NCBI GenBank assembly: GCA_947472795.1
Contig: CANJBL010000001.1
Span: 248,001-312,000 of the forward strand
From: Fidelibacterota bacterium
GTDB taxonomy: Bacteria > Pseudomonadota > Alphaproteobacteria > Rhodospirillales > Rhodospirillaceae
DNA length: 64,000 nucleotides
Direction: 5' to 3'
Shown here: positions 1 through 64,000 of the stretch, piece after piece
How the letters are laid out: each line of letters begins with the position of its first letter
Position numbering within the stretch: the stretch's first letter is position 1
Translations under genes and position numbers: made by a program
The notes under the pieces: generated by a model
Told to the model about the DNA's origin: nothing
The model's database searches: none
The model's input: only the letters and a program-made list of their open reading frames with translations

Positions 1-39
1 GCGCCCCGGGATTCATGGTTTTTAACATACGCTTGCATT

Positions 40-834
40 ATGGTCCGCCTCATGACCGCGCAAGAAACAAACACACACGCCAAGGACGACGGACCCACCA
101 CCCATTTCGGCTTCCGTACGGTGGCGGAAGACGAGAAGTCGGGCCTGGTGCGATCGGTATTCGATGCCGTGGCGCCCAAGTACGACCTCATGAACGACCT
201 GATGAGTGCGGGCATCCACCGTTTGTGGAAGGCCGCACTGATAGATTGGCTCGCACCCCGGCCCGGTCAAGCGCTGATCGATGTGGCCGGCGGCACGGGT
301 GACATCGCCTTTCGCCTGCGCGCCCGTATGGGTGAGATCGGCCCGCCCGTGACGGTCTGCGACATCAATGCCGAGATGCTGAAGGTGGGCCAGGGCCGCG
401 CTATCGACAAAGGCATGCTGACGGGGATCTCCTGGGCTTGCGGCAACGCCGAAGCGCTGCCGTTCCCGGACATGAGCTTCGATGCCTATACCATCGCTTT
501 CGGCCTGCGAAATGTGACGCACATCGATCAGGCGCTGAAAGAGGCCCGGCGCGTGCTGAAGCCGGGCGGGCGTTTTATGTGCCTGGAGTTCAGTAAAGTC
601 ATCGCCCCGATTCTGGACAAGCTCTACGACACCTATTCCTTCCAAGTGCTGCCCTGGCTGGGCGGCCTGGTGGCCGGCGACCGCGAGGCCTACCGCTATC
701 TCGCCGAGAGCATCCGCCGCTTTCCACACCAGGAGGCGCTGGTGGCGCGCATGGGCGAAGCCGGATTCGCGCAAACCAAGTTCCGCAATTTGAGCGGCGG
801 CATCGCCGCCATCCATTCCGGTTGGCGGATTTGA
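40..834 (+). CDS. ubiE: Ubiquinone/menaquinone biosynthesis C-methyltransferase UbiE
   Basis: SAM-dependent C-methyltransferase that methylates the benzoquinol ring in ubiquinone synthesis (and demethylmenaquinone where present). The SAM-binding glycine motif DVAGGTGD lies at residues 81-88. The family signature PKYDLMNDLMSAGIHRLWK lies near residues 46-64 and GLRNVTH near 155. Length (264 residues) is normal. Two in-frame ATGs, at 40 and 52, are possible starts and neither has a clear ribosome binding site. It lies 7 bases ahead of ubiB, so the two are probably co-transcribed. Identification is secure; only the exact start is open. Confidence 0.96.
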   Translation: MVRLMTAQETNTHAKDDGPTTHFGFRTVAEDEKSGLVRSVFDAVAPKYDLMNDLMSAGIHRLWKAALIDWLAPRPGQALIDVAGGTGDIAFRLRARMGEIGPPVTVCDINAEMLKVGQGRAIDKGMLTGISWACGNAEALPFPDMSFDAYTIAFGLRNVTHIDQALKEARRVLKPGGRFMCLEFSKVIAPILDKLYDTYSFQVLPWLGGLVAGDREAYRYLAESIRRFPHQEALVARMGEAGFAQTKFRNLSGGIAAIHSGWRI

Positions 835-841
835 GCGCCTG

Positions 842-2395
842 ATGTTCCGCAGCCTTCGCAACCTCGGCCGCCTCTGGGCCATCGGCCGCATCTTCGCCGA
901 ATATGACGCGCTGTTCCTGCTGGAGACGCATTCGGCGGGAATGACCGCCGCGCGCATCGCGCGCGCCCTGTGGCAACCGCGCAAGGACGTGAAAGGCTTG
1001 CGCCCTGGACAACGGCTAGCGTTGGCGCTGGCGGCCCTGGGCCCGACGTTCATCAAGTTTGGACAAGCCTTGTCCACACGCGCCGATCTTTTGGGCGAAC
1101 AGGTGGCGGCGGATTTAACCGGCTTGCAGGACCGTTTGCCGCCGTTCCCCTTCGCGCACGCCAAGACCACCATCGAAGGCGACTTTGGCCGGCCCTTGGA
1201 AACGCTCTACCGCTCTTTCGATGAAATCGCCGTCGCGGCCGCCTCCATCGCGCAAGTGCATTTCGCCGTTGATACCGAAGGCCGCGACGTAGCCGTGAAG
1301 ATCCTGCGCCCCGGCGTGCGGGCCGCCTTTACGCGCGATATCGATGTCATGCTGTGGCTGGCCGAGTTGACCGAACGTCATGCGCCGCAACTTTTGCGCC
1401 TGAAGCCTGTGGAAGTGGTGCGCACCTTTGAGGAGTCCGTGCGCATCGAAATGGATTTGCGCTTCGAAGCCGCCGCCGCCCAGGAACTGGCCGAGAATTT
1501 TGCCGGCGACAAGACATTCCGCGTGCCCGCCGTCGATTGGCAACGCACCGCTGAACATGTGCTGACGTTGGAACGTGTCTCGGGTGCCCGCGTGGACGAT
1601 GTCGCCGCCGTCGCCGCCACCGGCGTTGATTCCACGGCCATCGTGAAAACCGCCGCCGAAGTCTTCTTCAAGATGGTGTTCCATCACGGTTTCTTTCACG
1701 CCGACATGCACCCCGGGAATTTGTTTGTCGCCTCCGATGGCACGCTCATCGGCATGGACTTCGGCATCATGGGGCGCGTGGACGCGGCCACGCAGAAGAC
1801 CTTGGGCGAGATGCTGCTGGGCTTCCTGACGCGCGATTACAAAAGAGTTGCGGAGGTGCACATTCGTGCGGGTTACGTGCCCGCCGACAAATCCGTGGAA
1901 GCCTTCGCGCAGGCGTGCCGGTCCATTGCCGAACCGATCCTGGGCAAACCTATTTCGGAGATTTCCATCGCTAAACTGCTGGGGCAGCTGTTCCAGATCA
2001 CCGAGACGTTCCAGATGCAGGCCCAGCCTCAATTGCTTCTGTTGCAGAAGAGCATGCTGCTGACGGAAGGCGTGGGCCGCACACTGGCCCCGCAAGTGAA
2101 TATGTGGGAGCTGGCCCAGCCCATGATCGAGGGCTGGATGCGCGAGCGCCTGGGACCACAGGGCCGACTCAAGGATGCCGTGGCCACCACACTTGGCACT
2201 TTGGAGCGCCTGCCGCAGATCATCGACCGCGTGGATGCTGTCACCGCCGATATCGCGCGGGGCGGCCTGCGCCTGCATCCCGATACCGCCAGGGCCATTC
2301 GCGGCGAGGAACCCGGCCAGCGCACCGCGCGCTGGTTCCTGTGGGCGCCCTGGCTGGTGGCGGCGGCCCTATTGGCGGCGCTTGTGTTGCGCTAA
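842..2395 (+). CDS. ubiB: UbiB/ADCK-family ubiquinone biosynthesis kinase-like protein
   Basis: Atypical protein-kinase-like ATPase required for aerobic ubiquinone synthesis, usually attached to the inner membrane. Visible motifs are the KxGQ sequence (KFGQ, residues 72-75), the alanine-rich loop AAASIAQVH (132-140), the lysine in AVK (151-153), HADMHPGN near residue 287 and DFG near 306. A single hydrophobic segment (WAPWLVAAALLAALVL) forms the C-terminus and should anchor the protein. At 517 residues it is full length. It follows ubiE by 7 bases, the usual alphaproteobacterial pairing. Confidence 0.96.
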   Translation: MFRSLRNLGRLWAIGRIFAEYDALFLLETHSAGMTAARIARALWQPRKDVKGLRPGQRLALALAALGPTFIKFGQALSTRADLLGEQVAADLTGLQDRLPPFPFAHAKTTIEGDFGRPLETLYRSFDEIAVAAASIAQVHFAVDTEGRDVAVKILRPGVRAAFTRDIDVMLWLAELTERHAPQLLRLKPVEVVRTFEESVRIEMDLRFEAAAAQELAENFAGDKTFRVPAVDWQRTAEHVLTLERVSGARVDDVAAVAATGVDSTAIVKTAAEVFFKMVFHHGFFHADMHPGNLFVASDGTLIGMDFGIMGRVDAATQKTLGEMLLGFLTRDYKRVAEVHIRAGYVPADKSVEAFAQACRSIAEPILGKPISEISIAKLLGQLFQITETFQMQAQPQLLLLQKSMLLTEGVGRTLAPQVNMWELAQPMIEGWMRERLGPQGRLKDAVATTLGTLERLPQIIDRVDAVTADIARGGLRLHPDTARAIRGEEPGQRTARWFLWAPWLVAAALLAALVLR

Positions 2396-2437
2396 AGTGC
2401 GCCTACTTAGAGATCACAAACTCTTTGGACGACTCCT

Positions 2438-3643
2438 GTGCTGGAAAATCGACGCATTCTGTTGATCGTCTCGGGCGGCATTGCCGCCGTGAAGGTGCCT
2501 GATCTGATTCGCCGGCTTCGTGAGCGCGGCGCGTCCGTGCGCTGCATCCTGACCAAGTCCGGCGCCGAATTTGTCACGCCGCTGACCCTCGCTTCACTGT
2601 CGGGCGAGAAGGTGTACCAGGATCTGTTCTCGCTGACGGACGAAGCCGAAATGGGCCACATCCGCTTGAGCCGCGAAGCCGACATCATTCTTGTGGCCCC
2701 GGCCACAGCCAACATCATGGCCAAGATGGCGGCGGGCCTTGCCGACGATCTTGCCACCACCGCGCTGCTAGCCACGGACAAGCCGGTGATGATCGCGCCT
2801 GCCATGAACGTGATGATGTGGACGCATCCGGCCACACAGGCGAACCTGCAAACACTACAGTCGCGCGAAGTGAAAGTGGTCGGCCCCAGCGCCGGCGACC
2901 TCGCCTGCGGTGAAGTGGGCAACGGGCGCATGGCCGAAGTGCCCGAGATTATCGCCGCCCTGACACGCTTCTTTCAGAAGAGCGAAGGCCAAGGACCGCT
3001 GACGGGCCTTAAGGCCATCGTCACCAGCGGACCCACGCACGAACCCATCGATCCTGTGCGCTATATCGCCAACCGCTCGTCGGGCAAGCAGGGCCACGCG
3101 GTGGCCACGGCGCTAGCGCATATGGGCGCACAAGTGACACTCGTCTCCGGACCCACGCACGAGGCAGATCCCGATGGTGTGAAGGTTGTGCATGTGGAGA
3201 CCGCGCGCCAGATGATGAAGGCCTGCAGCGACGCGTTGCCGGCGGACATCGTTGTCGCCGCCGCCGCCGTGGCCGATTGGGCGCCCGCGGTGAAAGATCA
3301 GAAGCTGAAGAAAGGCGACGCCGCCGCCGCGCTGAACCTCAGCGAGAACCCGGACATTCTTGCCGCGCTGGCGCAAGCGGGGCCGACGCGGCCCAAGCTT
3401 GTTGTTGGCTTTGCCGCCGAAACCACGAACCTCATCGAGAGCGCAAAAGCAAAGCTCACGAAAAAGAACTGCGATTGGATTGTGGCCAATGATGTGTCCA
3501 AGGGCACAGGCGTGTTCGGCGGCGATACCAACACCGTGCACCTTGTCACCGCCAAGGGTGTGGAGGATTGGCCCACCTTGAGCAAACGCGCTGTCGCCGA
3601 ACGTTTGGCCGAGCGCATCGCCACCGCCCTCAACCCTTCCTAA
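2438..3643 (+). CDS. coaBC: Bifunctional phosphopantothenoylcysteine decarboxylase / phosphopantothenate-cysteine ligase
   Basis: Carries out two steps of coenzyme A synthesis: CTP-dependent joining of cysteine to 4'-phosphopantothenate and FMN-dependent decarboxylation of the product. The N-terminal flavoprotein domain (about residues 1-185) has SGGIAAVK near 12, APAMNVMMW at 120-128 and an active-site-type cysteine in ACGEVGNGRM near 157. The ligase domain (about 190-401) begins with SGPTHEPIDPVRYIANRSSG. The start codon is GTG at 2438. dut follows 21 bases later, as in many alphaproteobacteria. Confidence 0.96.
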   Translation: MLENRRILLIVSGGIAAVKVPDLIRRLRERGASVRCILTKSGAEFVTPLTLASLSGEKVYQDLFSLTDEAEMGHIRLSREADIILVAPATANIMAKMAAGLADDLATTALLATDKPVMIAPAMNVMMWTHPATQANLQTLQSREVKVVGPSAGDLACGEVGNGRMAEVPEIIAALTRFFQKSEGQGPLTGLKAIVTSGPTHEPIDPVRYIANRSSGKQGHAVATALAHMGAQVTLVSGPTHEADPDGVKVVHVETARQMMKACSDALPADIVVAAAAVADWAPAVKDQKLKKGDAAAALNLSENPDILAALAQAGPTRPKLVVGFAAETTNLIESAKAKLTKKNCDWIVANDVSKGTGVFGGDTNTVHLVTAKGVEDWPTLSKRAVAERLAERIATALNPS

Positions 3644-3664
3644 TCACACAAAGGTTCATCTGCC

Positions 3665-4132
3665 GTGCCCGTCATCACATCCGTTTCCATCCGCCGCCTG
3701 CCCCACGGCCACGACATGCCGCTGCCCGCCTACCAGACGGAGCACTCCGCCGGCATGGACCTTTGTGCCGCAGTGGAGAAAGACGTGGTGCTGGCCCCGG
3801 GTGCGCGCGCGATTATCCCCACCGGCTTTTCCATCGCGCTGCCGGCGGGCTTCGAGGCGCAAGTGCGCCCGCGTTCAGGGTTGGCCGCCAAGAACGGCGT
3901 CACCGTGCTCAATAGCCCCGGCACCATCGACGCCGACTATCGCGGTGAAGTGGGCGTGATCCTGATCAACCATGGCCAGGAGCCGTTCACCATCACGCGC
4001 GGAAGCCGCATCGCACAGATGGTGGTCGCGCCCGTGCGCACCGTCATGTGGGAAGAGAAGCAAGACCTCTCCGACACCGCGCGCGGCGCCGGCGGGTTTG
4101 GCTCCACCGGTGTGAGCAAGGCTGCTTCGTAA
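3665..4132 (+). CDS. dut: Deoxyuridine 5'-triphosphate nucleotidohydrolase (dUTPase)
   Basis: Hydrolyses dUTP to dUMP, keeping uracil out of DNA and feeding thymidylate synthesis. All five trimeric-dUTPase motifs are visible: AGMDL (29-33), RPRSGLA (68-74), [10 protein letters not shown] (86-95) with the catalytic Asp, GSRIAQMV (113-120) and the flexible P-loop-like [10 protein letters not shown] (140-149). The length of 155 residues is typical. It starts with GTG at 3665, 21 bases after coaBC, and ends 4 bases before the moeB-type gene, so it sits inside one transcription unit. Confidence 0.97.
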
Positions 4133-4136
4133 GCAA

Positions 4137-4931
4137 ATGGATTTCAGCGAAGAGCAGATTCACCGCTACGCCCGCCACATCCTGCTGCAGGAAGTGGGTG
4201 GCGTGGGCCAGGAGAAGCTGCTGAACGCCAAGGTGCTGGTGATCGGCGCAGGCGGATTGGGTTCGCCGCTGCTGATGTATCTGGCCGCCGCCGGAGTCGG
4301 CACGCTTGGCATCGTCGATGACGACAAAGTCGATCTCTCTAACCTGCAGCGCCAGATCGTGCACGACACCGCGCACGTGGGCGAACCTAAGACTACATCC
4401 GCGCGTCAGTCCCTGGCGCAGCTCAACCCTGGCGTCACCGTCATCGAGCACAAGATGCGCCTGACCGTGGACAACGCCACGTCGCTGATCGGCGGGTATG
4501 ACATCGTCGCTGATGGCTCCGACAATTTCCCGACGCGGTTCTTGGTCAATGATGCCTGCTTCTTCGCGCAGAAGACTTTGATCTCGGCGGCAGTGCTGCG
4601 CTTCGACGGCCAGCTGGGGACTTTCAAACCGCATGCGGGCGGACCGTGTTACCGCTGCCTTTACCCAGCACCCCCGCCGCCCGGACAAATTCCGTCGTGC
4701 GACGAGGCCGGTGTGCTGGGGGCTGTCGCGGGCGTCATGGGCACCTTGCAGGCCACCGAAGTCTTGAAAGAAATTCTCGGCATCGGCGAAGGCATGGCCG
4801 GGCGTTTGCTGATCTATGACGCGCTCTCGGCCAATATGCGCCAGGTGCGCGTGAACCCGGACCCGGAATGCCCCTTGTGCAGCCCCAAAGCGACGATCCG
4901 TGATTTATCGTGCCACCGCATCACACCCTAA
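4137..4931 (+). CDS. moeB: MoeB/ThiF-family sulfur-carrier protein adenylyltransferase
   Basis: E1-like enzyme that adenylates the C-terminal glycine of a ubiquitin-fold sulfur carrier (MoaD for molybdopterin, or ThiS for thiazole). The nucleotide loop GAGGLGS is at residues 37-43, after the family's RYARHILLQEVG opening. Two CxxC pairs, C171/C174 and C245/C248, form the structural zinc site. There is no C-terminal rhodanese domain, so this is the short MoeB/ThiF form of 264 residues. No moa or thi genes are nearby, so MoaD versus ThiS specificity cannot be settled from context. Confidence 0.9.
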   Translation: MDFSEEQIHRYARHILLQEVGGVGQEKLLNAKVLVIGAGGLGSPLLMYLAAAGVGTLGIVDDDKVDLSNLQRQIVHDTAHVGEPKTTSARQSLAQLNPGVTVIEHKMRLTVDNATSLIGGYDIVADGSDNFPTRFLVNDACFFAQKTLISAAVLRFDGQLGTFKPHAGGPCYRCLYPAPPPPGQIPSCDEAGVLGAVAGVMGTLQATEVLKEILGIGEGMAGRLLIYDALSANMRQVRVNPDPECPLCSPKATIRDLSCHRITP

Positions 4932-5000
4932 CAGCCTGAGCCGATTACTTTTTTGCGAGCAGGCTTGCCGCAAACGATGAAGTGCCTTAGCTCCTCGCCC

Positions 5001-6176
5001 ATGGCTCCAGACTCAGCACGCCCCGAAACGTCCGCCGATACCCGCATCAACCTGGTGGGGCTCTCCCGCGATTCTTTGCGCGAGACGCTGGGAACCTTGG
5101 GCCAGAAGCCCTTCCGCGCCAAACAGCTGTGGCATTGGATGTATCACCGCGGCGCCACGGACTTCGCCGCCATGACCGACCTGGCCAAGGACCTGCGCGC
5201 GAAGCTGGAGGATCACTGCGTCGTGGCGCGGCCCACGCTCGCGCGCGAGCAGATCTCCACCGACGGCACACGCAAATGGCTGCTGGCGTTCGCCGACGGC
5301 CAAAAGGCCGAGACCGTGTTCATTCCCGAGGAAGACCGTGGCGCGGTCTGTGTGTCCTCGCAGGTGGGGTGCACGCTGACCTGCCGCTTCTGCCACACAG
5401 GCACGCAGCGCCTGGTGCGCAACCTGACGCCGGCGGAAATCGTGGGTCAATTTATGGTCGCGCGCGACAGCTGCGGCGAGTGGCCCACACCCACCGACGA
5501 GCGGCGCATGCTTTCCAATGTCGTCATGATGGGCATGGGCGAGCCGCTGTATAACTTCGACAATGTGGCCACGGCCTTGAAGATTGTCATGGCCGATGAC
5601 GGCATCGCGCTCGGCAAACGGCGCATCACGCTCTCAACCTCCGGCGTCGTGCCCGAGATCCACCGCTGCGGCGCGGAACTGGGTGTGAACCTCGCGGTGT
5701 CACTGCACGCGCCCGATGACGACACACGCTCGCTCATCATGCCCATCAACAAGAAGTATCCGCTCAAAGACCTGATGGACGCCTGCCGCAATTATCCCGG
5801 GGCCAGCAATGCGCGGCGCATCACGTTTGAATATGTGATGCTGAAGGGCATCAACGACACAATCAGCCATGCGCGCGCGCTGGTGAAGCTGGTGAAGGAC
5901 ATTCCCTGTAAGTTCAATCTGATTCCCTTCAACGTTTGGCCCGGCAGCCTTTATGAGTGCTCGGACCCGCAGACGGTGGAGAAGTTCGCGCAAATCCTGT
6001 GGGATGCCGGCTACAGCGCGCCTGTGCGTACACCGCGCGGACGCGACATCCTGGCCGCCTGCGGCCAGCTCAAGACCGACAGCGAACGTCTCTCGGCCAA
6101 AGAGCAGCGCCTGCGTGACGCAGCGGAAGCAGAAGCCGCCCAACAGGCATGGGCGGAGAAGGAAGCTTCCTTCTAA
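5001..6176 (+). CDS. rlmN: Dual-specificity 23S rRNA A2503 / tRNA A37 C2-methyltransferase RlmN
   Basis: Radical-SAM methyltransferase that places a 2-methyl group on A2503 of 23S rRNA and A37 of some tRNAs. The 4Fe-4S motif CTLTCRFC supplies C124, C128 and C131, and the second catalytic cysteine is at about 354 in the conserved ILAACGQL context. The frame is open back to TTG 4953, with ATGs at 4977 and 5001. I chose 5001 because homology-like sequence begins just after it; 4977 would add eight residues. The protein is about 391 residues, the normal size. A 20-base gap separates it from the convergent lipoprotein gene. Confidence 0.95.
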
Positions 6177-6197
6177 ACCCACACCTGCACCCGGCGA

Positions 6198-6554
6198 TCA
6201 GGGTGGTATCTCCGGCCTTAACGAACCGGGCGGCGCATTGCAGCGCTGCACAACCTCGTCCAACCTTTTCCGTGCCGCACGAACGTTGATGACGGCGCGT
6301 TCGGCCACGGGGCCCGGCTCGAGATAGGGCCGATGCGGCAGATCAGGCTCGCTGTCGGCGGAGCCCATCATCCGCACGCGGATAATGACCGCCTCCGCAT
6401 CGCGCAGCTGGGCTTTGGCCGCAAGCAGCCCTTGCGTGTCGGCCTCATTGCGGCACGTTGAAGGATTGCCGTCGCAGGAACAAAACAAAAGAACCACGGC
6501 CGCAGCGGCGAATGGTGTTTTAGCGAATGGTGTTTTAACAGTGATGAAGTACAT
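6198..6554 (-). CDS. Small putative lipoprotein of unknown function
   Basis: A 118-residue protein with a hydrophobic N-terminal segment (AAAAVVLLFCSC, residues 16-27) that looks like a lipoprotein signal, the likely lipidated cysteine being C27. The rest is a short charged domain with two further cysteines and no motif I recognise. GGAG sits at a good distance upstream of the ATG. Codons 7-16 contain an exact 15-bp tandem duplication (6508-6522 and 6523-6537) that repeats KTPFA just before the hydrophobic core. It is convergent with rlmN. That it is a real gene is likely; its function is unknown. Confidence 0.6.
   Translation of the reverse strand: MYFITVKTPFAKTPFAAAAVVLLFCSCDGNPSTCRNEADTQGLLAAKAQLRDAEAVIIRVRMMGSADSEPDLPHRPYLEPGPVAERAVINVRAARKRLDEVVQRCNAPPGSLRPEIPP
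6508..6537. repeat. 15-bp exact tandem duplication in the lipoprotein signal region
   Basis: Two head-to-tail copies of GCGAATGGTGTTTTA at 6508-6522 and 6523-6537. The duplication keeps the reading frame of the minus-strand lipoprotein gene and lengthens the N-region of its signal peptide by five residues. Confidence 0.9.
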
Positions 6555-6599
6555 CGTCGTCTCCGTGTTGGCCGGAGCGACGGGGATGCAAAAGAAACC

Positions 6600-6635
6600 A
6601 AAAGGCCCCGTCGGAAATCCGGCGGGGCCTTTTTG
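6600..6635 (+). terminator. Strong intrinsic terminator, possibly bidirectional
   Basis: Arms AAAAGGCCCCGTCGG (6600-6614) and CCGGCGGGGCCTTTT (6619-6633) form a 15-bp stem with one G-T pair and a 4-base loop, followed by a T run. On the other strand the stem is followed by TTTTGGTTTCTTTT. On the plus strand it would stop read-through from rlmN before the 6826 gene. Confidence 0.85.
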
Positions 6636-6825
6636 GGATCGGTCTAATCACGCACGCGCGAACCCTTAGGCGCCCTCCAGAGGCGTCTTGACGAGATACA
6701 TGGCTCGCGAGTGCAGTGACCTTTGCATGGCGCGGTTCCTAAAAGATTCGCGCCCATCCGTAAAGAGGGAAACCTGCGTCAACCTTCGCTATACTACGTG
6801 CCGGACGCACAGAGGAGGCCTGCAT

Positions 6826-7263
6826 ATGACGCAACCCAAAACCACCACGGCGCATAAGGGTAAATGTCACTGCGGCAGTGTGCAGTTTGAAGCCGTGCTC
6901 GTGAACGGTTTGAATACGGCCAGCCGCTGCACCTGTTCCATGTGCCGCATGCGCGGTGCCGTTGCGGTGACGGCCAAGGTCGGCGATCTCAAGATCACCC
7001 AAGGCCAAGACAAGCTCACGCTCTATCAATTCAACACCCACACCGCGAAGCACTACTTCTGCTCTGGCTGCGGCATCTACACGCACCATCAGCGCCGCTC
7101 GAACCCGGATCAGTTCAGCGTCAATGTGGCCTGCCTGGAGGGTGTCAGCCCTTTCGATTTCGAAGAGGTGCCCGTGTTCGACGGCATCCATCACGTGAAA
7201 GACGGACCGGCAGGTCGCGGACCGCAGCGCGCCGGCGTTTTGAAGTACATCAAAGGCGATTAA
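6826..7263 (+). CDS. GFA-family (CENP-V-like) zinc-binding protein
   Basis: 145-residue member of the family that includes glutathione-dependent formaldehyde-activating enzyme. The zinc ligands are clear: CHC at C14/C16, a second cluster C35/C37/C40, and C79/C82 in the FCSGCG motif. A strong ribosome binding site (AGAGGAGG, 6811-6818) precedes ATG 6826 and fixes the start; the frame is open further upstream. A -10-like TATACT lies at 6790-6795. No formaldehyde-oxidation genes are nearby, so its substrate is unknown. Its TAA stop overlaps the stop of the convergent beta-lactamase gene by four bases. Confidence 0.9.
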   Translation: MTQPKTTTAHKGKCHCGSVQFEAVLVNGLNTASRCTCSMCRMRGAVAVTAKVGDLKITQGQDKLTLYQFNTHTAKHYFCSGCGIYTHHQRRSNPDQFSVNVACLEGVSPFDFEEVPVFDGIHHVKDGPAGRGPQRAGVLKYIKGD

Positions 7264-8114
7264 CCAAACGCCGCCGCCACGGTCTTGCCGATCTCGGCAT
7301 GGGCCGCGTTCAGCTCGTCGGCGGATTTTTTGGACTCGCTCAAATAAGACGCGATGAGGATGGGGGCACGGCCCGGCGGGAAGACAATCGCCACATCGTT
7401 GACCGCGCCATTGGCGCCGCGCCCGGTTTTGTCGCCCGCGTCCCAGCCTTGCGGCAGCCCTTTGCGCAACATCTCCGTACCGGTCTCGCATTTCTTCATC
7501 CAGTCCAGCAGATGCGCACGCGACGTGTCCTTCAGCACATTGCCCAGCAGCACCTTTTGCAAAAGGCCCACCATGGCGCGTGGGCTTGTGGTGTCGCGCG
7601 GATCATGCGGCAGGTTGGTGTTGAGCGAGAGCTCGGTGCGGTCGAGGCGTGTGACCTTATCGCCGGCGGAACGCGCAAAGGCCGTCACGCCTTTGGGCCC
7701 GCCCAGATGGGCCAGCAACAGATTGGCGGCCGTATTGTCGCTGAGTTCCACGGCGGCTTCGCAGAGAGCCTCGATGCTGAGGCCTTCCTTTACATGCTCT
7801 TTGGTGATGGGCGCATATTCGAAAAGGTCCTTTGACGTATAGGTCACGGGCTTGTCGAGGGTGAGCGCACCCTGGTCCACCTTGGAAAGAATGGCCGCGG
7901 CCAGGACCCACTTGAAGGTGGAGCACATGGCGAAGCGTTCGTCGGCGCGGTGGAAAAGCCCGGCACCCGTGGCTGTGTTGATGGCGGCCACACCGACGCG
8001 CCCGCCGATGCGGGCTTCAATGGCATCGAAAGGCAATGCTTGAGCGTGGGCCGCCCATGGCATGGTGGTGGCGGCAGCCAAGAACAGGCGCCGGGAAAGA
8101 GCAGTGGCTGGCAT
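7260..8114 (-). CDS. bla: Class A beta-lactamase with Tat-type signal peptide
   Basis: Periplasmic serine beta-lactamase. Catalytic motifs are complete: STFK with Ser65 (Ambler 70), SDN at 125-127 (Ambler 130-132), the omega-loop glutamate in ELSLN at 161-165 (Ambler 166-170) and KTG at 229-231 (Ambler 234-236). A cysteine precedes the catalytic serine (MCSTFK), but the usual partner of class A carbapenemases is missing after KTG. The N-terminus [11 protein letters not shown] followed by AHAQA looks like a twin-arginine signal. No mobile-element signature flanks it and it lies next to argG, so it is probably a resident gene. Its spectrum cannot be predicted. Confidence 0.95.
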
Positions 8115-8209
8115 GGTCGGTGTTCCCTCAAAAGTGCGGCCTCAGAATCGGTGCGAAATCGGGCGGATTCAAGGCCCTTGCACACAGATTTCGCGCCCGA
8201 ATCCTTCAC

Positions 8210-8237
8210 TTGCTCCGGGGCGGCTGCTGCCTATACT
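8210..8237 (+). promoter_or_regulatory. Probable sigma-70-type promoter of argG
   Basis: TTGCTC at 8210-8215 and TATACT at 8232-8237 are separated by 16 bases. Transcription would start near 8244, leaving a leader of about 45 bases before argG. Confidence 0.55.
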
Positions 8238-8288
8238 GCGCGCCAAATTCAGGCCCACTCTTGTGCCCGTTTGAGGGATTCCAAACAT

Positions 8289-9500
8289 ATGGCGAAAGCA
8301 AAAAAGGTCGTGCTGGCCTATTCCGGCGGTCTCGACACCTCCATCATCCTGCGCTGGCTGCAGGTGGAGAAGAACTGCGAAGTAGTGACCTTCACCGCCG
8401 ACATCGGCCAAGGCGAAGAGCTGGAGCCGGCCCGCAAGAAGGCCGAGCTGATGGGGATCAAGGAAATCTACATCGACGACCTCAAGGAAGAGTTCGTCCG
8501 CGACTTTGTGTTCCCCATGTTCCGCGCCAACGCGCTGTATGAAGGCGTGTACCTGCTGGGCACCTCCATCGCGCGCCCGCTCATTGCCAAACGCCTGATC
8601 GATATCGCCAACGAGACCGGGGCGGACGCCATCTCTCACGGCGCCACCGGCAAGGGCAACGATCAGGTGCGTTTCGAACTGACGGCTTACGCGCTAAAGC
8701 CGGACGTGAAGGTGATCGCGCCCTGGCGCGAGTGGGATCTGACCTCGCGCACCATGATGATCGACTACGCCGAGAAGCATCAGATTCCGATCCCCAAGGA
8801 CAAGCGTGGTGCCGCGCCCTATTCCATGGACGCGAACCTTCTGCACATCTCCTACGAAGGCAAAGCGCTGGAAGACCCCTGGACGGAAGCGGACCCCGAG
8901 ATGTTCCGCCTGACCGTCGCGCCCGAGAAAGCACCGGACCAGCCGGAATATGTTGAGATCGAATTCACCAAGGGCGACGCCGTGGCTGTGAACGGCAAGA
9001 AATTATCACCCGCCAATCTACTGGCCGAACTCAACAAGCTGGGCGGCAAGCATGGCGTGGGCCGGCTCGATCTCGTGGAAAACCGCTACGTCGGCATGAA
9101 GAGCCGTGGCGTCTACGAATGTCCGGGCGGCACCTTGCTGCATGTGGCGCACCGCGCCATGGAGTCCATCACGCTGGACCGTGAGGCCATGCACCTCAAG
9201 GACGAGCTGATGCCGCGCTACGCCAAGATGATCTACACCGGCTACTGGTTCGCGCCCGAGCGCGAGATGTTGCAAGCCGCCATCGACCAAACCCAGCAGT
9301 GGGTGAATGGCGTTGTGCGCCTGAAGCTGTTCAAGGGCCAGGCCAGCGTGGTGGGGCGTAAGTCGCCCAACTCGCTGTACCGCATGGACTATGTGACCTT
9401 CGAAGAGGACTCGGTTTACAACCAGTTCGACGCCGAGGGCTTCATTAAGCTCAATGCACTGCGCCTGCGTTTGGGTACAATGGCGCATCAGAAGAAATAA
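8289..9500 (+). CDS. argG: Argininosuccinate synthase
   Basis: Condenses citrulline and aspartate with ATP in the penultimate step of arginine synthesis. The ATP pyrophosphatase loop AYSGGLDTS is at residues 10-18, and the family signature [13 protein letters not shown] is intact. The frame is open far upstream (to about 7950), but ATG 8289 gives the standard 403 residues beginning [14 protein letters not shown] and fits a promoter at 8210-8237. The gene is divergent from the beta-lactamase, with 174 bases between their starts. Confidence 0.97.
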
Positions 9501-9515
9501 CCGGGGAGCGCGGAC

Positions 9516-10280
9516 ATGACCGAGCACGTCGTCACGGAGATCGCGGACGGCGTGGCCACGGTCCGCTTCAACCGCCCCGACAAGAAGAACGCCATCCACA
9601 GCGGCATGTACGCCGAAGCCGCCAGCGCTATTGCCGCAGCGGCTGATGACACGAACGTGCGTGTGCTGGTGCTGACGGGCACCGGCGATGCCTTCACCGC
9701 CGGCAACGACCTGAAGGATTTTCTCGAGAACCCGCCCAAAGAACACGACGCGCCCGTGTTTCGCTTCATGCATGCACTGGCAAATTTTCCGAAGCCCGTG
9801 ATCGCAGGCGTTAATGGTGTGGCCGTGGGCATCGGCACAACGGTTCTGCTGCATTGTGATTTCGTCTATGCCGTGCCGGCGGCCAAGTTCCAGCTGCCCT
9901 TTGTCAATCTCGCGCTAGTGCCGGAGTTTGCGTCGAGTTTGTTGTTAGCGCGCTTCCTGGGCCCCCGCCGCGCGGCAGAGCTGTTGATGCTGGGCGAAGC
10001 TTTTGATGCAAAGGCTGCCGAAGGTTTTGGTCTGGTGAACGCCGTGGTGCCGGCGGATCAATTGGACGCAACGGTACAGGCAAAAGCAAAAGCGCTGGCT
10101 GCGAAGCCGCCCGCTGCCTTGCGCGCAACAAAAGCGCTGCTCAATGCCGACCACGCCGAGGTTGCAGCGCGCATCGCGCTGGAAGCCAAGGAATTCGGCG
10201 CGCGGTTGAAGTCCGATGAGTTGAAGGAAGCCATCGCCGCTTTCTTTGAAAAGCGCCAGCCGGATTTCAGCAGGTTCTAG
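9516..10280 (+). CDS. Enoyl-CoA hydratase/isomerase family protein
   Basis: Crotonase-fold protein of 254 residues acting on acyl-CoA thioesters. The oxyanion-hole segments are visible as AGNDLKDF (about 67-74) and GVNGVAVGIGTTVLLHCDF (about 94-112). A single acidic residue in NLALVPEFASS matches the catalytic position used by delta3-delta2-enoyl-CoA isomerases. The hydratase-type pair of glutamates is not evident, so isomerase activity is at least as likely as hydratase. It lies 15 bases downstream of argG, possibly co-transcribed by read-through. Confidence 0.88.
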   Translation: MTEHVVTEIADGVATVRFNRPDKKNAIHSGMYAEAASAIAAAADDTNVRVLVLTGTGDAFTAGNDLKDFLENPPKEHDAPVFRFMHALANFPKPVIAGVNGVAVGIGTTVLLHCDFVYAVPAAKFQLPFVNLALVPEFASSLLLARFLGPRRAAELLMLGEAFDAKAAEGFGLVNAVVPADQLDATVQAKAKALAAKPPAALRATKALLNADHAEVAARIALEAKEFGARLKSDELKEAIAAFFEKRQPDFSRF

Positions 10281-10289
10281 CCCTCGTCG

Positions 10290-10423
10290 CCCTGGGATTT
10301 AGTCCCAGGGCCCAGGGTCGCATTTGCTGCCTTCGCTGAAAGGATCGGCGCCACAAAAAACGCCGCGTTCCGCGACAGCCGTTCTTCGTCGCTGCTCTGG
10401 GTCCTGGGGACAAGCCCCAGGAC
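10290..10423. repeat. Pair of inverted REP-like hairpins (REPIN-like doublet)
   Basis: Two perfect hairpins of related sequence: CCCTGGGA / TCCCAGGG (10290-10310) and GTCCTGGGG / CCCCAGGAC (10401-10423), each with a 5-base loop. Outside them are matching inverted ends, CGTCGCCCTGGG on the left and CCCAGGACGACG on the right. The pair fills most of the gap between the convergent crotonase and folD genes. Neither hairpin has a T run. Confidence 0.7.
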
Positions 10424-10430
10424 GACGCGT

Positions 10431-11369
10431 TCAGTTCTTTCGCGCCGGCAACTTTGTTGGCACCGCCACGTCGGCGATCTTGTTCTGCAGGCAGCAGGCC
10501 TTCAGCGTGTTGACCATGAGGCACGCAATGGTCATGGGTCCGACGCCGCCGGGCACGGGCGTGATGGCACTCGCAACCTGTGACGCTTCCGCATAGTTCA
10601 CATCGCCACGCAGGCGGCGCTTGCCATCAGTGCTGGGCAGCGGGTTGATGCCAACGTCGATGACAGTCGCACCCGGCTTGATCCAGTCGCCGCGCACCAT
10701 CTCCAGCTTGCCGACCGCAGCCACAATAATATCCGCCGTGCGGCAAACAGCGGGCAGATCCTTGGTGCGCGAATGAGCGACGGTGACGGTGCAGTTCTCG
10801 TTCAGCAGCAGCAGCGCCACAGGCTTGCCCACGAGGATGGAACGACCGATGACCACGGCGTTTTTGCCGGCGAGATCGCCGAGTGTGTCTTTCAGCAGCA
10901 TCAAACAGCCCAGCGGCGTGCAGGACACCAATGTATCCGCGCCGGCCACCAGACGGCCGACGCTTTCGGGATGCAGGCCGTCCACGTCCTTGGCTGGATC
11001 GATGGCGGTGATGACCTTCACCTGATCGATGTGCTTGGGCAGCGGCATCTGCACCAGGATGCCGTGCACTTTGGGATCGGCGTTGAGCTTCTTCACCAGC
11101 GTCAGCAACTCTTCCTGCGACGTGTTGGCGGGAAGGTCGTGCTGGAACGACGTCATGCCCAGTTCGATGGCTGTCTTCTGCTTGCTGGCCACATACACGT
11201 GACTGGCCGGATCATCGCCCACGAGCACTGTCGCAAGGCCGGGTGTGACTTTATGACGCTCTTTGAGATCGGCGACAGCCTTGGCGATGCCGTCCTTCAG
11301 CCGTGCGGACGCCTCTTTACCGTCAATGACTTTTGCTGTGTTTTGGACTGAGCTCATGTCTTGATCCAC
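10431..11369 (-). CDS. folD: Bifunctional methylenetetrahydrofolate dehydrogenase / methenyltetrahydrofolate cyclohydrolase
   Basis: Interconverts 5,10-methylene-, methenyl- and 10-formyl-tetrahydrofolate, supplying one-carbon units. The active-site YVASKQK (Tyr and Lys of the YxxxK pair) is near residue 60, the second signature PLPKHIDQ near 107, and the nucleotide-binding loop GRSILVGKP near 180. The product is 312 residues from the first ATG, or 308 from the ATG at 11357. It overlaps the upstream yggU gene by 4 to 16 bases, so yggT, yggU and folD form one minus-strand unit. Confidence 0.96.
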
Positions 11370-11662
11370 TGCTCCGCGATGGGTGCGAGAACTTTTGTGT
11401 CGCCGCTGACGTGAAAAACTTTGCGCCGGTCGGTATCACCCTGCTTCAGCGTGACGTTGCTTTTAGCAACCCCGAAGGCTTTCGCCAACAGCGCGACCAC
11501 GGCGGCGTTTGCCTTGCCCTTGTCGGGCGGCACGGTGACGGAAACTTTCAGCGCCGAGCCGTCTGGCGTGGGCATGACGCCCTGAATGGCCTCGCGCGAC
11601 GCCTTGGGCGTCACGCGCACACTCAAAACTAGCCCGTCGGCATCGGCACGGAAGAAGCTCAA
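11354..11662 (-). CDS. yggU: DUF167 (YggU) family protein
   Basis: 102-residue protein of the DUF167 family, whose molecular role is not established. The family's [10 protein letters not shown] opening and the [20 protein letters not shown] segment are both present. It sits between yggT and folD: it starts 1 base after yggT and runs into the start of folD. This yggT-yggU pairing is widespread in proteobacteria. Confidence 0.9.
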
Positions 11663-11663
11663 A

Positions 11664-11966
11664 CTAAGAAGCGAGCATGATGATGACTCGGCCGATGACC
11701 AGCTGGATGAAGAGAATGATCAGGAACAGGATGATCGGCGAGACGTCCATGTTGCCGAAGGGCGGCACATAGCGGCGGATGCGGCGCATGGCGGGCTCCA
11801 CCAGCTGATCAAGCGCCCGACCCAAGGTGCGCACAAACTGGTTATGGCTGTTGATGATGTTGAACTGCACCAACCAGCTCAGGACCACCCAAATGATGAC
11901 CACCCATTTGTAGAGATCCAGGGCGACGCTCAACACCTGCAACAGCGGGATAAGGATGGTGTTCAT
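11664..11966 (-). CDS. yggT: YggT family integral membrane protein
   Basis: About 100 residues with two hydrophobic segments (LLQVLSVALDLYKWVVIIWV near the N-terminus and PIILFLIILFIQLVIG near the C-terminus) joined by a basic loop (MRRIRRYVPPFG). This is the single-unit form of the YggT family, linked elsewhere to membrane organisation and osmotic tolerance. The frame is open to 11996. I prefer ATG 11966 because family-like sequence (MNTILIPLLQVL) begins there. It is the first gene of the yggT-yggU-folD unit. Confidence 0.88.
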   Translation of the reverse strand: MNTILIPLLQVLSVALDLYKWVVIIWVVLSWLVQFNIINSHNQFVRTLGRALDQLVEPAMRRIRRYVPPFGNMDVSPIILFLIILFIQLVIGRVIIMLAS

Positions 11967-12117
11967 GCGGCAGTTGACCTCGCCCGTCGAATACAAGTGG
12001 GATGCACTTCTCCCGCTACCCTACTGAGCGCGGTGAAGCGGCGCAAGCGCGCGGACAGACGCCAAAAGTGTCATGAAAACAATCTGTTGATGGTTGCCGC
12101 GGGCACCATCGTCTGCC

Positions 12118-12146
12118 TTGACTTCGCATCGCTTTCGACCCATTCT
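12118..12146 (+). promoter_or_regulatory. Possible promoter of tRNA-Ala
   Basis: CTTGACT ends at 12123 and is followed after 17 bases by the weak -10 candidate CATTCT (12141-12146). The -35 matches the strong alphaproteobacterial stable-RNA form, but the -10 is poor. The start would lie about 50 bases before the mature tRNA. Confidence 0.35.
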
Positions 12147-12201
12147 CCGGCCGCTTTTGAAGCGGGCTAGGCCATCGCGAGGGCCCGTTTGGCGTTGGTG
12201 C

Positions 12202-12260
<59 letters not shown>

Positions 12261-12277
<17 letters not shown>

Positions 12278-12500
12278 ATTCCGCCGAGTGCTGGGCCGCT
12301 TTCTCAGCAAGTTATACAGATCGAGTCCGGGATCGATTTGTTTTTTGCGCGCTTCGCGCGCGGGCCCGCTCAGCTCCACCAATTCCGTCAATTCTCTTTG
12401 GACCCGCGCAGTCCCTTAATTCCATCCAAGTCGGGATCGATCTTTTATTTGCCGGCTCGCGGTGCTCGCCGGGTTGGCCCGCTCAGCTCCACCAATTCCG
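12261..12500 (+). repeat. Tandem repeat array carrying the tRNA-Ala 3' end
   Basis: A 23-bp sequence consisting of the last 17 bases of the tRNA (CCCGCTCAGCTCCACCA) plus ATTCCG occurs identically at 12261-12283, 12365-12387 and 12478-12500. Spacings are 104 and 113 bp. The intervals share further diverged sequence (GGGATCGAT followed by a T-rich stretch and a GC-rich hairpin), so the whole unit, not only the tRNA end, was duplicated. Copies two and three lack the D and anticodon arms and are not tRNA genes. Confidence 0.9.
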
Positions 12501-12605
12501 CCCGATTCTTCGATCCAGCGTGATCTCCTTGCTTTACCTCACCCGGATGTCTCGCCGGGTGAGGTCCTCAATACGCGTCTGCGGGTATTATACGCGCATC
12601 GAAAA
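12278..12605. other. Non-coding stretch after tRNA-Ala
   Basis: Holds the repeat copies described separately and then a hairpin with a 10-bp stem, CCTCACCCGG (12537-12546) / CCGGGTGAGG (12555-12564), without a T run. It lies just beyond the 3' end of the minus-strand gene at 12606 and may end its transcript. I see no protein-coding frame with support. Confidence 0.6.
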
Positions 12606-13124
12606 TTAGCGTTTCATCATGACAAACAGGACCCGATAGTCCTGATCGATGCGGGATTCCGGAACGATGGTTTCCTTACGATGGAACACGGAGCTTCCCG
12701 GCAGCAAATGCTGCATCGTCGGGTTCGGGTTTCTCGGGCTCCCGCCGCCGCCCATAATCGTGTGGTCACCAGTGTCGAGGTAGACGAGCAATGTGTCGTA
12801 GCGGCGCTTAACGCCGCCGGGACGCATGAAACCTTTCTTGAAGGCGACGAGGTTGACCTTCACGACATCATTGTCGATGAGGGTTTTCTGAGGCGCGCCT
12901 CCACCGCCTTCCTTATCTGCGTCCTCATATTTGGTGATGCCCATCTTCGCGGCCCGTTCCATGGCCTCGGCATTTTCGCCCTGGCCTACAAAGATGCCTT
13001 TCATGTCGGCGGTGCTCGTCGTGGTGGCGAGCTTATCGACGTCTGCTGCGAAAACGTTGCCGCAGACAATGCCGCCCAGAGCGGCGGCGATCAGCGCGGC
13101 AGTAGCGCCTTTGGTCGTGAACAT
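12606..13124 (-). CDS. Secreted protein of unknown function, possibly cupin-like
   Basis: 172 residues with a clear Sec signal peptide (ALIAAALGGIVCGNVFA, cleavage near residue 26). AGGAGA sits 7 bases before ATG 13124 and supports the start. The C-terminal half (VVKVNLVAFKKGFMRPGG ... YDTLLVYLDTGDHTI) alternates short hydrophobic strands and loops in a way that suggests a small beta-barrel, but I cannot assign a family. It is divergent from the FMN dehydrogenase gene, and the two are bracketed by copies of the tRNA-Ala 3' end. It should act in the periplasm or outside the cell. Confidence 0.7.
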   Translation of the reverse strand: MFTTKGATAALIAAALGGIVCGNVFAADVDKLATTTSTADMKGIFVGQGENAEAMERAAKMGITKYEDADKEGGGGAPQKTLIDNDVVKVNLVAFKKGFMRPGGVKRRYDTLLVYLDTGDHTIMGGGGSPRNPNPTMQHLLPGSSVFHRKETIVPESRIDQDYRVLFVMMKR

Positions 13125-13426
13125 TGCAATCTCCTGTGTGCGAAACGTGGGCCAACCTTCCGAGACTCTGATATCATAAGCTTCCAGACCCGGCCCTTAT
13201 AGGGGTTCAGGAAGCATACAACCAACTGGCTCTCATAAATTATGGAAACTGGATATTTGCGTATATCCTATAAGCTTCCATTATTGGTTCGTAGTTCTTA
13301 GCGACGTTGGGAGGCGTCGCACGCAACTGCAAACAGCCCATAAATGACCTGTCGAGGTAATGAGCCAGATTCCGGCCACGTGAGCTTTATGTAAATGACC
13401 GCCACCATGCAGAATTGGGAACGCAC
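13125..13426. promoter_or_regulatory. AT-richer divergent intergenic region
   Basis: About 300 bases between two divergent exported-protein genes, visibly richer in A and T than its surroundings. ATAAGCTTCCA occurs twice as a direct repeat (13176-13186 and 13270-13280), 94 bases apart, and may be a regulatory site. No convincing gene is visible. Confidence 0.45.
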
Positions 13427-14695
13427 ATGGACATGATCGACACCGCGAGCAGCCGACGGCGCTTTCTGAAGTACATGATGGCGAGTCCGCTGATGGCCGC
13501 CGGAATGCGTGAGGCCTATGCACAGCAGGGCGAACAAGCATTCAAGATCGAAGACCCTATGCAGTGGGCGCCGATAGACCTGGGTCGCCTCGTCAGTGCG
13601 CCAAACCAAGCCCAGAATATCTTCGACCTAGAAATGGTCGCACACAACAATGTGCCACCTGCCCATTGGGGTTACCTGACCACAGGGGCCGACGGCGAAA
13701 GCACGCTCCGCGCCAATCGCGCCGACTTCCAACGCTTCGCGCTCCGCCCGCATCGCATGCGCGACGTGAGTCACGTCGATATCAGCACGACGCTCTTCGG
13801 CCAAAAAATGGAAACCCCCATTTTCCTCTGTCCCACGAGCAGCAATGGGGCTTTCCATAAGGACGGGGACTTGGCTGTCAGCCGCGCGGCTGGGAAGATG
13901 AAGCATCTGCAAATGCTGTCGACCGTTTCTACCTCGAGCATTGAGGATTGCATTGCCGCGCGCGGTTCTCCGATCTGGTTTCAGCTCTATGCGTCGAGCA
14001 GCTTCGAGATCGCCAAAGCTCTGATCGCGCGCGCCGAGGCCGCGGGTGCTCCGGGTATCGCGATAACCGTCGACGTGATCTCGACGCGTAAGAACGAGAC
14101 GCAGGCGCGCCTACGCCGTCTCGACAAGCGTAATTGTCTGGACTGCCATTCGACATTTAACGGTGGAACGACGCGCGAGCAGAAGGCAAATTTTTCAAAG
14201 ATGCCGCCCGATCTTTTGAAGAATGCGCCGCGGAGCCCAGCGAGCGGCGACAATATGACGTGGGAGGTCGCCAAGCGACTTCGCGATACCACCAAGATGA
14301 AAGTCATTATTAAAGGAATCGTTGATCCCGATGATGCGCGCGAATGCGTGAAGTATGGTTTCGATGCAGTGCATGTCTCCAATCACGGCGGCCGCGACGA
14401 CGATGGCGGATGGTCCACGATCCGCGCGTTGCCCGACATTGCAGCCGCCGTTAATAAGAAGATCCCCATTCTGATCGATAGCGGCTTCCGGCGCGGGATG
14501 GACATCACCAAAGCGTTGGCTATGGGCGCCACCGCCGTGGGCGTTGGTCGACCCTATCTGTGGGGCCTTGGCGCCTTTGGCCAGGAAGGCGTCGAGCGCG
14601 TGCTGGAAATTTTGCGCACCGAGCTCACAGTGGCTGTTGGGCAAGCCGGATGCGGCTCAATTAAAGACCTTAATCCCGGTATGATTAAGGTCTAG
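13427..14695 (+). CDS. Tat-exported FMN-dependent alpha-hydroxy-acid dehydrogenase with a CXXCH motif
   Basis: Member of the lactate/glycolate/mandelate dehydrogenase family, which oxidises L-2-hydroxy acids with FMN. The catalytic histidine is in SNHGGR (H320), the FMN-contacting lysine in VIIKGI (near 298), and the C-terminal GVGRPYLWGL is intact. The N-terminus has a textbook twin-arginine motif (SRRRFLK) followed by a hydrophobic stretch and AYAQ, so the enzyme should be exported folded. Residues 237-241 read CLDCH, a c-type haem attachment motif, in the variable loop region of the barrel. ATG 13427 is preferred over TTG 13415; ATG 13433 is also possible. Electrons might pass to a haem or cytochrome c; this is inference. 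Confidence 0.9.
   Translation: MDMIDTASSRRRFLKYMMASPLMAAGMREAYAQQGEQAFKIEDPMQWAPIDLGRLVSAPNQAQNIFDLEMVAHNNVPPAHWGYLTTGADGESTLRANRADFQRFALRPHRMRDVSHVDISTTLFGQKMETPIFLCPTSSNGAFHKDGDLAVSRAAGKMKHLQMLSTVSTSSIEDCIAARGSPIWFQLYASSSFEIAKALIARAEAAGAPGIAITVDVISTRKNETQARLRRLDKRNCLDCHSTFNGGTTREQKANFSKMPPDLLKNAPRSPASGDNMTWEVAKRLRDTTKMKVIIKGIVDPDDARECVKYGFDAVHVSNHGGRDDDGGWSTIRALPDIAAAVNKKIPILIDSGFRRGMDITKALAMGATAVGVGRPYLWGLGAFGQEGVERVLEILRTELTVAVGQAGCGSIKDLNPGMIKV
14666..14692 (+). terminator. Perfect hairpin at the 3' end of the FMN dehydrogenase gene
   Basis: GACCTTAATC (14666-14675) and GATTAAGGTC (14683-14692) form a 10-bp perfect stem with a 7-base loop ending at the TAG stop. No T run follows, so it may stabilise the transcript end rather than terminate it. 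Confidence 0.4.
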
Positions 14696-14711
14696 CTGCG
14701 CGCTGCTAAGG

Positions 14712-14727
14712 TCAGCTCTACCAATTC
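14712..14727 (+). repeat. Near-copy of the tRNA-Ala 3' end closing the two-gene cassette
   Basis: TCAGCTCTACCAATTC matches the tRNA-Ala 3' end and its flank (12266-12281) at 15 of 16 positions in the same orientation. It lies 17 bases after the dehydrogenase stop codon. Confidence 0.65.
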
Positions 14728-14749
14728 ACGCGGTGCTGATTCGCGGTGA

Positions 14750-16648
14750 TCACGTGCCGTGCGCGGTCCGGCGGCCGAACAGCATCGTGCAGTTGATGCG
14801 CCGGTTGAGATAGCCTTCCTTGAACGTCAGCTCATCGGTCTCATGAAAGAGATCGGAGTCGAAGATCACCGCGCGGTTGGCCCGGTAGGGCACGGTCGTG
14901 GGCTTTGCACCCACGCGCTTCAGGAATTCCCACGTGCGCGCCGCATTGCCGTTGTAGTCGGTGCCGTCCCAGTCGGTCGGCGCTTTTGCGTCGTAAATCA
15001 CCAGGCCGCCGCGGTCGGGATTGAGGTTCGCGTCGTCCGGCGTGATCCAGAAGTTCACGTTCACGGCCGCTTGGTCAGCGTGGATATTGATGCCCTTGAG
15101 CCGGCTATCGTACTTGAAGCCCCACAAAAGCCTGAGCCCGTTGTCGCCGATGACTGTCGGAAAGGTCGCACGCAGTTCTTCAGCGATCTGCGCGAGAAGC
15201 GGCGCGGCGAACCCTGTTTCAGGCACCGCGCCCAGGTAGCCTTCCTCGTAAACACGTTGCCAAATGGTCGAGCCCCAGCAGAAGCGGCGCAGGGCTTCCA
15301 ACCCTTCCGGCGTCAGAAGGTTATCGATCACCACGATTTGGGGACGACTCTTGGCCCAGGCTTCGGCAACAATGTCGGCATTGGCCGGGTTGACCGCGAG
15401 GCCCGCCAATCTGGCGCCGGCAGCGATGTGCATCTCGCCCAGGGTAAACTTGATGCCAAGTGCCGCAAGATAGTCCGCCTGCTCGCTGTCGTGCAGCGCC
15501 TTGTATGCTGGGGGCGGGCCAGTAGGTTTATCCATCTCGCCGCTGCGCCTCAGGTCGTCCAACCCTTCTTGAATCCTGTTCATCTCCAGAAGGATGCGCC
15601 CACGCATGTCTAAGGCCTCATGCAGATGCGGACTTAGGACAAGCGCGCGATCCGCGCTGTGCAACGCCTCTTCGAAGCGCGCCAGCGACCGGAGCGCTTC
15701 TGCCCGTCGGGACCAGAGGGAGCCGGCGTAGGGCTGGAGCGCCAGGGCTTTGTCGTAGGCCGCCACTGCATCGTCGTAGCGTTTGAGGCAGATCAGCGAA
15801 TGGGCGCAGGAATTCCACTCAGGCGCACCGCGCGGTGGGCCGGCCGCAACGGCTTTCGCGTGGCTCGCCTGAGAGTCGTCGAACCGCTGCAACCTGAAGA
15901 GACTGCGCGCGCGGTAATTCCAGGCTTCGATGCTTGCCGCATCGAGGGCCAGAGCGCGGTCGAAGTTTGCGAGAGCGTCGGTGTAACGGCCGAGATCGTG
16001 AAGCACGCGGCCCCGCATGCTCCAGATGTCGGCAGCGCCAGGGGTTTGCGCGAGCGCTTGATCGTACATAGCGATGGCTTCAATCCGGCGATTAAGAGCG
16101 GCAAGTGCCAGCGCGCGATTGCAGAGTGCCAGGACATACCCAGGCTTTAGTACCAGCGCTTTGTCGCAGGACGTAAGAGCTTCGGCGGCACGGCCGAGAT
16201 TAATCAATGCACCGGCGCGGTTCACCAGCGCGGCCAGGTCCGGTGCGATGGCAAGCATCTTATCGTAGCTATCGACGGCCTCTTGCAGACGCCCCAACTC
16301 GCCGCAGATGACACCGCGGTTGTACCAAGCTTGGGCATCGCGGGGGCTCAGCGTGGTCGCCCTTGTCAAACTCGCGATGGCATCGTCGCCCCTGCCGAGA
16401 CCGTGCAGGATCACGCCGCGCAAGATGAAAAGCTCGCCGGTGTCGGACTTGAGGGCAATTGCGGCGTCAATGGATGTGAGCGCGCCCGTGTGTTGGCCCA
16501 GCTGATAGCGTACAAACGCCGTCATGTGCTGAGCCGCAAAGTTGCGGGGCTCCGTCGCCAAGACCGCGGCGAGAAGCCGTTCTGCCTCCGGCAGGCGGCC
16601 TTGCTGTGTCAGGGTGGCCGCTTGATCGAATTGGCGTTGTGCCGTCAT
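14750..16648 (-). CDS. TPR protein with C-terminal 2-oxoglutarate/Fe(II) oxygenase domain
   Basis: 632 residues. About residues 1-380 are tetratricopeptide repeats, roughly ten 34-residue units with typical signatures (AWYNRGVICGELGRLQEAV, ALCNRALALAALNRRIEAI). The C-terminal 230 residues resemble prolyl-4-hydroxylase-type oxygenases: the metal triad is H523 and D525 (IHADQ) with H602 (LFHETD), and an arginine at 616 or 617 (NRRINC) would bind 2-oxoglutarate. No signal peptide is visible, so it is cytoplasmic. It is divergent (50 bases) from a glycan-type gene group that contains another TPR fusion, so it may hydroxylate a protein or sugar substrate of that pathway. The substrate is unknown. 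Confidence 0.85.
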   Translation of the reverse strand: MTAQRQFDQAATLTQQGRLPEAERLLAAVLATEPRNFAAQHMTAFVRYQLGQHTGALTSIDAAIALKSDTGELFILRGVILHGLGRGDDAIASLTRATTLSPRDAQAWYNRGVICGELGRLQEAVDSYDKMLAIAPDLAALVNRAGALINLGRAAEALTSCDKALVLKPGYVLALCNRALALAALNRRIEAIAMYDQALAQTPGAADIWSMRGRVLHDLGRYTDALANFDRALALDAASIEAWNYRARSLFRLQRFDDSQASHAKAVAAGPPRGAPEWNSCAHSLICLKRYDDAVAAYDKALALQPYAGSLWSRRAEALRSLARFEEALHSADRALVLSPHLHEALDMRGRILLEMNRIQEGLDDLRRSGEMDKPTGPPPAYKALHDSEQADYLAALGIKFTLGEMHIAAGARLAGLAVNPANADIVAEAWAKSRPQIVVIDNLLTPEGLEALRRFCWGSTIWQRVYEEGYLGAVPETGFAAPLLAQIAEELRATFPTVIGDNGLRLLWGFKYDSRLKGINIHADQAAVNVNFWITPDDANLNPDRGGLVIYDAKAPTDWDGTDYNGNAARTWEFLKRVGAKPTTVPYRANRAVIFDSDLFHETDELTFKEGYLNRRINCTMLFGRRTAHGT

Positions 16649-16698
16649 GGTTGCATCCTAGACTGCCGCCAAACCCCGCAAAAGGCAGACACCACCCC

Positions 16699-17334
16699 AT
16701 GAACACTGCGCTCCGCTGGCTGCGTGACCGCTTCCTCTTCTTGCGCTTTCTGTTGCCCAAGCCTTTGCGGCGGCGGATCACCCATCACGTCATCAAGACG
16801 CTGCCGTCACGCGCCTATATGCACACCACGTTGTTGCCGGCGACGACAGCCGCCGTGGGACGGCGCATGCTGTTCGTAGGCGCGCAGTCCTACAACCAGC
16901 CGTTTTATGACGCGGCCCGCGCGCTGGATGTGGCTGTGTGGAGCATCGATTTCGATCCGGATTCGGCGGCGCACGGCGCGCCCAACGGGCATTTCGTGGG
17001 AGATATCAAGCGCATAGATGCCCTGGTAGGGGACCTTAAGTTCGATATCATCATGTTCAATGGAATATTCGGCTTCGGGATCAATACGCCCGGTGACGCT
17101 GCGGCTGCACTAGAAGCCATGGCGAAAGTGGCGCGGGGCGGAGGTCTGCTGGTGGTCGGGTGGAATCCCGGCCTGACCGACGGGCGCGAGATGGACGTGA
17201 CGCGGGGGCGTCTACATCCGGCGCATCTGGAGGGTTTACCGGCAGTGATGGAGTTTCCGGCTTTCGGACGCATCCAGCGCCATCCTCACAGGTACGAAAT
17301 TTTCCGGTTCGGCGACGAGGTGCCGCGCGCATAA
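16699..17334 (+). CDS. Class I SAM-methyltransferase-like protein
   Basis: 211 residues with a basic, hydrophobic N-terminal segment and then a Rossmann-type core: MLFVGAQSYN in place of motif I, an acidic motif SIDFDPD, DIIMFNGIFGFGINTPGD and a late strand GGGLLVVGWNPG. The usual glycine-rich motif I is weak, so activity is not certain. The frame is open upstream, but ATG 16699 avoids overlap with the divergent TPR/oxygenase gene. It leads a plus-strand run with a flippase and two glycosyltransferase-type genes, which suggests modification of a glycan or its carrier. Confidence 0.72.
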   Translation: MNTALRWLRDRFLFLRFLLPKPLRRRITHHVIKTLPSRAYMHTTLLPATTAAVGRRMLFVGAQSYNQPFYDAARALDVAVWSIDFDPDSAAHGAPNGHFVGDIKRIDALVGDLKFDIIMFNGIFGFGINTPGDAAAALEAMAKVARGGGLLVVGWNPGLTDGREMDVTRGRLHPAHLEGLPAVMEFPAFGRIQRHPHRYEIFRFGDEVPRA

Positions 17335-17381
17335 GGCATCCATCGCCAAGTATTGGGGATCTCTTGGGGAGAAGTGGGGCG

Positions 17382-18740
17382 ATGGCTGTTCTGAATGCAC
17401 TGGCGACCGTGGGCCCGACACTCAGGCACTGGTTCCGCGAAGGCGTCTTCCAGCGGATTTTCAAGAACGCCGGCATTATGCTCAGCGGCCGCGCCGCCAC
17501 CGGCGTCATCAGTGTGGGCGTGCTCAGCCTGTCGGCGCGCAGCCTGGGCACCGAAGGATTCGGTATGCTGGTGCTGGTGCAGACCTACGTGCAGATCATC
17601 ACCACCATCGCCACGCTGCAATCGGTGCAAGGCCTGCTGCGCTTTGGCGCCATCAACATCAAGAATAACGACAAGCCTGCCTTCCAGGCCTTGATGAAAT
17701 TCTCGACGCTTCTGGATCTCGGCGGCGGACTTGTGGGCGTTGGCATCGGCATTGTCGTAGCCCCTCTGGTGGGACCACACCTGGGCTGGAGCCCGGAAGT
17801 CATTGGTTATGCGCAAGCCTACAGCGGGCTCATTCTCTTCACGGCCTGCGCCACGCCGACAGCGTTGATGCGCCTGTTTGACCGGTTTGATGTGCTGGCC
17901 ATGCAGACGGTGGTGACGCCGCTGTTCCGCCTGATCGGCATCGGCATCGCGGTTGTGCTTGATGCACCCTTTTGGGCTTATCTGATGGCGTGGTTCGTAG
18001 CCCAGGTCGCCGGAGGTCTCTCGCTGACCTACATCGGCTGGCGCGAAGCGAACCGGCGCGGCTGGCTTTCGGGTTTCACATTTTCGCTGCGCGGCATCAT
18101 GGATCATCACAATGGCCTGGTGCGCTTTGCCGTGCAGTCCAACATCTATATGTCGCTGCAAGTTCTCAGCAACCAGGCGAGCGTGCTCTTCGTGGGCTTC
18201 CTGGCGGGTCCAAGTGCTGCGGGCATTTTCAAGATTGCGCGCGATGCCTCGACCTTCCTGTCGCGCCCGGCCGAGCTTCTCAATAATTCCATCGCGCCCG
18301 AGTTCGCGCGCCTGGGCAGCCACGGCGATTGGAGCGCCTTCAGCCGTCTCATTCTGCGTGGGGCCGCTATTGCCGCCGGTGCGGGCACGGTGATGCTGTT
18401 CCTGACCATGGTCATCGGGCCCCATCTGCTGGGTGCTTTCTTCGGCGATGCCTTCACCGCTGCTTATGTGCCCATGGTCCTGCTGGTGGCCGCGGCCGGT
18501 GTGGCCATCATCGGCTTTCCCCTGGATCCTGCCCTGTTCGCCATGGGACAGGCGGGTATTCCCTTGCGTGTCAGCACAACCGTGATCTTCCTGGTGCAGC
18601 TTCCACTGCTACTGGTGCTGACCCAGACTTTCGGGCCCACGGGGGCCGCGGGAGCGACCCTGATCGCCTCGGTCGCGACCCTTCTGGCCATGACCATGCT
18701 GACGGCCACCCAGTTGCGCCATAGCACGCGGGCGGAATAG
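17382..18740 (+). CDS. Polysaccharide (O-antigen-type) flippase, MOP superfamily
   Basis: 452 residues with about 12 hydrophobic segments in the Wzx/RfbX pattern, starting KNAGIMLSGRAATGVISVG and ending GAAGATLIASVATLLAMTML. Such proteins move lipid-linked glycans across the inner membrane. The frame extends upstream to 17160, but ATG 17382 follows a purine-rich stretch (GGGGAGAAG) and begins at the natural N-terminus. It lies 47 bases after the methyltransferase-like gene and 62 before the TPR/glycosyltransferase gene. No polymerase (Wzy) gene is visible, so the transported unit may be short. Confidence 0.88.
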   Translation: MAVLNALATVGPTLRHWFREGVFQRIFKNAGIMLSGRAATGVISVGVLSLSARSLGTEGFGMLVLVQTYVQIITTIATLQSVQGLLRFGAINIKNNDKPAFQALMKFSTLLDLGGGLVGVGIGIVVAPLVGPHLGWSPEVIGYAQAYSGLILFTACATPTALMRLFDRFDVLAMQTVVTPLFRLIGIGIAVVLDAPFWAYLMAWFVAQVAGGLSLTYIGWREANRRGWLSGFTFSLRGIMDHHNGLVRFAVQSNIYMSLQVLSNQASVLFVGFLAGPSAAGIFKIARDASTFLSRPAELLNNSIAPEFARLGSHGDWSAFSRLILRGAAIAAGAGTVMLFLTMVIGPHLLGAFFGDAFTAAYVPMVLLVAAAGVAIIGFPLDPALFAMGQAGIPLRVSTTVIFLVQLPLLLVLTQTFGPTGAAGATLIASVATLLAMTMLTATQLRHSTRAE

Positions 18741-18802
18741 AAGTTCGCCATCCCGCTATTCCGCATTAGCCAAAAGAGCGATTCCTTGCTATCGGCAAGG
18801 GT

Positions 18803-20644
18803 ATGTCCATTAGAGAAGCGTTCCAGTTCTATCAGAAAGGCCAGCTCGCCCAGGCGGCGGAGCTTTGCCAGCGGATTTTGCGCGAAAACCCACAGGACTT
18901 CTCGGTGCTGCATCTTATGGGGCTTATCGCCCTGCAAAACGGCGAGCCCGCCCGCGCCGCCGGCCTCATCAATCAGTCATTGCTCATCAATGCCACGGAC
19001 GCACTGGCCTGGAGCAACTATAGCGCAGCCCTCATCGCGCACTTGCGGTTTGAAGAGGCTCTCGGTGCCGCCGACAGAGCCATTGCGCTGAAGCCGGATT
19101 TCGCAGGGGCTCATAACAATCGCGCGAATGCGTTGCGCAGCCTCGAGAAATTGGACGAGGCGCTGGCGAGCTATGACCGGGCCATTGAGCTGAAGCCCGA
19201 TCTGGCCGAGGCGCACGACAATCGCGGCGGTGTCTTGAGCGGCCTCGGACGTTTGAACGAAGCGTTGCAAAGCCACGAGCGTGCGCTGGCCCTCTGGGCC
19301 AACCCGAAATTCCACAACAACCGCGCGATCCTTTTGGAACGGATGGACCGCCCCGAAGAAGCACTGGCGAGCTGGGACGCTGCGCGCGCCCTGGCCCCGG
19401 ATGTTGCGGCCTATCATCACGGACGCGCGGGCGCCTTGCGTGTTCTGAAGCGTTGCGGCGAAGCGCTGGCGGGCTACGACGCCGCATTGAGATTGGATCC
19501 CACCTTTGCCGACGCGCACAGCAATCGCGGTGTCGTGCTCAACGATCTTGCGCGCCATGACGAGGCGCTGGCGGCTTTCGACACAGCCATCCTGCTGAAG
19601 CCGACCATCGCCGCAACCCATAATCATCGCGGTGCCAGTCTGGACATCATGGGCCGGCACGCAGAAGCGGCGGAAGCCTACGCGCGCGCCATTGCCCTGA
19701 AACCCGACTTTGCCGACGCGCACATGAACCTCGGCATGGCCGCGCTGCAGTTGGGTGAGGTGGCGCGCGGCTGGCAGGAGTACGAATGGCGCTGGAAAGT
19801 CGGCGGCCTTAAGTTGCAGCCCGAGCGCTTCACGCAACCGAAGTGGACAGGGGCCGAGCCGCTCGAAGGCAAGACCATCCTGCTGCACAACGAACAGGGT
19901 CTGGGTGATGCCTTGCACTTCGTGCGGTACGCCAAGCTGGTCGCGGCGCTGGGGGGCCGCGTGGTGCTGGAGGTGCAGAAACCGCTGGTATCCTTGCTCA
20001 CAGGCACCGAAGGTGTGCATGCCGTTGTTGCGCGCGGCGACACACTGCCGGCCTTTGATTTCCATTCGCCGCTGTTGAGCCTGCCACTCGCCTTTGGCAC
20101 GACGCTCGACACCATTCCGGCCGATATTCCTTATCTGAAGGGTGACCCCGCGTTGGTCGCGGAATGGCGCGCGCGTCTGGGTGAAAAAACAAAACCGCGC
20201 ATTGGGCTCACCTGGAGCGGCAACGCTGTCCAGAAGAACGACGGCAACCGCAGCATGACCCTTGCCACCCTGATGGCGCATTTACCGCCGGATTTCGACT
20301 ATGTGAGTTTGCAGAAGGATGTGCGCGACGAAGATCGCCAGACCTTGGCAGCACGCAGTGATATCCGGCCCCTGGGCGAGACATTCCGCGACTTCTCCGA
20401 CACGGCAGCGGTATGCGAACTGATGGATGCGGTGGTGACGGTCTGCACCAGTACAGCGCATCTTTCCGCCGGCATGGGTAAACCCACGTTCATCGCGCTG
20501 TGTTTCAATCCCTGCTGGCGTTGGATGTTGGAGAGAACGGACTCACCCTGGTATCCCAGCGCGAGGCTTTATCGCCAAGCTGCCCCCAAGGACTGGACGC
20601 GCGCGCTGAAACAGCTCGGCGCCGATCTCGGTTCTTCTCTATAA
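18803..20644 (+). CDS. TPR protein fused to a GT-B glycosyltransferase-like domain
   Basis: 613 residues. About residues 1-330 are nine or ten TPR units (AHNNRANALRSLEKLDEALASY and similar). From about 340 the protein resembles the heptosyltransferase-9 fold seen in many TPR-glycosyltransferases: HNEQGLGDALHFVRYAKL near 362, PRIGLTWSGNAVQKNDGNRS near 470 and a late motif TVCTSTAHLSAGMGKPTF. The N-terminal half shares the TPR style of the divergent oxygenase gene, so the two may recognise the same partner. Donor and acceptor are unknown. Confidence 0.85.
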   Translation: MSIREAFQFYQKGQLAQAAELCQRILRENPQDFSVLHLMGLIALQNGEPARAAGLINQSLLINATDALAWSNYSAALIAHLRFEEALGAADRAIALKPDFAGAHNNRANALRSLEKLDEALASYDRAIELKPDLAEAHDNRGGVLSGLGRLNEALQSHERALALWANPKFHNNRAILLERMDRPEEALASWDAARALAPDVAAYHHGRAGALRVLKRCGEALAGYDAALRLDPTFADAHSNRGVVLNDLARHDEALAAFDTAILLKPTIAATHNHRGASLDIMGRHAEAAEAYARAIALKPDFADAHMNLGMAALQLGEVARGWQEYEWRWKVGGLKLQPERFTQPKWTGAEPLEGKTILLHNEQGLGDALHFVRYAKLVAALGGRVVLEVQKPLVSLLTGTEGVHAVVARGDTLPAFDFHSPLLSLPLAFGTTLDTIPADIPYLKGDPALVAEWRARLGEKTKPRIGLTWSGNAVQKNDGNRSMTLATLMAHLPPDFDYVSLQKDVRDEDRQTLAARSDIRPLGETFRDFSDTAAVCELMDAVVTVCTSTAHLSAGMGKPTFIALCFNPCWRWMLERTDSPWYPSARLYRQAAPKDWTRALKQLGADLGSSL

Positions 20645-20675
20645 CCAGCGTCCTCACGCGCCTCGGAGTTCTTTC

Positions 20676-21419
20676 ATGTCACAGCCGCATGTCTTCATCG
20701 GAACACCTTGTTTCGGCGGGCTGCTTACCAAAGGCTACGTGATTTCACTGCTGCAGGCCGTGTTCGCGTGCCAACAGGCGGGCATTCAGGTGAACGTGAA
20801 CCTATTGGGCGGCGATGCATTGATCACCCGCGCGCGCAGCCAGATCACCGCCGATTTCCTGAGCAATCAGAACGCCACGCACCTCTTGTTCATCGACGCC
20901 GATATCTCGTTCACGCCCGAGCAGCTTATGCGGGTGATCAAAGCCGATAAGGACATGGTGGCGGCCATGTACCCCTTAAAGACAATCTTCTGGGACAAGA
21001 TCGACGGCCGCATGCAGCAAGGCGAGCCAGCCAACCAGGCCGGCCTGATGTACACCGCAAAACTCTGCGAAGGAGCGGCAGCACGCACCGAAGGTGATTT
21101 TGCCACGGTGGAATATGCCGCCACAGGCTTCCTGCTCATCAAGCGCGAAGTATTCACCCGCATGATCGCCGCTTACCCTGAGAGCAAGTTCCGCCATGTG
21201 GATGTGCCGCGTCCCTCGCAGCCGCCACGCGAGAACCTCTACGCGCTGTACGACTGCATTATCGACCCCGCCACAGGGCACTACATGAGCGAGGACTACG
21301 CCTTCTGTAAGCGCTGGCGGGATATCGGCGGCGAGATCTGGGTGGACCTGAAAAGCAAGCTGACCCACGAAGGGCCGTACCAGTTCCACGGCGACACGAC
21401 GCAGCGCTTCTCGAATTAA
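20676..21419 (+). CDS. GT-A-fold glycosyltransferase
   Basis: 247 residues with a DxD metal/nucleotide-sugar motif (LFIDADISF, D74-A75-D76) after a nucleotide-binding-like N-terminus and GGDALITRARSQ. A second acidic motif appears late (MSEDYAFCKRWRDIGGEIW), as in GT-A enzymes where it supplies the catalytic base. No membrane segment is seen. It follows the TPR/glycosyltransferase gene by 31 bases and ends the plus-strand glycan group. Its stop overlaps by four bases with that of the convergent MFS gene. Confidence 0.8.
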   Translation: MSQPHVFIGTPCFGGLLTKGYVISLLQAVFACQQAGIQVNVNLLGGDALITRARSQITADFLSNQNATHLLFIDADISFTPEQLMRVIKADKDMVAAMYPLKTIFWDKIDGRMQQGEPANQAGLMYTAKLCEGAAARTEGDFATVEYAATGFLLIKREVFTRMIAAYPESKFRHVDVPRPSQPPRENLYALYDCIIDPATGHYMSEDYAFCKRWRDIGGEIWVDLKSKLTHEGPYQFHGDTTQRFSN

Positions 21420-22618
21420 GCCGTGGCGCGGGCGAACTGCGGCTCGCGGATGGGCAGGTTGATGAAAGCCGCCGCCAGCGCCAGCGTGGCATCCGCGTAC
21501 CACATCCAGTCATAGTTGCCGAAGCGCGTCACCACGATGCCACCCAGCCACGCGCCGAGGAAACCGCCGATCTGGTGCGAGAGCAGCGTGAGCCCAAACA
21601 ACGTCGAGAGATAGCGCGCGCCGAACAACTTGGTCACCACCGTGGCCGTGGGCGGGATTGTGGCCAGCCATGTCATGCCAAGGCCGGCGGCAAAAAGATA
21701 AAAGGTCGTCGGCGTCTTCGGGGCCGCCAGATACAAAAGGATCAGTGCCGTGCGCGAGGCGTACATGGCAAAGAGCACATGCTTGCTGAGATAGCGGCCC
21801 ACACCCCAACCAGCGCCTAAGCTTCCGGCCACGTTCGCGAGACCGATGATCGCCAGCGACCAGCTTGCCACCGTCGGCGACAAGCCGCACAGCGCGATCT
21901 CGCCCGGCAGATGCGTCACCAGGAACGCGATGTGGAAGCCGCAGGTGAAGAAGCCCGCATGCAACAACATATAGCTACGATCGCCGAGCGCCGTTTTTAC
22001 GGCCGATCGCAAGCCGCCGCCCGTAGAGACCGACGTGGCGGCTTCCGCCGGCTTGCGCAGCACGTGCGTCAGCGGCAAGGCGCAGATGACGATCAGGGCT
22101 GTGGTGAAAAGCGCGCCGGTCCAACTGAAGGCCGCGATCAGCACTTGCAGCAATGGTGCGAAAATGAACTGGCCGAAAGAGCCGCCGGCGTTGATGAGCC
22201 CCGCGGCAAAACCGCGCTTCTCTGGCGGCAACAAGCGCGAGGCCGCCCCCATCAACACCGAGAAGCTCGCCGCACCGGCGCCGCTGGCGGCCAACACGCC
22301 AAGAGTGAGCGCAAATCCCAAGCTTGTATGTGCGAACGGCGCCAGCGCGCTGCCGATGGCGAGCAGCACGATCCCCGCCGCCAGGACGCGGCCCGGGCCG
22401 TAACGGTCGGCGACAGCGCCGGCGATGGGCTGCACCGCGCCCCAGGAGAACTGCGCGACGGCCAGCGCCAAGCTGATTCCGGCGATGCCGATGCCTGTGG
22501 CCGCATCGATAGGGGCGACGAACAGACCCAAGGACTGGCGCACACCTTGCGTGACCAGCACCGTGCCCGCGGCCGCCAGCACGATCCATTCCCATTGCGT
22601 GGATTTGCGCGCGTCCAT
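21416..22618 (-). CDS. Major facilitator superfamily transporter
   Basis: 400 residues with 12 predicted membrane segments in two halves. The loop after segment 2 carries the MFS motif in the form GAVADRYGPGRVL. The overall pattern resembles monocarboxylate/oxalate-type carriers (the segment-1 context VTQGVRQSLGLFVAPI), but the substrate cannot be deduced. ATG 22618 is chosen over an upstream start at 22642 because GGAGAGGG precedes it at the right distance. It is not obviously linked to either flanking operon. Confidence 0.88.
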   Translation of the reverse strand: MDARKSTQWEWIVLAAAGTVLVTQGVRQSLGLFVAPIDAATGIGIAGISLALAVAQFSWGAVQPIAGAVADRYGPGRVLAAGIVLLAIGSALAPFAHTSLGFALTLGVLAASGAGAASFSVLMGAASRLLPPEKRGFAAGLINAGGSFGQFIFAPLLQVLIAAFSWTGALFTTALIVICALPLTHVLRKPAEAATSVSTGGGLRSAVKTALGDRSYMLLHAGFFTCGFHIAFLVTHLPGEIALCGLSPTVASWSLAIIGLANVAGSLGAGWGVGRYLSKHVLFAMYASRTALILLYLAAPKTPTTFYLFAAGLGMTWLATIPPTATVVTKLFGARYLSTLFGLTLLSHQIGGFLGAWLGGIVVTRFGNYDWMWYADATLALAAAFINLPIREPQFARATA

Positions 22619-22702
22619 GATCCCTCTCCTCGAAGTCCGCACCCTAAACCGCGCGCTGTACGCTCGCGAGAGGCTTTCGACGCAAAGCAGCTATGCAAAG
22701 CC

Positions 22703-23614
22703 CTATTTAAGCTTGGGGTTTAGAGCATCGCGCAGCCAGTCGCCCAGCATGTTCACGGCCAACGCCAGGATGACCAGCGTGAGCGCCGGGAACAATGTGA
22801 TCCACCACTCGCCGGAGAACAGGAAGTTGTTGCCGATGCGGATCAAGGTGCCCAGAGACGGTGCTGTCGGCGGCATACCGACGCCAAGGAAGCTGAGCGT
22901 GGCCTCGGCGATGATGGCCAGCGCCAACCCGAGAGTCACCAACACCAATACCGAGGACAGCACGTTGGGCAGGATGTGGCGCAACACAATGGCGGGCGCA
23001 CGCACACCCATGACGCGCGCGGCCTGCACGTACCCGAGCGTCTTCTGTACGGCGGTCGCGGCGCGCACGACCCGGGCGTACTGCGGCCAGTCGGCGATAC
23101 CGATGCTGAAGATCAGCACGTAAATGGCCACGGCCTCGTGCCGGGCGGGCGGCAGAACGGCGTGGGCCAGCGCATCGACCATGAGCGCGATGAGGATGGC
23201 AGGGATGGTAAGCTGCACATCGGCAAGACGCATGGCCAGCGCATCGATCCAGCCGCCGGCGTAGCCCGCCACCAATCCCACGGCGACACCGATGACAGCG
23301 GCAAAGAGAACCGCCGCGCCTCCCACCATGAGCGAGATGCGGCTGCCGTAGAGCAGCGCCGAAAGCACGTCACGGCCCTGGTCGTCGGTACCAAGCAGGA
23401 AGCGCGCGTCGCCGCCGGGCGCCCATGCCGGCGGAATGAGGCTATTGGAAAGATCGAGGGCGGCGGGGTCGAAGGGGTTCTGCGACGCGAGCCACGGCGC
23501 GAAGATTGCGGCGAGAATCATGATGCCCGCGATGGAAGCCGCCGTGAGGGCGAGGCCAGAGCGGCAAAAGCGCGCTCCCAGCGAGCGGCTGGCGATGACA
23601 TTATTGTCGCTCAC
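22703..23614 (-). CDS. ABC transporter permease, DppC/OppC type
   Basis: 303 residues with six membrane segments and the permease EAA-loop motif (ARVMGVRAPAIVLRHILPNVL) that contacts the ATPase. Residues near 75 (LLGTDDQGRDVLSALLYGSR) are the DppC-family signature. The start is GTG 23614, which overlaps the TGA stop of the upstream permease (GTGA); a longer frame exists but is not needed. It would form a heterodimer with the adjacent DppB-type permease to import peptides or similar solutes delivered by the binding protein at 24735-26312. No ATPase gene is adjacent. Confidence 0.93.
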   Translation of the reverse strand: MSDNNVIASRSLGARFCRSGLALTAASIAGIMILAAIFAPWLASQNPFDPAALDLSNSLIPPAWAPGGDARFLLGTDDQGRDVLSALLYGSRISLMVGGAAVLFAAVIGVAVGLVAGYAGGWIDALAMRLADVQLTIPAILIALMVDALAHAVLPPARHEAVAIYVLIFSIGIADWPQYARVVRAATAVQKTLGYVQAARVMGVRAPAIVLRHILPNVLSSVLVLVTLGLALAIIAEATLSFLGVGMPPTAPSLGTLIRIGNNFLFSGEWWITLFPALTLVILALAVNMLGDWLRDALNPKLK

Positions 23615-24588
23615 GATGAACTCTCGCCATGACGCAGGCGCGGATCGAGCACGACATAGAGAAGATCGACCGCCAGATTGATGGCGACAAAGACGAAGGC
23701 CACCATCAGCAGATACGCCGCCATGATAGGAATGTCGGCGAAGGAGACGGCCTGGATGAAGAGAAAGCCCATGCCCGGCCATTGAAAGACTGTCTCGGTG
23801 ACGATGGAGAACGCGATGAGCTCACCCAGCTTCAGCCCAATGATGGTGATGACCGGCAGCGCCGTGTTCTTGAGCGCATATTTGAAATTGATCATGGCCT
23901 CCGAGAGACCCATGGCGCGCGCCGTGCGGATATAATCGGCCCCCAGCACTTCCAGCATCTCGGCGCGCACAAGGCGCAAGATGAACGTCATTTGGAACAG
24001 GGCAAGAGTAATGGCCGGCAGGATGATGGCCTTCAAGCCCGACGCCGTCACGAGGCCGCTGCTCCACCAGCCGAGATGCACCACGTCGCCACGCCCGAAG
24101 GAGGGCAGCCAACCCAGAGTGACCGCGAAGATGTAGATCAATCCGATGCCGATGACGAACGTGGGCAGTGATACACCCAGCAGCGAGACCGCGAGGATGA
24201 GGCGGCTGACCCAGGAGCCGCGGCGGATGGCTGTAAAGATGCCGAGGCCGACGCCAAGCGAGATGGCTAGCACAGCGGAGGCAAAGACCAACTCCAGGGT
24301 GGCCGGCAGCCGCTCGGCGATCAGATCAGCGACGGGCCTTTGCAGACGATAGGAGATTCCAAAGTCACCCGTAACCGCGTGACCGGCAAAGCGCGCGAAC
24401 TGCACCAAAAAAGAATCGTTGAGGCCCAGGCGCTCCCGCAGGGCCTCGCGGGCCTCTTGCGTGGCTTCCTGTCCCACCATGTTGCTGACGGGATCGCCCA
24501 CATAGTTGAAAAGCAGGAAAGAGATGGCCGCCGCCAAAACCATAACGGCGGCGGCTTGCAGCAAACGGCGGAGAAAGTGGCGGACCAT
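23611..24588 (-). CDS. ABC transporter permease, DppB/OppB type
   Basis: 325 residues with six membrane segments. The N-terminal signature (FLRRLLQAAAVMVLAAAISFLL, then ERLGLNDSFLVQF) and the EAA loop (RTARAMGLSEAMINFKYALKN) are typical of DppB. Its stop overlaps the GTG start of the DppC-type gene, so the two subunits are translationally coupled. A repeat element of about 100 bp separates it from the binding-protein gene, which may reduce expression of the permeases relative to the binding protein. Confidence 0.93.
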   Translation of the reverse strand: MVRHFLRRLLQAAAVMVLAAAISFLLFNYVGDPVSNMVGQEATQEAREALRERLGLNDSFLVQFARFAGHAVTGDFGISYRLQRPVADLIAERLPATLELVFASAVLAISLGVGLGIFTAIRRGSWVSRLILAVSLLGVSLPTFVIGIGLIYIFAVTLGWLPSFGRGDVVHLGWWSSGLVTASGLKAIILPAITLALFQMTFILRLVRAEMLEVLGADYIRTARAMGLSEAMINFKYALKNTALPVITIIGLKLGELIAFSIVTETVFQWPGMGFLFIQAVSFADIPIMAAYLLMVAFVFVAINLAVDLLYVVLDPRLRHGESSS

Positions 24589-24597
24589 GGCCCGATC

Positions 24598-24700
24598 TTA
24601 GAGCAAGCAGCATTGCGTTGGAATCAGGCTGCTTGCTCTAATTTATTGCTTGGTCGCGTCGTTATGCCGAAAACCGGTTCCCACTTTTCGGCACGACGCT
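24598..24700. repeat. Mosaic intergenic repeat with two palindromes
   Basis: Palindrome 1 has perfect 14-bp arms, TTAGAGCAAGCAGC (24598-24611) and GCTGCTTGCTCTAA (24628-24641). Palindrome 2 (24656-24700) has outer arms GCGTCGT / ACGACGC and the core GAAAACCGG-TTC-CCACTTTTC (24669-24689). This two-part layout is one I recognise as an abundant intergenic repeat in alphaproteobacteria (RIME-like). A second, core-only copy lies at 50398-50428. Confidence 0.8.
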
Positions 24701-24734
24701 CCAAACCATGGCCCAGCAAAATCACCACTCGGGT

Positions 24735-26312
24735 TTAAGGCGCGAAGCGCACATAAGAGAAGTACGGCAGGTTATCAGGCACCATGGGTACGGTGACCCC
24801 TTTGCGCGTCGCCCAGGCCAGCATGGGGTGATAGAGCGGCACATATGAATAAGCCTCGCGCAGGCGCAGAGAGGCTTCCTTGATCATGCCATCCCGCTTG
24901 GCCATATCGATCTCGCTCTCCATGCCGTTGATGAGATCGAAGAGCTTCTGGTCCACGTAACCGGTCTCGTTCCAGATGGATGTGGGCGACGCCATGAAGC
25001 TTAAGTGATTGTGGGCATCCATGGTGTCGCTGCCCCATCCCAGCATGTAGAAGTCCGTCTTCTTGGCCTGAAGCTTGGGCAGATGGATGGTGCGTGGCTT
25101 CAGATCGAGCGTCACTTTCACACCGATACGCGCCAGCATGCCGACCACGGCCTGGCAGATGGGCTCATCATTGAGATAACGGTCGTTGGGGCAATCGAGG
25201 CGCACGTCAAAGCCGTTGGGGTAGCCGGCCTCGACGAGCAATTTCTTGGCGCCGTCGGCATCGAAAGGCAGATGCACATCGAGGCTTTTGTCGTAGCCCT
25301 GTACACCCGGGGGCACGATTGTGCCGGCCGGTTGCGCCAGCCCGCGCATGATGCGCTGCGTGATGGCGTTCACATCCACGGCCATGTTCATGGCCTTGCG
25401 CACGCGGATGTCGGCAAAGGGATTCTTGCCTTTGACGGAAGACGACGCGAGTTCCTTGCTGCCTGTATTCATGCCGAGAAAGATGGTCCACACGGCGGGT
25501 GCGCGCTGGATCTGGAACTGGCCGGAGGATTCAATGCGGGCAAGGTCCTGCAGCGGAGGATCAAGCAGAAAGTCCAACTCACCCGACAGCAACGCCGCCA
25601 CGCGCGTTGCAGGGTTCTTCACCGGCGTATAGATAATGCGGTCAACGTTATGGGGATTATCTTTAAGCCCCCACCAGTTCGGGTTCTTGACCATCACCGT
25701 CCGCACATCGGGATCGCGCGTCTCTAAGATGAAGGGACCGGTTCCGTTGGCATGGCGCACGGCATAGGTCTCCTGGCCGCCGCCGTAATCCTGCGGCGTG
25801 TTCACGCCGTGCTCGGCGGCCCATGCCTTGGACATGATGAAAACGTTATAGACCGCATCAAGCAGAATGGGATCGGGCGCCTTAGTGGTGATGCGCACCG
25901 TCGCCGCATCGACAGCCACGACATCGGCGATGGTGCCGACGATTTCTTTAAAATCCGACGTTGGCATCATGGCGCGCTTGAAGGAGAACACGACATCGTC
26001 GGCGCTGAAGGGCTTGCCGTCGTGAAACCTCACGCCTTGGCGCAATTTGAATTCCCAGGTCTTGGGATCAACCTGGCGCCAGGAGACGGCAAGGCTCGGC
26101 ACCTTGGTCAGATCGGGCCGGCGCGAGACAAGCGGCTCCTCAACTTGCTGGGCGAAAGCACGCGTCTGGCCTTCGTTCTGCGCGTGCGGGTCCATGGTCA
26201 TGGCGTCGCCCTGGCTGGCCCAGCGCAGGACGTTCTCGGCCTTTGCCGGAACGCTGGCCGTTACGCACAACACGGCAACGGCTGCGATAAGACCTTGCGC
26301 AAAGATACGCAT
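24735..26312 (-). CDS. ABC transporter substrate-binding protein, family 5 (peptide/nickel type)
   Basis: 525 residues with a Sec signal peptide cleaved after VPAKA (residue 25) and the family-5 layout (LRWASQGDAMTMDPHAQNEG near the start, WEFKLRQGVRFHDGKPFSADD near 95). It binds solute in the periplasm for the DppB/DppC-type permeases encoded next. The frame is open to 26552, but AAGGAG before ATG 26312 and the signal peptide fix the start. There is no lipobox, so the protein is free in the periplasm. The ligand may be a dipeptide, oligopeptide, glutathione-like compound or metal chelate. Confidence 0.92.
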   Translation of the reverse strand: MRIFAQGLIAAVAVLCVTASVPAKAENVLRWASQGDAMTMDPHAQNEGQTRAFAQQVEEPLVSRRPDLTKVPSLAVSWRQVDPKTWEFKLRQGVRFHDGKPFSADDVVFSFKRAMMPTSDFKEIVGTIADVVAVDAATVRITTKAPDPILLDAVYNVFIMSKAWAAEHGVNTPQDYGGGQETYAVRHANGTGPFILETRDPDVRTVMVKNPNWWGLKDNPHNVDRIIYTPVKNPATRVAALLSGELDFLLDPPLQDLARIESSGQFQIQRAPAVWTIFLGMNTGSKELASSSVKGKNPFADIRVRKAMNMAVDVNAITQRIMRGLAQPAGTIVPPGVQGYDKSLDVHLPFDADGAKKLLVEAGYPNGFDVRLDCPNDRYLNDEPICQAVVGMLARIGVKVTLDLKPRTIHLPKLQAKKTDFYMLGWGSDTMDAHNHLSFMASPTSIWNETGYVDQKLFDLINGMESEIDMAKRDGMIKEASLRLREAYSYVPLYHPMLAWATRKGVTVPMVPDNLPYFSYVRFAP

Positions 26313-26323
26313 GACAGAACTCC

Positions 26324-27115
26324 TTAAAGTGTGGCCGCGATTGTAGCGGTGTCGAGCCAGAAAGACCCGTCTGCGGCAATCTCGAAATGCTGGCGCACAT
26401 TGCTGGGCGCCGAGCGCTGCAGCGAACGGATGGCTTGCACGTTGATGTCCGGCGTGGCCATGCGTGTCACCCAGGAGGTGAATTCCAGATGGATGCGCCG
26501 TTCCGCCGCCGCGCCAGGCACGAAGCCGGCGGCTTTCAGATGCGCCGTCCATTCGGCCACGGAATAGCTGCGCACATGCGATGGATCGCGCAGCAGTTCC
26601 AGAGCTTGCAGGTGCGTATCTAACAACGGCGCACCGGGCGAGACGGAATCGGCTATGACAAACACGCCGCCTGGTTTCAGCACCCGGCGCGCTTCAGCCA
26701 GACCCGCACCGACGTTATGCCAGTGGTGGGCGCTGTAACGGCTGGCGACGAAATCGAAGCTGGCATCGGGGAACGGCAACGTCTCGACGCTGCCCTGTTG
26801 CGTGACGAGATTAGAAAGCCCGCGCTTGGCGGCTTCGCCAGCCACCACGTTCAGCATGTCGGCGGAAAGGTCGTAGGCCACCATCTCGCGGGCGAAGGGT
26901 GCCACATGAAAACTCACGTGACCGCCGCCGCAGCCCATATCCAGCGCGCGCAACGGCTGGCGCGCTTTGGCAAGATCGGCGATCTGCTGAAGGTCTTCGC
27001 CGCTGGCATGCACCGCGCTTGAGACATAGCTCGCGGCGCGGGCGCCGAACTGGCTGACCACGTGAGATTCGTGAGAGCGGGCTTCGTGCGACTTTGAACG
27101 ACTGTCAGGAACCAT
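26324..27115 (-). CDS. Class I SAM-dependent methyltransferase (UbiE/small-molecule type)
   Basis: About 263 residues of the methyltransferase-11 type. Motif I is LDMGCGGGHVSF, the acidic residue follows in VAYDLSADML, and the post-motif FDFVASRYSAHHW and VLKPGGVFVIADSV are all typical. The frame opens at 27169; I use ATG 27115 (MVPDSRSKS), with AAGG a little upstream. Its stop lies 11 bases before the binding-protein start, so it is transcribed with the ABC importer genes. That suggests its substrate may be related to the imported compound, which is inference only. Confidence 0.85.
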   Translation of the reverse strand: MVPDSRSKSHEARSHESHVVSQFGARAASYVSSAVHASGEDLQQIADLAKARQPLRALDMGCGGGHVSFHVAPFAREMVAYDLSADMLNVVAGEAAKRGLSNLVTQQGSVETLPFPDASFDFVASRYSAHHWHNVGAGLAEARRVLKPGGVFVIADSVSPGAPLLDTHLQALELLRDPSHVRSYSVAEWTAHLKAAGFVPGAAAERRIHLEFTSWVTRMATPDINVQAIRSLQRSAPSNVRQHFEIAADGSFWLDTATIAATL

Positions 27116-27235
27116 CTTAATACCTTGGGGCTTGATACCTGCCGTGAAACGATGCGACCTTGGAATCACGACACTAGCATTATCTCAAGAGCGGATTGAT
27201 ATCCTCAACCGCCGTAACGTCGAAAGGTTTCCCCA

Positions 27236-27715
27236 ATGAAAGGCGATCCGCAAGTCATCAAGTTCCTCAACCAGGTGCTGAAGAACGAGCTGACCGCCAT
27301 CAATCAGTACTTCCTGCACGCGCGTATGCTGCGCCAGTGGGGCCTGACCCGTCTGGGTGAGTACGAATACAAGGAATCCATCGACGAAATGAAGCATGCC
27401 GACAAGCTGATCGAGCGTGTTCTCTTCCTGGAGGGCCTGCCGAACCTACAGGATTTGGGCAAGCTGATGATCGGCGAGAGCGTGGAAGAAGTTCTGAAGT
27501 GCGATCTGAAAGTCGAGATGATCGCGCACCCTGCGCTGAAGGAAGCCATCGCCCATTGCGAAAAGGTCGGCGATTACATCACGCGCGAGCTGTTCGAGGA
27601 AATTCTGGAGTCTGAGGAAGAGCACATCGACTGGATCGAGACCCAGCTTGAGCTCATCGGCCGCATGGGCCTGCAGAATTACGTGCAGTTGCAGAGCAAA
27701 GCAGCGGAAAGCTGA
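27236..27715 (+). CDS. bfr: Bacterioferritin
   Basis: Iron-storage 24-mer that oxidises Fe(II) and stores the mineral, with haem between subunit pairs. Every ferroxidase ligand is in place: E18, E51, H54, E94, E127 and H130. The haem ligand M52 is also present. At 159 residues it is full length. The convergent bfd gene lies 21 bases downstream, the standard partner for iron release. Confidence 0.97.
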
Positions 27716-27736
27716 GCGGCAGAAAGCGAAGCGGGA

Positions 27737-27925
27737 TTATTCCGCGGCTTGCAGGAAGTAGGCCGGCTCTGTTTGGTTCAGGATGTCCTGGGCCATGCAG
27801 GTGCACTGGCCGCAGTTGATCTCCACGCCGAGGACCGCATAGGCCTCTTTCACCGTGCGCGCACCTTTCGCCGAAGCTTCGGCGATTTCCGAGTCTGTCA
27901 GGGCGTTGCAGATACACACGTACAT
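27737..27925 (-). CDS. bfd: Bacterioferritin-associated ferredoxin
   Basis: 62-residue 2Fe-2S protein that passes electrons to bacterioferritin to mobilise stored iron. The ligand pattern CIC (C4, C6) followed by CGQC (C38, C41) is exactly that of the Bfd family. It is convergent with bfr. A Fur-type palindrome at 27988-28002, about 60 bases upstream of its ATG, suggests induction when iron is scarce, as known for bfd genes. Confidence 0.95.
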   Translation of the reverse strand: MYVCICNALTDSEIAEASAKGARTVKEAYAVLGVEINCGQCTCMAQDILNQTEPAYFLQAAE

Positions 27926-27987
27926 CCGGCGGCATCCTTATGAGCTTGCGAGTCAGTCGCAATCTCTATGGACAGATGTAGGGCTTC

Positions 27988-28002
27988 TGCGAATGATTTG
28001 CA
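27988..28002. promoter_or_regulatory. Candidate Fur-family binding site upstream of bfd
   Basis: TGCGAATGATTTGCA is a 7-1-7 palindrome (TGCGAAT-G-ATTTGCA) matching at six of seven positions. It resembles the alphaproteobacterial Fur/Mur box of the type TGCAAAT-N-ATTTGCA and is placed to control bfd. A fur gene lies at 48721 in this window. Confidence 0.5.
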
Positions 28003-28033
28003 AGCGCGTCTTAAATGACGTTATTTCAATGCG

Positions 28034-29338
28034 TTAGGGCGCACGCTGCAAGAGTGCTCCGTAAAAACCGTCGAGTCCCCCTAGTTCCGGCCACTGGCTG
28101 GGAAGCGTGCGCAGGTCGCCCTTGTGATCAATGAGCTGCGATTCGCCGCCCATGGTCTCGGGGGTGATTTTGACCCGGGTAAAGCTGGGATTGGCGCCAA
28201 GGAATGCCTCGACCACGGGCCGGCGCTCCTCGGGCTGAAGCGAGCAGACACTGTAAAAGACAAAACCGCCGGGTTTCACCATGTCGGCGGCGGCGGCGAG
28301 CAGCTTGGCCTGAAGGGCTGCGAAACCGGCCACGTCCTCGGCGCGTTTGAGGTAGGGCAGATCGGGATGGCGGCGGATGGTGCCGGTGGCCGAGCAGGGC
28401 GCATCCAGCAGCACCGCGTCGGCGGGCGAATCGGGACGCCATTTCAGCGCATCGGCTGCGACAACGTTGGCAGTGAGTTTCACGCGGGCGAGATTGTCGC
28501 GCAGCAGAGTCAGGCGTTGTTTTGAGACATCAACGGCCGTGACACGCGCGCCCGCCGCGGCGAACTGCGCGGTCTTACCGCCAGGTGCCGCGCAGAGATC
28601 GATGACGGATTTTCCAGCAGCGCTTCCCAAAACATGCAGCAGGATTTTTGCCGGCAGCGCGGCGGCGGCGTCTTGTACCCACCACGCGCCGTCTGCGAAT
28701 CCCGCGAGATCCTGAATGCGCCCGCCGCCGATGCGCCGTAGACTGCCCGTGGGCAGCGCACGCGCTTCCAGCGCTGTGCTCCAGGTCTCCGCCGTGCTTG
28801 CATCCTTCAACGTGATATCGAGCAAGGGCTCGCCGAGATGCGCTTCCGCCGTGGCGCGGGCAGCAGGCTCACCGTACCCGGCCACCCAGGAATCCCACAG
28901 CCAGGCCGGTGTGTTGAGCCGCGCGGCATCCTGACCGGCGATGAGAGCAGCACTCTTCTCCGACACGCGCCGGAGCACGGCGTTCACGAGGCCAGCTTGC
29001 TGGACATACCCGCGCTTGGCGAGCGCCACCGCCGTGGCCACGGCGGCATGGGGCGGCGTGGCGATGAAGAGCAGTTGTGCCGCACCCAGGCGCAGCAGAT
29101 TGGTAACGGCTTCCGGCGGACGCCGCTGAACGAACTGCGCCAGCACCTGATCGATCTGACCCAGGCGCCGCAGGGTGGTGGCCACCAGCAGACGCACAAA
29201 AGCACGGTCGCGCGGCTCAAGCTTGGCGACGCCGCTGTCGAACTGATCGTCGACGGATTGGGCGCGCGTGAACACGCCTTCAAGAAAAGCCCACGCCGCC
29301 GCACGCGCGGCTGTGTCGTCACCGCGCGGCTCAACCAT
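28034..29338 (-). CDS. rsmB: 16S rRNA m5C967 methyltransferase RsmB
   Basis: 434 residues. The N-terminal 140 residues are the NusB-like RNA-binding domain. The C-terminal Rossmann domain has motif I DLCAAPGGKT (near 245), the PCS motif in LDAPCSATGTIRRHP and the catalytic cysteine in YSVCSLQPEE. It methylates C967 of 16S rRNA. Two slightly overlapping frames make the exact start arguable, but ATG 29338 gives the normal length. It lies downstream of htpX on the same strand, the common alphaproteobacterial htpX-rsmB order. Confidence 0.95.
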   Translation of the reverse strand: MVEPRGDDTAARAAAWAFLEGVFTRAQSVDDQFDSGVAKLEPRDRAFVRLLVATTLRRLGQIDQVLAQFVQRRPPEAVTNLLRLGAAQLLFIATPPHAAVATAVALAKRGYVQQAGLVNAVLRRVSEKSAALIAGQDAARLNTPAWLWDSWVAGYGEPAARATAEAHLGEPLLDITLKDASTAETWSTALEARALPTGSLRRIGGGRIQDLAGFADGAWWVQDAAAALPAKILLHVLGSAAGKSVIDLCAAPGGKTAQFAAAGARVTAVDVSKQRLTLLRDNLARVKLTANVVAADALKWRPDSPADAVLLDAPCSATGTIRRHPDLPYLKRAEDVAGFAALQAKLLAAAADMVKPGGFVFYSVCSLQPEERRPVVEAFLGANPSFTRVKITPETMGGESQLIDHKGDLRTLPSQWPELGGLDGFYGALLQRAP

Positions 29339-29402
29339 GGAAGGTCTCGAGAGTTCGGACTGTTTTCATGCGCGCCATCCTCGGGATAGCGGGCGCGCGG
29401 TC

Positions 29403-29430
29403 AAGGGAAATAAGCCAAGGGAAATAAGCC
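29403..29430. repeat. 14-bp exact tandem duplication between htpX and rsmB
   Basis: AAGGGAAATAAGCC occurs twice head to tail (29403-29416 and 29417-29430) in the 107-base gap upstream of rsmB. It is probably a recent slippage product. Confidence 0.85.
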
Positions 29431-29445
29431 AATAGGACATAAATT

Positions 29446-30411
29446 TCAGCGGTGCCCGGCTTGCGGCACGCTCCCGCGGGTGTTGCGCGGTTTTGGGGAC
29501 CACGGGCCAGAGCTTTGCGGAGGTAACGTGTCTTCTTCACGCGGCGGTATATGTTCGTCGCGCCGCGACTGGCCCGCCATGGCGCGCAAACGTTGGATAC
29601 GGTTGGCGGTGGAGGGATGCGTGGCAAAGAGATTGTCCGCACCAATCCCGTGCAGCGGATTGACGATGAACAGATGCGCCGTCGCCGGGTTGGCTTCGGC
29701 TTCACGGTTCGGCACCGCTCGCGCGCCCTGCTCCAGCTTCTCCAACGCAGAGGCCAAAGCTTCGGGATCACCGCTGATCTCTGCCCCACCTTCGTCGGCG
29801 CCGTATTCGCGCGTGCGTGAGATGGCCATTTGCACAAGCATCGCCGCCAGCGGCGCCAGGATCATCACCAGCACACTGCTTAACCCACCCAACGGACGTT
29901 CGCGGTCGTTTCCGCGCCCACCGAAGAAGAAAGCGAAGTTCGCCAGCATGCCGATAGCACCGGCCAGCGTCGCCGTGATGGTCATGATGAGTGTGTCGCG
30001 ATGGCGTACGTGTGCCAGCTCGTGGCCCATGACGCCCGCGATCTCGCGCTCGTTGAGAAGATCGAGAAGGCCGGTGGTGGCAGCTACCGCTGCATTCTCA
30101 GGATTGCGACCCGTGGCAAAGGCGTTCGGTTGTGGATTGTCGATGACATAGACCTTGGGCATGGGCAGGTGTGCACGCTCTGCCAGCCGCTGGATGATGG
30201 CATAAAAGCGCGGGGCGGAAGCCGCATCTACCTGCTTGGCGCCGTACATGGACAGCACCATCTTGTCGCTGTTCCAATAGGCGAAGGCGTTCATGCCGAG
30301 CGCCATCACAAAAGCGATCGCCATGCCCTGCTCGGCGCCGATGAGATATCCGGCAGCGAGAAACACTCCCGTCATGGCGGCAAGAAGAAGGCCGGCGCGC
30401 AGCGTGCTCAT
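29446..30411 (-). CDS. htpX: Membrane zinc metalloprotease HtpX
   Basis: Inner-membrane M48 protease that degrades misfolded membrane proteins alongside FtsH. The zinc motif HELAH is at residues 130-134 and the third ligand glutamate is in [12 protein letters not shown] near 207. Four hydrophobic segments are visible: two before the catalytic site and two between it and the third ligand. The 321-residue length includes a hydrophilic C-terminal tail of about 40 residues rich in Pro, Arg and Ser, longer than in E. coli HtpX. Confidence 0.95.
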
Positions 30412-30599
30412 GAATTCGAACTCACGTTGTAGAGGAGCGGTAAACTCTCCGTCCGAGTTTATCAGACGAGTTCATCAGATATGCACTTCATACCTTGAAC
30501 TCAAGGCCTGAACTCAAGAGACGCACGCCGAAGCACCGCTGCCTTTGTGCGTTATATCTGTTACATATCTCGCACTTTAGCCTTCCTGAAGAGGACACG

Positions 30600-31352
30600 A
30601 TGACTGCTTCGCTGACGGAGAAAATTGCCGCCATCCCGTTCTGGTACCACCGCATCCCATTGCCCGGCGGCATCACGACGCCGGGCTGGGCCCCCATGTC
30701 ACCGGCTCTGTACCGCGTTCCTGAAGATTTGACCGGCCGGCGCGTGCTCGATGTGGGCGCCTGGGATGGCTACTGGACATTTGAGGCTTTGCGGCGCGGC
30801 GCGAAGGAGGTCGTCGCCATCGACGATTTTTCAGACACGATAGGCGCGAACCTCGGGATAGGCCGTACGGCAAAGTGGCAGACGTTCGATCTCTGCCGCG
30901 CGGCGCTGGGCTATGACGAGAAGCGCTGTCAGCGCACGGAAATGACCGTCTATGACCTTTCGCCGGAGGTGTTGGGCACCTTCGATACGGTTTTCTTTTT
31001 TGGCGTGCTTTATCACCTGCGTTATCCGATGCTCGCCCTGGACAAGCTTGCCGCTGTTTGCAACAGCGATATTCATATCGAAAGCGCCATCCTCGATGAT
31101 TGCAGCCCTTATCAAGGCGGCGTGGGTCACGGGTATTCGGGGCAGCAAATGGTCATGGAATTTTACCCCGGCAATGAGTACGCCGACAATCCGAGCAACT
31201 GGTGGGCGCCGACCTTGCTTTGCCTCGCGCAAATGCTGAAGGCCGCCGGCTTTCCCACCATCACCGGTTGGAAGATGACCGAGAAACCGACCAAGATTCC
31301 CCAGTGCCGCGGATTTCTGCACGGACAAAAGCAGGCGCGGCCAGCGGCATGA
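30600..31352 (+). CDS. CmoB-like (DUF1698-type) SAM-dependent methyltransferase
   Basis: 250 residues resembling the carboxymethyltransferase CmoB and its relatives: PLPGGITTPGWAP near the N-terminus, motif I RRVLDVGAWDGYWTFEALRRGA, then VAIDDFSD and a late FDTVFFFGVLYHLRYPMLAL. CmoB itself forms cmo5U in tRNA, but this gene is shorter and has no cmoA partner, so another substrate is likely. GAAGAGGA lies before ATG 30600; the frame extends upstream to 30495. Its TGA overlaps the ATG of sdhAF4 (ATGA), so the two are coupled. Confidence 0.8.
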   Translation: MTASLTEKIAAIPFWYHRIPLPGGITTPGWAPMSPALYRVPEDLTGRRVLDVGAWDGYWTFEALRRGAKEVVAIDDFSDTIGANLGIGRTAKWQTFDLCRAALGYDEKRCQRTEMTVYDLSPEVLGTFDTVFFFGVLYHLRYPMLALDKLAAVCNSDIHIESAILDDCSPYQGGVGHGYSGQQMVMEFYPGNEYADNPSNWWAPTLLCLAQMLKAAGFPTITGWKMTEKPTKIPQCRGFLHGQKQARPAA

Positions 31353-31540
31353 GTGAAAAATCCAACGCCGCAGCGCTGCCGTTGCCGCTCTCGCCCGCCG
31401 CAGCAGCCCTCAAGCCGAAGACGGTGCCCGATACCCCGGCAACCGCCTCACCGCCCATTCCCGAAGTGGGTGGCCCTAAAGGCCCTGAGCCGACGCGCTT
31501 CGGCGATTGGGAGAAGAAAGGCCGCTGCTCGGACTTCTAA
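31349..31540 (+). CDS. SdhAF4-type (DUF1674) succinate dehydrogenase assembly factor
   Basis: 63 residues. The C-terminal 23 residues (GGPKGPEPTRFGDWEKKGRC then SDF) are the diagnostic block of the DUF1674/SDHAF4 family, which helps flavinylated SdhA join SdhB. The N-terminal half is a low-complexity Pro/Ala linker, normal for the family. The start ATG overlaps the stop of the preceding methyltransferase. No sdh genes are in the window, so it is remote from its target complex, which is usual in alphaproteobacteria. Confidence 0.93.
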   Translation: MSEKSNAAALPLPLSPAAAALKPKTVPDTPATASPPIPEVGGPKGPEPTRFGDWEKKGRCSDF

Positions 31541-31674
31541 CCCCCACCCCGGCCACTTCCTTCCCCGAGTCCTCAATAGTTTTTTAAAGCGCTGCTGCTA
31601 ATCCCTTGATTCCGGCTCTCTCATTGCCGGAGCGTAGGATTTGTCCCGCGCTTTTCGGGAAGGATGGCGGCGGT

Positions 31675-33072
31675 ATGGTCTTCGGTCCCTTCTTGGACTT
31701 GTTACGGCGGCGGTCTCAGCCCAGCGAGATGCCTGCCTCCACGTTCGACGCCTTCTCCCTGGATCACCCGGAAGATGCCCTTTACGGCATCGATCCCCTC
31801 CGCATTCTCATCAGCCCGCTGGCGGGCGATATGCAAGGCCTCGCCGCACGCCACATCCACGACCGGCTTGCCGGACGCATGGGCGTTTCCCTCACCATGG
31901 CCGACCGGCCGCTGACGGCGCCGGGCGCCGACTGCAGCGAGCCGTTGTTCGTCTCCATGGCCATCGACCTGGGCCGCCGCTGGCTGAAGCGTGAAAACGC
32001 CGACCTGCTCATTTGGGGCGAGAGCATCACCACATCCGAAGGCCGCCCGTCGTGGCGTTTGCGATTCTTGGGCCGCGCCACGCCGCTGCATCCACACGGC
32101 GCGACCATGTCGGCGCTGGAACGCCTGGAAGTGCCGGCGCTGTTCGGCGATGCCACGGGCGAATTGGTGTTCGGCACGGCCCTCGCCGCCGTGAATGTGG
32201 AATCGGCCGACGGCATTCGCGCGCGGGCCACCTTGTTCCGCCCCGTGCTGAAAGCCGCCACCCATTTCGCCGAGGGCGATTCCGTGGGCACCGTGGCCGA
32301 GTGCGCCACCGCGCAAGCCTGTTATGCCGCACTGCTGTTGCTGGAGGGTGCGCGCACCGGCGACGTAAAAGCGCTCGAGCGCGCGGTGTCCGTGTATCAA
32401 GGCGCCTTGATCCTGGGCGAAGACGCCTTCCCCATGCATGAGCGCGCCATGATCGGCACGCACATCGCCGATGCGCTGTCGATCATCAGTGAGCAGAGCG
32501 AACGCCCGCGTTTCGCCGACAAGACAGTGAAGTACTACAGCGCGGCCCTCAGCATGGTGCGCAAGGAAGTCTTCGCCGACGACTACGCGGCACTGAAGAC
32601 ACGCCTTGGTCTGGCGCTGCACACGCTGGCGCAAACCACGGGCGAGCCCGTACACCTGAAAGACGCCGCCGATGCGTTCTCCGCCGCGACCGGCATCTGG
32701 ACCATCACCGAAGCGCCGGAACGCTGGGCCGACATCCAGAACTCTCTCGGCAGTCTGCTCATCACCATGGGCCGCCTCACGCATGAGCCCGGTTTGTTCG
32801 ACAAGGCGGCTTCCGTCTTCCTGAAGATCGCCGAATCCCGCAGCCGCACCTCCGCGCCGTTGGTGTGGGCGACCGCGCTTGCCAACATTGGCGCGGCGCT
32901 AAAGGAGAAGGGCGTTGCCGCGCGCAACGCGGATTGTTTGCGTCAAGCGGCTCAGGCTTTCGAGCAAGCCGCGCAAGTCTTCACCGAGCTTAACCTCGAG
33001 AGCAATGTGAAGGTCGTCGAGACCCAGCGCGAGCATGTACTGCTGATGCTGGCCGCGCAGGACGCACGGTAA
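31675..33072 (+). CDS. Alpha-helical-repeat (TPR-like) protein of unknown function
   Basis: 465 residues from ATG 31675, though the frame is open from 31606. The N-terminal 170 residues form an alpha/beta domain (DPLRILISPLAGDMQGLAAR ... GRRWLKRENADLLIWGES) that I recall at the N-terminus of various alphaproteobacterial TPR proteins but cannot name. The rest is helical repeat sequence (AKTRLGLALHTLAQTTGEP-like, WADIQNSLGSLLITMGRLTH) resembling TPRs that bind proteins. No signal peptide or membrane segment is seen. It stands alone between sdhAF4 and the convergent acs gene. Confidence 0.75.
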   Translation: MVFGPFLDLLRRRSQPSEMPASTFDAFSLDHPEDALYGIDPLRILISPLAGDMQGLAARHIHDRLAGRMGVSLTMADRPLTAPGADCSEPLFVSMAIDLGRRWLKRENADLLIWGESITTSEGRPSWRLRFLGRATPLHPHGATMSALERLEVPALFGDATGELVFGTALAAVNVESADGIRARATLFRPVLKAATHFAEGDSVGTVAECATAQACYAALLLLEGARTGDVKALERAVSVYQGALILGEDAFPMHERAMIGTHIADALSIISEQSERPRFADKTVKYYSAALSMVRKEVFADDYAALKTRLGLALHTLAQTTGEPVHLKDAADAFSAATGIWTITEAPERWADIQNSLGSLLITMGRLTHEPGLFDKAASVFLKIAESRSRTSAPLVWATALANIGAALKEKGVAARNADCLRQAAQAFEQAAQVFTELNLESNVKVVETQREHVLLMLAAQDAR

Positions 33073-33083
33073 AACTCTCGCCT

Positions 33084-35039
33084 TTATTTCCCGGCGCGGT
33101 TTTTCACTAGATCATCCACCACCGTGGGATCGGCGAGCGTGGAGGTGTCACCCAAGTTGGTCACATCGTTCTCGGCGATCTTGCGCAGGATTCTGCGCAT
33201 GATCTTGCCCGAGCGCGTTTTCGGCAGACCCGGCGCCCATTGCAGCACATCGGGCTTGGCGATAGGACCGATCTGCGTGGCAACCCACGCCACCAATTCC
33301 TTGCGCAAATCGTCCGACGTTTCCACGCCTGCCTTCAACGTCACATAGGCATAGATGCCCTGACCTTTGATGTCGTGCGGATAGCCGACAACGGCAGCCT
33401 CGGCGACCTTGGTGTTGGCTACCAAAGCGCTTTCCACCTCGGCCGTGCCGAGGCGGTGACCGGAGACGTTGATGACGTCATCGACGCGGCCCGTGATCCA
33501 GTAATACCCGTCGGCATCGCGGCGGCAGCCGTCGCCGGTGAAATACTTGCCGGGATAGGTGGAGAAATACGTGTCGATAAAGCGCTGATGATCGCCGTAG
33601 ATGGTGCGCGCTTGTCCGGGCCAGGACGTTTTCAGACACAAATTGCCCGAGGCCTCGCCCTCCAACTCCTGGCCGGCGGAGTTGACGATGCACGGCTCGA
33701 TACCGAAGAAGGGTTTCGTGGCCGAGCCGGGCTTCAACTTCACCGCGCCAGGGGTAGGCGCGATGAGGATGCCGCCTGTCTCTGTCTGCCACCAGGTATC
33801 GACCACGGGGCACCGCGAGTCTCCAACGACGCGGTAGTACCACAACCATGCTTCGGGATTGATGGGCTCGCCGACGCTGCCCAACACCCGCAAGGTTGCG
33901 CGGCTGGTGCGTTTGACGGGCGCGTCACCATCGCGCATCAGCGCACGGATCGCGGTGGGTGCGGTGTAGAAAATGTTGACGCCGTGTTTGTCGATGACCT
34001 GCCAGAAGCGCGAGGTGTCGGGATAGTTGGGCACACCTTCGAACATCAACGTGGTGGCGCCGTTGGCGAGCGGACCGTAGACGATGTAGCTGTGGCCCGT
34101 GACCCAACCCACGTCGGCGGTGCACCAGTAGATATCGCCCTCGTGATAGTCGAAGCAGACTTCGTGCGTCATGGCGACGAACATCAGGTAGCCGGCGGTG
34201 GTGTGCAGCACGCCTTTGGGCTTGCCGGTGGAGCCCGAGGTGTAGAGGATGAACAGCGGATCCTCGGCGTTCATCTCAACGGGATCGCAGAACTTGTGCG
34301 CCTTTTCCGTCATCACGTGATACCAGACGTCGCGCGGCGAGGTCATGTTCACGTGACCGCCGGTATGCTTGACGACGATGACGTTGCGCACCGACGGCGT
34401 ATTCTTCACCGCTTCGTCGACGTTGGCCTTGAGCGGGATGACCTTGCCGCCGCGACGGCCTTCGTCGGCGGTGATGACGACCTTTGCACCGCAGTCGTTG
34501 ATACGATCCGCCACCGCGTGCGGCGCGAAGCCGCCGAACACAACGGAATGAATCGCGCCGATACGCGCGCAGGCCAGCATGGCCGCGGCCGCCTCGACGA
34601 TCATGGGCATGTAGATGCACACGCGGTCGCCTTTGTGGACGCCCAGCGTCTTCAGCGTATTGGCGAGCCGGCACGTCATCTCGTGAAGCTCGGCGTAGGT
34701 GACGTGCTTGGATTGCTTCGGGTCGTCGCCTTCCCAGATGATGGCGGTCTGCGTCGCGCGAGCCTTCAAGTGCCGGTCGAGGCAATTGTGGCTCGCATTC
34801 AATGAACCATCTGCGTACCAGCGGATGTGCAGATCCTTGGCGTCGAAGGAAACGTCGCGCACGTGCTTGTAAGGCGTGATCCAATCCAGCCGTTGGCCCT
34901 GCATGCGCCAGAAGGTGAGCGGGTCCTTGCTCGAGTCCTCCATCATCTCGCGGTACTTGGACGCGTTGACGAGCGCGTTCTGGGCGAACGCCGGCGGGAC
35001 GTCGATCAACGTTTCATTCATTTTTGAATCATTGGGCAT
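33084..35039 (-). CDS. acs: Acetyl-CoA synthetase (AMP-forming)
   Basis: Activates acetate with ATP and CoA. The 651-residue length and all ANL-family core motifs fit: [20 protein letters not shown] (the P-loop-like A3), the hinge segment [20 protein letters not shown], and the C-terminal catalytic lysine in [11 protein letters not shown], the residue controlled by acetylation in this family. GGGAGAGAGT precedes the ATG. It overlaps the upstream Rieske ferredoxin gene by 11 bases, so the two are transcribed together. Confidence 0.97.
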
Positions 35040-35376
35040 TACTCTCTCCCTCGATCACGACATCTCCTATCACGTGGATGGAAAACGGCGTCAGGCTTTG
35101 TCCCTTGCAGGGTCCCCGAAGACATAAGCCAGTGTCTAGCGCAAAGTGCGCACCGTGGTTGGCGCAAAAAAGATACGTCCTGCTGACGTCAAAAAACGCG
35201 TCCTCGCGCCAATTGAGCGGCAGACGCGCATGCGGACAGGAATTTACATAGCCGAAAATGCGGCTCTCGCCCTTCGCTACGAACACGGGCAAGCGCGCGC
35301 CGTTCCTTTCCAGAACAATTTCCTTCGCGCCTGTTGCATCGAGATCGGCGAGGCGGCAGAGGACCTCTCCGGTCAT
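35029..35376 (-). CDS. Rieske-type [2Fe-2S] ferredoxin
   Basis: 115 residues with both Rieske ligand boxes: C47-P-H49 and C71-A-N-H74. The second box lacks the usual CxxHG-x-x-F form only slightly (CANHGAHF). No oxygenase subunit or reductase is adjacent. Small free-standing Rieske proteins act as electron carriers for oxygenases or of unknown systems. Its 3' end overlaps the start of acs. The overlap is on one strand, so translation of acs probably depends on this gene. Confidence 0.88.
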
Positions 35377-35386
35377 ATGTGTACCG

Positions 35387-35671
35387 TCATGCTGCCGGAA
35401 AGGTCTTGCGCGTGGGCTGGATGGTGACGGTCTGGAAAAGGCCGGCGATGGTATAGGGATCGGCCTTCTGGATGGCGCGCGCTTTTTCCAGGCTCTCGAA
35501 TTCGCCGATGATCAGCGAACCGATGGGCGTGGCGCCATCATCACCCAGAAGCGGGCCGCCATAGGTGAGACTGGCGGCGTAGCCTTGCAGCCACTCCAGA
35601 TGTTGTGGGCGCGTTTTCATGCGCAGATCGACGGAGCCCGGTTTATCCAGGCACATAATGGCAATGAGCAT
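35387..35671 (-). CDS. YciI family protein
   Basis: 94-residue ferredoxin-like-fold protein of the YciI/DUF1330-like group. The family's N-terminal FAI/AIMCLDKPGS strand, conserved R-x-x-HLEWL segment and GGPLLGDDG loop are all present. Activity is unproven in most members. In many alphaproteobacteria a yciI gene follows tsaD-gpsA; here manC lies between gpsA and this gene. It is 10 bases upstream of the Rieske gene. Confidence 0.88.
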   Translation of the reverse strand: MLIAIMCLDKPGSVDLRMKTRPQHLEWLQGYAASLTYGGPLLGDDGATPIGSLIIGEFESLEKARAIQKADPYTIAGLFQTVTIQPTRKTFPAA

Positions 35672-35689
35672 GTCCCCCTCTTTCTCTCT

Positions 35690-37369
35690 CTAGCGCCGGC
35701 GGCGCGGCTTGGTTGGTGTCTTGGGTGGTGTCTTCTTCGGCGGCGTTTTCTTGACTGGCTTGCCGGGCTTGGCGCGGAGCTGTGTCGATGGGCGCACGAC
35801 GCGCCGGCGCACACGCGGCCGACGCAGCGCCGCGGGATTGGCCTTGCGGCGAATTTTGCGTACAGATTTTTTAAGCGCTGCTTTCTTTGCTTTTGCTTTG
35901 GGCTTCGGCGTGGGGCGCTGATTGGTCTTGCCGACATCGTCGCGGCCATAGTCGTCGGCGATGCGCACAATGTCGTCCTCGCCCACGTACTCGCCGGACT
36001 GCACCTCGACCATATGGAGTTCCACATGACCGGGGTTGGCAAGGCGATGCACGGTGCCAGCCGCGATGTAAGTGGATTCATTCTCACGCAACGTGAAGAC
36101 CTTCTCGCCGCAGGTCACTTCGGCGGTGCCAGTCACCACGACCCAATGCTCGCTGCGATGCCAGTGCTTTTGCAGCGATAACTTCGCGCCCGGCTTCACG
36201 CAGAGGCGCTTCACCTTGAAGCGATGACCTTCGTCCATGGTCTGGAACCAGCCCCAGGGACGGTGCGTGCGCGCCTGAGCTGTCGCCTCGCTGCGGCCCG
36301 AAGCCTTCAAGCGCTCCACGATCTGCTTCACCTGCTGATCGTGCGCTTTGTCGGCCACCAGAACAGCGTCTGCCGTGACGACGACGATGGCGTCCTTGAT
36401 GCCGATCACGGCAGTGAGCTGCTTCTCGGTGCGCACATAGGTGTTCTTGGTGTCGATGGCGAGCACGTCGCCCAGCATCGTGTTGCCGGCGGCGTCGTGC
36501 TGCGCTTCTTCATGCAGCGCGCTCCACGAGCCCACATCAGACCAGCCCATGGCGACCGGCACCACGGCGGCTTTATCGGTGCGCTCCATGACGCCATAGT
36601 CGATGGACTGCGACGGAACTTTGGCGAAGGTCTCGGGATCGAGCCGGAAGAAGAAGAGATCGCTCTGGCCTTTGCTCAGCGCCGCGCGGCAGCCGGGCAC
36701 GATCTCGGGTTCGTTCTTGGTGAGTTCATCGAGATACAGACCCACGGGCCAAAGGAAAATGCCGCCGTTCCAATACACATCACCACCGCCGATGAGCGCT
36801 TTGGCTTTCTCGGCGTTCGGCTTTTCAACAAAGCTATCGACGGCATAAGCTTCCGCGTTCAGGGCTGTTCCTTGCTTGATATACCCGTAAGCCGTGGCCG
36901 GCGCGGTGGGGCGAATACCAAAAGTGACAAGGTGGCCGCCGGCGGCTGCGGCGACAGCATGATCGACCGCTTTGATAAAGGCCGCCGGATCGCGCACCAG
37001 ATGATCGGACGGCATCACCAGCATCAACGCGTCGGGCTCGTCCTCCAGAAGAAGAGCGGCGACACACGCTGCCGGCGCGGTGTTGCGCCCTTGCGGCTCG
37101 ATGATGATGGCTTTGGGCTCAATGCCGACAGCGCGCAGTTGCTCGGCCACGACAAAACGGTGCGCGTCATTGCAGACGACGATGGGCGCTTCCGCCTGAA
37201 AGCTCGCACCCTTGGCCGCACCTAAACGCAGCGCGGTTTCTTGCAACAGGCTGCGCTCGGACGTCAGGGGCTGAAGCTGCTTGGGAAATTCCTCGCGGGA
37301 CAAAGGCCAAAGCCTGGAGCCACTGCCGCCGGAAAGGATGACGGGATAGAGGCGCTGGACTTTGCTCAT
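35690..37369 (-). CDS. manC: Mannose-1-phosphate guanylyltransferase / mannose-6-phosphate isomerase with a basic C-terminal tail
   Basis: 559 residues. The N-terminal nucleotidyltransferase (about 1-345) has the GDP-mannose pyrophosphorylase loop GGSGSRLWPLSREEFPKQ and the FVEKP motif. The C-terminal cupin isomerase domain (about 355-475) has HRPWGWFQTMD and the metal-site segment QKHWHRSEHWVVV. Together they supply GDP-mannose for surface sugars. After residue 480 comes an unusual 79-residue tail with 34 Lys/Arg, many Ala and Pro, and no acidic residue, resembling histone H1 tails. The start region is duplicated (37368-37415). I use ATG 37369, with GGAG upstream; the duplicated frame extends to 37462. 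Confidence 0.93.
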   Translation of the reverse strand: MSKVQRLYPVILSGGSGSRLWPLSREEFPKQLQPLTSERSLLQETALRLGAAKGASFQAEAPIVVCNDAHRFVVAEQLRAVGIEPKAIIIEPQGRNTAPAACVAALLLEDEPDALMLVMPSDHLVRDPAAFIKAVDHAVAAAAGGHLVTFGIRPTAPATAYGYIKQGTALNAEAYAVDSFVEKPNAEKAKALIGGGDVYWNGGIFLWPVGLYLDELTKNEPEIVPGCRAALSKGQSDLFFFRLDPETFAKVPSQSIDYGVMERTDKAAVVPVAMGWSDVGSWSALHEEAQHDAAGNTMLGDVLAIDTKNTYVRTEKQLTAVIGIKDAIVVVTADAVLVADKAHDQQVKQIVERLKASGRSEATAQARTHRPWGWFQTMDEGHRFKVKRLCVKPGAKLSLQKHWHRSEHWVVVTGTAEVTCGEKVFTLRENESTYIAAGTVHRLANPGHVELHMVEVQSGEYVGEDDIVRIADDYGRDDVGKTNQRPTPKPKAKAKKAALKKSVRKIRRKANPAALRRPRVRRRVVRPSTQLRAKPGKPVKKTPPKKTPPKTPTKPRRRR

Positions 37370-37415
37370 TTCATCTCCACGGGGTCGGGAGATTTCATCT
37401 CCACGGGGTCGGGAC
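37368..37415. repeat. 24-bp tandem duplication across the manC start region
   Basis: ATTTCATCTCCACGGGGTCG and the following GGA appear at 37368-37390 and again at 37392-37414, period 24, in frame with manC. The unit contains the ribosome binding site (GGAG on the minus strand), so that site is present twice; only the inner copy has ATG, the outer copy has ATC. Confidence 0.9.
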
Positions 37416-37472
37416 TTAGCGCCTGTGATAGCGCACCGGTCATCGTCTCGCCAATACCGCACAATCGGCCGG

Positions 37473-38483
37473 CTATTTGCGTTTTACCGCCGCATCGACT
37501 TCCTCACGCAAAGGCCGCTCCAACAGGCCCCGCAGCATGTCGTCGATGGCCGCGCCGTGATTGAGCACGCGGTCGATGGCGGCGCAAATGGGCATATCGA
37601 CGTTCAGCTTGGAGGCCAGCGTGACCACGGCCTCTGCCGTGGTGACCCCTTCAGTGACGGACCGCCGGGCGCCCAGGATTTCGTCGAGTGTCTGGCCTTT
37701 GCCCAACGCCACACCGAGGGAATAGTTGCGCGACTGCAACGAGGTGGCGGTAAGCACCAAGTCGCCCAGGCCCGAGAGGCCCATGAGGGTCTCCGGCTTG
37801 CCGCCCCGGGCCAGGGCCAGGCGCACGATCTCGGCCAGGCCGCGGGCCAGGAGCGCCGCCCGGGCATTGGCGCCGAAGCCTTTGCCGTCGGCCATGCCGC
37901 AGCCGATGGCCAGCACGTTTTTCACCGCGCCGCCGACTTCGGCGCCCACCACATCTTCCGTGAGATAGGGCCGGAAGGTGGGCGAGCTGATGAGCGCGGC
38001 GACTTTGCGGGCGAGCACCTGATCGGCAGCGCCCAGCGTGATCGCCGTGGGCAGACCGCGCGCGACTTCGCTGGCAAAAGTCGGGCCCGAGAGCACCATC
38101 AATGCGGCCTGGGGGAGGCATTCGGCCACCACATCGGTCATGAGGGCAGAGGTGTCGCGTTCGATGCCCTTGGTGCAGATGATAACCGGGGTCTTCGGCT
38201 TGATATGCGGAACGAGCTGCTTGCAAACGCCGCGCAGATGCTGGGCCGGCGTCACCAAGAAAACCACATCGGCCGCGGCCGCCACCGTGACGTCGCCCGT
38301 CGCCTGAATGCCGGCTTCCAAATGCACGTCGGGCAGATAGAGGGCGTTACGGTTCTGGGCGTTGATGGTGGCGACCACTTCCGGTTCCAGGGCCCAGAGC
38401 GTCACGGGCCGACCGGCGCGGCGGGCAACAACAGCCAGGGCTGTACCCCAGGCTCCGCCGCCGATGACGCCGATGTTTTGCAT
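37473..38483 (-). CDS. gpsA: Glycerol-3-phosphate dehydrogenase [NAD(P)+]
   Basis: Reduces dihydroxyacetone phosphate to sn-glycerol-3-phosphate for phospholipid synthesis. The nucleotide loop GGGAWGTAL is at residues 8-16, CTKGIERDT near 115 matches the conserved catalytic-lysine segment, and LSGLGDLVLTATS near 250 is a family signature. 336 residues is normal. It sits between tsaD and yciI as in other alphaproteobacteria, but separated from tsaD by an inserted epimerase gene on the other strand. Confidence 0.96.
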   Translation of the reverse strand: MQNIGVIGGGAWGTALAVVARRAGRPVTLWALEPEVVATINAQNRNALYLPDVHLEAGIQATGDVTVAAAADVVFLVTPAQHLRGVCKQLVPHIKPKTPVIICTKGIERDTSALMTDVVAECLPQAALMVLSGPTFASEVARGLPTAITLGAADQVLARKVAALISSPTFRPYLTEDVVGAEVGGAVKNVLAIGCGMADGKGFGANARAALLARGLAEIVRLALARGGKPETLMGLSGLGDLVLTATSLQSRNYSLGVALGKGQTLDEILGARRSVTEGVTTAEAVVTLASKLNVDMPICAAIDRVLNHGAAIDDMLRGLLERPLREEVDAAVKRK

Positions 38484-38576
38484 CTCTTATCCCCAGTCTA
38501 GTCTGATCTGTCTTACGCCACCTGTCTTGGCATGGCCCTCGCGCTCCTGTCCATGCGGGAGCAAATTGCGTCTCGT

Positions 38577-38630
38577 GACGTTAAGGTGAACGACGTTAAA
38601 GTGAAAGCAACGTGAAGTCTTTAGCGTGAA
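38577..38630. promoter_or_regulatory. Short direct repeats upstream of the epimerase gene
   Basis: GACGTTAAGGTGAAC (38577-38591) and GACGTTAAAGTGAAA (38592-38606) are adjacent 15-bp units matching at 13 positions. The core GTGAA recurs at 38612 and 38626. The array lies 54-107 bases before the epimerase start, in the divergent gap with gpsA, where an operator could be. Confidence 0.4.
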
Positions 38631-38683
38631 ATCTGGGGCAAAGCCCGTTGCAATGCCTAAGGGGATCGGCTTAGACCAATGTC

Positions 38684-39694
38684 ATGACAGTTCTTTTGAC
38701 CGGAGCAGCCGGGTTCATCGGCGCGCACGTGGCCCAACGTCTCGTGGCGGCAGGGCGACGCGTGCACGGCGTGGACAGCTTCACACCTTATTATGATGTG
38801 CGCCTCAAAGAGGCGCGCTGGACATGGCTGCAAGGTCTGGAAGGCTTCACAGGCCACCGCCTGGATCTGACGGACAAGGGCGGCCTTCTGGCGCTCTGCG
38901 ACCAGATTGAGCCCACGCGCATCGTGCACCTGGCGGCCCAGCCGGGCGTGCGCTACGGCATCGATAATCCGCAAGCTTATGTGGATTCCAACCTGACCGG
39001 TTTCATGAATGTGCTGGAAGCGGCGCGCGCCATTCAAATCCCGCATCTGGTATTCGCGTCCACCAGTTCGGTTTACGGCGCCAACAAAGCCATGCCTTTC
39101 GCCGAGCATCACAGCGCCTCGCACCCCGTCAGCCTTTATGCCGCCACCAAGCGCGCCAACGAACTGCTGGCGCATTCCTACGCCAACATCTTCCGTATTC
39201 CTGTGACGGGTTTGCGCTTCTTCACGGTCTATGGTCCCTGGGGCCGGCCCGACATGGCACCGCAGAAATTCACCGCACGCATCTGCGCCGGCGATTCCAT
39301 CGACGTCTATAACGACGGCAAGATGATGCGCGACTTCACCTTCGTCGATGACATCGTCGAGGGCGTGGTGCGTGTCACCGATCACATCGCCACGGTGGAC
39401 GAGGCTTGGGATCCCATGGCGCCCTTGCCCGACAGCAGCGGCGTGGCGCCCTTCCGCGTCTTCAACATCGGGCGCGGCGCGCCGGTGGCGCTGATGGATT
39501 TCATCGCGACGCTGGAGAAACAGATCGGCAAGAAGGCCGTGCTCAATTTCATGCCGATCCAGGCCGGCGATGTGGAAGGCACCTGGTGCGACGTCAGCGC
39601 GCTGAAGCGCGCCGTCGGTTATGAGCCGCGCGTCTCGCTGGAAGAGGGCCTGGCGAAAACCGTCGCCTGGTTCCGCGACTTCTACAAAGTTTAG
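38684..39694 (+). CDS. NAD-dependent nucleotide-sugar epimerase (UDP-glucuronate 4-epimerase-like)
   Basis: 336-residue extended short-chain dehydrogenase. NAD motif [10 protein letters not shown] is at residues 6-15, the catalytic serine in [10 protein letters not shown] and the YxxxK pair in [11 protein letters not shown]. The substrate-side segment [20 protein letters not shown] and [16 protein letters not shown] match UDP-glucuronate 4-epimerases (LpsL/CapI type), which make UDP-galacturonate for LPS or capsule. It is the only plus-strand gene between gpsA and tsaD, and its stop overlaps that of tsaD by four bases. Confidence 0.9.
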
Positions 39695-40749
39695 GCTTTA
39701 ATTCCGGCGCCGGTGGCTTTGGGTGCCGTAGGATCCAGCGGCCAACGCGGACGCGCTTTGAAATCCAAGCCGTCGATCAATCCCAATTTCAAACGCTCGA
39801 TGCCCGCCCAGGCAATCATGACGGCATTGTCGGTGCACAGTGCGATAGGCGGTGCGACAAGCGTCATGCTGGCGCGCGATGCGGTTGCGCTTAACGCCGC
39901 GCGCAGCGCGCTATTGGCGGCGACACCACCGGAAGCAACAAGCGTCGTGCCGGCAGGATAAGCATTGCGGAAAATGTCCACCGCGCGCTTCACACGATCG
40001 GCGATGGAGTCCACCAGCGCGGTTTGGAAAGATGCGGCGAGATCGTTCACGTCACTGTCTTGAAGCGCACCCGGCGGCAGCGCTTCCGCCGCTTGACGCA
40101 CGGCTGTCTTCAAGCCCGAGAAGGAAAAATCACATCCAGGTTTTCCTTTGAGGGGCCGTGGGAAGTCGAAACGCTTGGCATCACCACTTTTGGCCGCGCG
40201 CTCGATGGCCGGACCTCCCGGATATCCCAGGCCCAACATCTTGGCAATTTTATCGAACGCTTCACCGGCAGCATCATCCACTGTGGTGCCGAGGCGGTGA
40301 TAACGCCCGACACCTTCCACGGCGAGCAACTGACAGTGCCCACCGGAGACCAGCAGCAACAGATAAGGAAATTCCACTTTATCCGTGAGACGCGCCGTCA
40401 GCGCGTGACCCTCCAGATGATTGACGGCCAGCAGCGGCAGGCGGTGCACGGCCGATATGGCTTTGGCGGTCATGAGCCCCACGAGCACGCCGCCGATGAG
40501 GCCGGGGCCCGCCGTCGCCGCCACACCGGCAAGTTCGCCATAACTGACGCCTGCTTTGGACATGGTCGTCGTGACAAGCCGGTCGATCTGGGCCAGATGC
40601 GCGCGCGCCGCGATCTCGGGTACGATTCCGCCGAAGGGCTGATGCTCATCCGTCTGGCTTTGCACGGCTTCGGCCAGGATTCGTCCCTCGCCGTCCACCA
40701 CAGCGGCGGCGGTTTCATCACAACTGGTTTCGATGCCGAGGACGATCAT
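39691..40749 (-). CDS. tsaD: tRNA N6-adenosine threonylcarbamoyltransferase TsaD
   Basis: Catalytic subunit that transfers the threonylcarbamoyl group to A37 of ANN-decoding tRNAs. The ASKHA-fold opening [19 protein letters not shown] and the metal motif HLEGH (111-115) are intact. Length 352 is normal. Its partner gene tsaB lies 6 kb away at 47011. It is divergent from the hemD-mic60 fusion with 102 bases between starts; the same tsaD/hem divergence is common in alphaproteobacteria, normally with hemC first. Confidence 0.97.
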
Positions 40750-40851
40750 GTGAGGATTATATAAAGGGCGTGAAACGGCTTTTCACCCCGGATATCAGCC
40801 TCTACAACACTTGCAGGACGGGCGCTAGGGAGCCCGGGGATAAACACGCGC

Positions 40852-43800
40852 ATGCGGGTATTGGTCGTACAGTCGGCGCAGGACGCCGGAACGTCGGTCG
40901 CGGCCCTTGTGGCGCGCGGGCACGATGTGCTGTCGGCACCTCTGGTCAGCGCCGAGCGCACCGCAGCACCCGTCGTCAATCTCGCCGGCGCGCAAGCCTT
41001 CATCGTCACCAGCGCCGAGGGGGCCCGTGCGTTGGCCGAGCTTGTGGGCGTGCGCACGTTTCCCGTTTTCACCGACGGCGACGTCACCGCCGCCGAATTG
41101 AAGCGCTTGGGCTTCAAACAGGTGGAGACCGCCAAGGACGACGCGGCCGACCTCGCGCGCCTGGTGGAACGCAAATTAAAGCCCGCGGGCGGCGCGTTGA
41201 TTTATGCCTGCAGTACTTCGGCACCCATCAATCTCACCGCCATGTTGAGCAACATGGGCTTCGCCGTGCGCTCCGTTCCGCTCTACACGCTGAAGCGCGC
41301 CGAGAAAATGCCGGACTCCTTGCGCGCTGCTTTGACATCGCGCGCTTTGGATGCGGCGCTGTTCTTCTCCGCCGATGAGGCGCGCGCTTTCGTCGCTCTC
41401 GTGCAGCGCGATGAGCTCGAGCCTTTAGTGAACACGTTGGCGGCTGTGCCGGCCACGCCCATCGTGGCAGCGCCCTTGCGCGCGCTGAAACTGGGCGTCG
41501 TGAGCGTGCCCGCCGCCGCCGATCCCGATACGCTATTCGGGGCGCTGGACGTGAAGTTGGTCGACAAGGTGGAAGAAGACCGTCACGCGCGCGAGCGACA
41601 GATCAAGGAAGAGGCCGAACGCGAACGTGCGGCCAAAGCGGCTGCCGAGAAAGAGCGGCAACGCCAGGAGGACCTTGTTCGTGCGCGCGCTGCCGAAGAA
41701 GCCGCGCGTGAACGGGCGGCCCGTGAACGCGCGGAAGCCGAGCGCCTTGCGAAGGAGCAGGCGGAACGCGAGGCAGCGGAACGCAAACACCTGGAACAGG
41801 AGCGCTTGGAGCGCGAACGAGCGGAGCGCGCCGAGGCCGAGCGTAAACGTGCCGCCGAAGCCCAGGCCGAGAAGCAGCGGCTCGCCGAAGAGAAAGCCAA
41901 ACGCGACCGCGAGGAGCAGGAACGCAAGGCACGCGAGAAGGACGAACGTGAGCGTCAGGCCGCGGCGGAAAAAGCAGAGCGGGAGCGGTTGGCGGCTGAG
42001 CGAACCGAGCGGGAGCGTCAAGAAAGGGAACGCAAAGCCCAGGAGAAGGCCGAGCGCGAACGGCTGGTAGCCGAGAAGGCTGCTGCCGAGAAAGCAGAGC
42101 GCGAACGTATCGCCGCCGAGCGGACTGAACAGGAGCGCCAGGAGAGGGAACGCAAGGCCCAGGAAAAAGCTGAACGCGAGCGGCTTGCGGTCGAGAAAGC
42201 CGCTGCTGAGAAGGCAGAGCGCGAACGCATCGTCACCCTGCGCGCCGAACAAGAACGCGTGGAAAAGGAGCGCCGCGCAGCGGAGCGTGCGGAGCAGGAG
42301 CGTCTCGCCGCCGAGAGAGCCGCCGCCGAAAAGGCCGAACGCGAGCGATTGGCGGCCGAGCGCGCCGAGCAGGAGCGGCTAGCTAGAGCGGAACGAGAGC
42401 GATTGGCGGCTGAAAAAGCTGCTGCGGAAAAAGCGGAACGGGAACGGCTGGCAGCGGAGCGCGCGGAGAAAGAGCGCATAGAACGCGAGCAAGCTGCCGC
42501 AGCGCGCGCGGAACAGGAGCGCATCGCCGCCGAAAAAGCCGCTGTCGCGGCGGCGGAAGCTGCACGGGTGGCGCAGGAACTGGCGGTCCGCGAGCAATCC
42601 GAACGGGCCCGACTTGCCGCTGAGGCCGCCGAGCAAGCCCGCGTCAAAGCGGAACAGGAGGCCCGCGACAAGGGCGAACAGGAACGCCGCGCGCTTGCGC
42701 AAGCGGAGCAAGAACGCATCGCACGCGAAAAGGCTGAAGCAGAACGCAAAGAGCGTGAGCGTCTCGGCGCCGAACAGGCTGAACAGGACCGCATCGCGCG
42801 CGAGAAAGCCGAGACTGAGTGGGCCGAGCGCGCACGCCTCGCCGCCGAACAGGCCGAGCGCGACCGGCAAGAACACGAACGTCTGGCTTTCGAAAAGGCT
42901 GAGCGCGACCGGCTAGAGCGTGAGCGTCTGGCCGCCGAAAAAGCTGAACAGGACCGCATCGCGCGCGAGAAAGCGGAAGCCGAACGGGCCGAGCGCACGC
43001 GCCTTGCCGCCGAACAAGCGGAACGCGACCGGCAAGAGCAAGAACGTCTGGCCGCCGAAAAAGCTGAACAGGACCGTATCGCGCGCGAGAAAGCGGTGGC
43101 CGAACGGGCCGAGCGCACACGCCTTGCAGCCGAACAAGCAGAACACGATCGGTTGGAGCGTGAGAAGCGCGCTCAGGAACGAGCCGAACAGGACCGCATC
43201 GCGCGTGAGAAGGCCGAGGCGGAACGCCACGAGCGCGAACGCTTGGCGGCGGAAGAATCGGAGCGCAAACGGCAGGAACGCGAGCGTGTTGCCCAGGAGA
43301 AGGCGGAGCGGGATCGCTTGGCACGCGAAGGGCGTGAGCGCGAGAAGGCAGAGCAACAAGTGCGCAACGCGGCCGCCAAGGCTGAAAAGGAACGGCTTGC
43401 GCAGGAAGCCGCTGCACAAAAACGCGCGGCCCGCGAAGAACAGGCGCGCCTGAAGGCTGAACAGCGCGCAACCCAACCACACGTGAGTTGGTGGGCCCGC
43501 CTGATGGGCGGAGCCACCTCGCCCGCCGCCGCAGACCTTCGCGCGCCGTGGGACATGGCCACGGGACTTGATCCCAAACCCAAACAAGAAACCGCCGGCA
43601 CTTTATCGCCGTCCGATTCACCCATCGTGGTGGTCAGGGGCGTTTCATCAGCTAGAATAGAAGAGGTTGTGCCCGAGGCGCCCGCCAGGAATGTCACGCC
43701 GCACACCAAGGAAGAAAACCGCGTGCAAAAGTCCGAGGAAGAAACCCTGCCCGAAGAAGCCACCGCCACGCCGGCGCACGAAGCCAAACCCGTGCCCCGC

Positions 43801-45063
43801 AGCGGCGGCCGCGCGGCGCGGCTGCTGGCCGAGGATGCGGCCGATCTACGCGCCAAGGATCAGCGCTTCAAATATTTCGAGCGCAGCGAAGCCCCGGAAA
43901 CCGAATCTGCCGAGCAGACCCCTTCCGCGCAGCCTCACCCAGAGCAGCTTCACGAGCACCTTCAGCAGCAACCGCGCCGCATCGGCGGGGTCGTCCTCAT
44001 TGCCGGCATCGCGGCCGCCGCAGCGTTCGTTCTGTTCACCGCCTCAGGCTGGGTGCCGCGTGTGAAAGACTTTGTGCAAAGTCCCTTCAGCACGGAGCCA
44101 AGCAACGGCGACATCGCCGCCGCGCAAACCCACCCGGCAGAGCCCACGCCAAGTGCTGCCAGCGTCGAGGCCGTGAACGCACTCCGCCAAGACCTTGCGC
44201 AACGCCTCGCCGCACTCGAGGGCCGCGCGCCCGACAGCACTGGCGCAGTTGTCTCCATGGGCGACAGCCTCTCCAATCAGGCGAAGCAACTTGCCGCCAT
44301 GAGCGCGCGGCTTGCCACACTGGAAGCCGCCATCGGCAATTCGGCGCGGCTGGAAGACATCGCTAAGCGCATGACCGCGCTGGAGGGGCGAACTGCCGAG
44401 GCCCGCACCGTGCTGGAGCTGGGCGAGCGCGTCACCTCGCTTGAAACCATGGCGCGCAAGACCATGGTGGAGCAGAGCAGCACCATCGCCCTGGTGATGG
44501 CCGTGGGTCAGTGGCGCGAAGCCATGCTGGCGGGCCGCCCCTTCGCCGCCGAACTGCAGACCGTGAAAGCCCTCGCCGCGCGCCTGGGCAATAGCAGCGG
44601 TAGCGACATGAGCCCCGATGACACTGGCTTTGCCGCACACGCCGAGCGCGGCATCGCGACCTTCGCCGATTTGCAACGCCAGTTCCGCGCCACGGCCGCC
44701 GCCGCGACACGTGCGGCGGTGATGCCCGACAACACGAGCGCCTGGTACCGTCGCATCCTCGACCGCATGTTTTCCATCGTCACCATCCGGCGTCTGGATG
44801 GCGATGCGGCCGGCAACAGTACATCTTCAGTTCTCGCTCGCGCCGAACGGCACCTGAATGAAAGTGACCTGGCCGGAGCGGTGCGCGAAATGAGCGGGCT
44901 GACGGGATACGCCGGCGAAGCCGCTGCGCCCTGGCTGGACGCCGCGCGGGCGCGCGTGGCCGCCGAACATGCCGCCATCGATACCACCAACAAGGCCGTG
45001 GCAGCACTTGCAACCGTGGGCAAAGGGCTCGACGTGGCGACGCCCGCAACGAAGGCGCCCTAG
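40852..45063 (+). CDS. HemD-helix-Mic60 fusion: uroporphyrinogen-III synthase domain joined to a giant charged helix and a mitofilin domain
   Basis: 1403 residues in one open frame. Residues 1-235 match alphaproteobacterial HemD, which cyclises hydroxymethylbilane to uroporphyrinogen III (opening MRVLVVQSAQDAGTSVAALV, core VTSAEGARALAELV, late LDAALFFSADEARAFVAL). Residues 240-872 are almost only Glu, Arg, Lys, Ala and Gln in i/i+4 charge patterns: a very long coiled coil or single alpha-helix. A linker runs to 1040. Residues 1044-1066 (IGGVVLIAGIAAAAAFVLFT ...) are the only membrane segment. Residues 1070-1403 contain helices and the mitofilin/Mic60 C-terminal signature (VMAVGQWREAMLAGRPFAAE ... 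SIVTIRRLDGD ... ARAERHLNESDLAGAV). HemD would be cytoplasmic and the Mic60 part periplasmic. hemY starts 3 bases later. Confidence 0.88.
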   Translation: MRVLVVQSAQDAGTSVAALVARGHDVLSAPLVSAERTAAPVVNLAGAQAFIVTSAEGARALAELVGVRTFPVFTDGDVTAAELKRLGFKQVETAKDDAADLARLVERKLKPAGGALIYACSTSAPINLTAMLSNMGFAVRSVPLYTLKRAEKMPDSLRAALTSRALDAALFFSADEARAFVALVQRDELEPLVNTLAAVPATPIVAAPLRALKLGVVSVPAAADPDTLFGALDVKLVDKVEEDRHARERQIKEEAERERAAKAAAEKERQRQEDLVRARAAEEAARERAARERAEAERLAKEQAEREAAERKHLEQERLERERAERAEAERKRAAEAQAEKQRLAEEKAKRDREEQERKAREKDERERQAAAEKAERERLAAERTERERQERERKAQEKAERERLVAEKAAAEKAERERIAAERTEQERQERERKAQEKAERERLAVEKAAAEKAERERIVTLRAEQERVEKERRAAERAEQERLAAERAAAEKAERERLAAERAEQERLARAERERLAAEKAAAEKAERERLAAERAEKERIEREQAAAARAEQERIAAEKAAVAAAEAARVAQELAVREQSERARLAAEAAEQARVKAEQEARDKGEQERRALAQAEQERIAREKAEAERKERERLGAEQAEQDRIAREKAETEWAERARLAAEQAERDRQEHERLAFEKAERDRLERERLAAEKAEQDRIAREKAEAERAERTRLAAEQAERDRQEQERLAAEKAEQDRIAREKAVAERAERTRLAAEQAEHDRLEREKRAQERAEQDRIAREKAEAERHERERLAAEESERKRQERERVAQEKAERDRLAREGREREKAEQQVRNAAAKAEKERLAQEAAAQKRAAREEQARLKAEQRATQPHVSWWARLMGGATSPAAADLRAPWDMATGLDPKPKQETAGTLSPSDSPIVVVRGVSSARIEEVVPEAPARNVTPHTKEENRVQKSEEETLPEEATATPAHEAKPVPRSGGRAARLLAEDAADLRAKDQRFKYFERSEAPETESAEQTPSAQPHPEQLHEHLQQQPRRIGGVVLIAGIAAAAAFVLFTASGWVPRVKDFVQSPFSTEPSNGDIAAAQTHPAEPTPSAASVEAVNALRQDLAQRLAALEGRAPDSTGAVVSMGDSLSNQAKQLAAMSARLATLEAAIGNSARLEDIAKRMTALEGRTAEARTVLELGERVTSLETMARKTMVEQSSTIALVMAVGQWREAMLAGRPFAAELQTVKALAARLGNSSGSDMSPDDTGFAAHAERGIATFADLQRQFRATAAAATRAAVMPDNTSAWYRRILDRMFSIVTIRRLDGDAAGNSTSSVLARAERHLNESDLAGAVREMSGLTGYAGEAAAPWLDAARARVAAEHAAIDTTNKAVAALATVGKGLDVATPATKAP
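42928..43167 (+). repeat. Two 120-bp tandem repeats inside the charged helix
   Basis: 42928-43047 and 43048-43167 are adjacent near-identical 120-bp units encoding 40 residues each (LAAEKAEQDRIAREKAEAER then AERTRLAAEQAERDRQEQER in the first). More diverged copies flank them. This shows growth of the helix by in-frame duplication. Confidence 0.9.
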
Positions 45064-45066
45064 AAC

Positions 45067-46320
45067 ATGCCGCGGCTTGCTCTTTATGTGCTGATCGTGG
45101 CGGTGCTGACATCGGGCGCCGTGTGGCTGGCCAACGACCCCGGCATGGTGAGTCTCGCATGGCACGGCTGGGCGGTTGAAACCTCCGTCGGCGTCCTTGT
45201 CGCGACGATTCTGCTCGTGGTGTTTGCCATTTACAGCGGCATGCGCCTTGTCGCATTTGTCAGCGGCAAGGTATTGGCTTTCACGGCGCGTCGGCGCGAG
45301 CGGCGCATCAAGCGCGGTCTCATGAGTCTCGGTGACGGTTTCGCCGCCGTGCAGGCCGGTCAGGCTGACGCCGCAAGACGGCACGCCAAGGAAGCCGCCA
45401 CACTGCTGAGCGACAACTCCGCCGTTCTGCTGTTGCGTAAAGATGCTGCCGGTTTGTCGGGCGATGCGCGCGAAGCGGAAGCGGCAGCACAAGCGCTGCT
45501 CGCGCGCCCGCAGACAGAACTTGCCGGTCTGCGCACGCTGGCGACAAAGGCGTTGGCGGATGGTGACGTGGTCGGTGCGGTGGGTTATGCCCGCCGCGCG
45601 CTTGGCCGCAAGGATGCGCCACCCTGGGCGCTCAGCGTCCTGCTCGATGCCGAAATCGCCACCCAGCGCTGGACCGATGCGCTTGCCGCGCTGGAGGAAC
45701 GCGTTGCGCGCGACGTCTTCTCGCCTGTGGATCTCAAGCGGTTGAAATCGCGCCTGCTGGCTCTGCAGTCGGCGGAGCTGTTGAGCCACAACGACACCAT
45801 CGGCGCGGCGCACGCGGCGCGCAAAGCGCTCGACCTCGATGAGCTGAACCCGGACGCTGCCATTGCGCTCGCTCGCGCCATGACAGCGCAGGGGCGAGGG
45901 GCAAAGGCGGCCGATGCGATCGAACGTGTGTGGACGGCCAAACCGGGCCCCGCGTTATTGGCCGCTTACCGCGCGCTGGTACCGGCAGAGTCGACGCTGG
46001 ATTGGGCGAAACGCGTGGATGCTTTGGCCAAGGCCGCGCCCGATCACCCTGAAAGCCGCCTCGCCGTGGCCGAGGCATCTCTGGAAGCACAGCTGTGGGG
46101 CCAGACACGCAACCGCGCCACAGCGTTGACAGGTGAAGAGTCGGCGCCTTTGATCCGCGCACGCGCTGCGCATCTTCTCGCTGACATGGAAAAGCGCCAA
46201 GGCGGCGACAGCGGCAAGACCGCCGAGTGGCTTTATCTCGCGCTACGCAGCCGCAAGGAAGCCGAAGGCGAGCCCGCCAAACCGAAGACCGTGGCCGAAC
46301 TTCTCGCCCAAGCTTCTTAG
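45067..46320 (+). CDS. hemY: HemY N-terminal-domain TPR membrane protein
   Basis: 417 residues. Two membrane segments at the N-terminus (ALYVLIVAVLTSGAVWLA and TSVGVLVATILLVVFAIYSG) are the HemY_N domain; the rest is TPR-like helices. This is the proteobacterial hem-operon HemY, not the protoporphyrinogen oxidase of Gram-positive bacteria. Its role is linked to haem synthesis but not settled. It starts 3 bases after the HemD-Mic60 fusion, matching the usual hemD-mic60-hemY order. Confidence 0.92.
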   Translation: MPRLALYVLIVAVLTSGAVWLANDPGMVSLAWHGWAVETSVGVLVATILLVVFAIYSGMRLVAFVSGKVLAFTARRRERRIKRGLMSLGDGFAAVQAGQADAARRHAKEAATLLSDNSAVLLLRKDAAGLSGDAREAEAAAQALLARPQTELAGLRTLATKALADGDVVGAVGYARRALGRKDAPPWALSVLLDAEIATQRWTDALAALEERVARDVFSPVDLKRLKSRLLALQSAELLSHNDTIGAAHAARKALDLDELNPDAAIALARAMTAQGRGAKAADAIERVWTAKPGPALLAAYRALVPAESTLDWAKRVDALAKAAPDHPESRLAVAEASLEAQLWGQTRNRATALTGEESAPLIRARAAHLLADMEKRQGGDSGKTAEWLYLALRSRKEAEGEPAKPKTVAELLAQAS

Positions 46321-46366
46321 ATCGAGCCTCTTAGGTCGCGTCTTAAGCGCCTTTCGGCATCCCCAC

Positions 46367-46924
46367 TTAAGGCATCATGGAGACGGAGAGCGCGCTATCG
46401 CTCAGCACCTCATATTTCCCGCGCGGGCTGAACAGCTGATAGTGCCACCACTCGTTGCGATAAAAATCCCAACCCGCTGCCGTCATGAGGCCGAGCAGAA
46501 GGGCCCGGTTGCGCTGGGCGTCCGGCGGAATGTCGAGCACGCCGTGGTGCGAACGCGGCGTGAAAGCATCGAAGGCCGTGCCCATGTCGAGCTCGTGCCC
46601 ACTGGCGTCAATGAGCGTGAGATCCACGGCAGCACCCATGGAATGCGGGGAACCACGCTTTGGATCGGCCAGGAACTCCGGGTCCGGTGTGTGATTCCAC
46701 AAGACCCACTGTGCTTCAGAGGGACGAAACGCGTCGAAGACCTTGAAACGCAAACCGAGCGGCTTGGCGAGCGCGATAGCACGGGCAAGGCACTCAGCCG
46801 CATCCGCATGCAGATAACAGGCGGGGCGGCCATAGACCGGCTTGCCCGTGAAGTTGTTCGCCGTGGCATAGGCGATGAAGATATCCACGTCGTAGGTGGG
46901 CGGAGCGATTTCAACAAGCGGCAT
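46367..46924 (-). CDS. ddpX: D-alanyl-D-alanine dipeptidase (VanX/DdpX type)
   Basis: 185-residue zinc peptidase of the VanX family that cleaves D-Ala-D-Ala. Zinc ligands and catalytic residues are visible: H94 and D101 in SPHSMGAAVDLTL, E158 and H161 in NEWWHYQL, and the substrate arginine in FDAFRPSEAQ (R67). No signal peptide is present, so it is cytoplasmic and likely recycles peptidoglycan-derived dipeptide. No vanH/vanA-type ligase genes are near, so it should not be read as vancomycin resistance. Confidence 0.93.
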   Translation of the reverse strand: MPLVEIAPPTYDVDIFIAYATANNFTGKPVYGRPACYLHADAAECLARAIALAKPLGLRFKVFDAFRPSEAQWVLWNHTPDPEFLADPKRGSPHSMGAAVDLTLIDASGHELDMGTAFDAFTPRSHHGVLDIPPDAQRNRALLLGLMTAAGWDFYRNEWWHYQLFSPRGKYEVLSDSALSVSMMP

Positions 46925-47010
46925 AGGGGCACGTTGGGACGGTGTGAAGTGGCAAAGTGCGGGAGAAATGAATATCCTTCCGTTCGCCTCTTACGCCAAG
47001 CTGTAAAAAC

Positions 47011-47688
47011 ATGTTGATCCTCGCCCTCGACACCACCATGGCCGCCTGTTCTGTCGCACTTGTGCGCGACGGAACCGTGCTCGCAGCCGACCGCGAGACG
47101 ATGGATCAAGGTCAGGCCGAGGCCTTGATGCCCATGATCGAGGACGTGATGGCGCGGGCACAGCAAACTTACGCCGGCCTCGACCGCATCGCGGTGACCG
47201 TTGGCCCCGGTTCTTTCACCGGCGTGCGCGTAGGTCTTGCTGCGGCGCGTGGGCTTGGTCTAGCGGCAGAGAAACCCGTCGTCGGTTTGCTCACCACCGA
47301 AGTACTCGCCGCAGCGGCCGCGCAGAGGGATCGGCTTGATGCAGGCACGCGCGTGCTGGTAGCCATCGACACCAAGCGCGGCGACATATATGCGCAGGCC
47401 TTCGATCATCTTGGTCATGAAACGGGCGCGCCCGTCGCACTGGCCGCGGACGCTCTTGCCGCGTGGCTGGATGGGGGCGACGTTCTTGTTGTCGGCGACG
47501 CTAGCGCGACAGCCGTTGCCGCCTTGGGAGCGCGCGCGCGGCTGAGCACAGCAGACTCTTTACCCGATGCGAGTGTGCTGGCGCGTCTTGCCGCCGAACG
47601 CGCGCCCTCCTCTGATGGGCCCTTGCCGGTTTATGTACGCGCACCGGACGCCGTTGTGCCCGCGCACGGCGGGCGCTTACGTGCATGA
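47011..47688 (+). CDS. tsaB: tRNA threonylcarbamoyladenosine biosynthesis protein TsaB
   Basis: 225 residues. Inactive-ASKHA partner of TsaD in t6A synthesis. The opening MLILALDTTMAACSVALVRD and the VGPGSFTGVRVGLAAARGL signature are diagnostic. It overlaps in sequence space with rimI, which begins 11 bases after its stop; the tsaB-rimI pair is classic. The divergent ddpX gene starts 86 bases away. Confidence 0.96.
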   Translation: MLILALDTTMAACSVALVRDGTVLAADRETMDQGQAEALMPMIEDVMARAQQTYAGLDRIAVTVGPGSFTGVRVGLAAARGLGLAAEKPVVGLLTTEVLAAAAAQRDRLDAGTRVLVAIDTKRGDIYAQAFDHLGHETGAPVALAADALAAWLDGGDVLVVGDASATAVAALGARARLSTADSLPDASVLARLAAERAPSSDGPLPVYVRAPDAVVPAHGGRLRA

Positions 47689-47698
47689 TCGGGCGCCC

Positions 47699-48154
47699 AT
47701 GATGACGGCCGGCACTGCGGATCACGCGGAAGTCCTCGCGGCTTTGCACGCGACAAGCTTTCCGCAAAGCTGGAGCGCTGAGGAATTCGCAAGCCTGCTG
47801 CGCCAGCCCGGCGTGGCGAGCTGGATTGTGAGCGACGGACGGGAACCCTCAGGCTTCATCCTGATCCGCGCCGCCGCCGACGAAGCGGAGATCCTCACAC
47901 TCGCCGTCACACCCGAACATCGACGCAAGGGATATGCCGGAGCACTTTTGCACGAAGCCTTCGCGGCTTTGAGCCCAGGCATCGTTCAACAGATGTTCCT
48001 GGAAGTGGCTGCCGACAACACTGGCGCGCTGGCGCTATATGAACGTCACGGCTTTACCGTGTGCGGCCGACGGTCTGGGTATTACGCAGGTGCTGCCAAA
48101 TCCATCGACGCCATCCTCATGCGCCGGCGCCTTTCTGCCGATGCGTGCTGCTGA
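47699..48154 (+). CDS. rimI: Ribosomal-protein-alanine N-acetyltransferase RimI
   Basis: GNAT-fold acetyltransferase of 151 residues, thought to acetylate the N-terminal alanine of ribosomal protein S18. The acetyl-CoA loop is EHRRKGYAGALL, preceded by EILTLAVTP and followed by FLEVAADNTGALALYERHGF, all typical. Two adjacent ATGs (47699, 47702) can serve as start, and a GTG at 47681 would overlap tsaB. The genes tsaB and rimI form an operon. A short repeat array begins 14 bases after its stop. Confidence 0.93.
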   Translation: MMTAGTADHAEVLAALHATSFPQSWSAEEFASLLRQPGVASWIVSDGREPSGFILIRAAADEAEILTLAVTPEHRRKGYAGALLHEAFAALSPGIVQQMFLEVAADNTGALALYERHGFTVCGRRSGYYAGAAKSIDAILMRRRLSADACC

Positions 48155-48167
48155 TGAGCGGCGGGCC

Positions 48168-48258
48168 GCCGGTAAACGGCGGCGTACAAATAAAGAGCCG
48201 GTGAACGGCGGCGTACAACAAGGAGCCGCCGGTCAACGGCGGCGTATAACAAGAATAT
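48168..48258. repeat. Three tandem GC-rich palindromic units
   Basis: Units start with GCCGGT at 48168, 48197 and 48228 (periods 29 and 31) and continue with AACGGCGGCGTA and an A-rich end. In units 1 and 3, GCCGCCG and CGGCGGC form a 7-bp stem around a 5-base loop. The last unit supplies the stop codon and final residues of the tusA-like gene. Confidence 0.8.
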
Positions 48259-48511
48259 GCGGCTGGCGGGGATCAGCGGAGGACGCGGGGTCTTCCGCCT
48301 CAAGCGAGACGACCTCATGTCCATGGGCTTTCACCGAACGCGGGACATTGTCCAGCGGCTGAGCGCCTTTTAAGCGCACCGTGGCCATGGCCCCAGGGGG
48401 CATTTTTTCCAGCAGCAGCTTTGTGCGCACGAACGTCAGCGGGCACACGTCGGCGGTGATATCGAGAAAATATTCGGCGGGGTTCACGGATTGATGTGTG
48501 AGCTGGTTCAT
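48233..48511 (-). CDS. TusA/SirA-family sulfur-carrier-like protein
   Basis: 92 residues. The TusA active-site segment is LDITADVCPLTFVRTKLLLE, with the sulfur-carrying cysteine at C23 followed by the conserved proline. The rest (GAMATVRLKGAQPLDNVPRS) fits the two-layer fold. TusA relatives move persulfide sulfur for tRNA thiolation, molybdopterin or other uses; this short orphan cannot be assigned further. Its last dozen residues and stop are encoded by the tandem repeat at 48168-48258, so the C-terminus is probably recent. It lies between rimI and fur on the opposite strand. Confidence 0.85.
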   Translation of the reverse strand: MNQLTHQSVNPAEYFLDITADVCPLTFVRTKLLLEKMPPGAMATVRLKGAQPLDNVPRSVKAHGHEVVSLEAEDPASSADPRQPHILVIRRR

Positions 48512-48720
48512 GAGGCTACCTTGCCTTCCCTACCATAGTCGGAAATACCTGGTCACCACCGACGACGCCGCTTCATTTTTTGCAAATTTATACAAAAACA
48601 GAAGGGGTTGCGAACGAGTCGCGGCTCTCAATCCCTTTTCAAGAGTGCACCTGCGCCGCTATGATATAGAGAGGGCAAGACGCTGGCCGTCAACATTTTC
48701 GACGTGGGTATGATTATCGC

Positions 48721-49176
48721 ATGACGCAAACGACCGCTTCACATCAGCCTGCTTCGCATATCGAGCAGATCTGCATGGAAAAGGGCATGAAAATGACCGA
48801 ACAGCGCAGGATCATTGCGCGTGTTCTGTCGGATTCCACTGACCATCCAGATGTGGAAGAAGTTCACCGCCGCTCGGCGGCCGAGGATTCACGCATCTCC
48901 ATCGCCACCGTCTATCGCACCATGCGCCTGTTCGAGGACGCCGGCATCGTCAAACGCCATGAATTCGGCGACGGACGCGCCCGATATGAAGAGACACCCG
49001 CATCGCATCATGATCACCTCATCGATATGCGCTCGGGCAAGGTGACGGAGTTCCGCAACGACGACATCGAACGCCTGCAGCATGAAATAGCTGCCGCTCA
49101 CGGCTACAAGTTGGTGGGCCACCGCATGGAACTTTTTGTCGTTCCCCTCGATTCCGAAAAAGAAACAGAACGATAA
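48721..49176 (+). CDS. fur: Fur-family transcriptional regulator
   Basis: 151 residues. The winged-helix recognition helix is SIATVYRTMRLFEDAG (60-75). The metal-site segment HHDHLIDMRSGKVTEF (96-111) is Fur-like, but the CxxC that binds structural zinc in E. coli Fur is absent (DMRSG instead), as is usual in alphaproteobacterial Fur/Mur. These proteins sense iron or manganese; which one cannot be decided here. The position next to rimI and upstream of a plsC-type gene and miaB is the conserved alphaproteobacterial one. Confidence 0.94.
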   Translation: MTQTTASHQPASHIEQICMEKGMKMTEQRRIIARVLSDSTDHPDVEEVHRRSAAEDSRISIATVYRTMRLFEDAGIVKRHEFGDGRARYEETPASHHDHLIDMRSGKVTEFRNDDIERLQHEIAAAHGYKLVGHRMELFVVPLDSEKETER

Positions 49177-49453
49177 CACGACATATTGTGGCGTCCCGGT
49201 TACTGTCTTTCGACAGCTAGTGCGGGGGCCTAGGATTTCTGTCATAAATACGCAACAATAAGCCCCTCTTCGGAGCGGAACGCCTTTGGGTATGTCTTTG
49301 ACGGTCCGCGATCTGACAAGATCGACGCTTAAATCGACGGTGTCGCTGACGCGTAAAACCACCTCGACGTTGACATCGACACTACGACTGACCTTGCAGT
49401 TTCTGGGACGGCGCAAGACTCAGCCCCGCAACAGACATGGACGCGGATTCAAC
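49177..49453 (+). other. Region upstream of olsB
   Basis: 277 bases with no independent gene. The olsB frame is open back to 49286 (TTG) and 49292 (ATG) and would add a Thr/Ser/Arg-rich extension of about 54 residues, encoded by DNA in which ATCGACG-like words recur. The region may be leader or a true N-terminal extension. Confidence 0.4.
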
Positions 49454-50395
49454 ATGACGGTTTTATATCCCCAGACTTCGGCTGCACTTGCGGGCGCCTC
49501 CTCGCCCAGCAGCACCGAAGCCCTGGCCGCCGCTCTTGAGTTCACTACCGCCGGTACCGCCTTCACGCGCGTACAGTGCGGGTTCGAGCCGGTGGTTTCC
49601 GGCAACCAGATCATCCGCCTGGCCACCTCGGCCAATGAACTCGATGCGGCGCAGGCTCTGCGCTACCGCGTCTTCTACGATGAGATGGGCGCGCACCCCT
49701 TGCCCGAGATGGCCGCCACACAGCGCGACTTCGACCACTATGACGCCGCCTGCGATCATCTGATCGTGGTCGACCAGCACCGTCCGCACGAGACACAAGT
49801 GGTCGGCACCTACCGCATCATGCGCCGCGAGCACGCGCGTGCTGCCGGCGGCTTTTATTCCGCCTCCGAATACGATATCTCGCGCCTTGCCAATTTCCCC
49901 GGCGCGGTGATGGAACTGGGCCGTTCTTGCGTCGACGCTGCCTACCGCGACCGCGCGACGCTGAACCTCTTGTGGCGTGGTATCGCCGAGTACCTCAACA
50001 TCCATGAAGTGGATTTGATGTTCGGCTGCGCGAGCTTGCCCGGAACGGATCCTGAGAAGCTGAAGATGCAGCTGTCTTACCTCTATCACTATCATCTGGC
50101 GCCGGAGTCTTTGCGCACACGCGCGCTGCCCGACCGCTACACCAACATGAACCTCTTGCCGAAAGAAGCCATCGACCCCAAGCGCGTCCTGGCGAGTTTG
50201 CCGCCGCTTTTAAAGGGTTACTTGCGTGTCGGCGCGTTTGTTGGCGACGGCGCCGTCATCGATCATCAGTTCAACACCACCGACGTCTGCATCATCGTCA
50301 AGACCGAGATGATCGCGGGCCGCTATACGCGCCACTTCGATCTCGCCGAACGCCACCCCGATCACGGGGCTGCGTCATTAAAGCGCGCGTCGTAG
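49454..50395 (+). CDS. olsB: L-ornithine N(alpha)-acyltransferase OlsB (GNAT fold)
   Basis: 313 residues. Transfers a 3-hydroxy-acyl chain from acyl carrier protein to ornithine, giving lyso-ornithine lipid. Family features are RYRVFYDEMGA (near 75), the DFDHYDAACDHLIVVD block, VVGTYRIMRREHA, and VMELGRSCVDAAYRDRATLNLLWRGI. The acyltransferase gene that follows suits OlsA, completing ornithine-lipid synthesis. ATG 49454 is my choice; an N-terminal extension from 49292 is possible. OlsB is commonly induced by phosphate limitation, but I see no clear Pho box. Confidence 0.88.
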   Translation: MTVLYPQTSAALAGASSPSSTEALAAALEFTTAGTAFTRVQCGFEPVVSGNQIIRLATSANELDAAQALRYRVFYDEMGAHPLPEMAATQRDFDHYDAACDHLIVVDQHRPHETQVVGTYRIMRREHARAAGGFYSASEYDISRLANFPGAVMELGRSCVDAAYRDRATLNLLWRGIAEYLNIHEVDLMFGCASLPGTDPEKLKMQLSYLYHYHLAPESLRTRALPDRYTNMNLLPKEAIDPKRVLASLPPLLKGYLRVGAFVGDGAVIDHQFNTTDVCIIVKTEMIAGRYTRHFDLAERHPDHGAASLKRAS

Positions 50396-50397
50396 CG

Positions 50398-50428
50398 TTT
50401 TCGGAAAAGTGGCTTCCGGTTTTCCGGA
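50398..50428. repeat. Second copy of the mosaic repeat core
   Basis: GAAAAGTGG (50404-50412), three bases, CCGGTTTTC (50416-50424): the same core as 24669-24689 on the other strand, matching at 18 of 21 positions. It fills the gap between olsB and olsA and lacks the first palindrome. Confidence 0.75.
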
Positions 50429-50443
50429 TAGAAAGTGCGCCCC

Positions 50444-51319
50444 ATGAAAAATCTCGCGCGCGACCCGGATCCCACAAAAGATGATCGCGCCGGGGAACCC
50501 GAACCCGCGATGCCGACCACAGGCACTGGATCAGTGGTTGCCGGCGTGCGTGTATTCTTCTTTCTCCTCACATCCCTTATCGCGACGCTAATCGCCGGAA
50601 CGCTGAACGGGCTGGGTATCAACTCGGCACCTTTCCGCCGCTGGTACTACCGCGTCTTGAAGCATGTCGTGGGCTTACGCGTGGTCGCACGCGGCAAGCA
50701 GAGCACCGCGCGGCCCCATCTGGTCGTGGCCAATCACATTTCCTATTTCGATATCGCCGTGCTGGGCTCGCTCGTTGCCGGTGATTTCATCGCCAAGGCC
50801 GACATCGCCAACTGGCCGATCTTCGGCATCATGGCAAAGGCCGGGCGCAGTGTGTTCATCGACCGGCGCCGCAGCGCCACCAGCGATGCGCGCGATCAGA
50901 TTCAAGAACGCCTGGATGACGGCGACACACTCATCATGTTCCCGGAGTCCACCTCGGGCGACGGCAACCGCATGAAGCCTTTCAAGAGCGCGCTGTTCAC
51001 CGTGGCGGAGCGGCGCGTGACGGGGAAGGATGGGCAGAGCCAACCCATCCTCGTGCAGCCGGTGTCCATCGCCTACACGCGCCTCAATGGATTGCCGCTC
51101 GGTGTCGGTTGGCGGCCCTTCGTCGCGTGGTACGGCGACATGGAGATGAGCTCGCACCTGTGGCAAGCCTCGAAGCTCGGCACCTTCACGGTGGAGGTGA
51201 TTTTCCATGAGCCCGTAACCCTGGCCGAGTTTTCCGGCCGCAAGGCCCTTGCCGCCCACTGCGACCAGGTGGTGCGCCGGGGCATGGCCAACGCGCTGGC
51301 CGGCCGGGCCGCGGCTTAA
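50444..51319 (+). CDS. olsA: 1-acyl-glycerol-3-phosphate-type acyltransferase, probable OlsA
   Basis: 291 residues with a hydrophobic N-terminal segment (VFFFLLTSLIATLIAG) and the PlsC motifs: NHISYFD with H98 and D103 (HX4D) and FPESTSGDGNRM near 167-178. Because it directly follows olsB, it most likely adds the second fatty acid to lyso-ornithine lipid, though phosphatidate synthesis (PlsC) cannot be excluded. ATG 50444 is preferred over GTG 50435. It is 48 bases after olsB, with a repeat core between. Confidence 0.85.
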   Translation: MKNLARDPDPTKDDRAGEPEPAMPTTGTGSVVAGVRVFFFLLTSLIATLIAGTLNGLGINSAPFRRWYYRVLKHVVGLRVVARGKQSTARPHLVVANHISYFDIAVLGSLVAGDFIAKADIANWPIFGIMAKAGRSVFIDRRRSATSDARDQIQERLDDGDTLIMFPESTSGDGNRMKPFKSALFTVAERRVTGKDGQSQPILVQPVSIAYTRLNGLPLGVGWRPFVAWYGDMEMSSHLWQASKLGTFTVEVIFHEPVTLAEFSGRKALAAHCDQVVRRGMANALAGRAAA

Positions 51320-51470
51320 GGGACTCTGCCCGCCTCCCTTTGCCTTCAGCGCCCCCAATAGAGTATGAGGATGCCCTCTCGACCGGGTTTCGGACCCAAA
51401 GCGCTGTCCGGCGCATTGAGTCTGGTGAGTCTGGTGACGATTTTTGAAAAAGGCATTTTAAATCAATACG

Positions 51471-52853
51471 ATGGGTGACAACCCGCAGAGCGGCCAGCGC
51501 AAGAAGCTATTCATCAAGACCTACGGCTGTCAGATGAACGTTTACGACTCCGCCCGCATGGCCGACGTCCTGGCACCCCTTGGCTATACCGCCGCCGAGA
51601 CCCCGGACGGCGCCGATATGGTCATCCTCAATACCTGCCACATCCGCGAGAAGGCTGCCGAGAAGGTATTCTCGGACTTAGGCCGCCTGCGCGTCTTGAA
51701 GACCGAGAAGGTCGCGGGCGGCAGCGACATGCTCATCGCCGTCGCGGGGTGTGTGGCGCAAGCCGAGGGCGCCCAGATCATGGCCCGTGCGCCCTTTGTC
51801 GATATCGTGCTGGGCCCCCAGACCTATCACCGCCTGCCAGAGATGGTGGCGAAAGTAGCGCGCGGCGCACACGGTCGCGGCGTGCTCGACACCGAATTCC
51901 CCCTCGAGCCAAAGTTCGATCACCTGCCCGCACCTAAGGCCGATGGCCCAACGGCTTTTGTTTCGATCCAGGAAGGCTGCGACAAGTTCTGCACGTTCTG
52001 TGTGGTGCCCTATACCCGCGGTGCGGAATATTCGCGCCCGCCATCGGACCTCTTGCGCGAAGCGCGCACTTTGGTGGAAGGCGGCGCCAGCGAGATCACA
52101 CTGCTCGGCCAGAACGTGAACGCCTATCACGGCGAAGCCGATGGCAAAACATGGACGCTCGCGCGCCTCGTACGTGCGCTCGCCGAGATCGATGGCTTGA
52201 AGCGCATCCGCTACACCACTTCGCACCCCCGCGACATGGATGATGATCTCATCAAAGCTCACGGCGATGTGCCGCAGCTGATGCCGTTCCTGCACCTTCC
52301 GGTGCAATCCGGCTCCGACAAGATTCTCGCGGCCATGAACCGCGGCCATACGCGCGATGACTACCGGCGCATTATCGAGAAGCTGCGCACGGTGCGCGGC
52401 GATCTCGCCTTATCGTCGGATTTCATCACTGGCTACCCCGGCGAGACCGACGCCGATTTCGACGACACCCTGGAGCTGGTGCAGGAGATCGGCTTCGCGC
52501 AGTCGTTCTCATTCAAATACAGCCCGCGTCCCGGCACGCCGGCGGCGAACCTGAAGACGCAAGTGCCCGAGGATGTGAAGACGGAACGCTTGCATGTGCT
52601 GCAGCAGGTCTTGGATGCGCAATTGCGCCAGTTCAACGCCGCCTGTATCGGCAAGACCTTCGACGTGCTGATGACCAATCCGGGCCGCAATCCGGGCCAG
52701 ATCGTGGGCCGCAGTCCCTATTTGCAGGCCGTGCATGTCACCGCCGACCCCAAGCACATTGGCAGCATCGTGCCGCTGAAGATCGTATCGTTGGAAGCCT
52801 ACAGCCTGGGCGCCGTCTGGGCTGATGAGTCGGAGCGTGCTGTAAGCGCATGA
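51471..52853 (+). CDS. miaB: tRNA-2-methylthio-N6-isopentenyladenosine synthase MiaB
   Basis: Radical-SAM methylthiotransferase acting on i6A37 of tRNA. The radical-SAM cluster is CDKFCTFC (C170, C174, C177); the auxiliary cluster uses C20 (KTYGCQMN), C56 (NTCHIRE) and C94 (VAGCVAQ). A C-terminal TRAM domain is present. 460 residues is standard. It begins a chain of overlapping genes (miaB-phoH-ybeY-corC-lnt) conserved in alphaproteobacteria. A short 9-bp duplication (GAGTCTGGT twice) lies about 45 bases upstream. Confidence 0.97.
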
Positions 52854-53836
52854 GCGAAGCCACCCACCTCACCTGCGAATTCTCCGACAATGGCCTGGTG
52901 CAACAGCTTGTCGGGCCGCATAACGAAAACCTTACACGCCTGGAACAGCGCCTGAACGTCGTGCTGCACAGCCGCGGCAATATCGTCACCATCGAGGGCA
53001 CGCCCGCCGAAGCTGCGCGCGCCGAGACGGCGCTCAAGCAGCTGTACCGCCGCCTCGTCGACGGCCTGCCGGTGGATATGGGCGATGTCGATGGCATCGC
53101 GCGTCTCGCCCAAGACCAGACGCAGAAGCACGGTGCTGCGCAGAATGAAAATACCGCTGAGCTTTTCATCCGCACCCGCAAGCGCCACATCACGGCGCGC
53201 ACGCCGGGCCAGGCCGGTTATCTGAAAGCCTTGCAAACGTTCGAGCTGGTTTTCGCGCTGGGCCCCGCCGGCACGGGCAAAACCTACATGGCCGTCGCTA
53301 AAGCCGTTGAGATGAAACTGGCCGGCACCGTCGATCGCATCATCCTCTCGCGCCCCGCCGTGGAAGCTGGAGAGCGTCTTGGATTTCTGCCCGGCGACAT
53401 GCGCGAGAAGATCGACCCCTACCTGCGCCCACTTTACGATGCCCTCTACGACATGCTGCCCGGCGATTATGTGGCCAAGCTTCTCTTGTCTGGCGAAATC
53501 GAAGTGGCACCGCTAGCCTTCATGCGCGGACGCACCCTGACCAACGCATTCATCATTCTCGACGAAGCGCAGAACACAACTTCAGTCCAGATGAAGATGG
53601 CTCTGACCCGCATGGGTGAGAACTCGCACATGGTCATCACGGGCGATTTGACTCAGGTCGATCTGCCGCGCGGCACGAAATCCGGATTACAGGATGCGCT
53701 CGAGACATTGCAGGGCGTGAAGGGCATCGGGCATGTCAGCTTCACGCATCGCGACGTGGTGCGCCATGACCTGGTTGCACGCATCGTGGATGCCTACGAC
53801 AAGCGCGACCGCGAAAAGGCCGGCACCCCGGAATGA
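52850..53836 (+). CDS. phoH: PhoH-family ATPase
   Basis: 328 residues. Walker A is GPAGTGKT (138-145) and Walker B is FIILDEAQN near 240. An N-terminal KH-like segment precedes the ATPase core. PhoH-like (YbeZ) proteins partner with YbeY in RNA metabolism. The ATG overlaps the miaB stop (ATGA), and ybeY overlaps its own stop in the same way, so the three are translationally coupled. Confidence 0.95.
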
Positions 53837-54387
53837 GCACCGCGCGTCGACCTACAAAAGCAAAGCCGAAAAACGCCATCGACGTCATGGTGGTAGGTGC
53901 AGCGTGGACAAAAGCTTTGCGCACACCCGCAGCCATCGTGCGCCGCGCGGCCACGGCGGCCCTGGCGGAGACAGCGGGCAAACTTTCCGCCGAGGTCAGC
54001 ATCCTTCTGACAAACGATTCCGCCTTGCGCGAACTGAACCGCACCTATCGCGGCAAGAACAAGCCCACCAACGTGCTCTCTTTCCCGGCTCTGACACCCG
54101 ATGAGCTTCCCACACGCGGCCCGGTGAGTTTGGGCGACGTGGCGGTGGCTTATGGTGTCACCGCCGGCGAAGCCCGCGCCGAAGGTAAGACCGTGAAGGC
54201 GCATTTGTCGCACCTGGTGGTCCATGGCGTTCTGCATCTGTTAGGCTATGATCATGAAGGCGACAGAGACGCTGCGACAATGGAACGTATGGAGAAGAAA
54301 ATCCTGGCCGGTCTCGGCATCGCCGATCCTTACGCCGATTCTTACGCCCAGGCAGGGCCGGCGCCGCGCACGCGGAGGCGCGCATGA
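53833..54387 (+). CDS. ybeY: Endoribonuclease YbeY
   Basis: 184 residues. The metal motif HGVLHLLGYDH gives H131, H135 and H141. It is a single-strand-specific RNase involved in 16S rRNA 3' maturation and ribosome quality control. NRTYRGKNKPTNVLSFP is the family's second signature. N- and C-terminal extensions are basic. It overlaps phoH and corC by 4 bases each. Confidence 0.95.
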   Translation: MSTARRPTKAKPKNAIDVMVVGAAWTKALRTPAAIVRRAATAALAETAGKLSAEVSILLTNDSALRELNRTYRGKNKPTNVLSFPALTPDELPTRGPVSLGDVAVAYGVTAGEARAEGKTVKAHLSHLVVHGVLHLLGYDHEGDRDAATMERMEKKILAGLGIADPYADSYAQAGPAPRTRRRA

Positions 54388-55304
54388 GCGATATCTCCAG
54401 ACCATCCCCCGAAAACGGTGAAGATCAGGGCATCATTGAGTCCTTCAAGCGCTGGCTCGGCAAGACCGACGAAGCCGAAACCATGCGCGATGTCATCGAA
54501 GAGCTGATCGAGGAGCGCAAAGAGGACAGCTCCACGGACGGCGGACCCGCGATTGATCCGAATGAGCGCCTGCTCTTGAGCAACGTGCTCAACATGCGCA
54601 CCGTGACGGCGGTGGATATCATGGTGCCCCGGCCCGACATCGTCGCCGTGGAATCTCAGACACCCATACGCGAAGCCCTGTCGCTCTTGATGAAAGAACG
54701 TCATTCGCGTCTGCCGGTCTATCGCGAGACGCTCGACGACGTCATCGGCATGGTGCACATCAAGGATGTCGCCTTCCTGATCGCCGAGCAAGACCGCAAT
54801 CCCGAACTCGCCGACCGGCCGCTCACCGCCATCGTGCGCAGCATCCTTTTTGTCTCGCCGGCGGTGCGCGTGCTGGATCTCCTTTTAGAGATGCGCCTCA
54901 AGCGCACGCACATGGCTCTTGTGGTCGACGAATATGGCGGCATCGACGGACTTGCGACCATCGAGGACGTGGTGGAGCAGATCGTCGGCAAAATCGAGGA
55001 CGAACACGACAGCGAAGAAGCGCCCACCTTAGTGCAGAAGGACGACGGCGCGATCCTGGCCGACGCCCGCGTGACCTTGGAGGAATTCAAGACGCGCTTC
55101 GGCACCTTTGCCACCGACGAGGAACATGAAGCAACCGACACATTGGGCGGGCTTGTGATCCGGCTCGCCGGTCACGTGCCGGCGCGCGGCGAATTGATCA
55201 AACATCCTTCCGGCCTCGAGTTTGAAGTGCTGGAAGGCGATCCCCGGCGCGTGCGCCAGCTGCGCGTGCGCGGCGTGCCCGCACCCGCACCCGAAGAGGG
55301 CTGA
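54384..55304 (+). CDS. corC: CBS-domain protein of the CorC/HlyC family
   Basis: 306 residues. Two CBS domains (MRTVTAVDIMVPRPDIVAVE and the second around LLLEMRLKRTHMALVVDEYG) are followed by a CorC_HlyC transporter-associated domain. There is no DUF21 membrane domain, so this is the soluble CorC type, linked to magnesium and cobalt efflux in enterobacteria. The role in this organism is inferred from family and from its place between ybeY and lnt. Confidence 0.93.
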   Translation: MSDISRPSPENGEDQGIIESFKRWLGKTDEAETMRDVIEELIEERKEDSSTDGGPAIDPNERLLLSNVLNMRTVTAVDIMVPRPDIVAVESQTPIREALSLLMKERHSRLPVYRETLDDVIGMVHIKDVAFLIAEQDRNPELADRPLTAIVRSILFVSPAVRVLDLLLEMRLKRTHMALVVDEYGGIDGLATIEDVVEQIVGKIEDEHDSEEAPTLVQKDDGAILADARVTLEEFKTRFGTFATDEEHEATDTLGGLVIRLAGHVPARGELIKHPSGLEFEVLEGDPRRVRQLRVRGVPAPAPEEG

Positions 55305-56935
55305 TGGCCAGCGCGAGCGTACGCTGGTTTGCGAGACTTAACGGCTGGCGCCGCCTCGGCGTGGCTTTCGTCATCGGCGCGGGCTTGATCTTCGCGTTCG
55401 CGCCGTTCTCCATCACGCCGGTGTTGTGGCTGGTTCTGCCGCTTCAGTTCCTTCTGTTGGAGAATTGCAAAAGCGCGCGTGAGGCCGCCCTTGTGGGGTG
55501 GGCCTTCATGACCGGCCACTTCGTCACCAGCTTCTATTGGCTCACCACCGCATTCTATGTCGATGCCGATCAGTTCGGCGCCATCGCCATGCCGGCGGTG
55601 TTGGGCCTTGCCGCGTTTGTCGGCCTCTTTGGCGCAGGCATGGGGCTTGCGACTCATACGATCCCGCGCTCCAGCGAAGACGACATGCCCGACGACCGCG
55701 TTGCCGTGAGCGCGTTGCGGATCTGCCTGTTTGCCGCTGCGTGGACCATCGCCGAGTGGGTGCGCAGTTGGATACTGACAGGTTTTCCGTGGAACCCCTT
55801 GGGCGCCGTGTGGGCCAATACCTCATGGCCCGGCCTCGCCGTGATGCAGGCCGCCACCATCATCGGCACCTACGGCCTATCGCTCATCACGGTTCTCGCG
55901 GCCTCTGCACCGGCGGTGCTTATCTATACACCACGCTTTCGCCGCGCCTGGGTGACGGCGGCGATACCAACATTGTGCCTACTCGTCATTGGTGGTGCGG
56001 GCGCGCTGCGCGTCGCGGGCGCGCAAACAACCTTTGTCCCCGATGTGAAGCTACGCCTTGTGCAAGCCAACATTCCGCAAGCCGACCGTGCACGGCCGAC
56101 ATTGTGGGAGAGCCAGCTTCAGGACTATGTGGATTTGAGTCTCAAGGATCGGCCCGCTGACATCACGCATGTGATCTGGGGCGAAGCTGCTGTGCCACCA
56201 ACCATGTTCCTCAACCTCGATGAGCGCCACCGGCGCATCGCTGCGCAAGCCGCGCCGGCCAAGGGCCTCTTGATCACCGGCGCGGACCGTGGGCTCAACG
56301 ACGGCAAGACCTGGACGGCGATCTACAATTCGCTTTATGCGCTGACACCCGATGCAAACATCGCTGCCTTCTACGACAAAGTGCATCTTGTGCCCTTCGG
56401 CGAATACATGCCGCTGCGCTGGCTGATCCCTTACGATAAAATTACCGGCGGCATGGGCGACTTTGCGGCCGGAAGCTTGTTGCAAACCATGAACCTGCCG
56501 GGGCTCCCGCCGACCACGCCGCTCATTTGTTATGAGGTCATCTTTTCGGGTCGCGTCACGCCGCGTCATCAGGCGCGCCCCCGTTGGCTGCTGAATCTCA
56601 CCAACGACTCCTGGTTCGGGATGAGCACGGGCCCCTATCAGCACTACGCCATGGCCCGCTTGCGCGCCGTGGAAGAAGCATTACCTCTGGTGCGGACGGC
56701 CAACAGCGGCATTTCGGCTGTCATCGACGGCTACGGCAGGACGGTGGCCGAACTGGGTTTGGGTGAAAGAGGGGTGTTGGACGCTCCTCTTCCGAGTGCG
56801 GCGGAAGCCAATACACCCTTTGGTTTATTCGGAAATTCCATTCCGATGAGTCTTGCAACGTTGCTGGCAGCCGCGGCGTTGAGACTGTCCCAACTGAAGC
56901 GCCGTAAAGAAACCTTAAACGGACGCCATAGTTAA
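55304..56935 (+). CDS. lnt: Apolipoprotein N-acyltransferase
   Basis: 543 residues. Adds the third acyl chain to lipoproteins in the inner membrane. About six N-terminal membrane segments precede a nitrilase-like domain with the Glu-Lys-Cys triad in WGEAAVPP, YDKVHLVPFGEY and ICYEVIFSG. The length is a little above that of E. coli Lnt. ATG overlaps the corC stop by one base (TGATG). It ends the overlapping gene chain. Confidence 0.96.
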   Translation: MASASVRWFARLNGWRRLGVAFVIGAGLIFAFAPFSITPVLWLVLPLQFLLLENCKSAREAALVGWAFMTGHFVTSFYWLTTAFYVDADQFGAIAMPAVLGLAAFVGLFGAGMGLATHTIPRSSEDDMPDDRVAVSALRICLFAAAWTIAEWVRSWILTGFPWNPLGAVWANTSWPGLAVMQAATIIGTYGLSLITVLAASAPAVLIYTPRFRRAWVTAAIPTLCLLVIGGAGALRVAGAQTTFVPDVKLRLVQANIPQADRARPTLWESQLQDYVDLSLKDRPADITHVIWGEAAVPPTMFLNLDERHRRIAAQAAPAKGLLITGADRGLNDGKTWTAIYNSLYALTPDANIAAFYDKVHLVPFGEYMPLRWLIPYDKITGGMGDFAAGSLLQTMNLPGLPPTTPLICYEVIFSGRVTPRHQARPRWLLNLTNDSWFGMSTGPYQHYAMARLRAVEEALPLVRTANSGISAVIDGYGRTVAELGLGERGVLDAPLPSAAEANTPFGLFGNSIPMSLATLLAAAALRLSQLKRRKETLNGRHS

Positions 56936-57000
56936 GGGTAACCCTTCTCAGGGTGATTTGATTTTAGCCTATTTTCGTGTCAAATAGTGGTGTTATGACC

Positions 57001-57022
57001 CTACCGATTCAACGAACGGTAG
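57001..57022. promoter_or_regulatory. Small palindrome upstream of the xre gene
   Basis: CTACCG and CGGTAG form 6-bp inverted arms (57001-57022) about 20 bases before the regulator's ATG, and ATTTGA / TCAAAT arms lie a little further upstream. Either could be an autoregulatory operator. Confidence 0.3.
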
Positions 57023-57041
57023 ATATTCTCGGGTGATTTAA

Positions 57042-57536
57042 ATGGCTTTACCGCAAGAACAGGACGAGATCGAGGAAACCGTAACGGCGCGCTCCACGCG
57101 CGGACGGATGCCCTCGGGCAAACCCAATCCGGTGGATGTGCACGTCGGCGCCCGGGTTCGCCTGCGCCGTACCCTCTTGGGCATGAGCCAGGAAAAGCTG
57201 GGGGAAGCCATTGGCCTGACCTTCCAGCAGGTCCAGAAATATGAGCGCGGCGCCAACCGTATCGGCGCCTCCCGTTTGTGGGATTTGAGCCGCGTGCTCG
57301 ATTGCCCTATGTCCTTCTTCTTCGAAGAGATGGACGAGGCCACGGCCAGCGCCAGCCCCCGCAATCTTTCCGTTGAAACGCCTGATGTTGAGCCGCGTGA
57401 GAACGACCCCATGACCAAGCGCGAAACGCTGGAATTGGTGCGCGCTTACTACCGCATCAAGGATTACCACGTGCGCCGGCGCATTTATGAACTGGCCAAA
57501 TCCTTGGCCTCGCCCGAGGAGCCGGTGGAAGACTAA
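57042..57536 (+). CDS. XRE-family helix-turn-helix regulator
   Basis: 164 residues. The Cro/C1-type HTH occupies about 36-90 (RVRLRRTLLGMSQEKLGEAI then GLTFQQVQKYERGANRIGAS). It is flanked by an acidic N-terminus and a C-terminal domain with RETLELVRAYYRIKDYHVRR. Small regulators of this PraR/PhrR-like type upstream of metK are common in alphaproteobacteria. It has its own promoter region and ends before an intrinsic terminator at 57589-57620. Target genes are unknown. Confidence 0.92.
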   Translation: MALPQEQDEIEETVTARSTRGRMPSGKPNPVDVHVGARVRLRRTLLGMSQEKLGEAIGLTFQQVQKYERGANRIGASRLWDLSRVLDCPMSFFFEEMDEATASASPRNLSVETPDVEPRENDPMTKRETLELVRAYYRIKDYHVRRRIYELAKSLASPEEPVED

Positions 57537-57588
57537 GCGGAAGACTAAGCAGTCCTTCCACGACGTCTGGCTTTAAGAATTTACTAAG

Positions 57589-57620
57589 GCCGCCGCGACA
57601 TTGTACGCGGCGGCTTTTTT
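57589..57620 (+). terminator. Intrinsic terminator between xre and metK
   Basis: GCCGCCGCG (57589-57597) pairs with CGCGGCGGC (57606-57614), a 9-bp stem with an 8-base loop, followed by six T residues. It should end the xre transcript and make metK depend on its own promoter. Confidence 0.9.
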
Positions 57621-57651
57621 ATGGGCTTTAGAGCGACGTCCGACTCCGCAC

Positions 57652-57698
57652 CTTGAAAAAGCACCCCGGTTCCTATACGCCGGGGCGGCATTTTCAAG
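57652..57698 (+). promoter_or_regulatory. Large interrupted palindrome in the metK upstream region
   Basis: Outer arms CTTGAAAA (57652-57659) and TTTTCAAG (57691-57698) enclose inner arms CCCCGG (57664-57669) and CCGGGG (57680-57685) with the loop TTCCTATACG. TTGAAA (57653-57658) and TATACG (57674-57679) in the left half also look like a promoter with a 15-base spacer. The element could be an operator over a promoter or a folded leader RNA. It is about 55 bases before metK. Confidence 0.5.
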
Positions 57699-57752
57699 TC
57701 CACCTGCGCGACCTTCAACCCGACATCCACCGACAATTCGAGGAGACCTGCT

Positions 57753-58925
57753 TTGGCCAAGACCGATTATGTGTTCACCAGTGAGTCCGTCTCGGAAGGT
57801 CACCCGGACAAGGTCAGCGACCGCATCTCCGACTCCATTGTCGATCTCTGCCTCGCGGCCGATCCGCAATCGCGCATCGCCATCGAGACTCTGTGCACGA
57901 CCAATCTTGTGGTGCTCGCCGGTGAAGTGCGCGTGCCCAAGTCGGTGACGCACGACGCGATGATCCAGTCCGCGCGCGATGCCGTGAAGGACATCGGTTA
58001 CGAACAAGACGGCTTCCACTGGAAGAACGCCAAGATCGATTGCCATGTGCACGCTCAGTCCGCCGATATCGCTGTCGGTGTCGACTCTGCCGGCAACAAA
58101 GATGAAGGTGCCGGCGACCAGGGCATCATGTTCGGCTTCGCTGTCGATGAAACCACCGAGCTCATGCCGGCGCCGATCCACTACGCACACGCCATCCTGC
58201 AGTCCCTCGCCGATGCGCGTCACAGCAAGGACGTGGACTTCCTCGGCCCCGACGCCAAGAGTCAGTTGTCGGTGAAATACGTCGGCGGCAAGCCGGTTGG
58301 CTGCACATCCGTCGTGGTCTCGACGCAGCACAGCGAAAAAGCCACCCAAGAGCAAATCCGCGAATACGTGCGCAAACACGTGAAGAACGTGCTGCCCGAT
58401 GGCTGGATGTGCAGCGAAGATCAGTTCTATGTGAATCCCACGGGCCGCTTTGTCATCGGTGGTCCCGACGGCGACACCGGCCTCACGGGCCGCAAGATCA
58501 TTGTCGATACGTACGGCGGCGCGGCACCGCACGGCGGCGGCGCGTTCTCGGGCAAAGATCCCACCAAGGTCGATCGTTCTGCGGCGTATGCCGCGCGCTA
58601 TCTCGCGAAGAACGTTGTGGCCGCCGGCCTCGCGCACAAATGCCTGATCCAGCTGTCTTATGCGATCGGTGTTTCCAAGCCTCTGTCGGTCTATGTCGAT
58701 ACGCAAGGCACCGGCAATGTTGATGAAGACAAACTCTCGAAAGTTCTTCAGGAGCTGATGGATCTGTCGCCCCGCGGCATCCGCGAGCACCTGAAGCTCA
58801 ACCGCCCCATCTACGCCCGCACGTCGTCGTACGGTCACTTCGGCCGTGAACCGGATGGCTCCGGCGGCTTCAGCTGGGAGCGTCTGGATTTGGTGGATCA
58901 ACTTGAATCCGCCTTCGGGATCTGA
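57753..58925 (+). CDS. metK: S-adenosylmethionine synthetase
   Basis: Makes SAM from methionine and ATP. GHPDK is at residues 16-20, [10 protein letters not shown] near 128 and the loop [19 protein letters not shown] near 266, all diagnostic. 390 residues is standard. The start is TTG 57753, with AGGAG 8 bases upstream. It supplies cofactor for several methyltransferases in this window, including trmB, whose start lies inside the end of metK. Confidence 0.97.
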
Positions 58926-59628
58926 GAACTCTCAAGAACCGATCCGGTTCTACGGCCGACGCAAAGGCAAAGCCATAAAGGCGGGCAGGCTGTCTCTTCT
59001 CGAGACGCTACTGCCCACCTTGCGCATCGCCGTGCCCGAAGATGCCAGAGGCATCGATCCGCGTTCTTTTTTTGCATCACCGCCCGACAGCGTGCGTCTC
59101 GAGATTGGCTTCGGCTCTGGTGAACACCTCGCCGCGCAGGCCGGTGAAAATCCCGCTGTCGGTTTCGTCGGCAGTGAAGTCTTCCTGAACGGCGTGGCGT
59201 CGCTGGTACGCTACGCGCAAGAAAAGTCTCTCACCAACCTGCGCGTGTTCGACAACGACGTGCGCCATTTGCTGCCCACCTTGCGGGAGGCGAGCTTGAC
59301 CCGTGTCTCGCTGCTGTTTCCCGATCCTTGGCCCAAGAGCCGCCACGCCAAGCGCCGCTTTGTTAGCCCCGCCATGCTGGATGAGGTGGCCCGGCTTCTG
59401 GTCGACGGCGGCGAACTGAGGGTCGCCAGCGACCATCCCACATATGTGGAGTGGACCCTGCTGCATGCCCCCATCCATCCCGCCTTCCAGTGGACCGCCC
59501 GGGGACCGGAGGATTGGCACACCCGCCCCGCCGACTCGATTGCCAGCCGCTACGAGGAAAAGGCCCTTGCTGCCGGCCGTACTCCCGTTTTCATGAATTT
59601 TTTGCGCCGGGCGCGCCCAAACGCTTAA
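58903..59628 (+). CDS. trmB: tRNA (guanine-N7-)-methyltransferase TrmB
   Basis: About 241 residues. Methylates G46 of tRNA with SAM. Motif I is [11 protein letters not shown], and [12 protein letters not shown] is the diagnostic TrmB signature; [12 protein letters not shown] is the family's basic N-terminal element. No ATG lies near the natural N-terminus. TTG 58903 gives the expected length and overlaps metK by 23 bases; alternatives are ATG 58855 and GTG 58846, also inside metK. The start is therefore the uncertain part. Confidence 0.92.
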
Positions 59629-59662
59629 GGGCGCCGCCAAAGACTAAGCGGCTCGAAAAGGC

Positions 59663-59691
59663 TTGAATTGCGCGGAAAATCGCACTATATC
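59663..59691 (+). promoter_or_regulatory. Probable sigma-70-type promoter of the rimP-nusA-infB operon
   Basis: TTGAAT (59663-59668) and TATATC (59686-59691) with an ideal 17-base spacer. Transcription would start near 59698, just before an intrinsic terminator at 59724-59749. Confidence 0.65.
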
Positions 59692-59723
59692 AACGCCATC
59701 TTCACCATCTTGGATGACTTGGG

Positions 59724-59749
59724 AAGTGGGCCGATTGCCCACTTTTTTT
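59724..59749 (+). terminator. Terminator/attenuator hairpin in the rimP leader
   Basis: AGTGGGC (59725-59731) and GCCCACT (59737-59743) form a 7-bp stem with a 5-base loop, followed by seven T residues. It lies about 80 bases before rimP and downstream of the 59663 promoter, so it may release a short leader RNA or terminate trmB read-through. Confidence 0.75.
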
Positions 59750-59827
59750 ATTGCCCGCTGCCCGGCCATCCACCCGGAATTATCCGCCTAAGACTTTTGT
59801 CCGCCTAAGACTGGGAGTGGGACTTTT

Positions 59828-60382
59828 TTGGAACGTCTGCCGGAACTGGAACGCCGCGTTGAGCCGACCCTGGAAGCCATGGGCTTCGAGGTCGTGCGCG
59901 TTGCGTTGACGGGCGGCAGCCAGCGCACGCTGCAAGTCATGGCCGACCGGCGCGACGGCAGTCAGATTTCAGTCGACGACTGCGCGGAAATCAGCACGGC
60001 GCTGTCGGCGATCTTCGATGTCGAAGACCCCATCAGCGGTCACTACGACCTTGAGGTCAGCTCGGCGGGCATCGACCGCCCGCTGACCCGGGCCAAGGAC
60101 TTCGCCGTCTATGCCGGGCATGTCGCCAAGATCGAGACCAAGGTACCCGTGGCAGGCCGCAGACGTTTTCGCGGACGCCTCGACGGCCTGGAAGACGGCA
60201 ACGTGAAAGTGCACACGGACGACGCCGACGTCGTCATTGCATTCGAGAATATCGGCAGCGCCAAGCTGGTGCTGACGGATGAACTGATCGCCGCGACAGC
60301 TGGCCGGCCTGCAAATGATCAAGTCGCAAATGATCATGTGGCCAACAAGCACGCGGCAAACGCCCAAGCGGCAAACGACTAA
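59828..60382 (+). CDS. rimP: Ribosome maturation factor RimP
   Basis: 184 residues. Required for maturation of the 30S subunit. The N-terminal domain (about 1-80) carries ADRRDGSQISVDDCAEISTA, and the RimP signature DLEVSSAGIDRPL is near 73-85; the C-terminal SH3-like domain follows. Start is TTG 59828. The last 23 residues are a tandem array of five-residue units (ANDQV, ANDHV, ANKHA, ANAQA, AND) encoded by a 15-bp DNA repeat (60311-60379) absent from typical RimP. It is first in the rimP-nusA-ylxR-infB operon. Confidence 0.94.
   Translation: MERLPELERRVEPTLEAMGFEVVRVALTGGSQRTLQVMADRRDGSQISVDDCAEISTALSAIFDVEDPISGHYDLEVSSAGIDRPLTRAKDFAVYAGHVAKIETKVPVAGRRRFRGRLDGLEDGNVKVHTDDADVVIAFENIGSAKLVLTDELIAATAGRPANDQVANDHVANKHAANAQAAND
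60311..60379 (+). repeat. 15-bp minisatellite at the 3' end of rimP
   Basis: Units begin at 60311, 60326, 60341, 60356 and 60371 (partial), each starting GCAAA or GCCAA. The first two share GCAAATGATCA. The array is in frame and ends at the stop codon. Confidence 0.88.
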
Positions 60383-60401
60383 ATCTGATCTGGAGAAGAC
60401 C

Positions 60402-61946
60402 ATGGCTCAAAATGTTGGAATGGCGCGTCCCGAACTGGTGCAGGTGGCCGATACCGTCGCCCGCGACAAGGGCATCGACCGCGAAGAAGTTTTCCAGGCG
60501 ATGGAGCAGGCCATTCAGAAGGCCGGGCGCTCCAAGTACGGCCATGAGAACGACATCCGCGCCGCCATCGACCGCAAGACCGGTGAGATTCGTCTCGCGC
60601 GCTATCTGACTGTGGTGGAAACCGTCGAAGACGAGAACACGCAGCTCACGCTCGCCAAGGCCCAGCGCAAGGACCCCAACATTGAAATGGGTGGCGTGCT
60701 GGTTGATCCGCTGCCGCCCATCGACTTCGGGCGCATCGCCGCGCAGACGGCCAAGCAAGTCATCGTGCAGAAAGTGCGCGACGCCGAGCGCGCGCGCCAG
60801 TTCACCGAGTACAAGGATCGCGTGGGCGAGATCGTCAACGGCCTCGTCAAGCGCGTGGAATTCGGCAACGTCATCGTCGACCTGGGGCGCGCCGAAGGCC
60901 TCTTGCGCCGCGACGAACTGATCCCGCGCGAGCATTTCAAGAACGGCGACCGCGTGCGCGCCTTCATCATGGATGTGCGCGAAGAGCCGCGTGGGCCGCA
61001 GATTTTCCTCTCGCGCACGGCGGGCGAGTTCATGGGCGCCCTGTTCGCGCAGGAAGTGCCGGAAATCTATGACAACATTATTGAAATCAAGGCCGTCGCC
61101 CGCGACCCCGGCAGCCGCGCCAAGATCGCCGTGATCTCCAACGACAACTCCATCGATCCCGTGGGCGCCTGCGTCGGTATGCGCGGCAGCCGCGTTCAAG
61201 CTGTCGTCGCCGAACTGCAAGGCGAGAAGATCGACATCATCCAGTGGAACCAGGACCCGGCGACCTTTGTCGTCAATGCGCTGGCGCCTGCGGAAGTCAC
61301 CAAGGTTGTGCTCGACGAAGATTCGGGCCGCATCGAAGTGGTTGTGCCCGACGAGCAACTCTCGCTCGCCATCGGCCGTCGCGGCCAAAACGTGCGCTTG
61401 GCCTCTCAGCTCACCAGCTGGACCATCGACATCCTCACGGAAGGCGAAGAATCCGAACGTCGCCAGGAAGAGTTCCGTTCGCGCTCCAAAATGTTCATCG
61501 ATGCTCTTGATGTGGACGACGTGCTCGCCCATCTCTTGGTCACCGAAGGCTTCACATCCGTGGACGAGCTGGCCTTCGTGCCCCTCGAAGAGTTGACCGA
61601 CATCGAAGGCTTCGACGAGGACATCGCCAGCGAACTCAAGGCCCGCGCCACGGCCTTCATCGAAGAAGAGAACAAGAAAGTCATGAGCCGTTTGGAAGAA
61701 CTTGGCGTGGCGGAAGACCTGTCCGGCGCCGAGATTGAAGGCCTGGACGCCAAGAAGATCATCATCCTGGCCGAAAAAGGCATAAAGACCCTGGACGACC
61801 TCGCGGATCTGGCCGGCGACGAGCTGGTGGAGATGCTGGGCCCCGATGCAGGCGTCAAAGAAGATCAAGCCAACGCCATCATTATGGCGGCCCGCGCGCA
61901 CTGGTTCCCCGAAGGCGAGGACCAGGCCGGCGGTCCCGCTACTTAA
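60402..61946 (+). CDS. nusA: Transcription termination/antitermination protein NusA
   Basis: 514 residues. Domain order is the N-terminal RNA-polymerase-binding domain (about 1-125), S1 (about 135-200), two KH domains (about 230-345, with the KH loop [10 protein letters not shown] and second [12 protein letters not shown]), then two C-terminal acidic helix-hairpin-helix repeats ([20 protein letters not shown] and [18 protein letters not shown]). The frame is open upstream to 60315, but ATG 60402 gives the normal N-terminus after a GGAG site. Confidence 0.97.
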
Positions 61947-61991
61947 TGCTGGTCATGGCACCGGTACATCGCAGCTGTGGTTCCTCCCTCA

Positions 61992-62735
61992 ATGACGCAG
62001 GCCCACGAACCTTCCACTCCGCAGTCCCCGGCAGTCCTGCCGGGGAAGGCGAGCGCTGCTGACCAGGGCGCCACGCCCGAGATATTGACTGGCGCAAGCG
62101 ACGCTCAAAACGACCCTCAAAACGAGCTGGCGGCGGCAGACGACGACACCCCCGAAACGGGACCTAACCGGCGTTGCATCGCGAGCGGCGAGTCGCTGCC
62201 CGTGGCGCGCCTGATCCGTTTTGTCATAGGCCCGGAAGACGTTGTGGTTCCGGACGTTGACGGCCGGCTCCCAGGCCGGGGTTTGTGGTTGAGCGCCCAG
62301 CGCAGTATGATAGAAACAGCGGCGTCCAAACGGCTTTTCTCCAGAGCCGCGCGGAAAAACGTGAGCGTCGCCGCCGACCTGGCCGACACTGTCGCCACCC
62401 TGCTGAAACGTCGCTGTCTCAATCACCTTGGTCTTGCGCGCCGCGCCGGACTGGTGGTCGCCGGAGCGGAAAAGGTCCGGTCGCAGATCGCAACGGGCTC
62501 CGTTGCCGCCCTGCTGGAAGCCGCCGACGGATCGCCTCAAGAGCGCCGCAAGTTCGTTGCCTTGGTGCCCGATGTTCCGGTGGTGGATGTGTTTAGTGGT
62601 GCCGAGCTTGGTGCTGCTCTGGGACGCGACGCGGCTGTTCATGTGGTGCTTCGACCCGGCCGCCTTGCGACGATGCTTTTAGACGACGCCGCCCGTTATG
62701 CCGGAGTGCGGGCGCCGGCCGCGAGTTTGAGTTGA
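61992..62735 (+). CDS. YlxR-family RNA-binding protein with L7Ae-like domain
   Basis: About 247 residues. After a disordered Pro/Ala-rich N-terminus of about 50 residues comes the YlxR domain (RRCIASGESLPVARLIRFV and GRGLWLSAQ), then an L7Ae/L30e-like domain (LGLARRAGLVVAGAEKVRSQ). This YlxR-L7Ae fusion between nusA and infB is typical of alphaproteobacteria. ATG 61992 is preferred; GTG 61977 would add five residues. Confidence 0.9.
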   Translation: MTQAHEPSTPQSPAVLPGKASAADQGATPEILTGASDAQNDPQNELAAADDDTPETGPNRRCIASGESLPVARLIRFVIGPEDVVVPDVDGRLPGRGLWLSAQRSMIETAASKRLFSRAARKNVSVAADLADTVATLLKRRCLNHLGLARRAGLVVAGAEKVRSQIATGSVAALLEAADGSPQERRKFVALVPDVPVVDVFSGAELGAALGRDAAVHVVLRPGRLATMLLDDAARYAGVRAPAASLS

Positions 62736-62791
62736 GACGATCATCCGGACGTTTGAGCGAAGACGTTTTATAGAAGGTACGGTTTATCAGC

Positions 62792-64000
<1,209 letters not shown>

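Follow-up and report, generated by a model that had tools for sequence, protein, structure and literature searches.

The genes hemD and mic60 are adjacent in many alphaproteobacteria, and we know of no established reason why a haem gene should travel with a cristae-type membrane protein. The locus described here brings this question to a point: in one alphaproteobacterial lineage, the fold of an enzyme of haem synthesis and a homologue of the protein that shapes mitochondrial cristae are parts of a single protein. Because HemD and Mic60 are covalently joined, separated by a huge stalk, and the enzyme duty has apparently been passed on, this protein offers a direct test of the hemD-mic60 link. 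If the HemD fold was kept on Mic60 after catalysis had been lost, the link would be physical or regulatory, rather than one of co-expression.

The HemD-Mic60 reading frame

The window (the whole stretch of 64,000 nucleotides that was analyzed) contains a frame of 1403 codons without a stop, with a calculated product mass of 155 kDa (Table 1). An earlier note had read this frame as HemD and Mic60 joined by a charged helix. Profile searches bear out both ends of that architecture: the HEM4 and Mitofilin scores of the protein exceed the curated Pfam cut-offs, the HEM4 match runs the full length of the domain (positions 4-230 of 231 in PF02602), and the Mitofilin domain is the only Mitofilin match in its own genome. 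The Mic60 profile (alignment A1) also matches the solved Mic60-Mic19 structure 7pv1 (E 1.4e-8). The single membrane segment was confirmed, as was the proximity of hemY: the TAG stop of the fusion (45061-45063) is followed by 3 bases and then by the hemY ATG at 45067. The hemY product matches TIGR00540 with E 4.2e-21, under the family cut-off.

Table 1. Features of the fusion locus, in window coordinates
Feature	Position	Strand	Evidence or remark
HemD - charged helix - TM - Mic60 fusion gene	40852..45063	+	full in 13/19 genus genomes
HEM4 (HemD) domain, residues 16-229	40897..41538	+	Pfam E 1.4e-24
Charged linker, residues 240-873	41569..43470	+	single alpha-helix pattern: no Pro, i+4 salt bridges, no heptad power
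Pro-rich juxtamembrane stretch, residues 876-1043, probably disordered	43477..43980	+	sequence, alignment
Aromatic/basic short segment SWWARLMGG behind helix, loosely conserved	43486..43512	+	regional alignment
Conserved motif GGRAARLLAEDAAD, residues 985-998, preceding membrane segment	43804..43845	+	pattern scan of relatives
Single transmembrane segment, residues 1044-1066	43981..44049	+	sequence
Mitofilin/Mic60 C-terminal domain, residues 1142-1374	44275..44973	+	Pfam E 3.2e-18
hemY, 3 bases downstream of fusion	45067..46320	+	HemY_N E 4.7e-16
tsaD, divergent upstream neighbour	39691..40749	-	TIGR03723 411.9 bits, cut-off 296.1

The same architecture was looked for in the 19 genomes of the genus (G000-G018). 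The frame is complete in 13 of them, and an assembly chimera was rejected on this ground; in three others the contig stops within the linker or beyond it, truncating the frame. The remaining three have frame changes, located within HemD in G012 and at different places in the linker region in G017 and G010. A programmed or shared break was considered for the latter two, but the sites differ, and we regard each as an independent error or loss. A chance frame through low-complexity sequence was rejected by shuffle tests. By analogy with Mic60, and from the RR preceding the membrane segment, the N-terminus is probably cytoplasmic and the mitofilin domain periplasmic.

The charged linker

The linker (residues 240-873) is composed largely of Glu (166), Ala (161), and Arg (130), followed by Gln (46) and Lys (45), with 3 Gly and no Pro; the longest Pro-free run of the protein spans 650 residues (226-875). 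Opposite charges are found at i+4 spacing 183 times vs 100±8 in shuffled sequences, whereas like charges are found at this spacing only 16 times vs 97±8. The linker has a five-residue periodicity and repeats at 15, 25, 40, and 55 residues. Among codons for the same residue at the 40-residue offset, the third bases of fourfold sites differ in 89 of 149 cases; thus, what is kept is the protein pattern and not a DNA repeat.

The power of L/I/V/M/F/W residues in the window linker is 0.2 at a period of 3.5 and 0.7-1.1 at 3.67, and in 15 relatives it reaches at most 2.9 and 3.1, respectively. A conventional two- or three-stranded coiled coil was rejected because neither heptad (3.5) nor hendecad (3.67) periodicity is present. 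Dense charges, opposite signs at i+4, the absence of proline, and the lack of a heptad core are the sequence characteristics of single alpha-helix (SAH) domains, and the linker pattern fits a single alpha-helix, not a coiled coil. The pattern is not confined to the window protein. Among 18 proteins examined, all 16 that have a Pro-free run longer than 250 residues show i+4 opposite charges at least ~4.8 SD above shuffles and a depletion of like charges (L056 and L058, which have no such run, were left unscored).

At 0.15 nm per residue, the window linker would extend for ~95 nm if it is helical throughout, and a natural charged helix of this size would be very long for a bacterial protein; under the same condition, the helix-type stalks of the 16 proteins would measure ~55-100 nm. 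The earlier note had proposed a rod of ~90-95 nm that could act as a spacer or scaffold, or tie tetrapyrrole synthesis to membrane folds. The charge pattern fits a helical rod, but its length is not fixed: the Pro-free runs range from 370 to 678 residues, and linkers of the sister genera differ in chemistry, having (EP)n repeats or a Pro/Glu-rich sequence instead of the helix between the same two domains. Two members of the clade, G022 and G217, have short linkers (whole frames of 652 and 715 residues). Such wide variation in length and chemistry speaks against a precise ruler, and a fixed molecular ruler was rejected as the main reading.

The fused HemD head

The window head (the N-terminal 236 residues) was compared with 20 single-copy HemDs, hand-picked from 34 loci (10 short-linker fusions and 10 others), which define 35 invariant columns. 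It lacks R7, P8, N56, V75, G96, V98, A125, G126, P174, T176, L201, S202, A220, and P223, and keeps G76 and Y145. The window head retains 21 of the 35 invariant columns and the second HemD of the same genome (HemD2) retains 14, a count that alone does not separate them, and the medians are 20 for fused heads vs 16 for HemD2. R7 is retained in 1 of 22 fused heads vs 17 of 18 HemD2 sequences, V75 in none vs 17, G76 in 2 (the window head among them) vs 17, and P223 in 2 vs all 18. T176 and L201 are mostly gone from fused heads, and HemD2 has lost them too, along with N56 and G126 (each kept in 0 or 1 of 18). Y145, which aligns with a tyrosine of the human enzyme and is a candidate catalytic residue, is retained in 20 of 22 fused heads; this speaks against a loss of function, and the fused head may still be active.

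Profile scores are higher for the fused domain (91 bits for Pfam HEM4 and 89 for NCBIfam PRK09189) than for HemD2 (63.5 and 25, respectively), and both miss the NCBIfam HemD equivalog cut-off of 223 (83-89 bits for the fused head and 25 for HemD2). In a midpoint-rooted tree of 60 rows, HemDs of the fused clade form one group (100/100) with a long stem (1.03), nested among single-copy HemDs; HemD2 proteins form a separate group (100/100). The fused HemD evolves under purifying selection, with dN/dS of 0.05-0.18 in seven pairs of relatives. L052 and L054 were omitted from the fused HemD alignments.

A second HemD beside hemB

A search of the 25 fused-clade genomes located HemD2 in 22 (G035 was counted from partial pieces). 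In the remaining three, hemB is likewise missing or cut; thus, their assemblies probably miss the region with HemD2 and hemB. This applies to G024, an apparent counter-example that is 99% complete and has no HEM4 match other than the fused HemD: hemB is unmatched in it as well. HemD2 adjoins hemB at 18 of 18 loci (in L136, only to a piece of it), and flanks of ~2.5 kb contain upstream PAPS-reductase genes at 13 and sulphite-reductase genes at 12 of these loci. Four HEM4 loci of a third type (L120, L123, L130, and L131) are not part of this set. The gene hemC is located away from the fusion, with hemE and hemF (C3 in G000).

The earlier note had envisaged a haem-pathway enzyme fixed at the membrane. 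For the window protein, the head as an enzyme is doubtful because a second HemD sits beside hemB and residues invariant in the 20 single-copy HemDs are lost. Outside the clade, HemD and Mic60 share one shorter frame at 14 of 34 loci, with a HemY match in the next frame, and in 13 of these 14 short-linker genomes, including the single-contig G052, HEM4 matches nothing besides the fused HemD, which fits the enzyme reading there; the exception, G039, has a second HEM4 match that is below the cut-off. The fusion as such is therefore not peculiar to the window genome, sound as the description of its architecture was. What is special to this clade is the long, helix-patterned linker and an altered HemD head accompanied by a second HemD.

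Comparison with known systems

Fused HemD/HemX proteins, in which HemD is joined to a HemX-type membrane protein, are annotated in Betaproteobacteria. We know of no comparable charged helix in them. One study terms HemX a mitofilin homologue and describes an alphaproteobacterial hemC-hemD-IMMP(mic60)-hemY locus lying head to head with tsaD (PMC7641849). The order in the window is the same (divergent tsaD, then hemD, mic60, and hemY), but here HemD and Mic60 form one frame, hemC is elsewhere, and a second HemD accompanies hemB. As in Mic60/mitofilin of the MICOS core and in alphaproteobacterial Mic60, one membrane segment precedes the mitofilin domain; unlike in those proteins, the N-terminal extension exceeds 1000 residues and ends in a HemD fold. 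The short-linker fusions of the order share the two domains, their order, the single frame, and the neighboring HemY match, and differ in having no long charged linker.

The linker itself resembles the SAH (ER/K) domains of myosin VI, Drebrin, and the CAF-1 KER region in its dense E/R/K content, opposite charges at i+4, and lack of a heptad pattern. Spacer roles have been proposed for such domains, and three tabulated segments have 53-74 residues (PMC12203971). In contrast, the window linker has ~630 residues, is bacterial and Ala-rich, and is built of five-residue units. TolA domain II and the EP/KP rods of TonB also tie a long Ala/Glu/Lys helix or an EP repeat to one membrane segment. Both of these chemistries occur in the fused clade; however, those rods are periplasmic, whereas the stalk described here would be cytoplasmic. 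The earlier note knew of no described protein with the HemD-helix-Mic60 design, and none is described among the papers listed for the protein or its domain pair, two of these listings covering 20 of 24 and 20 of 307 papers. The plasmid collection gave one weak Mic60 match and 13 records with HemD matches, and neither of the two regions examined was fused; a search of solved structures with the single HemD domain yielded no useful lead, and neither did the literature on SAH in bacteria, on active-site residues, or on the source lakes, as far as it was searched.

Possible origin and role of the fused protein

We propose that the product is an inner-membrane Mic60-family protein with its mitofilin domain in the periplasm and, on the cytoplasmic side, a stiff single alpha-helix stalk that ends in a head with the HemD fold. 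The fusion would have arisen from adjacent hemD and mic60 genes while its HemD was active. HemD2 would then have taken over uroporphyrinogen III synthesis, leaving the fused head free to shed signature residues, to lose or change its catalysis, and to adopt a new role still under selection, most likely the binding, at the stalk tip, of either a tetrapyrrole or a partner molecule. The head may now serve a structural or sensing function, and the stalk could be a spacer keeping it far from the membrane domain or a filler of the cytoplasmic face of a curved membrane. For the whole of this reading (a membrane-anchored stalk, a HemD-derived, possibly non-catalytic head, and HemD2 as the enzyme), we see the chances as about even; we count against it the higher profile scores of the fused head, the larger number of invariant columns it keeps, its retained Y145, the loss of T176, L201, N56, and G126 from HemD2 as well, and the finding of a photosynthetic reaction-centre gene in none of the 19 genus genomes. 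In a bolder version, a Mic60 with a very long single-helix or EP/Pro-Glu stalk would carry a pseudoenzyme descended from HemD, which would sense tetrapyrroles or a partner from the haem pathway and signal this to the membrane, with a linker chemistry exchangeable between genera. Such membrane-shaping proteins would form a class new to bacteria, an idea we offer tentatively and think unlikely.

Alternatively, the fused HemD could be an active uroporphyrinogen III synthase in a membrane-linked haem complex with HemY and later enzymes, with HemD2 serving the sulphite reductase/sirohaem branch near its cysH-/cysI-type genes. The immediate proximity of hemY, the lack of any HEM4 match beyond the fused HemD in 13 of the 14 genomes with a short linker, the retained Y145, whole-profile scores above those of HemD2, and the reductase genes upstream of HemD2 (13 and 12 of 18 loci) all agree with this. 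However, R7, V75, G76, and P223 have each been lost from 20 to 22 of the 22 fused heads and are kept by 17 or 18 of 18 HemD2 sequences, the constant companion of HemD2 at its 18 loci is hemB, a gene of the common haem trunk, and the frame of the fused HemD is changed in G012 and G226 (sequencing errors are possible). We regard this reading as a whole as rather unlikely.

Two further explanations concern the linker. A crowded charged chain on the cytoplasmic face might, together with Mic60, favor bending into the cytoplasm (tubes, crista-like folds), the HemD head being a passive remnant. Charge does stay high while linker chemistry varies by genus (E/R/K/A helix, EP repeats, Pro/Glu-rich), and membrane bending and intracytoplasmic membrane development are reported for Mic60 homologues (PMC12136173). 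On the other hand, strong purifying selection on the head is unexpected for a passive remnant, and G022 and G217 have short linkers; we think this explanation unlikely. It is quite improbable that the linker is a functionless low-complexity expansion tolerated between two working domains: its length differs among species and its repeats are typical of repeat growth and loss, but codons of the repeat copies have drifted while the residues are kept, and the salt-bridge pattern is preserved in all 16 proteins.

Beyond the head and the stalk, a conserved GRAARLLAEDAAD motif sits in the Pro-rich stretch of the fusion protein. The pattern GR[AST]xx[LM]x[AV]EDAAD is present in 16 of 17 relatives scanned, the exception being the short-linker L058, and in L140, L141, and L147 too. 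Finally, a Shine-Dalgarno-like stretch precedes three in-frame start codons (319, 958, and 1347), which are candidate internal starts for Mic60 alone, and it is well placed at codon 958 only.

Domain architecture of the window protein

The earlier note had read HemD and Mic60 as parts of one protein, and the Pfam HEM4 and Mitofilin profiles both score over cut-off within the same frame; the single membrane segment and the closely following HemY gene that it described were likewise seen. The window (G000:C1:248001-312000) comes from a 3.2-Mb draft genome. Throughout the HemD, linker, and Mic60 parts of the gene, G+C is at its minimum at codon position 2 (in the linker 0.88, 0.48, and 0.65 at positions 1, 2, and 3). 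We infer both the membrane topology and the function of the fusion protein. A hemC-hemD-IMMP-hemY locus of separate genes beside tsaD is described in passages of PMC7641849, and the role of Mic60 in alphaproteobacterial membranes in passages of PMC12136173 and PMC9764997. Among the matches listed from the open-licence literature, none described HemD and Mic60 fused through a long helix, a silence that is weak evidence of absence.

Features of the fusion gene and its product (residues are those of the window protein)
Feature	Position	Strand	Basis
HemD-Mic60 fusion gene, 1403 codons without a stop	40852-45063	+	Frame reading
HEM4 domain	Residues 16-229		Pfam, E 1.4e-24, over cut-off
Charged linker, 634 residues	Residues 240-873		Composition count
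Pro-rich stretch	Between charged linker and membrane segment
Single hydrophobic segment	Residues 1044-1066
Mitofilin domain	Residues 1142-1374		Pfam, E 3.2e-18, over cut-off
HemY_N gene	Next after the fusion; start 3 bases past its stop		Pfam

Distribution of the fusion and of the long stalk

The HemD-Mic60 fusion recurs in this order and the long stalk is a property of one clade, as follows from locus counts within and outside that clade. The HemD part, used as query in 61 genomes (mostly drafts), matched in 59, and surroundings were fetched for 57 relatives (L037-L093). In the clade to which the window belongs (L037-L059), HemD and Mic60 share one frame at 17 of 23 loci, so that the architecture which the earlier note proposed to look for in related genomes is indeed there; at one of the 17, L054, the first part of HemD sits in another frame. 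Of the remaining loci, four run into a contig end and two are broken by frame changes, each at a different place. Outside the clade (L060-L093), 14 of 34 loci carry a shorter fusion, 17 have the two domains in separate frames, and at 3 a Mic60 match is absent from the fetched DNA. When 198 genomes of the order were scored for HEM4 alone, the matches listed included further HemD in frames of 500-1169 residues.

The 22 named loci matching the Mic60 alignment are from metagenome genomes, six of which carry the label Rhodospirillaceae, and the presence of Baikal and Erken among the isolate names suggests a lake habitat for the relatives. Mic60 of this type is also encoded in public records labelled Candidatus Marinimicrobia (L098, L099, L101, L103, L104, L107, L108, L111, L112, L114, and L115); because of it, these labels look wrong. 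In L148 and L149 (G226 and G228, genus g7), the HemD part is spread over different frames; the Mic60 frame of G226 is intact. The split reflects an error of sequencing or else a head that has been lost.

Linker types

The window linker contains 166 E, 161 A, 130 R, 46 Q, 45 K, and no Pro. Pairs of base and acid at i+4 number 116 (50+-5 in shuffles), acid-base pairs 66 (49+-5), and like-charge pairs 14 (98+-8). Repeats are spaced by multiples of five residues (15, 25, 40, and 55), and no heptad hydrophobic periodicity was detected in the window linker (power 0.2 at 3.5 residues). Where repeat copies keep the same residue, 89 of 149 fourfold sites vary between them; thus, it is the protein pattern that is conserved. 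Pro-free runs, 370-678 residues long, are present in 16 of 18 proteins compared (13 from g1, the window's genus, 2 from g3, and 1 from g9), all 16 with the same opposite-charge excess and like-charge depletion; the other two are L056, which is Pro/Glu-rich, and L058, which is short. The pattern fits a single alpha-helix, the form that the linker would take in the cell.

Sister genera, as read from their sequences, join the same two domains by other linkers. Those of g2 (L143, L144, and L145) contain long (EP)n runs, which recall TonB rods; those of g3 (L057 and L140) are charged and Ala-rich; and those of g7 (L056 and L141) are Pro/Glu-rich, about 550-650 residues long, with repeated basic-aromatic segments. 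The latter two linkers have three or four such segments, spaced apart (e.g., KKFAAFMSRYRAK), which look amphipathic. Of 17 relatives scanned, 16 carry the motif GR[AST]xx[LM]x[AV]EDAAD directly ahead of the membrane segment. It is also present in L140, L141, and L147 and discernible in L143-L145; it is absent from L146.

A second HemD beside hemB

On another contig, the window's genome has a second HEM4 gene (HemD2; 234 residues, 63.8 bits) directly preceding hemB (ALAD, 438.6 bits); upstream of HemD2 lie a PAPS-reductase gene and a sulphite/nitrite-reductase gene. Profile A4, built from genes of this kind, found HemD2 in 22 of 25 fused-clade genomes (G035 on partial pieces), and in the three without it (G017, G018, and G024) hemB is likewise absent or cut. 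At 18 of 18 loci hemB adjoins HemD2 (at L136 just a piece of it); within flanks of about 2.5 kb, the PAPS-reductase gene is near at 13 and the sulphite/nitrite-reductase gene at 12. Genomes outside the clade have one HEM4 match each, save four; G051 and G039 have two (one in G039 below cut-off), and G036 and G042 have none, one of these two being only tentatively placed outside the clade.

A third kind of HEM4 gene, in frames of 274-307 residues (L120, L123, L130, and L131, from G001, G012, G007, and G010), has high Pfam scores yet matches the alphaproteobacterial HemD profile poorly; G017 has a similar Pfam match.

Proposed history and role of the fused head

In a tree of 60 HemD sequences (22 fused-clade, 20 single-copy, and 18 HemD2), the fused heads form one group (100/100; stem 1.03) among the single-copy HemDs, and HemD2 is a group apart (100/100). 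The 20 single-copy HemDs share 35 invariant columns; the median number kept is 20 in fused heads and 16 in HemD2, in different sets. R7 is kept in 1 of 22 fused heads versus 17 of 18 HemD2, V75 in none versus 17, G76 in 2 (the window protein among them) versus 17, A220 in 7 versus 17, and P223 in 2 versus 18; in alignments, V75-G76 corresponds to the VG within a stretch shared by the human enzyme and two bacterial ones of solved structure. Conversely, fused heads retain L19, Q48, R59, A60, L104, and G114, mostly lost in HemD2. T176, L201, N56, and G126 are kept by no fused head and by at most one HemD2, and therefore do not separate the two.

HemD and Mic60 may have fused while HemD was active; a second HemD would then have appeared, signature residues would have been lost from the fused head, as already in the short-linker G022, and linkers would have grown in some genera. 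We think that the fused head may now be a binding or sensing module tipping a stiff stalk, and we lean towards catalysis itself having been lost. Against such loss, the fused head outscores HemD2 in whole-profile HemD searches, a candidate catalytic tyrosine is kept in 20 of 22 fused heads, and, according to a passage of PMC7242693, no residue of this enzyme has been identified as essential. The fused head is not in decay, since its dN/dS is 0.05-0.18 in seven pairs, lower than that of Mic60 in five of them (rough values, some dS being near 1).

Other genes of the window

Two adjacent plus-strand frames (35258-36181 and 36224-37225; 307 and 333 residues) gave no match in either Pfam or NCBIfam at E 1e-4. 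A sugar-nucleotide epimerase-type gene (38684-39694, +) is flanked by tsaD and gpsA and runs on the opposite strand. The stretch 48721-51319 (+) begins with a Fur-family frame scoring below cut-offs, followed by an ornithine-lipid N-acyltransferase-like gene (below cut-off) and an acyltransferase.
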